Below, piece by piece: positions 1 through 40,250 of a DNA stretch of 40,250 nt (its first letter is position 1; the number at the start of each line of letters is the position of its first letter). The notes beneath the pieces were generated by a model. That model searched no databases and was not told the DNA's origin. It saw nothing but the letters and a program-made list of their open reading frames with translations. The stretch lies in the NCBI RefSeq assembly GCF_029865925.1, contig NZ_JARXAI010000050.1, positions 1 to 40,250 of the forward strand, in the 5' to 3' direction. The position numbers were made by a program, and so were the translations under genes. The stretch is from Sphingorhabdus sp. (lineage in GTDB: Bacteria > Pseudomonadota > Alphaproteobacteria > Sphingomonadales > Sphingomonadaceae).

Positions 1-1
1 C

Positions 2-2638
2 ACTCCTGCATTTGCGCAGCAAACAGCTGAAGAGCAGGATCGCGGGATCGCGGATATCGTCGTGACCGCAACGCGTCGCGAAGAGTCGGCAAACAAAGTT
101 CCGCTCGCGATTACTGCCTTGGGCGGTGACACGCTGAGCGATTTGAACATAACCAAATTCGAAAAACTGATCGAATATTTGCCAAACGTGCGCGCGGCTT
201 CGCGCGGCCCAGGTGCATCTTCGATTTTTATCCGCGGCCTTTCGACGGATTCGCCAGGCTTGCAAATCGCAGGTACTGCCGGCCCGCAGCCAACGGTCGC
301 TCTGTACATTAACGATGCGCCAGCATCACTCGTTGGACGTAACCTTGACCTTTACGCCGTTGATCTCCAGCGTGTCGAAGTCTTGGCAGGTCCACAAGGC
401 ACGCTCTTCGGGGCAAGTGCCATGGGTGGTGCGGTCCGCTACATTACCAATAAGCCCGACACGAGCGCATTTGGTGCCGGTTTCAACTCTAGCTACGCCT
501 TCACCAAGGGCGGTGAAGAGAGTGTAGCCGGGGACGCATTCATCAACATCCCCATCATTAAAGATAAACTGGCAGTCCGCGCCGTGATGTATACCGACCG
601 CCAGGGCGGTTACATCGACAATATTGCAGGAACTTTCCAAATGCCGTTCAACGGCAATGTAGGCGTTGCCGGAAAATTGCCGACTGGCAACCCATTGTTG
701 GTTATGCGCGCAATTCAGTCGTGCCAAGCCACTGCCACCACTGCGGTTCCGAATTGCACAGGAAGTCTGTACCGTGCGCCTACTCGCCAAACCCTCAACA
801 ATGATGCATTTGTCGAAGATAACTATAATGACGCGACCTATCGCGGTGGCCGTCTTGCGCTGACTTGGAAGGTGACCGACGATTGGTCGGTCGATTTGAT
901 GCATGTGCGTCAGGAACTCGACACCGATGGCGTGTTCGATTTCGAACCCGACGTGGGCGACCTAAAGGTTACAAAGTTTAACGACAACTCGCTCAGGGAC
1001 CGTGTCAACTTGTCTACATGGGCTGTTAATGGCCGCTTGGGCGCGCTTGACCTTATCTACACCGGTTCGTTTATGAAGCACCGCGCCACGCAGGTTGCCG
1101 ATTATGCAGGATATTCGAACATCGGGCTATACTTGCCTTATTATGAATGTGATCGCGGCGTATATTACACGGCTTCTTATAACGGCAATATCGGCAATAC
1201 TTGTTACACACCGAGCAAAACTTATCAGGTTCGTAACCGGACCGAGCGGATGACGCAAGAATTACGGCTAACAACACCCGCGGACAAGCGCATTCGCGGG
1301 ACTTTCGGCTTGTTTTACGATGATAACAAATTGTTCGACAATACCGACTGGTCGTATTTGCAAGAAGCTGCTGGTTTCATCTACCGCCGTGCGCCGAACG
1401 CTTCGGTAAACGCCAATGATACTAGCGTCCGACCTGTGAAAGTTGGTTTTTTCAACGACGTTCAGCGCAGGGATAAGCAGTTCGCAGCCTATGGTGAGGC
1501 CTCGTTCGACATCATTCCGGAAACGCTGATTTTCACCGGCGGCCTGCGTTATTATAACGAGAAAGCCTCTATCAATGGCTCTTCGAATGGCAGCTTTGGC
1601 GGGGCGCGGGGCGTTTACAATGCAGCTGCGGGAACATATTCCGCTTCAGCATCGCCACCCAATGCGTATAATGTTAGCGCCAATCTAAATCAGCTATACG
1701 CTGATGCCTCACCTGCAAAATATGATGGCGTGCTGTACAAGGGCAATTTGACCTATCGCATCGGTGATGGCTCTCTGGTCTATGCAACCTACTCGGATGG
1801 TTTCCGTCCAGGTGGTTTCAACCGACGCCCTTGCAGAGTGCCAAGTGCTACTTGCCCCACTAACGCTGACTTTGTTCGTCTTGGGACATATGTACCTGAC
1901 AAGGTACAGAATTATGAATTTGGCGGGAAGTTCTCGCTGCTCGACCGGCGTCTGCAAGTAAACTTCGCAGCGTATCAGATCGACTGGAGCAATATCCAGA
2001 TTACGGTTTTCGATCAGAATATCTCGAACCAGACGTTTACCACGAACTTGGTTGATGCCCGGATCCGAGGTCTAGAAGGCGACGTAACGTGGCGCACCAC
2101 GCCGGAATTGACGTTTAACAGTGCATTTTCGTTCAATGACTCCGAAATGACGAAGTACCGGAAAAATACAACTGTGCTCCGTCCATTGGGCGGCCCGCTT
2201 GCGTTGAGCCCCAAATTCCAGTTCAATGCGCGCCTGCATTGGGAAAAGGAACTTTCCTCTGGGCTCACTCCGTTCGCGCAGATTGGCGTTCATTATGTCG
2301 GCAAGAGCATCTCTGACGTTATCGACAACGTCAACATCAAGTATCAAGGATCTAACCCGACACTGGGCTACGCTGCGTCGATCCCTGTAACTTATAACGG
2401 CGTAACTGTCCGTCCCGGTGACGTAATTCTGCCCATAAAGGCTGCGCAGAACCTTGGTTCATACAGCACAGCTTCGGCATCGTTTGGTGTCTCGAAAGAT
2501 GAATGGCGCCTGGAATTGTTTGGTGACAACCTGACCGATGAACGGCCAGAATTGTACAAGAACGGCAATGACGGTGAGCTTCGTACAACGACCTCACGTC
2601 CACGCACCATCGGACTGCGTTTCTCTTACAAAATCTAA
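2..2638 (+). CDS. TonB-dependent outer-membrane receptor (5' end outside the window)
   Basis: An energised outer-membrane transporter that imports a scarce or bulky ligand using TonB. The reading frame is open from base 2, so the true start lies upstream of the window. The first visible residues end in a signal-peptidase-like AFA-QQ site, followed by a TonB box around DIVVTATRR (bases 53-79) and a plug domain with the IRGL and GPQGTLFGASAMGG motifs. The rest is a long beta-barrel ending in a typical C-terminal strand (TIGLRFSYKI). About 878 residues are visible, the normal size for sphingomonad receptors. The GTG at base 62 is inside the TonB box and cannot be the start. A transcription terminator follows. 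The downstream sulfotransferase and MFS genes suggest it is the outer-membrane gate for the catabolic cluster, but the ligand is unknown. Confidence 0.93.
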   Translation, partial: TPAFAQQTAEEQDRGIADIVVTATRREESANKVPLAITALGGDTLSDLNITKFEKLIEYLPNVRAASRGPGASSIFIRGLSTDSPGLQIAGTAGPQPTVALYINDAPASLVGRNLDLYAVDLQRVEVLAGPQGTLFGASAMGGAVRYITNKPDTSAFGAGFNSSYAFTKGGEESVAGDAFINIPIIKDKLAVRAVMYTDRQGGYIDNIAGTFQMPFNGNVGVAGKLPTGNPLLVMRAIQSCQATATTAVPNCTGSLYRAPTRQTLNNDAFVEDNYNDATYRGGRLALTWKVTDDWSVDLMHVRQELDTDGVFDFEPDVGDLKVTKFNDNSLRDRVNLSTWAVNGRLGALDLIYTGSFMKHRATQVADYAGYSNIGLYLPYYECDRGVYYTASYNGNIGNTCYTPSKTYQVRNRTERMTQELRLTTPADKRIRGTFGLFYDDNKLFDNTDWSYLQEAAGFIYRRAPNASVNANDTSVRPVKVGFFNDVQRRDKQFAAYGEASFDIIPETLIFTGGLRYYNEKASINGSSNGSFGGARGVYNAAAGTYSASASPPNAYNVSANLNQLYADASPAKYDGVLYKGNLTYRIGDGSLVYATYSDGFRPGGFNRRPCRVPSATCPTNADFVRLGTYVPDKVQNYEFGGKFSLLDRRLQVNFAAYQIDWSNIQITVFDQNISNQTFTTNLVDARIRGLEGDVTWRTTPELTFNSAFSFNDSEMTKYRKNTTVLRPLGGPLALSPKFQFNARLHWEKELSSGLTPFAQIGVHYVGKSISDVIDNVNIKYQGSNPTLGYAASIPVTYNGVTVRPGDVILPIKAAQNLGSYSTASASFGVSKDEWRLELFGDNLTDERPELYKNGNDGELRTTTSRPRTIGLRFSYKI

Positions 2639-2649
2639 GTGAAAAGGTT

Positions 2650-2680
2650 AGGCGCCCCTGGGAAACTGGGGGCGCCTTTC
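2650..2680 (+). terminator. Rho-independent terminator after the receptor gene
   Basis: A 9-bp perfect GC-rich stem (2650-2658 with 2669-2677) and a 10-base loop are followed by a short T tract. It lies 11 bases after the receptor stop codon and should separate the receptor transcript from the downstream operon. Confidence 0.75.
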
Positions 2681-2768
2681 CACATTTGCATTTCTGCGTT
2701 GCGTTAAGCGTATGAAGTGCTGCAGGGTTCGTGCAATCGTTCGTCACATTATGGGAGAGTAGGTGACA

Positions 2769-4769
2769 ATGTTGGCCGAGGCCTCGCCGGAAACTATTGA
2801 AGTCATGATGCGCGAAGCCCGGGCGCATCTGCAAAATGCCCGCTTGTCTGACGCGGAAGCAGTGTGCCAACGCATACTACAAACTGCGGCGGATAATATT
2901 GATGCGATGTATACTTTGGCCGTGTCGCAGCGAATGCAGCGCCAAGTGCCAGCGGCCCTCAAGACACTTGATAGTTTGATTGCCATTGACGCCAGCTATG
3001 GTCGGGCGTGGCAAGAACGCGGGCATTGCTTTCGCGATAGAGGTTTGCACGAACAGGCCATTGCCGCTTACCAGCGTGCAGTGACCCACAATGGCGCGTT
3101 GGTCGCAAGCTGGCGCATACTCTCGGAAATGCATGGCTCGGCTGGACGTGAGGGACCGGCCAACTTTGCCCATGCGCAATATGCGCATCTGTCTGCTCTT
3201 CCGCCTGAATTGTTAAGCGTTGCTAGCTTTATTCAGGAAGGGCGTATCTACAAAGCAGAGCAATTGTGCCGCGCATTCCTGCAACGCAACGGCCATCATG
3301 TTGAAGCCATGCGATTGCTTGCCGACATCGGGATGAAATTCAATGCCTATGATGAGGCGGAGTTTCTACTGGAATCGGCTAAGGTTCTGGCGCCCGACAA
3401 TGTCAGCGCGCATTTCGATTATGTAAAAGTATTGCGCAAGCGCCAAAAATTCGAACTGGCACTCAGTGAGGCCGCGGAACTGCGGGAAAAAGAACCCGAT
3501 AATCCCGAGTTTGAAATGCTGTACGCGAATGAAAATCTCGCGGTTGGTAACTTTGATGCGGCAATGCTCATCTATGAAGCGTTGCTCAGTTCGATGCCGA
3601 ATAATCCCGGCATAAATCTGACTTACGGCCATGCGCTCAAGACTGTCGGGCGGCAGGATGATGCAATTTCCGCCTATCGCCGGGCCTATCAGGTGCGACC
3701 GGACTGTGGCGACGCTTATTGGAGTTTGGCCAATCTGAAGACATACCGTTTTGACGATCCCGAGATCGCCCAGATGCGGGAGCGACAAGCTTCGGCGATG
3801 ACAGCGCTTGAAGATCGGTATCATCTCTGTTTTGCCTTGGGGAAAGCGCTGGAGGATCGCGGTGACTATGGCGCGTCGTTCGAATATTACGAGCTAGGCA
3901 ACCGCCTGAAGCGAGAGGAACTTAAGTATAATCCCGCAAGGCTGACCAACGAAATGCGGCTGCAGCGTGAACTGGTGTCGACGGATCTCCTGAACCGTTT
4001 TTCAGGCGCAGGCTGTCCCGCGCCTGACCCGATTTTCATTGTTGGGCTGCCCCGCGCGGGCTCCACCTTGCTAGAACAAATTCTGGCATCGCACAGTCAG
4101 GTCGAAGGCACGATGGAGCTGCCGAATATTTTTGCCTTGGCCTTTCGGCTTGACCGGCGGCGCGTTGTTGGTGAGGAACCAGAATATCCCGGCAGCTTAG
4201 CGGATTTGACGCATGAAGATGTTACCCGCTTTGGCGAGGAGTTTATCCGCGACACGCAGATATACCGCAAGGGTGGCTCGCCCTTTTTCATCGATAAAAT
4301 GCCCAATAACTTCCGTCACATTGGTCTCATTCACATGATCTTGCCGAATGCAAAGATCATTGATGCGCGGCGTGGGGCCATGGGTTGCTGTTTCAGTGGT
4401 TTTAAACAGCTGTTCGCTGAAGGTCAGGAATTCACCTATGGGCTTCAAGAAATCGGCCAATATTATTCGGACTATGTGCGACTAATGGACCACTGGGACA
4501 CTGTTTTGCCCGGCAAGATTTTGCGCGTCCGCTATGAGGACGTCGTTGCGGACTTGGAAACACAGGTTCGTCGACTGCTCGACCATTGCGGTCTACCTTT
4601 TGAAGAGGCATGCCTCAATTTCCACCAGAATGAGCGCGCGGTCCGCACTGCGAGCTCGGAACAGGTGCGACAACCCATTTTTAAAAGCGGTGTCGATCAA
4701 TGGGAGAATTTCTCTTCCTATCTCGACCCGTTGCGTGATGTATTGGGCCCAGAACTGGCCGCAACCTGA
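2769..4769 (+). CDS. TPR-repeat sulfotransferase
   Basis: A predicted PAPS-dependent sulfotransferase with an N-terminal tetratricopeptide superhelix. Roughly the first 370 residues form TPR-like helix pairs (for example AIAAYQRAVTHNGALVASWR and AISAYRRAYQVRPDCGDAYW). The C-terminal third is a Sulfotransfer_3-type domain, with the 5'-phosphosulfate loop GLPRAGSTLLEQ at about residue 426 and a DARRGAMGCCFS segment resembling the 3'-phosphate site. The ATG at 2769 is chosen because GGGAGAG at 2753-2759 lies 9 bases upstream; an in-frame GTG at 2763 is too close to it. The MFS gene starts only 11 bases downstream, so the two are probably co-transcribed. Such proteins often sit beside TonB receptors in sphingomonads, but the acceptor substrate is unknown. 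Confidence 0.85.
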   Translation: MLAEASPETIEVMMREARAHLQNARLSDAEAVCQRILQTAADNIDAMYTLAVSQRMQRQVPAALKTLDSLIAIDASYGRAWQERGHCFRDRGLHEQAIAAYQRAVTHNGALVASWRILSEMHGSAGREGPANFAHAQYAHLSALPPELLSVASFIQEGRIYKAEQLCRAFLQRNGHHVEAMRLLADIGMKFNAYDEAEFLLESAKVLAPDNVSAHFDYVKVLRKRQKFELALSEAAELREKEPDNPEFEMLYANENLAVGNFDAAMLIYEALLSSMPNNPGINLTYGHALKTVGRQDDAISAYRRAYQVRPDCGDAYWSLANLKTYRFDDPEIAQMRERQASAMTALEDRYHLCFALGKALEDRGDYGASFEYYELGNRLKREELKYNPARLTNEMRLQRELVSTDLLNRFSGAGCPAPDPIFIVGLPRAGSTLLEQILASHSQVEGTMELPNIFALAFRLDRRRVVGEEPEYPGSLADLTHEDVTRFGEEFIRDTQIYRKGGSPFFIDKMPNNFRHIGLIHMILPNAKIIDARRGAMGCCFSGFKQLFAEGQEFTYGLQEIGQYYSDYVRLMDHWDTVLPGKILRVRYEDVVADLETQVRRLLDHCGLPFEEACLNFHQNERAVRTASSEQVRQPIFKSGVDQWENFSSYLDPLRDVLGPELAAT

Positions 4770-4780
4770 GGGGAATGAAT

Positions 4781-6088
4781 ATGGCAAGCAATGCTCCGAA
4801 CGCGCCGGTAAATGCCGATGAAGTCTCCTCGCTGGGCCAGCGTTGGTATGTCCTGATCATCATGATGCTGGTGTACACGATCAGTATCGCGGACCGGTAT
4901 GTTCTGTCCACGCTGCTTGGACCCATCAGTAAAGAGTTAAAGTTGAGTGACACGGAAACGGCATGGCTTGGTCTGCCGCTCGCGCTTTTCTATGTGATAA
5001 TGGGAATTCCATTGTCATGGCTGTGTGATCGCACGAACCGCCGCAACCTTCTGGCCGCGTCGGTTGCCGTTTGGTCATTTATGACAGCGATTACGGGGTA
5101 CACGCGCGGCTATTTAGACTTGCTTTTGGCCCGTGTGGGCGTTGGTATCGGTGAGGCTGGAGGCACGCCGGCTTGCAATTCCATTATCGCTGACTACTTT
5201 CCCGCCGACCGGCGCTCTATGGCTATGACCGTGTTTGCACTTGGCGCCCCGATCGGGGCCTGGCTTGGTTCGGACATCGCGGGCCTCGTCTCTACAGTTC
5301 ATGGCTGGCGCGCCGCATTCTTTGTGCTGGGCGTGCCCGGTATCATTTTGGCGCTGATCATCATGGTAACGATTAAGGAACCCAAGCGTGGGCGCCTTGA
5401 CGTGGTGAAGGAAGATAAAGCACCCACAATCATGGAAACGATGAAGTTCCTGTGGTCACAAAAATCAGCCGTGCATGCGATGATGGGCAGCGGGCTGTCA
5501 GCTTTTTGGGGTTGGGGATTGATGTGGTTCACGCCGTTGTTCCTGCAACGCACCTACGGCATGGACGAAGGCGAAGCCGGCGGCATGCTGGGCTGGATTT
5601 ACCTTGTTGGCGGTATTGGTGCGTCTTTGTTGACGGCATGGGTTGTGGCGCGTCCTACCTATACCGACCCACGTAAAATTGCCCGGCTTTTGGCTGTGGT
5701 AACGGCATTGGCTACTGTCCCGTCGTTTCTTGCTTATTATACACGGGATCTGGGTGTGGCGCAGGTGATGTGGTGGCTGTTCATTCCGGCAATCTATTTC
5801 TATATTGGCCCAGCATTTGCACTTTGCCAGAACTTGGCTGCACCGAAAATGCGGGCCATGGCGGTAGCCATATCGTTGGTTATCGCCAATGTTCTGAACC
5901 TTATCGTTGCGCCCACAATTGTTGGCAGCCTAAGCGACTTTTTTGACGCTGTGGGTGGCGGGAATGCGGATTCTTTGCGTCTCGCGCAACTCATTCTCGC
6001 ACCAACTGGCTTGTGGGCCGCGTGGCATTATTGGCGCGCCGAAAAATACATTATTGAAGATCAAAAGAGAGCCATTGGATATGTCTAA
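4781..6088 (+). CDS. MFS transporter, spinster-like
   Basis: An inner-membrane secondary transporter of the major facilitator superfamily, about 435 residues with roughly 12 hydrophobic segments. The first helix carries ADRYVLSTLLGPI, and the loop between helices 2 and 3 has the motif-A variant LCDRTNRR. VGIGEAGGTPACNSIIADYF in the fourth/fifth-helix region is typical of the spinster-like branch. GAGGGGA at 4768-4774 fits the ATG at 4781 (6-7 bases) better than the ATG at 4775. The stop overlaps the start of the aldehyde dehydrogenase by 8 bases, indicating translational coupling. It probably carries the cluster's substrate from periplasm to cytoplasm; which substrate cannot be told from sequence. 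Confidence 0.9.
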   Translation: MASNAPNAPVNADEVSSLGQRWYVLIIMMLVYTISIADRYVLSTLLGPISKELKLSDTETAWLGLPLALFYVIMGIPLSWLCDRTNRRNLLAASVAVWSFMTAITGYTRGYLDLLLARVGVGIGEAGGTPACNSIIADYFPADRRSMAMTVFALGAPIGAWLGSDIAGLVSTVHGWRAAFFVLGVPGIILALIIMVTIKEPKRGRLDVVKEDKAPTIMETMKFLWSQKSAVHAMMGSGLSAFWGWGLMWFTPLFLQRTYGMDEGEAGGMLGWIYLVGGIGASLLTAWVVARPTYTDPRKIARLLAVVTALATVPSFLAYYTRDLGVAQVMWWLFIPAIYFYIGPAFALCQNLAAPKMRAMAVAISLVIANVLNLIVAPTIVGSLSDFFDAVGGGNADSLRLAQLILAPTGLWAAWHYWRAEKYIIEDQKRAIGYV

Positions 6089-7520
6089 TTTGCCGCTAAA
6101 ATCCTATATTAACGGCGAATGGGTACTCCCCGCGACCTCGACCACGACTGTAGATGCCGTAAATCCGGCGACCGAGGAAGTTTGCGCCGTCGTTGCTGTT
6201 TGCGGGCGTGACGATGTCGATTTGGCCGTGACAGCAGCGCGCGCTGCTTTTGACGCCTACGCGGCTACTTCGCTTGAGCATCGGATCGCGTTGGTTGAAA
6301 AGCTGATCACCACCTTTGAACGGCGTTATGATGAGATGGTGACCGCTATTTCGACCGAGATGGGCGCGCCGTATGATTTGTCCCACGATGCGCAGGCCGA
6401 AAGTGGCCCCGGGCATTTGCGCGCGACGGTGAAGGCCGTACGCGAAATGACGTGGGAATATAATGTCGGCGTGGATGGCATTGTTGTGCATGAGCCTATC
6501 GGCGTCTGCGTACTTATTACGCCGTGGAACTGGCCGATAAATCAGATCGTGTGTAAAGTCGGGCCAGCTCTGATTACAGGCTGCACGATGGTTTTGAAAC
6601 CCAGCGAGATGGCCCCTTTGTCGGCGCAGTTATTTGCCGAAATGGTCCATGAGGCCGGTTTCCCCAAAGGCGTGTTCAACATGATCCATGGTACGGGCGT
6701 ATCTGTTGGTGATGCACTGACCAGCCATGCGGAAGTCGACATGATCTCCTTCACCGGTTCAACGCGTGCGGGTGTGCAGATTGCCAAAAATGCCGCGGAT
6801 ACAGTCAAGCGTGTTGCGCAGGAACTGGGTGGTAAATCGGCCAATATTGTTTTTGCCGACAGCGATCTGGAAGCAGCGGTGACACGCGGCGTTCTGCATT
6901 GCTATGGGAACACTGGCCAGTCCTGCAACGCGCCGACGCGTATGCTTGTCGAGCAATCGGTTTATGACGCGGCAGTTGCAATTGCTGCGCGCGCAGCGAA
7001 AGCCGCTCAGCTTGGCGACCCGAAGGAAAAGGGGCCACATTATGGCCCGGTGGTCAGCAAGGCACATTATGACAAGATCCAAGGCCTGATTCAGGTTGGA
7101 ATCGATGAAGGCGCTCAGCTTGTTGCGGGCGGTACCGGTCGTGCCGACGGCTTTGATCGCGGCTATTATGTGAAACCCACAGTTTTTGCTGGCGTCCATA
7201 ATAAGATGCGCATTGCGCAAGAAGAAGTGTTTGGGCCGGTGCTGGTTCTGATTCCGTTTAAGGATGAAGCCGATGCCATCGCCATCGCCAATGACTCGCC
7301 TTATGGCCTCTATGCCTATGTGCAGACCGGCGATATGGATCGCGCCCGCCGGGTATCGCGGCTCATGCGGGCGGGCGGTGTAAGCATTAATGGCACTAGC
7401 CAAGACTATATGGCGCCGTTTGGCGGCTACAAACAGTCGGGCAATGGCCGCGAATATGGCGAGTTTGGCGTACGTGATTTTCTGGAGATCAAATCGATCA
7501 GCGGGTTCCGCCCAGTATGA
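6081..7520 (+). CDS. NAD(P)-dependent aldehyde dehydrogenase
   Basis: Oxidises an aldehyde to the carboxylic acid in the cytoplasm. The 479-residue protein has the standard ALDH layout: PWNWP (about residues 148-152), the cofactor segment FTGSTRAG (224-231), the general base in QELGGK (Glu248) and the nucleophile in GQSCNAP (Cys282). It ends with EEVFGPVL and the oligomerisation segment. The start is the ATG at 6081, giving MSNLPLKSYINGEW, the normal family beginning; the frame extends upstream into the MFS gene but without a plausible start. It overlaps the MFS gene by 8 bases and the next gene by 4 (ATGA). It probably works on the aldehyde made by the GMC enzyme. It is not specifically recognisable as betaine-aldehyde dehydrogenase. 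Confidence 0.92.
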   Translation: MSNLPLKSYINGEWVLPATSTTTVDAVNPATEEVCAVVAVCGRDDVDLAVTAARAAFDAYAATSLEHRIALVEKLITTFERRYDEMVTAISTEMGAPYDLSHDAQAESGPGHLRATVKAVREMTWEYNVGVDGIVVHEPIGVCVLITPWNWPINQIVCKVGPALITGCTMVLKPSEMAPLSAQLFAEMVHEAGFPKGVFNMIHGTGVSVGDALTSHAEVDMISFTGSTRAGVQIAKNAADTVKRVAQELGGKSANIVFADSDLEAAVTRGVLHCYGNTGQSCNAPTRMLVEQSVYDAAVAIAARAAKAAQLGDPKEKGPHYGPVVSKAHYDKIQGLIQVGIDEGAQLVAGGTGRADGFDRGYYVKPTVFAGVHNKMRIAQEEVFGPVLVLIPFKDEADAIAIANDSPYGLYAYVQTGDMDRARRVSRLMRAGGVSINGTSQDYMAPFGGYKQSGNGREYGEFGVRDFLEIKSISGFRPV

Positions 7521-8704
7521 AGCTGACCGACATCGAAACCTTCGTCGTAGGCAACCCGCCGCCGCATTTTGGCGGACGCTATTTTGTCTTCGTCAAGATA
7601 ACGACCGACAGCGGTGTGTCAGGTATCGGCGAGGCATATTGTGTGCCGTTTGAACCACACCTTGTTGCCAAGATGATTGAGGATGTATTTGCGCGTTATG
7701 TCGCAGGCAATGATCCTCACGATATCGAAACGATGTGGCGTCGGGTATATTCAAGCGGCTTCACCCAGCATCCTGATTTGACATTGATGGGCGTTTTGTC
7801 GGCGATCGAAATGGCGTGCTGGGACATCATCGGCAAAGAAGCAAATAAGCCGGTGTACAAGTTGCTTGGTGGGCAAGTGCACGAACGCTTACGTGCGTAC
7901 ACGTACATCTACCCGCGAGCCGGCGACACAAAAGATGTGTATCACGATCCCGATCTTGCGGCAGAACGATCGGCGGAATATCTGGCCCAAGGCTTCACCG
8001 CGCTGAAGTTTGACCCTGCCGGTCCGTATTCCGCATTTGATGGACGCCAATTGTCGTTGGAAGCGCTTGACCTATGCGCGCGGTTTGCAAAATCCTTGCG
8101 TGAGGCTGTCGGGATGAAAGCAGATTTGCTGTTTGGAACGCATGGGCAGATGACAGCAGCAGGGGCGATCCGGCTGGCCAAACGGCTTGAGCCATATGAT
8201 CCGCTTTGGCTGGAAGAGCCTGTGCCGCCCGATGCGCCCGATGAAATGGCCAAGGTTGCAAGGGCAACGTCTATTCCCATTGCAACGGGTGAACGATTGA
8301 CGACAAAATATGATTTCGCACGGCTGTTGCGCGCGGGCGCGGCGGCGATCCTCCAAATGAATCTGGGCCGTGTGGGTGGTATATTGGAAGCCAAAAAAAT
8401 TGCTGCCATGGCTGAGGTTGATCATGTCCAGATCGCGCCGCATCTTTACTGCGGTCCCGTGGTTGGCGCGGCCAATATCCAGATTGCAACCTGTTCACCA
8501 AACTTCCTCATTCTTGAAAGCATTGAGAGTTGGGGTGGTTTTCACACTGAAATTTTGAAATCGCCCATCCGTTTTGAAGAGGGGCATGTCATTCCATCGA
8601 CCGAGCCGGGGTTGGGCGTGGAATTAAACGAAGATGTTGCGCGTGCCAATCCATATACCGGCAATATGCTTCATCTCGAAATGACGCAGCACCCCGTCCA
8701 GTGA
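7517..8704 (+). CDS. Enolase-superfamily (mandelate racemase/MLE) dehydratase-like protein
   Basis: A 395-residue enolase-superfamily member nearest in layout to D-galactonate dehydratase: an N-terminal capping domain and a C-terminal barrel. Visible active-site pieces are KFDPAG (Lys164), the strand with THG (His209), EEP (Glu233), GER (Glu259) and APHLYCG (His309). By-eye alignment with E. coli DgoD puts Gly207 at the first metal-ligand Asp and Asn282 at the Asp of the His-Asp dyad, so its chemistry may differ from standard sugar-acid dehydratases. It overlaps the aldehyde dehydrogenase (ATGA) and the GMC gene (GTGA) by 4 bases each. A role in dehydrating or isomerising an acid made by its neighbours is inference; the substrate is unknown. 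Confidence 0.87.
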   Translation: MKLTDIETFVVGNPPPHFGGRYFVFVKITTDSGVSGIGEAYCVPFEPHLVAKMIEDVFARYVAGNDPHDIETMWRRVYSSGFTQHPDLTLMGVLSAIEMACWDIIGKEANKPVYKLLGGQVHERLRAYTYIYPRAGDTKDVYHDPDLAAERSAEYLAQGFTALKFDPAGPYSAFDGRQLSLEALDLCARFAKSLREAVGMKADLLFGTHGQMTAAGAIRLAKRLEPYDPLWLEEPVPPDAPDEMAKVARATSIPIATGERLTTKYDFARLLRAGAAAILQMNLGRVGGILEAKKIAAMAEVDHVQIAPHLYCGPVVGAANIQIATCSPNFLILESIESWGGFHTEILKSPIRFEEGHVIPSTEPGLGVELNEDVARANPYTGNMLHLEMTQHPVQ

Positions 8705-10326
8705 CCGAGGAATTCGACTATATTATCGTCGGCGCAGGCACGGCGGGTTGTGTGCTGGCCAACCGCCTGACTGAAGACGGCAAATACAGCGTCTTGTTGC
8801 TGGAAGCTGGGGGAAGCGATCGGTCAATTTGGATTCAAATGCCCATTGGCTATGGCCGCACCTTTTTTGATAAGCGGATTAACTGGATGTACGATACCGA
8901 GCCGGTTGAGGCGCTGGGTGGAAGGCAGAGCTATTGGCCGCGTGGAAAGGTGATCGGTGGGTCAGGTTCAATCAATGCGATGGTCTATGTTCGGGGCCAG
9001 CCGCACGATTTCGATGATTGGAAAGCCTTGGGTAACAATGGTTGGGGATGGGACGATGTGCTGCCCTATTTCAAAAAGTCAGAGGATTTCGACTGGCACA
9101 GCGCGCATCATGGCCAAGGCGGGCCACAACATGTTACCGATGCCTCACCCTTTGCCCATCCCATTTGCCGCAGCTTTATTGAAGCCGCGCAGACGTTGGG
9201 CTTTCCAGCCAGCAGCGATTTCAACGGCTGTAAGCCAGAGGGCGTAGGCTATTATCAAATCAACACGCGTGGCGGTTGGCGTGCATCAACTGCGAACGCG
9301 TTTCTGCATCCGGCGCGAAAGCGTAAGACGCTGAAACTCCAAACCCGGGCGCAGGCAACGCGCATATTGTTTGAGGGACGGCGCGCAGTCGGTGTTGCGT
9401 ACACGTCTAAGGGCGCAAGCGTAGAGGCGAAGGCACGGCGCGAAGTGATCCTAGCAGGAGGCGCAATTAACTCTCCACAACTGTTGATGCTCTCCGGTAT
9501 CGGCGATGCAAGCCATTTGAAAAATGTCGGCATCGAAACGCTGGTCGATGCAAAAGCGGTGGGCCGTAATTTGCAGGACCATATTGCGGTGTCCTATTTT
9601 TACAAAGTGCGCACAGCAACGTTGAACGATGTCCTTCACCCGTTTTTAGGCAAGCTGCGGGCCGGTTTGCGCTACATTGCTGACCGGGCAGGGCCGCTGT
9701 CGCTGAGCGTCAATCAAAGCGGTGGTTTTGTGCGAAGCGACGCGACTAAAGCGCACCCTAATCTCCAACTGTATTTTAGTCCGGTCAGTTACACGAAGAC
9801 CCCCTTGTCGGAACGAAAGCTTCTGAACCCCGATCCATTTTCGGCGTTTTTGCTGTCGCACAACCCCTGCCGTCCGACCAGCCGAGGGCATATTGAACTG
9901 ACCAGCCCAGACCCTTCGCAATATCCGGCCATTCATCCGAACTATCTGGCGACGCAATCGGACATTGATGATGTGTTGGCTGGCAACCGGATATTGCGTG
10001 AGATCGCATCTACTAAGCCGCTTGCAGATATCATAACCGAGGAACTTGTTCCCGGAACACATGTGGATGGCGACGAAGCTTTGCTGGCCGATTTCCGCGC
10101 CCGTGCCGACACGGTGTATCACCCAACAAGTACCTGCATGATGGGGACAGATCCCGTCAGTTCGGTGGTCGATGCCCGCTTGCGCGTTCATGGTATCGAG
10201 GGTTTGCGGGTTGTAGACGCCTCGGTGTTCCCGACAATCACTTCGGGAAATACAAACGCGCCTACTGTCATGGTTGCCGAAAAAGGCGCGGCAATGATCT
10301 TGGAAGACGCAAAAAGCACGCGTTAA
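8701..10326 (+). CDS. GMC-family FAD-dependent oxidoreductase
   Basis: A flavoprotein of the glucose-methanol-choline family that oxidises a primary alcohol, passing electrons to a quinone or to oxygen. The 541 residues start with an ADP-binding fold (VGAGTAG, 10-16) and contain GMC signature 1 (RGKVIGGSGSINAMVYVRG), signature 2 (GAINSPQLLMLSGIG), and the C-terminal catalytic region with YHPTSTCMMG (His474) and SGNTNAPT (Asn519). The GTG start at 8701 overlaps the preceding TGA (GTGA), implying coupled translation. No signal peptide is seen. With the aldehyde dehydrogenase it would convert an alcohol to an acid in two steps. Choline dehydrogenase belongs to this family, but nothing here proves choline as substrate. 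Confidence 0.92.
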   Translation: MTEEFDYIIVGAGTAGCVLANRLTEDGKYSVLLLEAGGSDRSIWIQMPIGYGRTFFDKRINWMYDTEPVEALGGRQSYWPRGKVIGGSGSINAMVYVRGQPHDFDDWKALGNNGWGWDDVLPYFKKSEDFDWHSAHHGQGGPQHVTDASPFAHPICRSFIEAAQTLGFPASSDFNGCKPEGVGYYQINTRGGWRASTANAFLHPARKRKTLKLQTRAQATRILFEGRRAVGVAYTSKGASVEAKARREVILAGGAINSPQLLMLSGIGDASHLKNVGIETLVDAKAVGRNLQDHIAVSYFYKVRTATLNDVLHPFLGKLRAGLRYIADRAGPLSLSVNQSGGFVRSDATKAHPNLQLYFSPVSYTKTPLSERKLLNPDPFSAFLLSHNPCRPTSRGHIELTSPDPSQYPAIHPNYLATQSDIDDVLAGNRILREIASTKPLADIITEELVPGTHVDGDEALLADFRARADTVYHPTSTCMMGTDPVSSVVDARLRVHGIEGLRVVDASVFPTITSGNTNAPTVMVAEKGAAMILEDAKSTR

Positions 10327-10393
10327 TTTTATTTACCAGTTCTTTTTGACTGTGCTAACCCCATGCCATAGCGCGAATCTGGGGAGTGACGCG

Positions 10394-11308
10394 ATGCATC
10401 CAAAGATTGACCTTAAACAATTACCGCCTCTGAAAGCACTTAAGGGCTTTGAAGCGGCAACGCGGCACCAAAGTATCCGCGACGCAGCAGACGAATTGTG
10501 TCTGACGCACCCTGCAGTCAGCCATCAGGTTCAACTTGTTGAAGATGCCCTTGGCGTAACCTTGTTTGTACAGGAAGGGCGGCACATCGTTTCGACGGAA
10601 GAGGGCAAAGTGCTCTATCCGTATGTACGCGCTGCGTTTGAATCCTTACTCGAAGGCGTCGAGGAAGTGCACCGCAACGCACTCGACAAGCCACTGCGTG
10701 TGCAAACCTATGTAACAGCTTCAATTCGCTGGCTTGCCAAGCGGGTGCCGCAGTTTTTGGCGGATCACCCCGAAGTCAAACTCTCACTGAATACATGCGC
10801 GGTCGAATGGGAGTTTGATGATGTCCACGCCGATGTCGGTCTGGTCTATTGTGAAGCTGAACCTGATCCAGCGAAGTTTTATTGGATGCCGCTGTATGAA
10901 TATGCGCTATTTCCCGTGTGCAGCCCGGAAGTGGCCGCTGCGATGGGGCAAAATCCATCCCCTGAAGGTTTGATGACCAAGCCTCTGGTTGCTATTTATA
11001 CCGAAGTGCAAAATTGGGAAACTTGGTTTGCTTCGGCAGGTGCGCCGTTTGAACCATCGGCTCCCTATCTTATGGTCGATACCTTGGCCGTTGCGCTCGA
11101 AATGGCGCTCAATGGCGAAGGGATAGCTTTAGTTAACGGTCCTTTTGTTGATCAGGACCTAGCGGCCGGTCGGCTGGTTCAACCTATCGCCCATAAGGCC
11201 GTATGTCCGGGTGCGTGGGGGCTCATCTGCCGCAAAGATATGAAAGAAAATCTGCGGATCCGAACTTTCATGGATTGGGTGTTCAAGAATGTGGAAAATA
11301 GCCGATAG
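10394..11308 (+). CDS. LysR-family transcriptional regulator, GcvA-like
   Basis: A 304-residue DNA-binding regulator with an N-terminal winged helix-turn-helix (about residues 27-46, with SIRDAADELCLTHPAVSHQV) and a periplasmic-binding-protein-like effector domain. LPPLKALKGFEAATRH at the N-terminus is typical of the GcvA-like branch. The ATG at 10394 is chosen because GGGGAG (10381-10386) lies 7 bases upstream; an in-frame GTG at 10346 lacks a ribosome site. It lies 67 bases after the GMC gene on the same strand and converges on the dehydrogenase gene to its right. It is likely to control the catabolic operon to its left; LysR proteins usually respond to a pathway intermediate. Confidence 0.92.
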   Translation: MHPKIDLKQLPPLKALKGFEAATRHQSIRDAADELCLTHPAVSHQVQLVEDALGVTLFVQEGRHIVSTEEGKVLYPYVRAAFESLLEGVEEVHRNALDKPLRVQTYVTASIRWLAKRVPQFLADHPEVKLSLNTCAVEWEFDDVHADVGLVYCEAEPDPAKFYWMPLYEYALFPVCSPEVAAAMGQNPSPEGLMTKPLVAIYTEVQNWETWFASAGAPFEPSAPYLMVDTLAVALEMALNGEGIALVNGPFVDQDLAAGRLVQPIAHKAVCPGAWGLICRKDMKENLRIRTFMDWVFKNVENSR

Positions 11309-11319
11309 GTCGTGGCGGA

Positions 11320-12273
11320 TTAGCGTTTCGGAACCACCTCATAGCCGCGCTCTTCGGGTTCATCGTCCACCATATCGGCCGGAAAGCCAGTGCCCAAAAC
11401 TTTGATGCCCAGTGGTTCTTCGTAACGGCGGATAATGTTTGGTGAAAATTCGCGAGAACCGAAGGCCTCTTCGCCCTCTTTGAAGATTTTAACGATTAAC
11501 GGCGACAGTTCGACGGGGACATTGGCGGCGTGGGCAATTTTGTTGAACAGGCCGACATCTTTGCTGACCAGATCCATGGTGAAGTTAATGTCGCGGCTTC
11601 CGTTGAGAATGACCTGGCTTTCAGTTTCGTGGACAAAGCTGTTGCCCGATGAAATGCGGATAGCCTCATATGTTGTATTCATATCAAGCCCGATGGCTTT
11701 GCACGTTGTCAGCGCCTCAGCCAGCGCAACCAGATGCACTGTGCAGAGATAATTGGTCATCACTTTCAATTGCGACGCGGTTCCCAGATCGCCTGTGTGC
11801 AATATACGACGTCCCATTGTTGTCAAAACCGGCAGAACAAATTCGAACGCAGCGCGCGGGCCGCCGGCAAAAATTGCGATATTGCCAGTATCGGCGCGGT
11901 GACAGCCGCCGGAAACAGGGCATTCCATAAACATGGCGCCGCGCGCCTCGACCAGGGCCCCAAGCCGGATGATTTCACTATAATCGGTGGTGCTCATTTC
12001 AAGCCATACCTGCCCCTGGCGCATGACCTGCAGAAAGCCATCTTCGCCCTCGGCAACAGCTGAACTGGCGGCAGGAGAAGGAAGGCAGGTGATGATAAGA
12101 TCTACAGCTTCGCCCAATTCTTTCGGAGAGGCGGCCGAAGATGCACCGCGCGCCACATATTCTGCAACAAGAGCATCATCTAGGTCGCGGACAGTCACTT
12201 CATGGCCATTGCGTATCAAGCTACCCGCAAGCTTTCCGCCGACATTGCCAAGGCCGATAAATCCGATTTTCAT
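11320..12273 (-). CDS. NAD-binding beta-hydroxyacid dehydrogenase (3-hydroxyisobutyrate dehydrogenase family)
   Basis: A 317-residue oxidoreductase of the family that includes 3-hydroxyisobutyrate dehydrogenase and tartronate-semialdehyde reductase. It has an N-terminal Rossmann fold (FIGLGNVGG, 5-13), the substrate-binding CPVSGG (118-123), and the catalytic lysine in QLKVMTN (Lys170 with Asn174). The C-terminal helical domain is complete. Its stop is 11 bases from the convergent LysR gene. Upstream, the spacer contains two copies of a CCAATTGG palindrome that may be an operator. It may reduce or oxidise a hydroxyacid from the neighbouring catabolic operon, but this is inferred from position only. 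Confidence 0.88.
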   Translation of the reverse strand: MKIGFIGLGNVGGKLAGSLIRNGHEVTVRDLDDALVAEYVARGASSAASPKELGEAVDLIITCLPSPAASSAVAEGEDGFLQVMRQGQVWLEMSTTDYSEIIRLGALVEARGAMFMECPVSGGCHRADTGNIAIFAGGPRAAFEFVLPVLTTMGRRILHTGDLGTASQLKVMTNYLCTVHLVALAEALTTCKAIGLDMNTTYEAIRISSGNSFVHETESQVILNGSRDINFTMDLVSKDVGLFNKIAHAANVPVELSPLIVKIFKEGEEAFGSREFSPNIIRRYEEPLGIKVLGTGFPADMVDDEPEERGYEVVPKR

Positions 12274-12308
12274 GATTGCAACCAGTCTATTTCCGATAGG
12301 CGTTGTCC

Positions 12309-12373
12309 GCCAATTGGGAAAAGTTAGAGCGCCGTCGGCGCGCCGCTACAATTGAAAAATTTGGCCAATTGGG
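12309..12373. promoter_or_regulatory. Two CCAATTGG palindromes upstream of the hydroxyacid dehydrogenase
   Basis: The 10-mer GCCAATTGGG occurs at 12309-12318 and again at 12364-12373, 55 bases apart (close to five helical turns). Its core CCAATTGG is a perfect palindrome. A third partial copy, CTATTGGG, ends at 12400. The repeats lie 36-127 bases before the start of the - strand dehydrogenase gene, a position expected for an operator. The binding protein is unknown; the nearby LysR regulator is one candidate. Confidence 0.4.
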
Positions 12374-12419
12374 TGAATTATTTTACTATGCGCTATTGGG
12401 TAAAGAGCGACCACCTAAT

Positions 12420-13202
12420 TCAAGTGACGCTATATCCAAGCTTGGATGACAGCGCTGCCGCAATTCGAGAACGGGCAAGTGCGCACACGATTTTGCGATC
12501 CGCAAGGGCGCCTGGATCAAATGGTTCAAGGAAATGCACACCAACGTCGTAGCTTCCGGGCCGTGTAAATGCGCGCCAAGCGCTTTCCCAGCCAGTTTCC
12601 TCGCCCAGCCATGCGATATCGGGTCCGTCAATGCCAAAATCCAAATAGACAGGCTGAATCATCATCGGTTTGGGTGGGGGCGCGAGTGTGGCAAACAGCG
12701 ATTGTTTAAACGGCAATAGCCCACGGCCATCGGATGTCGTGCCTTCGGGAAAAAGCGTGACTGACCAATTCTCTGCAATCGCTTCACGCAGCTCAGCCAC
12801 TTGCTGTGCGACATTTTGTTTTTCAGAGCGGCTGATGAAAATCGTGCGATTTAACTTTGCGAGCCAGCCAATCACTGGCCAATCCCGAACGCCGTCCTGT
12901 GCCACAAAAGCAGATCCAGTGATCCCGGCTAAAATCGGAATGTCGTGCCATGAAATATGGTTGGCGACGAAAAATACATCTCTGCGCAATGGTTTGCCAT
13001 AAACTGTGACGCGCGCGCCCAGAGCGCGTGCGCAAATGCGCAGGAACAGCATAGCCCAAGGCGAAGGTAGTTTCAGAAGGAGCCATAGAAGGTGAAGCGG
13101 CAATAATATTGCTAATGGCATCGCTATCCACAATATGCGCATCGCGCAAAGAAGATACGCTTGCGAACCGACCTTGGGAAAAGAGATAGAAATAGTCGTC
13201 AT
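12420..13202 (-). CDS. 1-acyl-sn-glycerol-3-phosphate acyltransferase (PlsC-like)
   Basis: Membrane-bound acyltransferase of phospholipid synthesis that moves an acyl group to lysophosphatidic acid or a similar lysolipid. The 260 residues include an N-terminal hydrophobic stretch (LWIAMPLAILLPLHLLWLLL), the catalytic NHISWHD motif (the family's NHX4D) and the acceptor-binding FPEGTTSDG. The C-terminal end is complete. The start at 13202 is the most upstream; an in-frame ATG at 13142 is possible because neither has a strong ribosome site. It is on the same strand as its neighbours but separated by 146 and 128 bases, so it may be transcribed alone. It could also be an ornithine-lipid or hopanoid-related acyltransferase. 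Confidence 0.85.
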   Translation of the reverse strand: MTTISISFPKVGSQAYLLCAMRILWIAMPLAILLPLHLLWLLLKLPSPWAMLFLRICARALGARVTVYGKPLRRDVFFVANHISWHDIPILAGITGSAFVAQDGVRDWPVIGWLAKLNRTIFISRSEKQNVAQQVAELREAIAENWSVTLFPEGTTSDGRGLLPFKQSLFATLAPPPKPMMIQPVYLDFGIDGPDIAWLGEETGWESAWRAFTRPGSYDVGVHFLEPFDPGALADRKIVCALARSRIAAALSSKLGYSVT

Positions 13203-13330
13203 TGGGCTTCGCTTCGCTATTAAGACAATATCTCAGACAGCTTGTGCTTAGATCATAACTGTGACTATGCTGTGACGGTCCAAAGTTGCATAATATGACC
13301 TGCTCATTGGTGCAAGGCCGCGCAGTAGCC

Positions 13331-14095
13331 TTACCGTTTTTTTACACGAAGGGCATCCCAGCTGGCATCGGCAATCCATCCACCATCGACGGGTAAGCTC
13401 ACGCCGTTGATGAAGCTGTCTTCATGCGCAAGAAATGCGATCGCCCGCGCAACATCCTCCGGTTTCGCAAAACGGCCCATAGGCACGCGGTTGATGATAT
13501 CGGAATCGGAATACGCACCTGAACCTTGGTCTGCTTCGTCCATCTCGGTTTTAATCCAACCGGGGCATACGGCGTTTACACGGACACCGCGACTGCCCCA
13601 TTCTGCGGCAAGGGTCCGGGTCAAACCGACCAACCCATGCTTGGATGCATTATAGGCTGAACGGTCGATCACGCCATGAAGGCCGGCAATTGAGGCAACG
13701 TTGACAATATTGCCGCGCTGACGCGCAAGCATTTGCTTACCAATTTCTCGGCACAGTAGAAACGGACCAGTCAGGTTAACGTTGATTACACGCTGCCATT
13801 GTTCGATACTGGTGTCTTCGGCGGGGGATATCATGCTGATGCCGGCATTATTGACGAGCACATCCGCTGCTTGGTGCTCATGTGCGATTTTTTTGGCCAA
13901 TTCGATGACAAAAGCCTCAGACGAAATATCACCGGACAGCGCGGAGACACGCCCGCCGCCTTCTTCCAATATAGCGATTTGCGCATCAAGCGGCTGCACA
14001 TCGGTCATGACGACATGATATCCTGTGTCAGCAAACATCTTCGCCGTCGCAAAACCGACGCCTTGTGCCGCACCTGTAATCAACGCAACCCGCAT
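13331..14095 (-). CDS. Short-chain dehydrogenase/reductase (SDR)
   Basis: A 254-residue classical SDR using NAD(P)H. Visible motifs are the cofactor loop TGAAQGVG (7-14), NNAG (82-85), the catalytic Ser135 in VNVASIAG, and the YNASK pair Tyr148/Lys152. The C-terminal half has the usual PGWIKTEM segment and ends with FINGVSLPVDGGW. It resembles 3-oxoacyl-ACP reductase-like SDRs, but substrate cannot be assigned. It is divergent from the dimethylglycine-dehydrogenase-like operon across a 163-base spacer, so the two may share regulation. Confidence 0.9.
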   Translation of the reverse strand: MRVALITGAAQGVGFATAKMFADTGYHVVMTDVQPLDAQIAILEEGGGRVSALSGDISSEAFVIELAKKIAHEHQAADVLVNNAGISMISPAEDTSIEQWQRVINVNLTGPFLLCREIGKQMLARQRGNIVNVASIAGLHGVIDRSAYNASKHGLVGLTRTLAAEWGSRGVRVNAVCPGWIKTEMDEADQGSGAYSDSDIINRVPMGRFAKPEDVARAIAFLAHEDSFINGVSLPVDGGWIADASWDALRVKKR

Positions 14096-14258
14096 AGCTG
14101 AACTTTCATGATATGAATTTACACCGAGTTCCTTACATCCACTAGCGATTAGGACTCAAAAATTTTTTTAACCAGTCCCGTCATATTCCCCATTTGTGTC
14201 CGACCTCAAACCCGCCCTAAGGTTCCATCGTTTTAAAGCCTTAAGGAGCACAGCTATC
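14096..14258. promoter_or_regulatory. Divergent intergenic region between the SDR and the demethylation operon
   Basis: These 163 bases must contain the promoters of both divergent units. An A/T block occurs at about 14157-14171, and the perfect palindrome CCTTAAGG (14239-14246) overlaps the ribosome site AAGGAG (14243-14248) of the + strand gene. No convincing -35/-10 pair was found. Confidence 0.4.
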
Positions 14259-16676
14259 ATGCAAACATCGGCGCGGGTTGTTATTATTGGTGGCGGCATA
14301 ATGGGGGCATCGTTGCTCTACCATCTCGCAGAGCTTGGCTGGACCGACTGTCTGTTGATTGAAAAGGACGAGCTCACATCCGGCTCCACCTGGCACGCCG
14401 CCGGGCAATGTCCAAACATCACCGGAAGCTATAATCTCGCCAAGATGCACGCGTATAGCAATGAGCTCTACCCGCGGCTTGAGGGGCTTACAGGGCAATA
14501 TGTAAGCTGGCATAAATCGGGCGGCATCCGTCTTGCGACGAACGAACGCGAACTCGCGTGGATGCGCTATATTGAAGGCTTTTCGAAGATCATCGGCTTT
14601 GAAATGGAGATTATCCCGCCTGAGGAAATTCTCCGGCACAACCCGTTCATGACACTTGATGGTGTCATCGCCGGCGCGCGGACCACGGAAGACGGACATG
14701 CTGACCCATCGGGCATCTGCAATGCGCTTGCCATTGGTGCAAAGAATATGGGCGCGAAGATCGTGCGCAAAAACCGCGTGACCGCCCTGACCCAATTGCC
14801 ATCAGGCGAATGGGATGTTGAGACCGAAAAAGGCACGATTCGCGCGGAAATCGTTGTAAACGCGGCCGGCTGCTATGCGAGGCAAATCGCGCAAATGGCA
14901 GGCATCGACATTCCGGTGACCAATATGGAGCATCATTATGTCGTCACCGATCCCATTCCTGCGTTCAAGGACCGCGAAGAAGAAATCCCCGTTATGCGCT
15001 GCCCGCATGTTTCCGGCTATTTCCGTCAGGAACAAAAGAGCGGACTAATCGGCGTATATGAGAACACCGGCTTGGCGGAGGCATGGGCTCCGCGCGGCGG
15101 GCACCCCGAGTGGGATTCCACCAGCGAGCTGTTTCCAGAAGATCTGGAGCGGATCGCCCCGTGGCTCGAACGCGCGATTGAGCGGATGCCTATGTTTGGT
15201 GAGGTCGGCCTGCGGCGCTTCGTAAATGGCGCTATCCCGCATACGCCCGATGGCGGACCGTTGTTAGGACCAGCTATAGGCCTTAAAAACTTCTGGCATT
15301 GTTGCGGTACCAGCTTTGGTATTGCGCAAGGTGGCGGCGCTGGCAAATATATGGCGCAATGGATGGTGTTCGGTGATGCCGACATCAATATGACCGAATT
15401 CGATCCGCGGCGTTACGGCCCATATGCAGACGAAAACTACAGCCGTGATAAGGTTTTCCTAGATTACCGGATGACGTTTACGACGCGGCTTCCTGGTGAA
15501 GAGGAGCCCGATGGTCGTCCACAAAAAACGAGCGCGCTTTACGGCCAGCTGCTTTCCGCCGGCGCCGTTTATGGCGAAACCTATGGCTGGGAGCGGCCCA
15601 AATATTTTGCACTCGACGGCGCTGAAGAAGAAGGCGGCTATAACCGGACCAACAGCTTTGCAGCAGTTGCCGCCGAGGTGAAGGCTGTTGCCGAACGCGT
15701 CGGTGTGCTCGATCTCTCCGGCTTTGCGAAATATGATGTGTGTGGCCCCGACGCGGAGGCCTTCCTCAACCGTATTTGTGCAAACCGTATGCCAAAGAAA
15801 TTGGGCGGCATCGGCTTGGTCCATCCATTGTCGGTTCAGGGTCGCATTTACGGTGAAATGACGGTCACACGCTTTGCCGATGACAATTTTTATTGTCTGT
15901 CTGCTGCGGCCGCCGAACAGCGCGACTGGGACTTGCTGATCCATAGCAAATTGCCGCATGAGGATGTAACCATCCGCAATTTGACGATGGACCTTGGCGT
16001 TTTGGTGATGAACGGCCCTCGCTCGCGCGATGTGCTGGCAAAACTAACGAATGCAGACCTTGGTAATGAAGGTTTCCGCTGGCTCAGTGGTCAAGAGATC
16101 ATGATTGCCGGCATAAAAATGCGCGCACTTCGGGTTTCTTATGCGGGTGAGCTCGGATGGGAACTGCATCCTGCGATCGGCGATCTTGCGGCATTGTATA
16201 ATGCCGTTTGGGACGCTGGGCAGGAATATGGCATCGTCAATTATGGGCTTTACGCCGCCAATACGATGCGGGTCGAGAAAGGCTACAAGGCATGGGGCTC
16301 GGAACTTACGAACGAGCTTACGATGATCGAAGCCGACATGCCGCGCTTCATCAATTTCAAAAAAGACGATTTTGTCGGCAAGCAGGCTACGCTGGATGCA
16401 CCTGACCGTTTCCGCATTGTCTATGGCGAGGTGGACGCAACCAATGTCGATGTGCGCGGCGCTGAACCATGTTTGATCGGCGACCACTGCATTGGCCTCA
16501 CGACGTCGGGTGGTTATGGCCACCGTGTCGGCAAAAGCCTTTTCTTTGCCTGTGTGCCGCTTGAGAATGCGACGCCGGGGTCAAGTTTTGATATCATGCT
16601 TCAAGGCGAACGCCGTGTTGGAACGGTTTTGGAGCACCCGGCTTATGATGCCGACAACGCGAAGATGAAGGTCTAA
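14259..16676 (+). CDS. FAD-dependent oxidoreductase/GcvT fusion, dimethylglycine-dehydrogenase-like (paralog 1)
   Basis: An 805-residue two-domain enzyme of the dimethylglycine/sarcosine dehydrogenase family, which removes N-methyl groups and passes the carbon to tetrahydrofolate. The N-terminal DAO domain has the FAD loop GGGIMG (11-16) and STWHAAG, whose His46 matches the covalent FAD attachment site of the family. The C-terminal half is a GcvT/aminomethyltransferase domain (SYAGELGWELHP, YGLYAANTMRVEKGYKAWG). At the position of the conserved catalytic Asp of the folate site it has Glu533 (GRIYGEMTV). The ATG at 14259 is preceded by AAGGAG at 10 bases; an upstream in-frame GTG is unlikely. 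The second paralog begins 5 bases after its stop. The exact substrate is not certain. Confidence 0.88.
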   Translation: MQTSARVVIIGGGIMGASLLYHLAELGWTDCLLIEKDELTSGSTWHAAGQCPNITGSYNLAKMHAYSNELYPRLEGLTGQYVSWHKSGGIRLATNERELAWMRYIEGFSKIIGFEMEIIPPEEILRHNPFMTLDGVIAGARTTEDGHADPSGICNALAIGAKNMGAKIVRKNRVTALTQLPSGEWDVETEKGTIRAEIVVNAAGCYARQIAQMAGIDIPVTNMEHHYVVTDPIPAFKDREEEIPVMRCPHVSGYFRQEQKSGLIGVYENTGLAEAWAPRGGHPEWDSTSELFPEDLERIAPWLERAIERMPMFGEVGLRRFVNGAIPHTPDGGPLLGPAIGLKNFWHCCGTSFGIAQGGGAGKYMAQWMVFGDADINMTEFDPRRYGPYADENYSRDKVFLDYRMTFTTRLPGEEEPDGRPQKTSALYGQLLSAGAVYGETYGWERPKYFALDGAEEEGGYNRTNSFAAVAAEVKAVAERVGVLDLSGFAKYDVCGPDAEAFLNRICANRMPKKLGGIGLVHPLSVQGRIYGEMTVTRFADDNFYCLSAAAAEQRDWDLLIHSKLPHEDVTIRNLTMDLGVLVMNGPRSRDVLAKLTNADLGNEGFRWLSGQEIMIAGIKMRALRVSYAGELGWELHPAIGDLAALYNAVWDAGQEYGIVNYGLYAANTMRVEKGYKAWGSELTNELTMIEADMPRFINFKKDDFVGKQATLDAPDRFRIVYGEVDATNVDVRGAEPCLIGDHCIGLTTSGGYGHRVGKSLFFACVPLENATPGSSFDIMLQGERRVGTVLEHPAYDADNAKMKV

Positions 16677-16681
16677 TTACC

Positions 16682-19126
16682 GTGGCGGAACTTCCCAAAA
16701 AAGCAAAAGTCGTCATCATCGGTGGCGGGGTCATTGGCTGCTCGATTGCCTATCATTTGACCAAGATTGGTTGGGACGATGTTGTCCTGTTGGAACGCAA
16801 GCAGTTAACCAGCGGAACAACATGGCACGCGGCAGGGCTTGTGGGGCAGCTGCGGCCGTCTATCAACATGACCAAGCTCGCCAAATATACGGGTGAACTG
16901 TATCGTGGGCTTGAGGCTGAGACCGGCCAGGCCACCGGCTACCGCCAGTGCGGTTCCATCTCAATGGCAACCAATCTCGAGCGGTTTGAGGAATTGAAGC
17001 GCAGCGCATCAATGGCCAAGGTGTTTGACTTGCCGGTTCATGTCGTGACGCCGGAAGAAATCAAAGACCTAGCGAATATCGTCAATGTCGATGACGTTGT
17101 AGGCGGAATCCACATCCCGAGCGATGGCTATGCCAATGCGGTTGATATCACGCAGGCGCTAGCCAAGGGCGCGCGCACAGGCGGCGCAAAAATCTTTGAA
17201 AACACAAAGGTCACAAAAATCCGGCACAATGGTGACCGTGTGACCGGTGTTGATACTGCGGAAGGTTCGATTGACGCCGACTATGTCGTGATTTGCGGTG
17301 GGATGTGGACTCGCGATTTAGCAGCCAGCGTGGGCGTGGCTGCGCCATTGCACGCGTGCGAACATTATTACGTGCTGTTTGAAGGTGTCGAGGGGATCGA
17401 CAACACACTCCCCGTGCTGCGCGATTATGATTATTGCGGCTATTATAAATATGACGCGGGCAAACTGCTTGTGGGCGCATTTGAACCTAATGCCCGACCA
17501 TGGGGTATGGACGGAATTTCGGAAGATTTCTGTTTTGACGAAATCGCAGGCAGCTTCGAACATTTCGAACCGCTTTTGCTGGATGCGATGCGCCGTGTGC
17601 CGGCGCTTGAAAAGGCAGGGATTCAAAAATTCTTCTGCGGCCCCGAGAGCTTCACGCCAGACGTGCGCTATCATCTTGGCGAGAGCGCTGAATTAAAAGG
17701 TTGCTTTGTCGCGGCTGGCCTCAATTCCATTGGCCTGCAATCTGCGGGTGGCGTGGGCAAGGTTATGGCCGACTGGATCCGCGATTGTATTCCGCCAGCA
17801 GACTTGTGGACTGTCGATATTCGTCGCAACATGCCTTTCCAGATTAACCGGAAATATTTGCGGGAACGCGTCACCGAGAGCCTCGGGCTTTTGTACGCAA
17901 CGCATTATCCGTTTAAGCAATATGAAACCGCGCGCGGTGTCCGGCGCTCTGCGATCCACGACCGGCTGGTTGCGGCAGGCGCGTGTCACGGGGAAGCTTA
18001 TGGTTGGGAGCGACCCAATTGGTATGGCGAAGCCGGCAGCACGCCAAAATATGAATATAGCTATGGCCGCCAGAACTGGTTTGAAGCCAATGCCGCAGAA
18101 TGCAAAGCTGTGCGGGAAGCTGTTGGCTTGTTTGACCAAAGCTCATTCGCCAAATTCCGTCTTGAAGGCCGTGATGCCATGGCTGTTCTCAACCGCGTTT
18201 GCGCTAATGATGTTGATGTTGCGCCGGGCAAGCTGGTCTATACCCAATGGTTGAATGAAAAAGGCGGGATTGAAGCCGATTTGACCGTCACGCGCTTGTC
18301 AGAAACCGCCTATTTGATCGTCACAGGGGCCGAGACCGAGATTAAGGATTTCAATTGGCTGAAACGCCATACCCCCGATGACGCGCATGCGGTCTTGACC
18401 AACGTATCGTCAGGCATGGGTGTTATTTCCATCATGGGACCGAATTCGCGCGAATTGCTTCAGTCGATTTGCCCCAATGATTTGTCGCACGAGGCGTTTC
18501 CATTTGCCACGTCGCAAGAAATCGAGCTTGGCTATGCCGTCGTTCGCGCATCGCGGATCACATATGTCGGGGAACTGGGTTGGGAATTGTATATCCCGAC
18601 CGAATTCATGACCGGCGTATATGACGAGATAGTCGCTGCGGGCGCGGCATTCGGCCTGAAGCATTGCGGCTACCATGCGCTCAATGCGCTGCGCATGGAA
18701 AAGGCTTATCGCCATTGGGGCCATGATATCACCGACGAGGATACGCCGCTGGAGGCTGGCTTGGGCTTTGCGGTAAAGATGGACAAGTTTGGCGGCTTCA
18801 TTGGCCGTGACGCTTTGGTTGCACAGAAAGAATCTGGCCTAAAGCAGCGCCTCGTGCAGTTTCTGTTAAAGTCATCCGAACCGATGCTTTACCATAATGA
18901 ACCCATTTGGCAGGGCGACCGGATTGCTGGATACATCCGTTCTGGCATGTACGCGCATACCCTCGGCGGTGCATGCGGGCTTGGGTATGTCGATGCCGCT
19001 GATGGTGCTGTGGTAGGATCAATTGGCGCTGATGACTATGAGATCGAGATTGCCGGTATCCGCTATCCGGTGACTGCATCGCTCAAACCATTATACGACC
19101 CCTCAAACGCCCGGATCAAAATATGA
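16682..19126 (+). CDS. FAD-dependent oxidoreductase/GcvT fusion, dimethylglycine/sarcosine-dehydrogenase-like (paralog 2)
   Basis: An 814-residue relative of the preceding protein with the same order of domains. The FAD loop is GGGVIG (14-19), and the likely covalent flavin site is His49 in GTTWHAAGLVGQLRPS. Unlike paralog 1 it keeps the conserved Asp of the folate domain (Asp533 in GGIEADLTV) and a standard LEAGLGFAV segment. The GTG start lies 5 bases after the previous stop, with GAAGGT upstream. Its stop overlaps the Rieske gene start (ATGA). It probably removes one methyl group from a secondary or tertiary methylamine and forms methylene-tetrahydrofolate. Dimethylglycine and sarcosine are the best-known family substrates, but neither is proven here. 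Confidence 0.9.
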   Translation: MAELPKKAKVVIIGGGVIGCSIAYHLTKIGWDDVVLLERKQLTSGTTWHAAGLVGQLRPSINMTKLAKYTGELYRGLEAETGQATGYRQCGSISMATNLERFEELKRSASMAKVFDLPVHVVTPEEIKDLANIVNVDDVVGGIHIPSDGYANAVDITQALAKGARTGGAKIFENTKVTKIRHNGDRVTGVDTAEGSIDADYVVICGGMWTRDLAASVGVAAPLHACEHYYVLFEGVEGIDNTLPVLRDYDYCGYYKYDAGKLLVGAFEPNARPWGMDGISEDFCFDEIAGSFEHFEPLLLDAMRRVPALEKAGIQKFFCGPESFTPDVRYHLGESAELKGCFVAAGLNSIGLQSAGGVGKVMADWIRDCIPPADLWTVDIRRNMPFQINRKYLRERVTESLGLLYATHYPFKQYETARGVRRSAIHDRLVAAGACHGEAYGWERPNWYGEAGSTPKYEYSYGRQNWFEANAAECKAVREAVGLFDQSSFAKFRLEGRDAMAVLNRVCANDVDVAPGKLVYTQWLNEKGGIEADLTVTRLSETAYLIVTGAETEIKDFNWLKRHTPDDAHAVLTNVSSGMGVISIMGPNSRELLQSICPNDLSHEAFPFATSQEIELGYAVVRASRITYVGELGWELYIPTEFMTGVYDEIVAAGAAFGLKHCGYHALNALRMEKAYRHWGHDITDEDTPLEAGLGFAVKMDKFGGFIGRDALVAQKESGLKQRLVQFLLKSSEPMLYHNEPIWQGDRIAGYIRSGMYAHTLGGACGLGYVDAADGAVVGSIGADDYEIEIAGIRYPVTASLKPLYDPSNARIKI

Positions 19127-20376
19127 CGACCGAAACACCGAATGCCACCATGCAACGGCTCGCCGCAAACACGCAGGTAGGGTATAGCTTTGATCAGGAA
19201 TTTTACGCCAGTGACACGGTGTTCAAGGCTGATTTCGACGAAATCATTAGCCAGAAATGGCTGCTTGCGGGCCATGTGTCTCGGATCCCGAACAAGGGTG
19301 ATTATTTCCTGTTTCGTGTTGGCAATGAACAGATCATCGTCATTCGCGAAAATGCAGATAGCGTTCGCGCCTTCTTCAACGTCTGCCGCCATCGTGGATC
19401 GACCATTTGTCAGTCGGAAAGCGGCAATGCCCCGCGCTTGGTCTGCCCCTATCACGCATGGACCTTCGGCCTTGATGGACGTTTGATTTCTGCGCGGCTT
19501 ATGCCCGAAGATTTCGACAAAGCGGAAAACAGCCTGTTCGCATGCCATATCCGCGTGTTCCACGGCCTGATCTTCATCAATATGAACGAGGATGAACCCG
19601 TTGATTTTGATGCGACCTTCGGCGACATGGGGGCAATTCTCGAATATCATGGCTTTGCCGAAGCACGCATTGCGCATGCAGGCAGCTATCCAACGACTGC
19701 AAACTGGAAGCTGGTCGTGGAGAATTTCTTTGAATGTTATCATTGCGTCCCTTCGCATCCGGAATTCTGCTCGATGCACGCATCGGAATCGATCGTCGCC
19801 GTAGGCGCAGGACCAAGTTCTGGCCCAGCGGATGCGATCGCCAGCTTTACACCTAAGTTAGAGGCTTGGGAGGCAAGTGCCGCAGCTTCGGGCCGGCCAA
19901 TCGGTAATATTGACGACGCGGCCGACAGCAGCCACCTGCGCCTGCTGATGCAACGGATGAACAAGGATGGCTGGGCCTCGGAAACACAAGATGGCTCCGC
20001 GCCCGCACCGCTGATGGGCAAACGGACGACAGCAGATGGCGGGCGGATGCATTTAAGCTTCAGCCCATTTAGCCAGATTGTTGCAGACGATCATTTCGCA
20101 ATATTGTTCCTGTTTACGCCGCGCGGCGCACTGGAGACCGATGTGGAGATGATTTGGCTGGTTGACGGCCGCGCGACTGAGGCTGAAGTTGACATTGAAA
20201 AGATGATCTGGGGCTATCACGCCACGACCACGCAGGACAAAGTCATCACTGAAAACAATCAGGCAGGGATTATGTCGAGCCGTTATCGGCCTGGTCGATA
20301 TTCCGAACAGGAAGGCAGCGTGCTTAACTTCCAGAAATGGTATCTGAACCAGTTTGGGCTGGCACGCGCCGAATGA
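19123..20376 (+). CDS. Rieske non-heme iron oxygenase, betaine-demethylase-like
   Basis: The 417-residue catalytic subunit of a Rieske oxygenase. The [2Fe-2S] cluster site is CRH (Cys88, His90) and CPYH (Cys108, His111), 17 residues apart. The mononuclear iron region is NFFECYHCVPSHPEF, with Glu204, His207 and His212. The N-terminal part (YASDTVFKADFDEIISQKWLLAGHVSRIPNKGDYF) and the ECYHC motif resemble glycine-betaine and stachydrine demethylases more than aromatic-ring dioxygenases. The gene overlaps the preceding demethylase and the next oxidoreductase by 4 bases each (ATGA), so all are translated together. No ferredoxin or ferredoxin reductase is encoded in the window, so electrons must come from elsewhere. 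It likely performs the first demethylation of a quaternary amine. Confidence 0.88.
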   Translation: MTTETPNATMQRLAANTQVGYSFDQEFYASDTVFKADFDEIISQKWLLAGHVSRIPNKGDYFLFRVGNEQIIVIRENADSVRAFFNVCRHRGSTICQSESGNAPRLVCPYHAWTFGLDGRLISARLMPEDFDKAENSLFACHIRVFHGLIFINMNEDEPVDFDATFGDMGAILEYHGFAEARIAHAGSYPTTANWKLVVENFFECYHCVPSHPEFCSMHASESIVAVGAGPSSGPADAIASFTPKLEAWEASAAASGRPIGNIDDAADSSHLRLLMQRMNKDGWASETQDGSAPAPLMGKRTTADGGRMHLSFSPFSQIVADDHFAILFLFTPRGALETDVEMIWLVDGRATEAEVDIEKMIWGYHATTTQDKVITENNQAGIMSSRYRPGRYSEQEGSVLNFQKWYLNQFGLARAE

Positions 20377-21443
20377 CCATCGCCGCCAATATGCGCGCGG
20401 TCCTGCTGACCGGCCATGGCGGCTATGACAGGCTCGACTTTCGCGATGACGTGCCCGTGCCAAAACCGGGCGCGGACGATGTCTTGATCCGCGTTGCTGC
20501 GGCAGGCGTCAATAATACTGATATCAACACGCGTATCGGTTGGTATTCCAAATCGGTTGCAGAGGCGACGGACGCGGGGGCGGTATCGGGTATAGAAGGC
20601 GCCGGTGACGATGGCTGGTCAGGCGCGGCTTTTCATTTCCCGCGTATACAGGGTGCAGACGCCTGCGGGCATATTGTGGCAGTGGGCCAAAATATAAATC
20701 CCGCGCGTATAGGTGAGCGGGTATTGGTCGAACCTGTCTTTCACGGGGCGAGCCGTTTTGACATTCTGTACTTCGGTTCCGAAGTCGATGGCGGGTTTGC
20801 AGATTACACCTGCGTCCCGTCACTGCATTCCCACCGCGTTGAATCGGGGCTTTCCGACATTGAATTGGCAAGTTTTCCTTGTGCTTATGGCACCGCCGAA
20901 AACATCCTGACGCGGATTAATGTGCAGGCGGGCGAGCGTGTTCTGATTACCGGGGCATCGGGCGGCGTTGGCTCTGCTGCCGTTCAACTTGCAAAACGGC
21001 GCGGCGCCGAAGTCATTGCGATGGCGTCGGATACAAAGGCCGAGAGCGTGCGCGCGCTTGGTGCGTCTCAGGTTATTCCCCGCGATGCTGACCTTGCCGC
21101 CTTGTTTCGGCCGGAGCATTTTGATGCCGCCGTCGATATCGTCGGTGGGCCGCAGTTCGGCGAGATCTTGAATGTCCTCAAACGGGGCGGCCGCTATGGC
21201 GTCTCGGGGGCTATTTCCGGACCAATTGTCGATCTTGATCTTCGGACGCTGTATCTCAAGGACTTACGGCTGATCGGTTGCACGGTGTTAGAGCCAGACG
21301 TGTTCGCAAATCTCGTTTCGTACATTGAGCGTGACGAAATCCAACCGGTTGTCGCTGCGGTCTATGACATATCCGACATCGTTAAAGCCCAAGAGGCGTT
21401 TTTGACGAAGCAGCATGTGGGAAAAATCGTCTTGTCGCTTTAG
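20373..21443 (+). CDS. MDR-family oxidoreductase (zinc-independent, quinone-reductase-like)
   Basis: A 356-residue medium-chain dehydrogenase/reductase with a GroES-like N-terminal domain and a Rossmann cofactor domain (ITGASGGVGSAAVQLAKRRGAEV). The catalytic-zinc cysteine is absent: the position holds GVNNTDINTR, as in quinone reductases and other zinc-free members. The ATG at 20373 overlaps the Rieske stop (ATGA); a further upstream frame inside the Rieske gene was not used. At its 3' end it overlaps the convergent aminotransferase by 4 bases. Its place as last gene of the demethylation operon suggests it handles a product such as an aldehyde or enal, or supplies reducing power, but neither is shown. 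Confidence 0.87.
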   Translation: MTIAANMRAVLLTGHGGYDRLDFRDDVPVPKPGADDVLIRVAAAGVNNTDINTRIGWYSKSVAEATDAGAVSGIEGAGDDGWSGAAFHFPRIQGADACGHIVAVGQNINPARIGERVLVEPVFHGASRFDILYFGSEVDGGFADYTCVPSLHSHRVESGLSDIELASFPCAYGTAENILTRINVQAGERVLITGASGGVGSAAVQLAKRRGAEVIAMASDTKAESVRALGASQVIPRDADLAALFRPEHFDAAVDIVGGPQFGEILNVLKRGGRYGVSGAISGPIVDLDLRTLYLKDLRLIGCTVLEPDVFANLVSYIERDEIQPVVAAVYDISDIVKAQEAFLTKQHVGKIVLSL

Positions 21444-22756
21444 TCGACGGTTTCGATCAACTCACCAATGCGCCCGACAATCTCATCGATATGCGTTTTT
21501 CGCAGAATGAGTGGCGGCGACAGGGCAATGATGTCTCCAGTGGCGCGGACCAACAGGCCATTGTCAAAACATTTGTGGAATAGCTGCATGCCCCTTTTGC
21601 CAACGCCGTCGGAATGCGGCGCGAGCTCTATAGCCGCAACGATTCCCATGTTGCGGATGTCGATTATGTGTCGCTTGCCTTTCAGGCTGTGCACCGCGTC
21701 CTGCCAATAGCCGTGAAGCGAGCTGGCATGCTCAAAGATACCCTCCGACTTGTAGAGGTCTAAAGTCGCAAGGCCTGCTGCTGCGGCCAAGGGGTGGCCC
21801 GAATATGTATATCCGTGGAACAATTCGATGCCATCGGGGCCGCCTTCGACAACACCGTCGTGGATATGGCGGCTAATGGCGACAGCGCCCATGGGCACTG
21901 CGGCATTCGTCAGACCCTTTGCCATTGTTATGATATCGGGCGTCACGCCCAGCGTTTCAGATGCCGTTGCGCCGCCGACACGACCAAAGCCGGTGATCAC
22001 TTCGTCAAAGATAAGAAGGATGCCGTGTTTGCGGGTAATCTCGCGCAGCTTTTCGAGATAGCCGATGGGCGGAACCAGGACGCCCGTTGACCCAGCCATC
22101 GGTTCTACAATGACAGCCGCAATGGTCTCTGCGCCATGCAGCGCAACGATAGCCTCAAGATTATCCGCCAAATGTCCACCCCATTCGGGCCGGCCCATCG
22201 TAAAGGCGTTATGCTCGAGATTATGGGTGTGTGGAAGGTGGTCGACGCCTGTCAACAAGTTGCCAAATTGCCGACGGTTGTTGACGATGCCGCCAACCGA
22301 AATGCCACCAAAGCCAACGCCACTATAGCCGCGTTCCCGCCCGATCAGGCGCGTGCGGGTGCCTTGTCCAATCGCGCGTTGGTAAGCCAGCGCAATTTTA
22401 AGTGCGGTATCAACCGATTCGGAACCTGAATTGGTAAAAAATATGCGGTCTAGGCCTTCAGGCATCAGCGCCGCTATGCGGGAAGCCAGTTCAAACGCGA
22501 GCGGGTGTCCCAACTGGAACGGCGGAGCATAATCCAGTTCCGCAGCACATTTTTGGATAGCTTCAACAATTGGGGCGCGGCAGTGGCCAGCGTTAACCGC
22601 CCAAAGTCCGGCCGTGCCGTCGAGTATCTGTCGTCCATCATCGCTGGTGTAATGCATGTCCTTGGCAGATTTAAGCTGACGCGGGGTGGTCTTGAAAGCC
22701 CGGTTTGCCGTGAACGGCATCCATAATGCGGCAAGGGGGTCATTTTCCAAATTCAT
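21440..22756 (-). CDS. Class III aminotransferase, beta-alanine:pyruvate type
   Basis: A 438-residue PLP-dependent enzyme that moves an omega-amino group from a donor such as beta-alanine to pyruvate. It is close in sequence to the well-studied omega-amino acid:pyruvate transaminase of Pseudomonas. Visible features are the LWMPFTANRAF N-terminus, GSES (111-114) for phosphate binding, the VDHLPHTHN segment, IFDEVITGFGR with Asp251, and the PLP lysine Lys280 in TMAKGLTN. It runs in the same direction as the Lrp gene 121 bases upstream, which probably controls it. The 3' end overlaps the convergent MDR gene. It may produce or use beta-alanine, or another omega-amino acid. Confidence 0.9.
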   Translation of the reverse strand: MNLENDPLAALWMPFTANRAFKTTPRQLKSAKDMHYTSDDGRQILDGTAGLWAVNAGHCRAPIVEAIQKCAAELDYAPPFQLGHPLAFELASRIAALMPEGLDRIFFTNSGSESVDTALKIALAYQRAIGQGTRTRLIGRERGYSGVGFGGISVGGIVNNRRQFGNLLTGVDHLPHTHNLEHNAFTMGRPEWGGHLADNLEAIVALHGAETIAAVIVEPMAGSTGVLVPPIGYLEKLREITRKHGILLIFDEVITGFGRVGGATASETLGVTPDIITMAKGLTNAAVPMGAVAISRHIHDGVVEGGPDGIELFHGYTYSGHPLAAAAGLATLDLYKSEGIFEHASSLHGYWQDAVHSLKGKRHIIDIRNMGIVAAIELAPHSDGVGKRGMQLFHKCFDNGLLVRATGDIIALSPPLILRKTHIDEIVGRIGELIETVD

Positions 22757-22877
22757 AACTTCACTCCACCAACTCGTTTGGGTGCTTATGCGACTGAAAG
22801 GCTGTCATTCTCGATTGAAAAGATTGTTGTGTCCGGAAAAATTTTATGGGGATATCGCATGTTGAAAAATTGCCCGC

Positions 22878-23360
22878 TCATTGCTTTGGTAACAGCGTCG
22901 GAACGGACGTTTTGTAGATGACGGGCCTTAACGCAAAGCTTGTAGTCACATTGGCGACACCCTTTACGCGCGTCAGTCTGTGGCGCAGAAAATCCTCAAA
23001 CTGGGTCAGAGATGCGACCAATATACGCAGCTGATAATCTGCCTCACCTGTCATCAGGTAACATTCCATGACTTCTGGAAAGCCGGCAACCGCCGTTTCG
23101 AATTCTTCCAGATGGCGATCATCCTGCTGATCCAAACGCACGCGCACAAATGCCGTGACCGATATACCCATTTTATCTGGATCAACCAAAGCCACATAGC
23201 GTGATATGGTGCCGTCGGCCTCCAGCTGACGAACCCGCCGCAGGCAAGGACTGGGCGACAGGCCGACCCGTTCGGACAGCTCCTGATTGGACATGCGCCC
23301 ATCCGATTGAAGACAATCGATGATTTTGCGGTCAATCGTATCAATGAAATTTTTTGGCAT
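22878..23360 (-). CDS. Lrp/AsnC-family transcriptional regulator
   Basis: A 160-residue leucine-responsive-type regulator with an N-terminal helix-turn-helix (about 14-45, SDGRMSNQELSERVGLSPSP) and a C-terminal ligand-binding RAM domain (VMECYLMTGEADYQLRILV). It is the normal length for the family. It lies upstream of and in line with the aminotransferase, and divergent from the E1-like enzyme with a 126-base AT-rich region between. Regulation of both neighbours by an amino acid is the expected role. Its start codon lies inside one of two GGCATAAT repeats, so it may repress itself. Confidence 0.93.
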   Translation of the reverse strand: MPKNFIDTIDRKIIDCLQSDGRMSNQELSERVGLSPSPCLRRVRQLEADGTISRYVALVDPDKMGISVTAFVRVRLDQQDDRHLEEFETAVAGFPEVMECYLMTGEADYQLRILVASLTQFEDFLRHRLTRVKGVANVTTSFALRPVIYKTSVPTLLPKQ

Positions 23361-23425
23361 AATGTTTATATATATCTATAAAATTAGGCATAATCTATCA
23401 AAATAATGACATATATCCCTATAAT
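23356..23425. promoter_or_regulatory. Lrp/E1 divergent control region with GGCATAAT repeats and a TATAAT -10
   Basis: The whole spacer (23361-23486) is AT-rich. The 8-mer GGCATAAT occurs at 23356-23363 and 23387-23394, 31 bases apart (three helical turns), the first copy covering the regulator's start codon. A perfect -10 box TATAAT for the + strand gene is at 23420-23425, but no good -35 precedes it, suggesting an activator. On the - strand a TTGATA -35-like box lies at 23396-23401. Binding by the Lrp protein is inferred, not shown. Confidence 0.5.
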
Positions 23426-23486
23426 ACGCAAGGACATGCTCAAGTGCGTTGGCTAGACTGCAGCCTTCACTGAAGCGAAAAAAACA

Positions 23487-25829
23487 ATGACCAATATTGT
23501 GGCAGACACGCGCGAAGAAAAAATAGCTGCAATCGAAACGCTTGACGCGAGGCTACGTTGGCTTTCGTCGTGGATTGTGCACAACGCCAACCATATCCGA
23601 CCCAAGCGTGATGGGCTGAAGGTCGGCGGGCATCAAGCCAGTTGCGCTTCGATGACTGCGATTATGGCCGCATTATATTTTCACGCACTTCGCCCGCAGG
23701 ACAAGGTTTCAGTCAAGCCGCATGCCGGGCCCGTGCTTCAGGCCATCCATTATCTACTTGGCAACCAGTCGCTTGCGCAATTGCAGCAGTTTCGTGCGCT
23801 CGGCGGCGCGCAAAGCTATCCGTCGCGCACCAAGGACAAAATTCCGGTCGATTTTTCGACAGGCTCGGTTGGGTTGGGCGTCGCAATCACTGCCTTTTCC
23901 AGCTTAGTTCAGGACTATTTGATTGCGCACGGTTCGATAGACGAAACCAATGCAGGGCGCATGATATCGTTGATGGGCGATGCCGAACTTGACGAAGGCA
24001 ATATCTACGAATGTCTGATCGAAGGGTATAAGCATGACATTCGGAACTGCTGGTGGGTGGTCGATTACAATCGCCAATCGCTTGACAGCACGACTGCTGA
24101 TCGCATGTTTAGGCGTTTTGACGATATATTTGAAACCACGGGATGGCGGGTAATCACGTTAAAGCACGGCAAGCTGCAACGCGCCGCTTTCGCCCGGCCT
24201 GGCGGAAAATCGCTTGAAGACTGGATTGAAAATTGTCCCAATGCCGAGTTCGCGGTGCTCACCTATCAAGGCGGTGCGGCGTGGCGCGCGCGATTGTATG
24301 CAGACATTGGGGGCAAGCCGCATGTAAAAAAACTGCTCGATAGTTTTGATGACGACGGTCTGGCCGCGTTGATGACCAACCTTGGTGGCCATTGCATCGA
24401 GTCATTGATGGATGCCTTTGACAGCGCTGACGATGAACGACCGACCTTATTTATTGCATATACGGTCAAAGGCTATGGATTGCCGCTCGCTGGACATAAG
24501 GACAATCATTCGGGGATGATGAATCCGGCCCAGATTGGTAAGCTTCGCACCACGATGGGTATCGAAACAGGGGAAGAATGGGAACCATTTGCTGGCCTCG
24601 GCGGTAATATGGCGGCGAAGCTCAAAAATTTCATTGGGAGCGGCGTGCTTGCCGCCAAACCGGCTGAACCGGTCGCGGACTATATACCGGTGCCTGCCCG
24701 TTTGGCGGTACCGTCGGGTGACGTGCAATCTACGCAGGCGGCATTCGGTCACGTACTTCTTGATCTTGCCAAATCTTCCGAAGCACTGGCCGACCGGATT
24801 GTAACCACTGCACCCGACGTGACGCAAACAACCAATCTGGGTGGTTTCGTGAACCAGCGCGGGCTATTTCGAAGGTCCGACGTGGCCGATTTATTTCGCG
24901 AGGCCAAAATTCCGTCGGCGCAAAAATGGGCCGCACATGCCGCGGGCCAACATATTGAACTTGGCATCGCAGAAAATAACTTCTTCCTTTTGCTGACATC
25001 GCTTGGCCTTGCCGCACCGCATTTTGGTACGCGCCTTATTCCGGTGGGTACGGTTTATGATCCGTTCATCGCGCGCGGACTGGATGCGCTGAATTATGGT
25101 TGCTATTCGGATGCGCGTTTTCTGCTGGTCGGAACGCCGTCGGGTTTGACTTTGGGCCCAGAGGGGGGCGTCCACCAGTCGATTAACACACCACTCATCG
25201 GTATGGGGCAGCCGGGCCTGGCCTATTTCGAACCCGCTTATGCCGATGAAGTTGCCCTGTTTATGCGTTGGGCGTTTGAACATCTGCAAATGCCCGACGG
25301 GAGCTCTGTGTATCTGCGATTGAGCACACGCCAGGTGCCGCAAGTGGAGCGGGCCAACACCGATTGGGAGGCGGATGCCCTTAAGGGTGGATATTGGTTG
25401 CGTAGACCGGCAACAGGCGCTGAGGCGGCTATTGCATTTACCGGTGCCATCGCACCTGAGGTGCTGGCGGCGTACGATCAATTGCTGGATGATATTCCGG
25501 GTTTAGGCGTCCTGAACGTTACATCACCAGATGTGCTGCATCGTGAATGGTCCGCAAGCAAAGCCGCGCGCTGGACCGACAAAAACCCGCAAACCTGTCA
25601 TGCAGAGGATCTCCTGTCCGTGCTGGCACCTGACGCGGGCATAGTAACCGTGATTGACGGTTCGCCCGGCGCACTGTCTTGGCTCGGCAGCGTCCAAGGC
25701 ATGCGGGTAAGTCCGCTTGGCACCGACCGTTTTGGCCAGACCGGTGATTTACCCGACCTTTACGCTAAGTATAGGCTCGATTCTGTTGCGATTATTGATG
25801 CAATGGCCGAGTTGTTTCTGAAAAGATAA
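23487..25829 (+). CDS. Transketolase-like / homodimeric 2-oxoacid dehydrogenase E1-like protein
   Basis: A 780-residue thiamine-diphosphate enzyme resembling the E1 of homodimeric pyruvate dehydrogenase (AceE), somewhat shorter than the roughly 890-residue norm. The TPP motif starts at GDAELDEG (164-171) with Asn195 in DYNRQSLD. N-terminal DGLKVGGHQASCASM and KPHAGPV, and the later IELGIAENNFF, match AceE-like transketolase folds. It has no lipoyl domain, and no E2 or E3 gene lies nearby, so it may use the cell's pyruvate dehydrogenase core or act alone. It is divergent from an Lrp regulator, as in the mdeR-mdeB arrangement of Pseudomonas, where MdeB acts on 2-oxobutyrate. The substrate here is unknown. 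Confidence 0.85.
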   Translation: MTNIVADTREEKIAAIETLDARLRWLSSWIVHNANHIRPKRDGLKVGGHQASCASMTAIMAALYFHALRPQDKVSVKPHAGPVLQAIHYLLGNQSLAQLQQFRALGGAQSYPSRTKDKIPVDFSTGSVGLGVAITAFSSLVQDYLIAHGSIDETNAGRMISLMGDAELDEGNIYECLIEGYKHDIRNCWWVVDYNRQSLDSTTADRMFRRFDDIFETTGWRVITLKHGKLQRAAFARPGGKSLEDWIENCPNAEFAVLTYQGGAAWRARLYADIGGKPHVKKLLDSFDDDGLAALMTNLGGHCIESLMDAFDSADDERPTLFIAYTVKGYGLPLAGHKDNHSGMMNPAQIGKLRTTMGIETGEEWEPFAGLGGNMAAKLKNFIGSGVLAAKPAEPVADYIPVPARLAVPSGDVQSTQAAFGHVLLDLAKSSEALADRIVTTAPDVTQTTNLGGFVNQRGLFRRSDVADLFREAKIPSAQKWAAHAAGQHIELGIAENNFFLLLTSLGLAAPHFGTRLIPVGTVYDPFIARGLDALNYGCYSDARFLLVGTPSGLTLGPEGGVHQSINTPLIGMGQPGLAYFEPAYADEVALFMRWAFEHLQMPDGSSVYLRLSTRQVPQVERANTDWEADALKGGYWLRRPATGAEAAIAFTGAIAPEVLAAYDQLLDDIPGLGVLNVTSPDVLHREWSASKAARWTDKNPQTCHAEDLLSVLAPDAGIVTVIDGSPGALSWLGSVQGMRVSPLGTDRFGQTGDLPDLYAKYRLDSVAIIDAMAELFLKR

Positions 25830-26003
25830 GCAAGGCTGCGAAAAATATCGTAGATATGCCGCTAATTCTGCATAAGCTCGCGCCGCCCCGCAATCCGAAA
25901 GCGCTGCAGACCATATCTCAAAGCATGGCCCACGATAGTCCCACGCAGCAGGCTGAGTTGGGGCCTTCCTGAAGGAGACGGTTTCACGGTAAGGGCGAAA
26001 CTC
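25830..26003. other. Intergenic spacer with no recognised gene
   Basis: 174 bases between the E1-like gene and tRNA-Thr. A small ATATC/GATAT inverted repeat (about 25847-25859) without a T run is the only structure noticed. No RNA gene or clear terminator was found. Confidence 0.5.
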
Positions 26004-26078
26004 TGGTGCTGCTGGGGAGGATTGAACTCCCGACCTCGTCATTACCAATGACGCGCTCTACCACTGAGCTACAGCAGC
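26004..26078 (-). tRNA. tRNA-Thr (anticodon GGT)
   Basis: The complementary strand folds as a full tRNA: the 7-bp acceptor stem GCTGCTG/CAGCAGC, a D-arm with AGCTCAGTGGTAGAGC, the anticodon stem CGTCA/TGACG with loop TTGGTAA, and a T-arm GGGAG/CTCCC enclosing TTCAATC. The anticodon is GGT, reading ACC threonine codons. The 3' CCA is encoded (26004-26006). Confidence 0.96.
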
Positions 26079-26095
26079 AATACCGAAGGTGCGGC

Positions 26096-26124
26096 GCTAT
26101 GCGAAGGCTGGCGCTTAATGTCAA
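26096..26124 (-). promoter_or_regulatory. Promoter of tRNA-Thr
   Basis: On the - strand a perfect -35 box TTGACA (26119-26124) and a -10-like CATAGC (26096-26101) are 17 bases apart. They lie 18 bases before the mature tRNA 5' end, giving a short leader. The -10 matches only partly, as is common in this group. Confidence 0.6.
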
Positions 26125-26192
26125 GCGGCTTGCACCGGTGCTGCTGATTTGGCATCGCCCATGTTGTATACAGGGCCTTAAGGAGAGCAGCA

Positions 26193-26351
26193 TTGGCAAA
26201 AGATGCAGAGGATAAAGAGCGGATCAAGGCTGAGCGGTTACGCGCGGCGCTACGCGCCAATCTGCGCAGGCGAAAAGCCAGCCCGCTTAATGCCGCGTTC
26301 GATAAGACCGAGGATGCGGCTTTGGTGGAAGAGGTCGTTTCCGAATCTTGA
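26193..26351 (+). CDS. Small basic hypothetical protein (52 residues)
   Basis: A short reading frame beginning with TTG at 26193, with AAGGAGAG (26180-26187) about 5 bases upstream. The product is highly charged: it starts MAKDAEDKERIKAERLRAAL, continues with an arginine-rich segment ANLRRRKASP (about 23-32) and ends acidic (VEEVVSES). Small proteins with a similar LRxNLRRRKA segment occur widely in sphingomonads as uncharacterised proteins. No membrane segment is present. A competing frame (26203-26529) has no ribosome site and runs through a terminator. Its function is unknown. Confidence 0.7.
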   Translation: MAKDAEDKERIKAERLRAALRANLRRRKASPLNAAFDKTEDAALVEEVVSES

Positions 26352-26388
26352 GCCAGTTGTTTTAGGCAACATCACATGCATTAGGCAT

Positions 26389-26490
26389 AAAAAAAGACCC
26401 GCCGTAAAGCGGGTCTTTAAAGGAAAAGAACCTTTGTCTTTCGACAGAAAAGTCCTCGGGTCGCATGATCCGGTTATGATATCTTATAAA
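26389..26490 (-). ncRNA. Candidate small RNA of about 100 nt, leftward
   Basis: Downstream of a promoter-like pair on the - strand, the predicted transcript has two hairpins. The first (26428-26455) is capped by a GAAA tetraloop. The second (26393-26418) is a 10-bp terminator stem followed by seven Us (26389-26395 read on the - strand). No - strand coding gene lies to the right for several kilobases, so this terminator needs a local transcript. No reading frame with a ribosome site was seen. It was found by eye only; expression is untested. Confidence 0.45.
26393..26418. terminator. Rho-independent terminator, stronger leftward
   Basis: Perfect 10-bp stem AAAGACCCGC/GCGGGTCTTT with a 6-base loop. 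Seven As before it give a U7 tail on the - strand; on the + strand only three Ts follow. It can end the small + strand gene (stop at 26351) but is best suited to a - strand transcript. Confidence 0.85.
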
Positions 26491-26496
26491 GATTTG

Positions 26497-26524
26497 ATTA
26501 TATGGACTCATCAATACATTTCAG
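26497..26524 (-). promoter_or_regulatory. Promoter-like pair for the leftward small RNA
   Basis: Read on the - strand: CTGAAA (26519-26524) and a perfect TATAAT (26497-26502) separated by 16 bases. Transcription would begin near 26490 and reach the terminator after about 100 bases. A + strand TTGACA at 26530-26535 could serve pyrD but lacks a good -10. Confidence 0.45.
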
Positions 26525-26620
26525 TTTAATTGACAATTCCGGCCAAAATATCCTCAGATGGTCTTGTGCGTCGGTGCACAGGGCGTTGCACGTCGGGCGA
26601 TAGTCGTGAATAAGTCTTGA

Positions 26621-27658
26621 ATGCTTTACCAATTTTTACACCCGCTGTTGTTTAAGGCCGACGCCGAAACCGCACATAATTTGTCGATCACTGCGCTGAA
26701 ATTTGCGCCTATTCCAACACTCGGTTCGAAAAGTGATGTGCTGGCTCAGAATTTTGCAGGTTTGCGCTTTGCAAATCCTGTGGGCCTTGCGCCCGGCTAT
26801 GATAAAAATGCTCAAGTTCCGGTGGAAATATTGCGCCTTGGCTTTGGCTTTACCGAAGTAGGGACGCTCACGCCGCTGCCGCAAGAAGGCAACCCAAAGC
26901 CACGCTTGTTCCGTTTGGTTGAGGATAAAGCGGTCATCAACCGAATGGGTTTTAACAATGCAGGGCAGGATGCGGCGATTGCCCGTCTGCGCAACATACC
27001 GGACGATGCTTTAATCGGACCACTTGGTATAAACATTGGGGCAAACAAGGATAGCGCCGACCGCATCGCCGATTATGTCATTGGCGTGCGCAATATGGAA
27101 CCGCTGGCGGATTATTTGACCGTAAATATTAGCTCGCCCAACACCCCGGGGCTTCGGGCGCTGCAAGATAAAGCTGCGCTGGATGATTTGCTGGCGCAAG
27201 TGATGGCGGCGCGGGCCCAGGGTACGCCTGTGTTCTTAAAAGTCGCCCCTGACCTTCAGCCAGCCGATATCGACGATATTGTTACCGTCGCCATGTCGCG
27301 CGGTATTGCCGCCCTAATCATATCCAATACGACCATCGCACGTCCGGCGCTTGCGTCCCGCTACGCAGGAGAAGCAGGCGGCCTTTCAGGCGCGCCGTTG
27401 CGCGACATGGCGCAGCAACGTCTGGTGGACTTCCGCAAGGCAAGTGGTGGGCAAATCGGCCTCATTGGCGTTGGCGGCATCGCCTCAGCGCAAGACGCAT
27501 ATGCCCGCATCAGGGCCGGGGCTTCATTAGTGCAAATTTACAGCGCGCTTGTATATCAAGGTCCAGGTCTCGCCCGCAGGATCAATAAACAGCTGCAGAA
27601 GCTTTTGCAGGCCGACGGTTTTGTCAATATTTCGGACGCAGTCGGCGTCGATGGATAA
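26621..27658 (+). CDS. pyrD: Dihydroorotate dehydrogenase (quinone), class 2
   Basis: Catalyses the fourth step of pyrimidine synthesis, oxidising dihydroorotate to orotate with FMN and passing electrons to quinone at the inner membrane. The 345-residue protein begins with the amphipathic membrane-binding helices typical of class 2 (LYQFLHPLLFKADAETAHNL). It continues with LAPGYDKNAQ, VGTLTPLPQEGNPKPRLFRL, and the catalytic loop NISSPNTPGLR with Ser172. FMN-phosphate glycines are in IGVGGI. Length and ends match the family. The ribosome site is weak. It is followed 44 bases later by the gamma-glutamyltransferase gene. Confidence 0.97.
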   Translation: MLYQFLHPLLFKADAETAHNLSITALKFAPIPTLGSKSDVLAQNFAGLRFANPVGLAPGYDKNAQVPVEILRLGFGFTEVGTLTPLPQEGNPKPRLFRLVEDKAVINRMGFNNAGQDAAIARLRNIPDDALIGPLGINIGANKDSADRIADYVIGVRNMEPLADYLTVNISSPNTPGLRALQDKAALDDLLAQVMAARAQGTPVFLKVAPDLQPADIDDIVTVAMSRGIAALIISNTTIARPALASRYAGEAGGLSGAPLRDMAQQRLVDFRKASGGQIGLIGVGGIASAQDAYARIRAGASLVQIYSALVYQGPGLARRINKQLQKLLQADGFVNISDAVGVDG

Positions 27659-27702
27659 ATCCGCGCTTGGCTTTGCATAGGTTAGGAGGCTAGGTTGATC
27701 CT

Positions 27703-29448
27703 ATGAAAAAAACATTGTTCGCGATCACGGCGTTGGCCGTATTTTTTGCCCAGCCTGTTGCCGCTGAAAATATAGGCGTAACGTCGTCGGCTGACCCGCG
27801 CGTCACGGATGCGGGGATGGAGATGCTGCGCCAGGGTGGCTCCGCTGCGGACGCTGCTATGGCTATGATGCTAACGCTGACGGTGGTTGAACCGCAATCC
27901 AGCGGCATTGGTGGCGGCGGCTTCCTGCTGTATCAGGATAATGCCAAGGGCATATTGTCAACGATCAATGGCCGCGAGACTGCGCCAGCCGCAGCAACTT
28001 CGGACAGGTTCGTTGGGCCGAATGGCAAGCCGCTTGGTTTTCTTGAGGCGTTTCAGGGTGGCCGGTCTGTTGGCGTACCTGGCAATGTACAGCTGATGGC
28101 GCAAGCGCACCAAAAATGGGGCAAACTGCCTTGGGCAACGATATTCAAACCCGCCATTCGGCTCTCGCAGAAGGGTTTCATTGTTAACAAGACGCTTGAA
28201 TCGCGCTTGGCGGCTATTCAGGGGCTTTGGCCTAATTTTGATGAAGCGCGCACGACATATTGGCGGGATGGAAAGCCTTTAAAAGCAGGGATGACGTTTA
28301 AAAATCCCAAACTTGCGGCAACCTTGGCGCTGCTGGCCAAAAAAGGGTCGGATGCGTTTTACACCGGGCCGATCGCTAGCCAGATTGTATATGCCGTCAC
28401 CACGAGCAAACTTAGCCCCGGCGACATGACGATGACTGATCTTGCGCAATATCGCGCCAAGGAACAGCAAGCGGTGTGCGCACCCTATCGTGTATATGTA
28501 GTTTGCGGCATGGCGCCGCCGTCATCCGGTGCCACGACTGTGCTTCAGATCTTGGGCACTCTGCAACGCTTTGACCTGAGCGCGATCGGCAAGGACAGTC
28601 CGCAAAGCTGGTATTTGATTGGCCAAGCGATGCAGCTTGCTTATGCTGACCGGGAAAAATATCTGGGTGATGATGCGTTTGTAAACGTGCCGGTCGCAGG
28701 GCTTCTGAACCCTGAATATATCAAAGAGCGCTCTGCATTGATTGACCCCGAAAAGGCACGTGCCGATTATCCTGCGGGTAACCCGCCCGGCGCCGCCCCA
28801 CGCACGGCCGCTATTTCAAGCGAAGTTGCTGGCACGACGCACTTCACGGCGGTCGACAAAAATGGAAACATTGCCAACATGACCTCCACGATTGAAGGTC
28901 CCTTTGGCAGCCAATTGATGGCCGGCGGCTTTTTCCTGAACAATGAACTGACCGACTTCACCTTTGCGCCCGAAAAGGACGGGGCGCCGGTGGCTAACCG
29001 CGTAGTAGGGGGCAAACGGCCTTTGTCGTCAATGGCGCCCACGGTCGTGTTTGATCGCGACGGCCGTGCCGTGCTTGCCTTAGGTTCAGCCGGTGGCAAA
29101 CGCATTATCATGCATGTCACCAAGACGCTGATTGGTGTAATTGAGTTTGGCCTTCCCCTCCAACAGGCGATTGATTTGCCGAACATGTATTTTGGCGGCG
29201 GTGGCCTTGAGGTTGAACAGAATAGCATGTTGTCCGCCATGGCCGACGGACTTGGTAAATTTGGACAAAAGGTTCGTCCGGTCGATCTGGGTTCAAAGGT
29301 CAATGGTGCGCAGCGTATTGGTAATAGCTGGACAGGTGCTGCCGACCCGCGCAGTGAAGGTACGTCGGCGACTATAGACGCCAATGGCAAGGTAAAAGTG
29401 ACCGTGCCAAGGTCAATTGACGAAGCGCCTACGGAGGATGTCGGTTGA
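27703..29448 (+). CDS. ggt: Gamma-glutamyltransferase (periplasmic)
   Basis: An N-terminal-nucleophile hydrolase that cleaves gamma-glutamyl bonds such as in glutathione and transfers or hydrolyses the glutamyl group in the periplasm. The 581-residue precursor has a signal peptide (KKTLFAITALAVFFAQPVAA, cut near residue 21). It has the glutamate-binding arginine in NGRETAP (Arg91). The self-cleavage site is GTTHFTAVD, so Thr378 would become the first residue of the small subunit. PLSSMAPTVV and GSAGGKRI form the oxyanion region. AGGAGG at 27684-27689 lies 13 bases before the ATG, somewhat long. It is probably transcribed with pyrD or alone. Confidence 0.94.
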   Translation: MKKTLFAITALAVFFAQPVAAENIGVTSSADPRVTDAGMEMLRQGGSAADAAMAMMLTLTVVEPQSSGIGGGGFLLYQDNAKGILSTINGRETAPAAATSDRFVGPNGKPLGFLEAFQGGRSVGVPGNVQLMAQAHQKWGKLPWATIFKPAIRLSQKGFIVNKTLESRLAAIQGLWPNFDEARTTYWRDGKPLKAGMTFKNPKLAATLALLAKKGSDAFYTGPIASQIVYAVTTSKLSPGDMTMTDLAQYRAKEQQAVCAPYRVYVVCGMAPPSSGATTVLQILGTLQRFDLSAIGKDSPQSWYLIGQAMQLAYADREKYLGDDAFVNVPVAGLLNPEYIKERSALIDPEKARADYPAGNPPGAAPRTAAISSEVAGTTHFTAVDKNGNIANMTSTIEGPFGSQLMAGGFFLNNELTDFTFAPEKDGAPVANRVVGGKRPLSSMAPTVVFDRDGRAVLALGSAGGKRIIMHVTKTLIGVIEFGLPLQQAIDLPNMYFGGGGLEVEQNSMLSAMADGLGKFGQKVRPVDLGSKVNGAQRIGNSWTGAADPRSEGTSATIDANGKVKVTVPRSIDEAPTEDVG

Positions 29449-29542
29449 TAGCGACGGCACGTTGCGTCGAACCCATTTGCGCGCTAGCATAATGAGATAT
29501 AGGTCGGACAGTGGGCCGTATGGAGTTCCTTAGGAGAGAATA

Positions 29543-31354
29543 GTGGCTGCCGAGCAATTCGACGATTTTGACAGCTTCCCCAACCTTGTAACGATGTTTT
29601 TTGCACGTGCGCGACATCGTGGTGACGCCCCGTTTTTATGGGCAAAGCATGATGGTGCGTGGCAATCCATCAGCTGGTCGGACGTCGCCCGACAAGTTGC
29701 CGCTTTTGCAAAATCGCTGCGTCAGCTGGGTCTGGAAAAGGGCGACCGCGTCATGCTGGTTTCCGAAAACCGGCCCGAATGGTGCATCGCGGATTTGGGC
29801 ATAATGGCGGCAGGATGCGTGACCGTGCCGACATATGTGACCAACACCGAGCGCGACCATCAGCATATCTTGGACAACAGCGAAGCGCGCGCGGTTGTCG
29901 TGTCTACGGCAAAGCTGGCCAAGACATTGATGCCGGCGGCCTTACGGTCGTCGCAAGCCGAGTTCATCATCACCATGGAGCCGCAGCCAGCGATGCAACA
30001 TGGGCAGTTGTCGTTGCACCACTGGTCCAGCATGGTGAACGGCACCGATGCAGATGTGCGTGCCAGTGAAGCCGCCATGGCTTCGGTAACGCGCGATGAT
30101 TTGGCGTGTATTATCTACACCAGCGGTACTGGCGGTGCCCCGCGTGGCGTTATGCAGCAGCATGGCGCGATCTTGCACAATGCCGATGGCGCCGCTGCGG
30201 TTTTGCGCGAGGATTTTGGGCTCGACGAAGAGGAGGTTTTCTTGTCCTTCCTGCCCTTGTCACATGCCTATGAACATAGCGGTGGGCAGTTTCTCCCCAT
30301 CGGGGTCGGCGCGCAGATTTATTATGCCGAAGGGTTGGAAAAGCTGGCCTTGAACATAGAAGAGACGCGACCAACGGTCATGGTTGTCGTTCCCCGGCTA
30401 TTTGAGGTGTTGCGCCAGCGAATGATCAAGGCAGTCGAGAAGCAGGGCAAGTTTCCAAGCTATCTGCTCGACAAGGCGCTCACTATTGGCGAGCGTGATT
30501 ATTCCGGCCGCAAACGTCTAAGCGATGCGCCGATGCGTTTGCTTTTATCGCGCACAATCAAGCCAAAGATTCAAGGTCGCTTTGGTGGCCGAATGAAGGC
30601 GATGGTTTCCGGTGGCGCGCCGCTGAATCCCGACATTGGCGTGTTTTTCCAGTCCTTGGGCATTACCTTGCTGCAAGGCTATGGTCAGACTGAGTCCGGC
30701 CCGGTTATCAGCTGCAACCGGCCCAAAGCTGGTATCAAGATGGACACTGTTGGTCCGCCGCTGAAAAACACTGAGGTCAAAATTGCCGAGGATGGTGAAA
30801 TTTTGGTGCGCGGTCCTTTGGTGATGAAGGGATATTGGCGCAACAAGGCCGAAACTGACCGCGTCATAAAAGACGGATGGCTGCACACTGGCGATATCGG
30901 CCATATCGATCATCGCGGCCGAATTGCCATTACGGACCGCAAAAAAGACCTGATCATAAATGACAAGGGCGACAACATAGCACCGCAAAAGATCGAGGGT
31001 ATGCTGACGCTTCAGCCTGAGATTTTGCAAGCGATGGTGTCAGGTGACAAGCGCCCGTATATTGTCGGGCTGATCGTCCCTGACCCCGAATGGGCGGTGG
31101 AATGGGCGCATGGGCAGGACATTAAATTTGATTTTACCGAGCTGCAAGCCAATCCGCAGTTCCGCGCCGCTGTGCGCTCTGCAGTTGACCGCGTAAACGC
31201 AGACGTCTCCGTGACTGAAAAGGTACGCCAGTTCGAATTTACCGATGAACCGTTTTCAATCGAGAATGGCGAAATGACGCCGAGCATGAAAATCCGGCGT
31301 CATATCATTCGCGAGCGTTACACGGCGCGCGTCAATGCCATGTACAAGGATTAA
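29543..31354 (+). CDS. AMP-dependent long-chain fatty-acid--CoA ligase
   Basis: Activates a carboxylic acid, probably a long-chain fatty acid, to its acyl-CoA through an acyl-adenylate. The 603-residue protein has the ATP loop YTSGTGGAPRGVM (192-204, with Gly and Arg at positions that are usually Thr and Lys), the GYGQTESGPV motif, the WLHTGDIG segment, and a C-terminal domain with DRKKDLIINDKGDNIAPQKIE. This matches the FACS/FadD-type family rather than short-chain acetyl-CoA synthetases. The GTG start at 29543 follows AGGAG at 6 bases. Its stop overlaps the convergent tlyA stop by 4 bases. Confidence 0.92.
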   Translation: MAAEQFDDFDSFPNLVTMFFARARHRGDAPFLWAKHDGAWQSISWSDVARQVAAFAKSLRQLGLEKGDRVMLVSENRPEWCIADLGIMAAGCVTVPTYVTNTERDHQHILDNSEARAVVVSTAKLAKTLMPAALRSSQAEFIITMEPQPAMQHGQLSLHHWSSMVNGTDADVRASEAAMASVTRDDLACIIYTSGTGGAPRGVMQQHGAILHNADGAAAVLREDFGLDEEEVFLSFLPLSHAYEHSGGQFLPIGVGAQIYYAEGLEKLALNIEETRPTVMVVVPRLFEVLRQRMIKAVEKQGKFPSYLLDKALTIGERDYSGRKRLSDAPMRLLLSRTIKPKIQGRFGGRMKAMVSGGAPLNPDIGVFFQSLGITLLQGYGQTESGPVISCNRPKAGIKMDTVGPPLKNTEVKIAEDGEILVRGPLVMKGYWRNKAETDRVIKDGWLHTGDIGHIDHRGRIAITDRKKDLIINDKGDNIAPQKIEGMLTLQPEILQAMVSGDKRPYIVGLIVPDPEWAVEWAHGQDIKFDFTELQANPQFRAAVRSAVDRVNADVSVTEKVRQFEFTDEPFSIENGEMTPSMKIRRHIIRERYTARVNAMYKD

Positions 31355-32124
31355 GCAAGGTGCTGTAGTTTGACGATGGGTTCTAAGTTATTCTGCGCCC
31401 ATGCCAAAAATTCAACATTGCCTTGCGGCCCGGTGATGGGGCTGGTGGTGAGTTCGTGCACTGTCCAATTTTTTTCGACCAACCACATTTTAATCTCGTT
31501 GCAAACGCGTGCGTGGACGTCTGGGTCCCTGACCACACCGCCTTTGCCAACTTCTTCGCGGCCCGCCTCAAACTGGGGCTTGATGAGCGCAATCAACTGC
31601 GCCCCAGTCTTTGCAAAAGTGAGCGGCCGATCGAGCACTTTGGCAAGCCCGATGAAGCTTGCATCGCATACGATGAGGTCGACGGGTTCTGGTATATGCG
31701 CTTCGGTTAAAATACGTGCGCTCGTCTGTTCATGGACGATTACCCGGGGGTCTTGGCGTAGCTTCCACGCCAACTGGTTTGTGCCGCTATCGACAGCATA
31801 GACGCGCGCCGCGCCATGTGTAAGCAGCACATCGGTAAAGCCACCGGTTGATGAACCGACGTCGATTGCAACATTGCCGGTCACATCGATCGCGAAGACC
31901 TCAAGCGCATGTGCGAGCTTGATACCGCCGCGGGAGACCCATGGGTGGTCGCTGCCTCGAACGCTGATGTCCGCATCCTCGGCGATTTGCTGTCCTGGCT
32001 TTTGCGCTTTTGCTTCACCAATATAGACATGGCCAGCCATCACCAGCGCCTGCGCGCGGGTCTTGCTTTCGGCAAGGCCGCGATCAACGATCATCTGATC
32101 CAGTCGTGTTTTTTTGGTCGCCAT
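31351..32124 (-). CDS. tlyA: TlyA-family rRNA 2'-O-methyltransferase
   Basis: S-adenosylmethionine-dependent methyltransferase that modifies 16S and/or 23S rRNA ribose; older annotations call the family hemolysin A. The 257 residues begin with an S4 RNA-binding domain (RLDQMIVDRGLAESKTRAQ, 7-25) followed by an FtsJ-like domain. There, PWVSRGGIKL contains the catalytic Lys69, AIDVGSSTGGFTDVL (86-100) binds SAM, and VCDASFIGL is the acidic motif. The ATG at 32124 is chosen because the S4 domain begins right after it; a start at 32175 would add 17 unrelated residues and overlap the divergent gene. Only 49 bases separate it from the divergent lipoprotein gene. Confidence 0.93.
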   Translation of the reverse strand: MATKKTRLDQMIVDRGLAESKTRAQALVMAGHVYIGEAKAQKPGQQIAEDADISVRGSDHPWVSRGGIKLAHALEVFAIDVTGNVAIDVGSSTGGFTDVLLTHGAARVYAVDSGTNQLAWKLRQDPRVIVHEQTSARILTEAHIPEPVDLIVCDASFIGLAKVLDRPLTFAKTGAQLIALIKPQFEAGREEVGKGGVVRDPDVHARVCNEIKMWLVEKNWTVHELTTSPITGPQGNVEFLAWAQNNLEPIVKLQHLA

Positions 32125-32173
32125 GTCGCAACACGCTAGCGGACCGAAGGGGATTTGGCCATAAGACAACATC

Positions 32174-32701
32174 ATGCAAACCCGTCACCTGACCCTTTTC
32201 GCCATGTTGGCGCTCGCCGCGTGCGTTTCGCCACCCCCTCCACCTGCGCCAAAGACAGTATCCGCGCCTCCGGGCGCTGCTGCAATGGCCCCAGCGCCTG
32301 CATTGACGGGTGATTGGAATGACTGGCCTTTCACGCCCGGGGATTGGACCTATAGCCGCGACAGCCGGGGTTCAGTTGGACAGTTCGGAGTTCTGGGTCG
32401 AACGGCAATGCTTAGCTTGCGTTGCGATATGCAGACGCGGCGCGTCACTTTGTCGCGAGAGGCATCGGCGCCGGCACAGCATATGGTCATACGGACGTCG
32501 TCAATGACAAAGCAGTTGCCCGCCCAGCTAACTGGCGGAATGCACGCTTATGTTGCGGCAGAAATTATGACGAACGATCCGATTTTGGATGCCATGGCTT
32601 TTAGCCGCGGGCGGATATTGGTCGAAGCAGATGGGCAGCAGCCCGTTATCCTGCCATCATGGGCCGAAATTGCGCGCATTATTGAAGATTGTCGAGGATG
32701 A
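32174..32701 (+). CDS. Hypothetical proline-rich lipoprotein (175 residues)
   Basis: A small predicted lipoprotein: signal peptide ending in the lipobox LAAC, with Cys17 as the lipid-attachment residue, followed by a flexible segment of prolines and alanines (VSPPPPPAPK to about residue 44). The remaining part (GDWNDWPFTPGDWTYSRDSR onward) looks like a single globular domain of unknown type, probably on the periplasmic side of a membrane. It lacks recognisable enzyme motifs. It is divergent from tlyA. A weak 6-bp hairpin without a T run follows the stop (32708-32724). No function can be assigned. Confidence 0.8.
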   Translation: MQTRHLTLFAMLALAACVSPPPPPAPKTVSAPPGAAAMAPAPALTGDWNDWPFTPGDWTYSRDSRGSVGQFGVLGRTAMLSLRCDMQTRRVTLSREASAPAQHMVIRTSSMTKQLPAQLTGGMHAYVAAEIMTNDPILDAMAFSRGRILVEADGQQPVILPSWAEIARIIEDCRG

Positions 32702-32754
32702 TTTGAAGCGGCATATATTGCCGCGCAGAACCCCAATTCTTAAACGAAAAAAAA

Positions 32755-32760
32755 TATAAT
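32755..32760 (+). promoter_or_regulatory. Perfect TATAAT -10 box upstream of the structured RNA unit
   Basis: TATAAT follows a run of As about 58 bases before the first start codon of the small unit. No good -35 is present at 16-18 bases. If used, transcription would begin near 32767. Confidence 0.35.
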
Positions 32761-32818
32761 TCAAGACTTGTTTAACACTGCGGATTGATTCAATTTCAGT
32801 CCTGCGGAGGGCAGATAT

Positions 32819-32920
32819 ATGTTTGAAGCACGCAAATTCCATTCAACGAAAGGAGGTGATCCGATGTCTCATGGTTCAGTTAAGAGGTCGGATAATTCCG
32901 TTCGGGAGATCGGCCGCTGA
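32819..32920 (+). CDS. Tiny ORF with two in-frame starts (33 or 18 residues)
   Basis: The longer form starts at 32819 (MFEARKFHST...), with GGAGGG at 32806-32811 upstream. The shorter form starts at 32864 (MSHGSVKRSDNSVREIGR) directly after the 14-base extended Shine-Dalgarno sequence, with 7 bases from GGAGG to the ATG, which is near optimal. The two share one frame and stop at 32918-32920. The peptide is basic and has no recognised domain. The stop codon lies in the first downstream hairpin. It may be a real micropeptide or a leader peptide whose translation alters the RNA fold. No homolog is known to me. Confidence 0.4.
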   Translation: MFEARKFHSTKGGDPMSHGSVKRSDNSVREIGR

Positions 32921-32993
32921 GCACATCAGCGATGCCGCTCACGGCATGAAAGCAACTTCCGGCAGCGGGCGTCCGACCGCTGACCCATGTTTA

Positions 32994-33025
32994 AGGGCCG
33001 CTGATTCAATACAGCGGCCCTTTTC
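32994..33025 (+). terminator. Strong Rho-independent terminator
   Basis: Perfect 10-bp stem AGGGCCGCTG/CAGCGGCCCT (32994-33003 with 33012-33021), 8-base loop, then TTTT. It lies about 145 bases before sppA and ends the short structured unit. Confidence 0.88.
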
Positions 33026-33167
33026 TAGATTTATTGTTCCGATATCATGCGGTGCATACGGCGAACCGATCGTCATTCTTGCCATGCAAAGCTTTTTGTC
33101 GAACAATGGTGGCATATTGTGATGGAATGCCTACATCAGTCACTCGGGCTTTTAGGATATTGATAAC

Positions 33168-35042
33168 ATGCAGTTCGTACGTGTTAGCTGGAAAATTTTG
33201 GTTGGTTTAAAAGACCTCCTTGTTCTTTTGTTCATGCTTTTGTTTTTCGCCGCTATTTTTGCGTTGCTGAATGCAAGTCCAAACCCCGCGATGGTTCGCG
33301 ACGGCGCCTTGCTGCTCAAGCTGGAAGGCGTCGTGTCCGAGCAACCTGCGGAAATTGACACGCTCACGACCCTGACATCATCGGCTGCGTCCGTTGGTGA
33401 AATGCGTCAGCGCGACATTGTCCGTGCGTTGAAACTTGCTGAGACAGATGACCGCGTAAAGGCTGTCGTCGTGGACATGGACCGCTTTATGGGGGGCGGG
33501 CAAGCCAGCCTTGCCGCCATTGGTAGCAGCCTCGATGGGGTAAAAAAGGCGGGCAAGCCAGTGTACGCGTTTGCCACGGCCTATACCGATGACAGTTATC
33601 AGCTTGCGGCGCATGCGACGCAGATATGGATGGACCCACTTGGTGGCGCCATGTTGACTGGACCAGGCGGTTCGCAACCCTATTTTAAAGGCTTGCTTGA
33701 CCGATTGGGCGTGAAGGCCAACATCTATCGTGTTGGGACGTATAAGAGCGCGGTTGAACCCTTTATGCGCTCCGATCAGTCAGAGGCATCAAAGGCCGCG
33801 ATCAAGGGTGTCTATGACGAAATCTGGGGCCAGTGGAAAGCCGCTGTCGCCAAGGCTCGTCCGCAGGCGCGATTGGAACAGATGCTGACGGATCCGGCTG
33901 CGGCGGTTGAAGGTGCGCAGGGTAATCTTGCCCAATTGGCCTTGTCCAGTAAGCTGGTGGACACATTGGGCGACCGTGTCGCCTTTGGCAAATTTGTGGC
34001 GAGTAAGGTCGGCGCTGACGACAAGAAGACGACTGGCGGCTTTGCAAATACGCCGATGGATGCGTTTCTTGCGCATTATGGTCCGGCGTCTGCGGGTAAG
34101 CAGATTGGCGTAATTACAATCGCTGGAACCATAGTGGATGGCGAAGGCGGCCCAGGTTCTGCGGCTGGCGATACAGTTAGCGGATTGATTTACGATGCCT
34201 TGGATAACAAGGATTTGAAGGCACTCGTCGTGCGTGTGGATTCGCCTGGCGGATCTGTTATGGCATCGGAGAAAATACGGCTCGCCATTGAAGCTGCGAA
34301 AGCGAAGAAAATTCCCGTAATAGTCTCAATGGCCAATTTGGCCGCAAGCGGCGGATATTGGATTTCCCTTCCCGCAGATGTAATTTTCGCTGACCCATCG
34401 ACCATCACCGGTTCAATTGGTATATTTGCTGTCATCCCGAGTGCCGAGGTAGGCCTCGCCAAAATTGGTGTGAATGCCGATGGCGTCAAAACGACCCCAT
34501 TATCCGGTGAGCCTGACGTTCTGAATGGCTTTAGCCCAGAGTTTGACCGCGTAGCGCAAAGCGCAATTGAAAATGGCTATCGCCAGTTTCTGAACCGCGT
34601 GGCCGCTGCACGAAAGAAAACACCGGCGCAGGTTGATGCCATTGCACAAGGCCGCGTTTGGGCCGGCGGCACGGCGCGTCGGCTTGGCCTTGTAGACCGC
34701 ACCGGCGGTATGAACGATGCGTTCGCGGAAGCTGCAAAGCGGGCAGGTTTGAAATCTGACGGCTGGCATGCGGAATATATCGAGCCACCCGTCAGTTTCA
34801 CCGAAACCTTGCTTCAGGGATTGATGCCAAAGCGGGCACAGGCGACTGCGCCGATGGACATTTTTGCCCATGCCGCATGGCAGCAAAACCTGTTTGCACA
34901 ACGCGTAGCGCGTGATCTGAACATGCTTACGGGGGTAAAGGGCGTGCAAGCTGCCTGCTTGGAATGCGGGGACTTCGCTTCGCCAGCGCCGTCGCCAACG
35001 GACAAAAGCTGGCTGGCGATTTTGATTAAGGCGATTAGCTAA
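33168..35042 (+). CDS. sppA: Signal peptide peptidase SppA, 67-kDa type
   Basis: Inner-membrane serine protease that degrades signal peptides after protein export. The 624-residue protein is the long, duplicated form: a membrane anchor near the N-terminus (LVLLFMLLFFAAIFALL), an N-terminal half with the general-base lysine in GTYKSAVEPF (Lys193), and a C-terminal half with the nucleophile in AASGGYW (Ser394), as in E. coli SppA. Both peptidase-S49 repeats are complete. AGGA at 33154-33157 lies 10 bases before the ATG. Upstream is the terminator of the short structured unit. It converges on the ppa lipoprotein gene with only 20 bases between stops. Confidence 0.95.
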   Translation: MQFVRVSWKILVGLKDLLVLLFMLLFFAAIFALLNASPNPAMVRDGALLLKLEGVVSEQPAEIDTLTTLTSSAASVGEMRQRDIVRALKLAETDDRVKAVVVDMDRFMGGGQASLAAIGSSLDGVKKAGKPVYAFATAYTDDSYQLAAHATQIWMDPLGGAMLTGPGGSQPYFKGLLDRLGVKANIYRVGTYKSAVEPFMRSDQSEASKAAIKGVYDEIWGQWKAAVAKARPQARLEQMLTDPAAAVEGAQGNLAQLALSSKLVDTLGDRVAFGKFVASKVGADDKKTTGGFANTPMDAFLAHYGPASAGKQIGVITIAGTIVDGEGGPGSAAGDTVSGLIYDALDNKDLKALVVRVDSPGGSVMASEKIRLAIEAAKAKKIPVIVSMANLAASGGYWISLPADVIFADPSTITGSIGIFAVIPSAEVGLAKIGVNADGVKTTPLSGEPDVLNGFSPEFDRVAQSAIENGYRQFLNRVAAARKKTPAQVDAIAQGRVWAGGTARRLGLVDRTGGMNDAFAEAAKRAGLKSDGWHAEYIEPPVSFTETLLQGLMPKRAQATAPMDIFAHAAWQQNLFAQRVARDLNMLTGVKGVQAACLECGDFASPAPSPTDKSWLAILIKAIS

Positions 35043-35045
35043 TAT

Positions 35046-35083
35046 ATCTGCGCGGTAAAGGTTTAAGGCTTTATCGCGCAGAT
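35046..35083. terminator. Possible shared hairpin between sppA and the ppa operon
   Basis: A 15-bp stem (35046-35060 with 35069-35083, one G-T pair) with an 8-base loop sits between two convergent genes. One arm is formed by the last codons of the lipoprotein gene. There is no T run on either side, so classic termination is not certain. Confidence 0.45.
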
Positions 35084-35377
35084 CAAGCCCGAAGATGTCG
35101 CAACACCCAGAATTGCGGGGTCTTGCAGAGACCGCGTCCGCCGAAGAAATTCCTCAAGGGTTACTTTGCGCATGTCCTGTCCATGCAGTTTTTTCAAACC
35201 GTTGAGCCTGTTCAACTGAGCCAGCGAAAGCCGGTCGACCATGCGGTCCGCCATGCATGCTGCGATAGGTTTGGATAGGCCTGCATCTGTCAACGCAATG
35301 CGGATACGAGTTTCTGGCGTGGCACAAGCCGAAAGCGCTAGCAGCAACGTTAAGCTGCCCAGCGCTATCGGTTTCAT
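35063..35377 (-). CDS. Hypothetical small lipoprotein (104 residues)
   Basis: A predicted lipoprotein with signal peptide and lipobox LSAC (Cys18). The mature part is helical and has two further cysteines (Cys41 in IAACMADRM and Cys100 in GLICAIKP) that might form a disulfide in the periplasm. Its ATG overlaps the ppa stop (ATGA), so it is translated with ppa. No known domain was recognised and its function is unknown. Confidence 0.78.
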   Translation of the reverse strand: MKPIALGSLTLLLALSACATPETRIRIALTDAGLSKPIAACMADRMVDRLSLAQLNRLNGLKKLHGQDMRKVTLEEFLRRTRSLQDPAILGVATSSGLICAIKP

Positions 35378-35910
35378 GTGTCATGTTCCTTTGCGCGCTC
35401 AACGCATTCAAGAATAATGCGTTTTGCGTCCTTTTCGTCTCCCCAACCATTCAACTTGGCCCATTTCCCGGGCTCCAGATCCTTATAATGGGTGAAGAAA
35501 TGCTCAATCTGCTGAAGGACGATTGGCGGCATGTCTTTATAGGTGGCAACTTCTGAATAATATGGAAAAGTCTCGTTCACCGGAACACAAAGCAGTTTTT
35601 CATCGCCGCCCTTGTCATCTTCCATCATTAGTACGCCAATCGGGCGGCATTTTACGACCGCACCGGCAATGATGGGCGAACGTGCGACAACAAGCGCATC
35701 AAGTGGATCACCATCTTCGCCCAATGTATGCGGTACAAAGCCGTAGTTGGCGGGGTAGCGCATTGGCGTGTGCAAGAAACGGTCAACAAACAACGCACCT
35801 GAGGCCTTGTCGAATTCATATTTCACTGGCTCGCCGCCAATGGGCACTTCGATCAGGACATTGAGGCTTTCGGGCACGTTGTCGCCCGCGGGGATTAAAT
35901 CAATACGCAT
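35374..35910 (-). CDS. ppa: Inorganic pyrophosphatase (family I)
   Basis: Cytoplasmic Mg-dependent enzyme that hydrolyses pyrophosphate to phosphate, pulling biosynthetic reactions forward. The 178-residue protein is the usual bacterial length. It has the family signature with metal-binding aspartates in DGDPLDALV, the active-site segment EFDKASGALFVDR, and RYPANYGFVPHT. It follows the M61 peptidase gene by 20 bases on the same strand and overlaps the small lipoprotein gene by 4, so the three probably form an operon. Confidence 0.96.
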   Translation of the reverse strand: MRIDLIPAGDNVPESLNVLIEVPIGGEPVKYEFDKASGALFVDRFLHTPMRYPANYGFVPHTLGEDGDPLDALVVARSPIIAGAVVKCRPIGVLMMEDDKGGDEKLLCVPVNETFPYYSEVATYKDMPPIVLQQIEHFFTHYKDLEPGKWAKLNGWGDEKDAKRIILECVERAKEHDT

Positions 35911-35930
35911 GGGAGAATGCTTTCACTTTG

Positions 35931-37868
35931 TTATCTCTTGGGACGCCGCGGGCTGAGGAGACGGTCAATTGCGGTCTCGCCTTGGCCTATTGCTTCGAGG
36001 TGCGGATAGCGCAAGCCACCTGAATAGGCGATGTCTATTTGCGTATAACGTTTGTTGCGCTCGATGAGTAATCGGACAGGTGTCTTATTGTCTTTTGCGG
36101 CCTTGATTGCGCTGGTCAGGCCGTCCTTGGAATAGGCATAGCCATCCACAGCAATGATCTTGGCACCGCTGACGATATTCGCTTTAAATGCAGGGCTGTT
36201 CCACATCACAGAGGTGACGGTCGCGTCCTTGTTCAAAGTGATCCCAAGCGAGTGGGTTAGGTTGAAAACATTGCTTTCCTTCATCGATTCCTTGTCGAAG
36301 ATATTGGGTTCTTCTTTCCAGACAAGCTTGTACCCGCCCTTTTCCAGTCCGGTGAGCGGCGCTGGCTGGCCGGGTTGGCGCAATTTGGTGTCGAGGAACT
36401 TTGCCCAATCATATGGCTGCACAGCATTCAATGTGCGGACAACTTCGTCAAAATCATAGGTCAGCACGCCCCAATCGGCGTCGCGCACGCCAAAAAAAGC
36501 CTTGGCAAAATCATCCAGAGACTTTTTGCCCTTGGACAATTGGCGAATGGTCATGTCGGCGTCGAGCCAGATAAGCGAGCTTTCGTTATAATAATCCTCG
36601 CCACGGGCTTGGCTAGCAAATGGTTTTGGTTTTCGTGCGCCAAAGATCGGATCATGCGTGGTGTCTTCAACCGATCGCCACGTCCGGCCCGGCTGCTCAG
36701 CGTAAAATCCGGCATATTTGGCCCACTCACCAAGAACCATTTCCTTGGACTGCAACCCTGAGCGCGCGCCGAGGACCAAGTCCCAAAAACTCGTCTGCCC
36801 TTCATACACCCAAAGCAAATTGTCACGCATCGGCGTGGAATAATCGGGTGTCCACATCGTCGCAGGACGGCGGAACTTTCCATTCCAACTATGCGTGAAT
36901 TCATGCGGCAAAAGGCCGCGTTCCGACATATTGTCATCCCACTCCGTGAAATAATCGGTCTCGCGCGTATTTTCCGAACTGCGATGATGCTCAAGGCCGA
37001 CGCCGCCAAGCTCTTCGGTCAGACCAAGCAGAAATTCATATCGGTCAAAACGCTTTGATCCAAACAGCAATAAAGATTCGTCAACCAAGGCACGGTGCGC
37101 GGCAATCTGCTCTGGCTTCGCTTCCAGATATTTCGCGTTATCCGCCCAGACGTTAAGCGTGACGTTATTCCCCAGATCCCATTTCTTGTAATGCGGGCCA
37201 GCAAACATAGGGCTGTCCACCAATGTTTCAAAATCTGTGACGCTATACTCAATTTGGTTACCCGTAATCTTGGCGCCATCAAGCGCAGCAACCCCAGTCC
37301 AGCCCTCGGGCAGCGTGATCGACGGCTTCACCTGAATGGCACGGGTGAAATGCCCGGCGGGGTACACCGCGACCTGTTCCCACTGCACATTCATCATATT
37401 TGGCGTGACGTTAATGCGCCCTTCGCTTTCGCGCACCGGCGCGGTGAATTGGAATTCCACATCGACCGATGCCGTCCCTGCGGGCACATCTACATGAAAG
37501 GCGTAAACCTGCACGGGATCCCGGGTCCAACGTAAAGCATTACCACCAGCGCGGATCATTAGGCCGGTCATTTCGGCCAATGCTCCCCGCGGCCCATGCT
37601 TACCTGGCAGCCATTGTGGATAAAGCAAAATGAGCGGTTTGCCCTGTTCAACTGGAATTGTCTGGCGCACGTGGAAAATGGCGCGATCAATATCGGTCGC
37701 ATCCACTTGTAAGGTCATAGTCGTCGTTAGGGGGCGGTCCTGCGGCTCGGGAATCGCAGATACAATCGGCACCGGTTGCGGCGCACTGTTTTCCGCATAT
37801 GCTGCGGAAATGAGGCTAGCGGAAAGGGCGAAAGCGGCAAGTGCGCGCGATAAAGTGCGTGGATTCAT
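35931..37868 (-). CDS. M61-family glycyl aminopeptidase with PDZ domain
   Basis: A secreted zinc metallopeptidase of 645 residues. A signal peptide ends near SAAYA (about residue 25). The N-terminal beta-rich domain is followed by the catalytic domain with the zinc motif HEFTH (His322, Glu323, His326) and the third ligand in VYEGQTSFW (Glu356). A C-terminal PDZ-like segment occurs at about 515-610 (SLGITLNKDATVTSVMWNSP). M61 peptidases prefer N-terminal glycine or alanine and usually act in the periplasm. It is divergent from hisS across 76 bases and is the first gene of the ppa unit. Confidence 0.93.
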   Translation of the reverse strand: MNPRTLSRALAAFALSASLISAAYAENSAPQPVPIVSAIPEPQDRPLTTTMTLQVDATDIDRAIFHVRQTIPVEQGKPLILLYPQWLPGKHGPRGALAEMTGLMIRAGGNALRWTRDPVQVYAFHVDVPAGTASVDVEFQFTAPVRESEGRINVTPNMMNVQWEQVAVYPAGHFTRAIQVKPSITLPEGWTGVAALDGAKITGNQIEYSVTDFETLVDSPMFAGPHYKKWDLGNNVTLNVWADNAKYLEAKPEQIAAHRALVDESLLLFGSKRFDRYEFLLGLTEELGGVGLEHHRSSENTRETDYFTEWDDNMSERGLLPHEFTHSWNGKFRRPATMWTPDYSTPMRDNLLWVYEGQTSFWDLVLGARSGLQSKEMVLGEWAKYAGFYAEQPGRTWRSVEDTTHDPIFGARKPKPFASQARGEDYYNESSLIWLDADMTIRQLSKGKKSLDDFAKAFFGVRDADWGVLTYDFDEVVRTLNAVQPYDWAKFLDTKLRQPGQPAPLTGLEKGGYKLVWKEEPNIFDKESMKESNVFNLTHSLGITLNKDATVTSVMWNSPAFKANIVSGAKIIAVDGYAYSKDGLTSAIKAAKDNKTPVRLLIERNKRYTQIDIAYSGGLRYPHLEAIGQGETAIDRLLSPRRPKR

Positions 37869-37944
37869 GTCCCCAACTTTGGCGAATGCGCTGCGCTGCG
37901 TCCAGCCCTATTCCACTAACAACAATTAGCCGCTAGGGCGCTTT

Positions 37945-39171
37945 ATGATGGCAAAGATACAGACACCCCAAGCCGTGCGCGGCACGCAGGATATGTTCGG
38001 TGAAACCGAGGAACGCTTCGCGCATGTTGTTGCTACCTTTGAACGCGTGCGACGGCTTTATGGATTTAAGGGCCTTCAGTTGCCGGTTATTGAGCCGACG
38101 GCTGTGTTTTCACGCAGCCTTGGTGAGGCTACCGATGTCGTGTCGAAGGAAATGTACAGTTTCGAAGACCGCGGCGGCGATTCCATCACGCTGCGGCCCG
38201 AATTTACCGCTGGTATTGCGCGCGCCTATCTGACCAATGGTTGGCAACAATTTGCACCGATGAAATTGTCAGTGCATGGACCATTGTTCCGCTATGAACG
38301 CCCACAAAAGGGCCGTTATCGGCAGTTTCACCAGATCGATGCCGAAATAATCGGCGCTGCAGAGCCCGCCGCTGACGTAGAATTGCTCGTTATGGCAGAT
38401 CAGTTGCTCAAGGAATTGGCCATCAACGATGGCGTGACATTGCAGCTCAATACGCTTGGTGATACGCCAAGCCGCGATGCATGGCGTGCTGCCTTGGTTG
38501 GTTATTTCAATGACCATAAAAATGCATTGTCTGAAGACAGCCTCGCGCGGCTAGAGAAAAACCCACTGCGTATATTAGACAGCAAAGACCCCACGGACCG
38601 CCCCGTTGCTGACGCGGCGCCGGTGATCGACGACTATCTTTCGGGTGAAGCGCAGGATTTCTTCGGAGCAGTCACCGCTGGTCTCGATGCCGCTGGCGTT
38701 GCGTGGACGCGAAATGCTGCTTTGGTGCGCGGCCTCGATTATTACCGCCACACCGCGTTTGAATTTGTGACCGACCGGCTGGGTGCGCAAGGCACCGTGC
38801 TTGGTGGCGGGCGCTATGATGGCTTAATCGAGAATCTCGGAGGACCAGCAACGCCTGCAGTTGGCTGGGCTGCGGGGATCGAGCGGTTGGCGATGTTGAT
38901 TGAACAATTGCCCGTTCAGCAGCTTGAGGCCATGATCGTTTTGGAAAATGACGAAGGACTTGGTCAGGCCTTTGCTCTTCTGCGGCAGCTCCGCCAAGCA
39001 GGGATTTCCGCAGACATGATCGCAACGGGGTCACCCAAAAAACGATATGACAAAGCCGTTAAGCAAAATCCTGCGGCAATTTTGCGCGTGAACGAGCATG
39101 GTTATTACGGCTTTTCGGGTGAAGATACCAACAGCCCACTTATGAATTTTCTTAAGTCGCTTGCCGCTTGA
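37945..39171 (+). CDS. hisS: Histidyl-tRNA synthetase
   Basis: Charges tRNA-His with histidine using ATP. The 408-residue class II synthetase has motif 1 around [31 protein letters not shown], motif 2 ([21 protein letters not shown]), the histidine-specific loop [15 protein letters not shown], and motif 3 ([13 protein letters not shown]). The C-terminal anticodon-binding domain is complete. Starts at 37945 or 37948 (adjacent ATGs) are both 6-9 bases after TAGGG and differ by one residue. The stop codon overlaps the TTG start of prfA, so these two are translationally coupled. Confidence 0.96.
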
Positions 39172-40244
39172 AAATCTCCCCGCACCGTATTGCGCAAATT
39201 GAATCGCGCTTTTCCGAGCTTGAGGCGCGGATGGCTTCGGGGCAGCTTGAAGGCGATGGCTTTGTCGCTGCGTCCAAGGAGTATTCCGAACTTGAGCCTG
39301 TGGCCAAAGCGGCGGCAGAGGTCCGGCGGTTGCGCACAGAAATCGAAACGCTTGAGCATATGGCTCAGGATTCCTCCGACCCTGATTTGCACGAGATGGC
39401 GGTCGAGGAATTGGAAGATGTTACCCGGCAGCTTTCAGAGGCAGAAATGTCGCTCGCTATTTCGCTGCTGCCGCGCGATTCTGCGGATGACCGGCCAGCG
39501 ATGTTGGAAATCCGTGCGGGCACGGGCGGTGATGAAGCGGCGTTGTTTGCGGGCGATCTGTACCGCATGTATGAACGCTATGCGGCCGGCCAAGGTTGGA
39601 AGATTGAACCGATTTCGGTCAGCTCCTCCGATGTTGGCGGGTTTAAGGAAGTCGTGGTTGCCATCAAGGGTATAGGCGTGTTTGCAAAGCTAAAATATGA
39701 AAGCGGCGTTCATCGCGTGCAGCGCGTGCCCGTGACCGAAAGCGGCGGGCGCATTCACACCAGCGCGGCCACTGTGGCGGTACTGCCCGAGCCAACTGAA
39801 GTTGATATCCAAATTGAAGCACGAGATCTTAAAATCGACGTTTACCGTGCGTCGGGTGCGGGCGGACAGCACGTCAACACTACGGACTCAGCCGTGCGCA
39901 TTACCCACCTGCCGACCGGAATAGTCGTCACCTGTCAGGACGGGCGCAGCCAGCACAAGAACAAGGAGCAGGCAATGCAAGTGCTGCGCGCCCGAATGTA
40001 CGAAAAAGAGCGTGAGGAGGCCCAAGGGGCCGAAGCAGAGGCCCGTAAGGCTATGGTTGGCTCAGGTGACCGTTCCGAACGTATCCGCACCTATAACTTC
40101 CCCCAAGGCCGTGTAACGGACCACCGGATTAACCTGACGCTGCATAAGCTGCCCGAGATTTTAGAGGGCAGCGGACTAAGCGAACTGGTCGCCGCATTGA
40201 TTGCCGAGGATCAGGCCGAACGTATGGCGGGGTTAGGGGATTAA
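39168..40244 (+). CDS. prfA: Peptide chain release factor 1
   Basis: Recognises UAA and UAG stop codons and triggers release of the finished protein. The 358-residue protein has an N-terminal coiled domain, the codon-reading motif PVT (188-190, which identifies RF1 rather than RF2), and the catalytic GGQ (232-234) in [15 protein letters not shown]. The TTG start at 39168 overlaps the hisS stop (TTGA). It gives the normal RF1 N-terminus [15 protein letters not shown], while the next in-frame ATG at 39231 would remove a conserved helix. The gene is complete, ending 6 bases before the window ends. Confidence 0.95.
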
Positions 40245-40250
40245 ATTTCC

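Follow-up and report, generated by a model that had tools for sequence, protein, structure and literature searches.

A divergent homologue of the CC2171 small RNA in sphingomonads that seems to keep a short open reading frame behind an extended Shine-Dalgarno sequence

Background

The stretch of DNA analysed here (the window) comprises 40,250 nucleotides of a contig from Sphingorhabdus sp. (NZ_JARXAI010000050.1). At one site in the window, the sequence AAAGGAGGTGATCC is complementary to the 3' tail of 16S rRNA over 14 bases and stands immediately before a short open reading frame (ORF) in a structured segment. An earlier note, made from the sequence alone, read this segment either as an undescribed RNA that binds the 30S subunit or as a translated leader controlling sppA.

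The locus raises two questions. Why should one RNA carry a Shine-Dalgarno (SD) sequence matching the whole 16S tail, when 75.4% of genes in Caulobacter, as given in PMC4117421, have no SD sequence? And why should the length of an ORF be kept while its sequence drifts? In the present study, we compared the RNA unit with known RNA families and with related genomes, and then examined its SD sequence, ORF, predicted fold, and genomic context. On sequence comparison, a conserved short ORF seems to be a new feature of the CC2171 sRNA family; no description of it was found in the literature searched.

Results

Relationship to the CC2171 family

The RNA of the window aligned with the covariance model RF01867 (CC2171, a Caulobacter sRNA) over the full model (positions 1-159 of 159), with 43.3 bits and an E-value of 7.4e-8 in 501 nt. 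The match was obtained with an E-value threshold and did not reach the Rfam gathering score of 75 bits. The scores of five further sphingomonad loci were 39.1-44.5 bits, and a full-length match well above chance was obtained in six of six sources. As its score is below the cut-off, the RNA, judged from this alignment, is a divergent homologue or branch of RF01867 and not a member by Rfam's own rule. The description as an undescribed RNA therefore has to be narrowed: the unit aligns from end to end with a described family, and what holds is that it lies outside the curated cut-off.

Both RNAs share the block CGAAAGGAGGUGAUCC-N-(A/G)UG-UCUCAU, a closing helix behind UCUCAU, and a terminal, terminator-like hairpin. 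The closing helix CAUUGUC/GACAAUG of RF01867 corresponds to CAUGGU(U)C/GACCAUG in the sphingomonad branch, so that this helix (P1) has GC where RF01867 has UA, and the start codon is AUG in the window, in contrast to GUG in the RF01867 consensus. Table 1 lists the features of the unit.

Table 1. Positions of the observed and putative features of the RNA unit in the window
Feature	Positions	Strand	Basis
Putative promoter, CTTGTT (32767-32772), 17 nt, TCAATT (32790-32795)	32767-32795	+	inferred
Longer in-frame ORF, ATG 32819, 33 codons, own SD GGAGGG (32806-32811)	32805-32920	+	conservation in the sub-clade
Extended SD, AAAGGAGGTGATCC	32849-32862	+	complement of the 16S 3' tail
Conserved short ORF, 18 codons and TGA (MSHGSVKRSDNSVREIGR; stop at 32918-32920)	32864-32920	+	49/49 motif-chosen and 30/30 similarity-fetched loci
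Predicted closed structured domain, inner hairpins between the helix arms	32870-32989	+	fold z -4.61, paired columns
Predicted P1a helix	32870-32879 with 32979-32989	+	pairing in alignment A2
Predicted P1b helix, GGTCGG with CCGACC	32886-32891 with 32973-32978	+	pairing over 56 loci
Terminator-like hairpin, AAGGGCCGCTG-loop-CAGCGGCCCTT, then Ts	32993-33024	+	predicted separate hairpin, 32993-33022

The RF01867 model alone matched 61 of 289 class genomes, 9 of them over the cut-off, and among 14 named control genomes it matched only Caulobacter vibrioides. Both forms occur in one sphingomonad genome (G091): a CC2171-like locus with 68.9 bits (L106, G091:C1:805104-805255) and a locus of the sphingomonad type (L249, G091:C1:2921886-2922076). 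This indicates that the two types can coexist. The only match in the window at the Rfam gathering level was an ordinary tRNA gene (26007-26078, - strand).

A search of the literature for CC2171 or RF01867 by name, which may miss work under other names, gave no paper on function; the relevant items naming the family were a structure-update table and a prediction in Mesorhizobium. From the gene numbering, we presume that CC2171 may correspond to CCNA_R0051. The latter is described as a 209-nt RNA with its own promoter between CCNA_02253 and CCNA_02254, raised 4.4-fold, though not specifically, with mitomycin (PMC6237742), and is listed as a G1-labelled ncRNA in PMC5988900. If the two are the same, this would speak for an independent transcript and agree with the size expected of it.

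Distribution

Conservation in related sphingomonads had been set beforehand as a test, and the RNA passed it. A blastn search with 32755-33030 gave matches in 126 of 149 family genomes. R1, a covariance model built from 23 sphingomonad and 44 other rows and thus trained partly on the family tested, matched 181 of 199 family genomes (E <= 0.001) and was absent at this threshold in 18. In the class, it matched 82 of 289 genomes (E <= 0.01), with 207 below detection; in the phylum sample, 27 of 150 genomes were matched, 24 of them from the class. The three matches outside the class (E 0.002-0.01) were taken as chance or rRNA and discarded. Many of the weakest class matches were 24-nt stretches at about 18.5 bits, which are probably antisense 16S. 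As far as such searches can tell, the unit is near-universal in the family and patchy across the class at the thresholds used.

The class form of the block was found in at least 120 stretches, including, among the matches listed, Methylobacterium, Bosea, Microvirga, Brevundimonas, and Acetobacteraceae. It also occurred with a 21-codon ORF in a metagenome-assembled genome titled Ramlibacter, a betaproteobacterium by name (L185), by transfer, misbinning, or mislabelling. In the case of three near-complete 2.1 Mb genomes from one genus of the family (G024, G109, and G170), the R1 match was absent, an apparent loss or divergence of the RNA in this genus.

The extended SD sequence

The 14-base sequence is a perfect complement of the 16S 3' end, as the earlier note had claimed, and is separated from the ATG at 32864 by 1 nt. 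It has a single exact copy in its own genome, at this site. Variants with one mismatch were found in 0 places and those with two mismatches in 14; the reversed control gave 3 places.

Pairing of the 16S tail with the 22 nt that precede 32864 was predicted at -29.7 kcal/mol, compared with -4.7 to -11.6 kcal/mol for eight other starts tested in the window, including 32819. The 0.1% quantile over 16,092 22-mers of the window was -17.1 kcal/mol. The site reaches far beyond a normal ribosome site, in agreement with the earlier reading.

Among the best matches listed in similarity or covariance-model searches (window included), 59 of 70 distinct loci had the exact 14-mer: 27/30 by similarity, 22/29 by the Rfam model, and 10/11 by R1. 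GGAGG was kept in all SD variants among the matches listed. One locus from the window's genus (L301) has a version of AAAGGAGGTGATCC with two mismatches and still keeps an ORF of 18 codons, which counts against a strict need for the 14-mer.

The short ORF and its upstream region

The 18-residue ORF that the extended SD had been proposed to start is present, and its length varies little. All 49 distinct sphingomonad loci, chosen by motif (they were required to contain GGTGATCCGATGTC, a motif present in 55 of 61 loci, and the 3' block), have 18-20 codons. Among 115 distinct class loci, also motif-chosen and counted after three too-short loci were left out and duplicates removed, the ORF has 20-28 codons in 113 (14 and 33 in the other two) and 21-26 in 110, in contrast to the shorter sphingomonad ORF.

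Because these sets had been chosen by motif, we repeated the count on loci fetched by similarity or by model. In all 30 distinct sphingomonad loci (best similarity matches listed, window included), the ORF has 18-19 codons; in 10 of 11 further R1 loci among the matches listed it has 18-30, with 32 in the remaining one. Rfam types RF01867 as "Gene; sRNA"; an ORF of 18-26 codons stands behind the SD in all 29 distinct loci from the best 30 places matched by the Rfam model.

The 5th-95th percentile range in frame 0 is 18-19.6 codons in the 49 sphingomonad loci and 21-25 in 114 class loci; frames +1 and +2 of the same loci are spread out and have no such constancy. The stop codons interchange freely, TAA, TGA, and TAG being used 32, 16, and 1 times in the sphingomonads (n=49) and 30, 64, and 20 times in the class loci (n=114), which a fixed RNA motif would not explain. 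Third-position G+C is 0.70 in the sphingomonads and 0.77 in the class, compared with 0.58-0.65 at the first and second positions, a pattern as in translated frames of GC-rich genomes.

Conservation of the peptide was examined through the mean entropy at codon positions 1/2/3, counted from codon 6 on. The values were 0.94/1.03/0.70 in 37 sphingomonad ORFs of 18 codons and 0.59/0.63/0.67 in nine of 19 codons; in the class, they were 1.36/1.40/1.23 (40 ORFs of 25 codons), 1.40/1.34/1.46 (25 ORFs of 24 codons), and 1.31/1.36/1.19 (20 ORFs of 23 codons). Entropy at the third position is lowest in three of the five length groups and highest by a small margin in two. The test is weak, since entropy at the third position is lowered by its high G+C and every codon position is under constraint from RNA folding. 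As the first and second positions are about as variable as the third, the peptide appears to be poorly kept. Distant lineages (20 regions, two of which had no match to the pattern used) have the same layout with unlike peptides, and 16 of 18 rows have ORFs of 14-28 codons, the others 35 and 57. Thus, translation, more than the peptide, looks selected in this ORF.

The 33-residue ORF in the same frame, with its own ribosome site, was found as the earlier note had described it, and among the loci compared it was confined to the window's sub-clade. In six of six loci from the window's genus and one neighbouring genus (L001, L300, L301, L302, L303, and L304), an SD-like stretch precedes an ATG that lies upstream of the short ORF and in frame with it; this count leaves out L305, L306, and L308, which, like L301, had no match to the pattern used, L301 being read by sequence. 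In two loci from other genera (L307 and L309), no in-frame upstream ATG was found, only TTG or GTG. Further upstream, a CTTG ... TGAnTCA arrangement was noticed by eye in the sub-clade and in some other sphingomonad loci. Our guess is that transcription may start near 32802. A generic promoter/terminator scan found neither element by its rules at the RNA unit.

Predicted fold

The presumed transcript (32802-33027, about 226 nt) folded at -90.3 kcal/mol with a z-score of -4.61, and 0 of 200 dinucleotide shuffles were as low. In the centroid fold, the SD and the start codon are unpaired and P1, a long-range helix that begins 6 nt downstream from the A of the start codon, is closed. The four hairpins in a row proposed earlier are only partly borne out: the prediction is one long-range closed domain with inner hairpins, followed by the terminator-like hairpin. 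GC-rich hairpins with T-runs after the 3' block were also seen by eye in related loci. Repeats of the GGCCGCTGA kind, also pointed out earlier, are present, and GACCGCTGA (32975-32983) is part of the 3' arm of P1.

In alignment A2, the rows of which were picked by an identity filter and the 3' motif (L213 was left out), 98.5% of 469 P1a cells were paired, and both sides had changed in 29 cells; these counts are partly circular, as the 3' ends were motif-chosen. At one position, 44 rows have UA and 23 have GC; at another, UA occurs in 54 rows, UG in 7, CG in 5, and a different combination in 1. The UA-to-GC change is a single split (23 sphingomonad rows) and is therefore support, not proof. In P1b, GGTCGG faces mostly CCGGCC; of its 336 cells from 56 loci, 333 hold standard pairs. 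Changes in P1b are mostly one-sided, between G-U and Watson-Crick pairs, with a double change in one locus from the same genus (GGTTGG with CCAATC). The mean probability of P1 in single-sequence ensembles was 0.41 for 40 sphingomonad and 0.56 for 60 class sequences. By these predictions, a long-range helix just behind the start codon is conserved, with a few compensatory changes.

Genomic context

The sppA gene starts at 33168, downstream of the RNA unit. Such a neighbour would suit a translated leader or attenuator of sppA, and the gene also lies downstream in L033-L035. However, sppA was found within 1.5 kb in only 5 of 55 sphingomonad locus entries, two of which are the window itself. The downstream ORFs, called mechanically, are on the + strand in 46 and the - strand in 52 of the class loci (29 and 20 in the sphingomonads), and over 166 loci there is no dominant downstream family, the largest cluster having 10 members (class IV aminotransferases, from two members scanned). 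A leader should have a fixed position upstream of the gene that it controls, which was not observed; we rejected the proposal and regard it as scarcely credible. The variable downstream families and mixed strands fit an independent unit, and the RNA looks like a free-standing RNA gene.

On the upstream side, the ORF at 32174-32701 encodes a lipoprotein-like protein that had no Pfam hit, and a relative of it precedes the RNA in 53 of the 55 entries, in flanks of at most 1.5 kb. In Bosea, an RNase R-like gene follows closely downstream of the RNA (L124:3314-5629; a cluster of 7 loci, of which L124 was scanned), and in Microvirga it adjoins a divergent gene for release factor RF3 (L141:1714-3372; a cluster of 8, of which L141 was scanned). 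Both proteins act on ribosomes or RNA, and their context is lineage-specific.

Discussion

Our working model, to which we give about even chances, is a free-standing structured RNA gene from a divergent CC2171 branch, in which the SD would capture the 30S subunit and translation of the 18-codon ORF would open the fold. The whole 16S tail would pair with the unpaired SD. Once a ribosome had initiated and translated for a short distance, the closed P1 domain would be opened, and it could re-form when translation terminates some 18-26 codons on. The RNA might thus switch between a closed and a ribosome-opened form according to the ease of 30S initiation, and one or the other form could regulate other RNAs, change the stability of the RNA itself, or only hold ribosomes. 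The sequence itself shows an SD that matches the whole tail, an ORF of constant length, P1 downstream of the start codon, and an independent context; capture of the subunit and the opening and re-closing are steps that we infer from them. Binding to the 30S subunit, as the earlier note had suggested, is plausible.

Some observations count against the model. Schrader 2014, as given in PMC4117421, states that most Caulobacter ncRNAs arise from untranslated intergenic regions, although two earlier-predicted ncRNAs were found to be translated. The modest P1 probabilities and the patchiness in the class also weigh against it, and the long SD might do no more than ensure that a structured message is strongly translated. 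A tentative extension, which we consider doubtful, is that the RNA is a riboregulator that would read the supply of initiation-competent 30S subunits: the whole 16S tail would pair with the SD, translation of an ORF of fixed length, indifferent to its peptide, would open the fold, and coding would be kept for the movement of the ribosome and not for the peptide made. If the RNA does report on free 30S subunits, ribosome supply would be tied to gene regulation via base pairing. In addition, the sphingomonad branch, missed at the present cut-off, would be recovered by adding a second model to Rfam.

Other explanations of the same features have to be weighed against this model. A decoy might titrate free 30S subunits with its whole-tail complement, the ORF only clearing the ribosome afterwards. 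The frequency of the exact 14-mer (59/70) and the constancy of GGAGG among the best matches listed, the drifting peptide, and the strength of the predicted duplex (-29.7 kcal/mol) agree with this, but a decoy needs an abundance comparable with that of free 30S subunits, and for a pure decoy the kept start codon and ORF length are superfluous. We regard it as unlikely. An ordinary micro-mRNA, with a peptide of 18-26 residues as its product and a strong SD for high expression, would account for the conserved start, stop, and frame, the high third-position G+C, the mean net charge of +2.5 in the sphingomonad peptides, and the peptide VSHC...TW(I/T)xAS, shared in part by many of the 115 class loci. 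However, positions 1 and 2 vary about as much as position 3 (the third being lowest in three of five groups), other lineages have unlike peptides, and the invariant N-terminus belongs to the SD/P1 block, in which even synonymous positions do not change. This explanation is rather improbable in our opinion, and the peptide as the main product is disfavoured.

Two further explanations place the partner of the SD in RNAs other than the ribosome or within the same RNA. The RNA might be a sponge that uses its perfect SD to titrate sRNAs whose loops carry an anti-SD. SisA-D of Caulobacter (alpha-r8 family) are such sRNAs: as described in PMC12559287, they have in common a 10-mer bearing an anti-SD signature, and CrfA acts as their sponge. 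The conserved match, however, extends by way of GATCC to the portion of the 16S tail that lies past the core anti-SD, and a sponge leaves the conserved ORF unexplained, so that we consider it very unlikely. Alternatively, a mimic of the 16S tail inside the ORF (e.g., CTGGATCGTCGCCTCC) might mask the SD until the 30S subunit competes. The class set beat shuffled targets (mean z -1.64, n=127), with the site often near +37 to +43, whereas the sphingomonads gave a mean z of -0.47 (n=51) and the window 0.1 in the same comparison. Against shuffled SDs, the mean z was only -0.33 in a less redundant set (n=54) and -0.06 in the sphingomonads (n=20). As the mimic is weak in this comparison and absent in the window, and the SD is unpaired in the window's centroid fold, we dropped it as a candidate and keep it only as a weak, highly improbable rival. 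We also rejected a fragment of an antisense 16S copy, since the similarity exceeds the SD and the whole unit aligns with RF01867. True antisense 16S hits did occur among the pattern matches (L005 and L020).

The proposed ribosome-opened RNA can be compared with three known systems. The dual-function sRNA rnTrpL of Sinorhizobium is likewise a short RNA with a tiny ORF, which is translated there (peTrpL); according to PMC10117765, it is a leaderless attenuator RNA with a functional peptide, whereas in the RNA of the window the SD is maximal, the downstream operon is not fixed, and the peptide is little conserved. In Staphylococcus aureus, extended SD sites also pair with the 16S tail beyond the core, but there, as presented in PMC13009471, they belong to many ordinary mRNAs, and here to one conserved RNA. 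CrfA and SisA-D also combine SD/anti-SD-like complementarity with regulation in alphaproteobacteria (PMC12559287). CrfA is an RNA other than CC2171, and the terms 2171 and R0051 are absent from the main text of that paper.

Some of the loci from distant lineages (L282, L286, L287, and L289-L292) have CCTTC/CCTC-like stretches resembling an anti-SD at the end of the ORF, e.g., GCAACCTCCTTC in L290. In the case of L063 and L293, the searched 3' motifs of P1 were absent, and a near-complete or complete extended SD precedes an ORF of 57-58 codons with a signal-peptide-like start; these are possibly different small genes that share the same SD.
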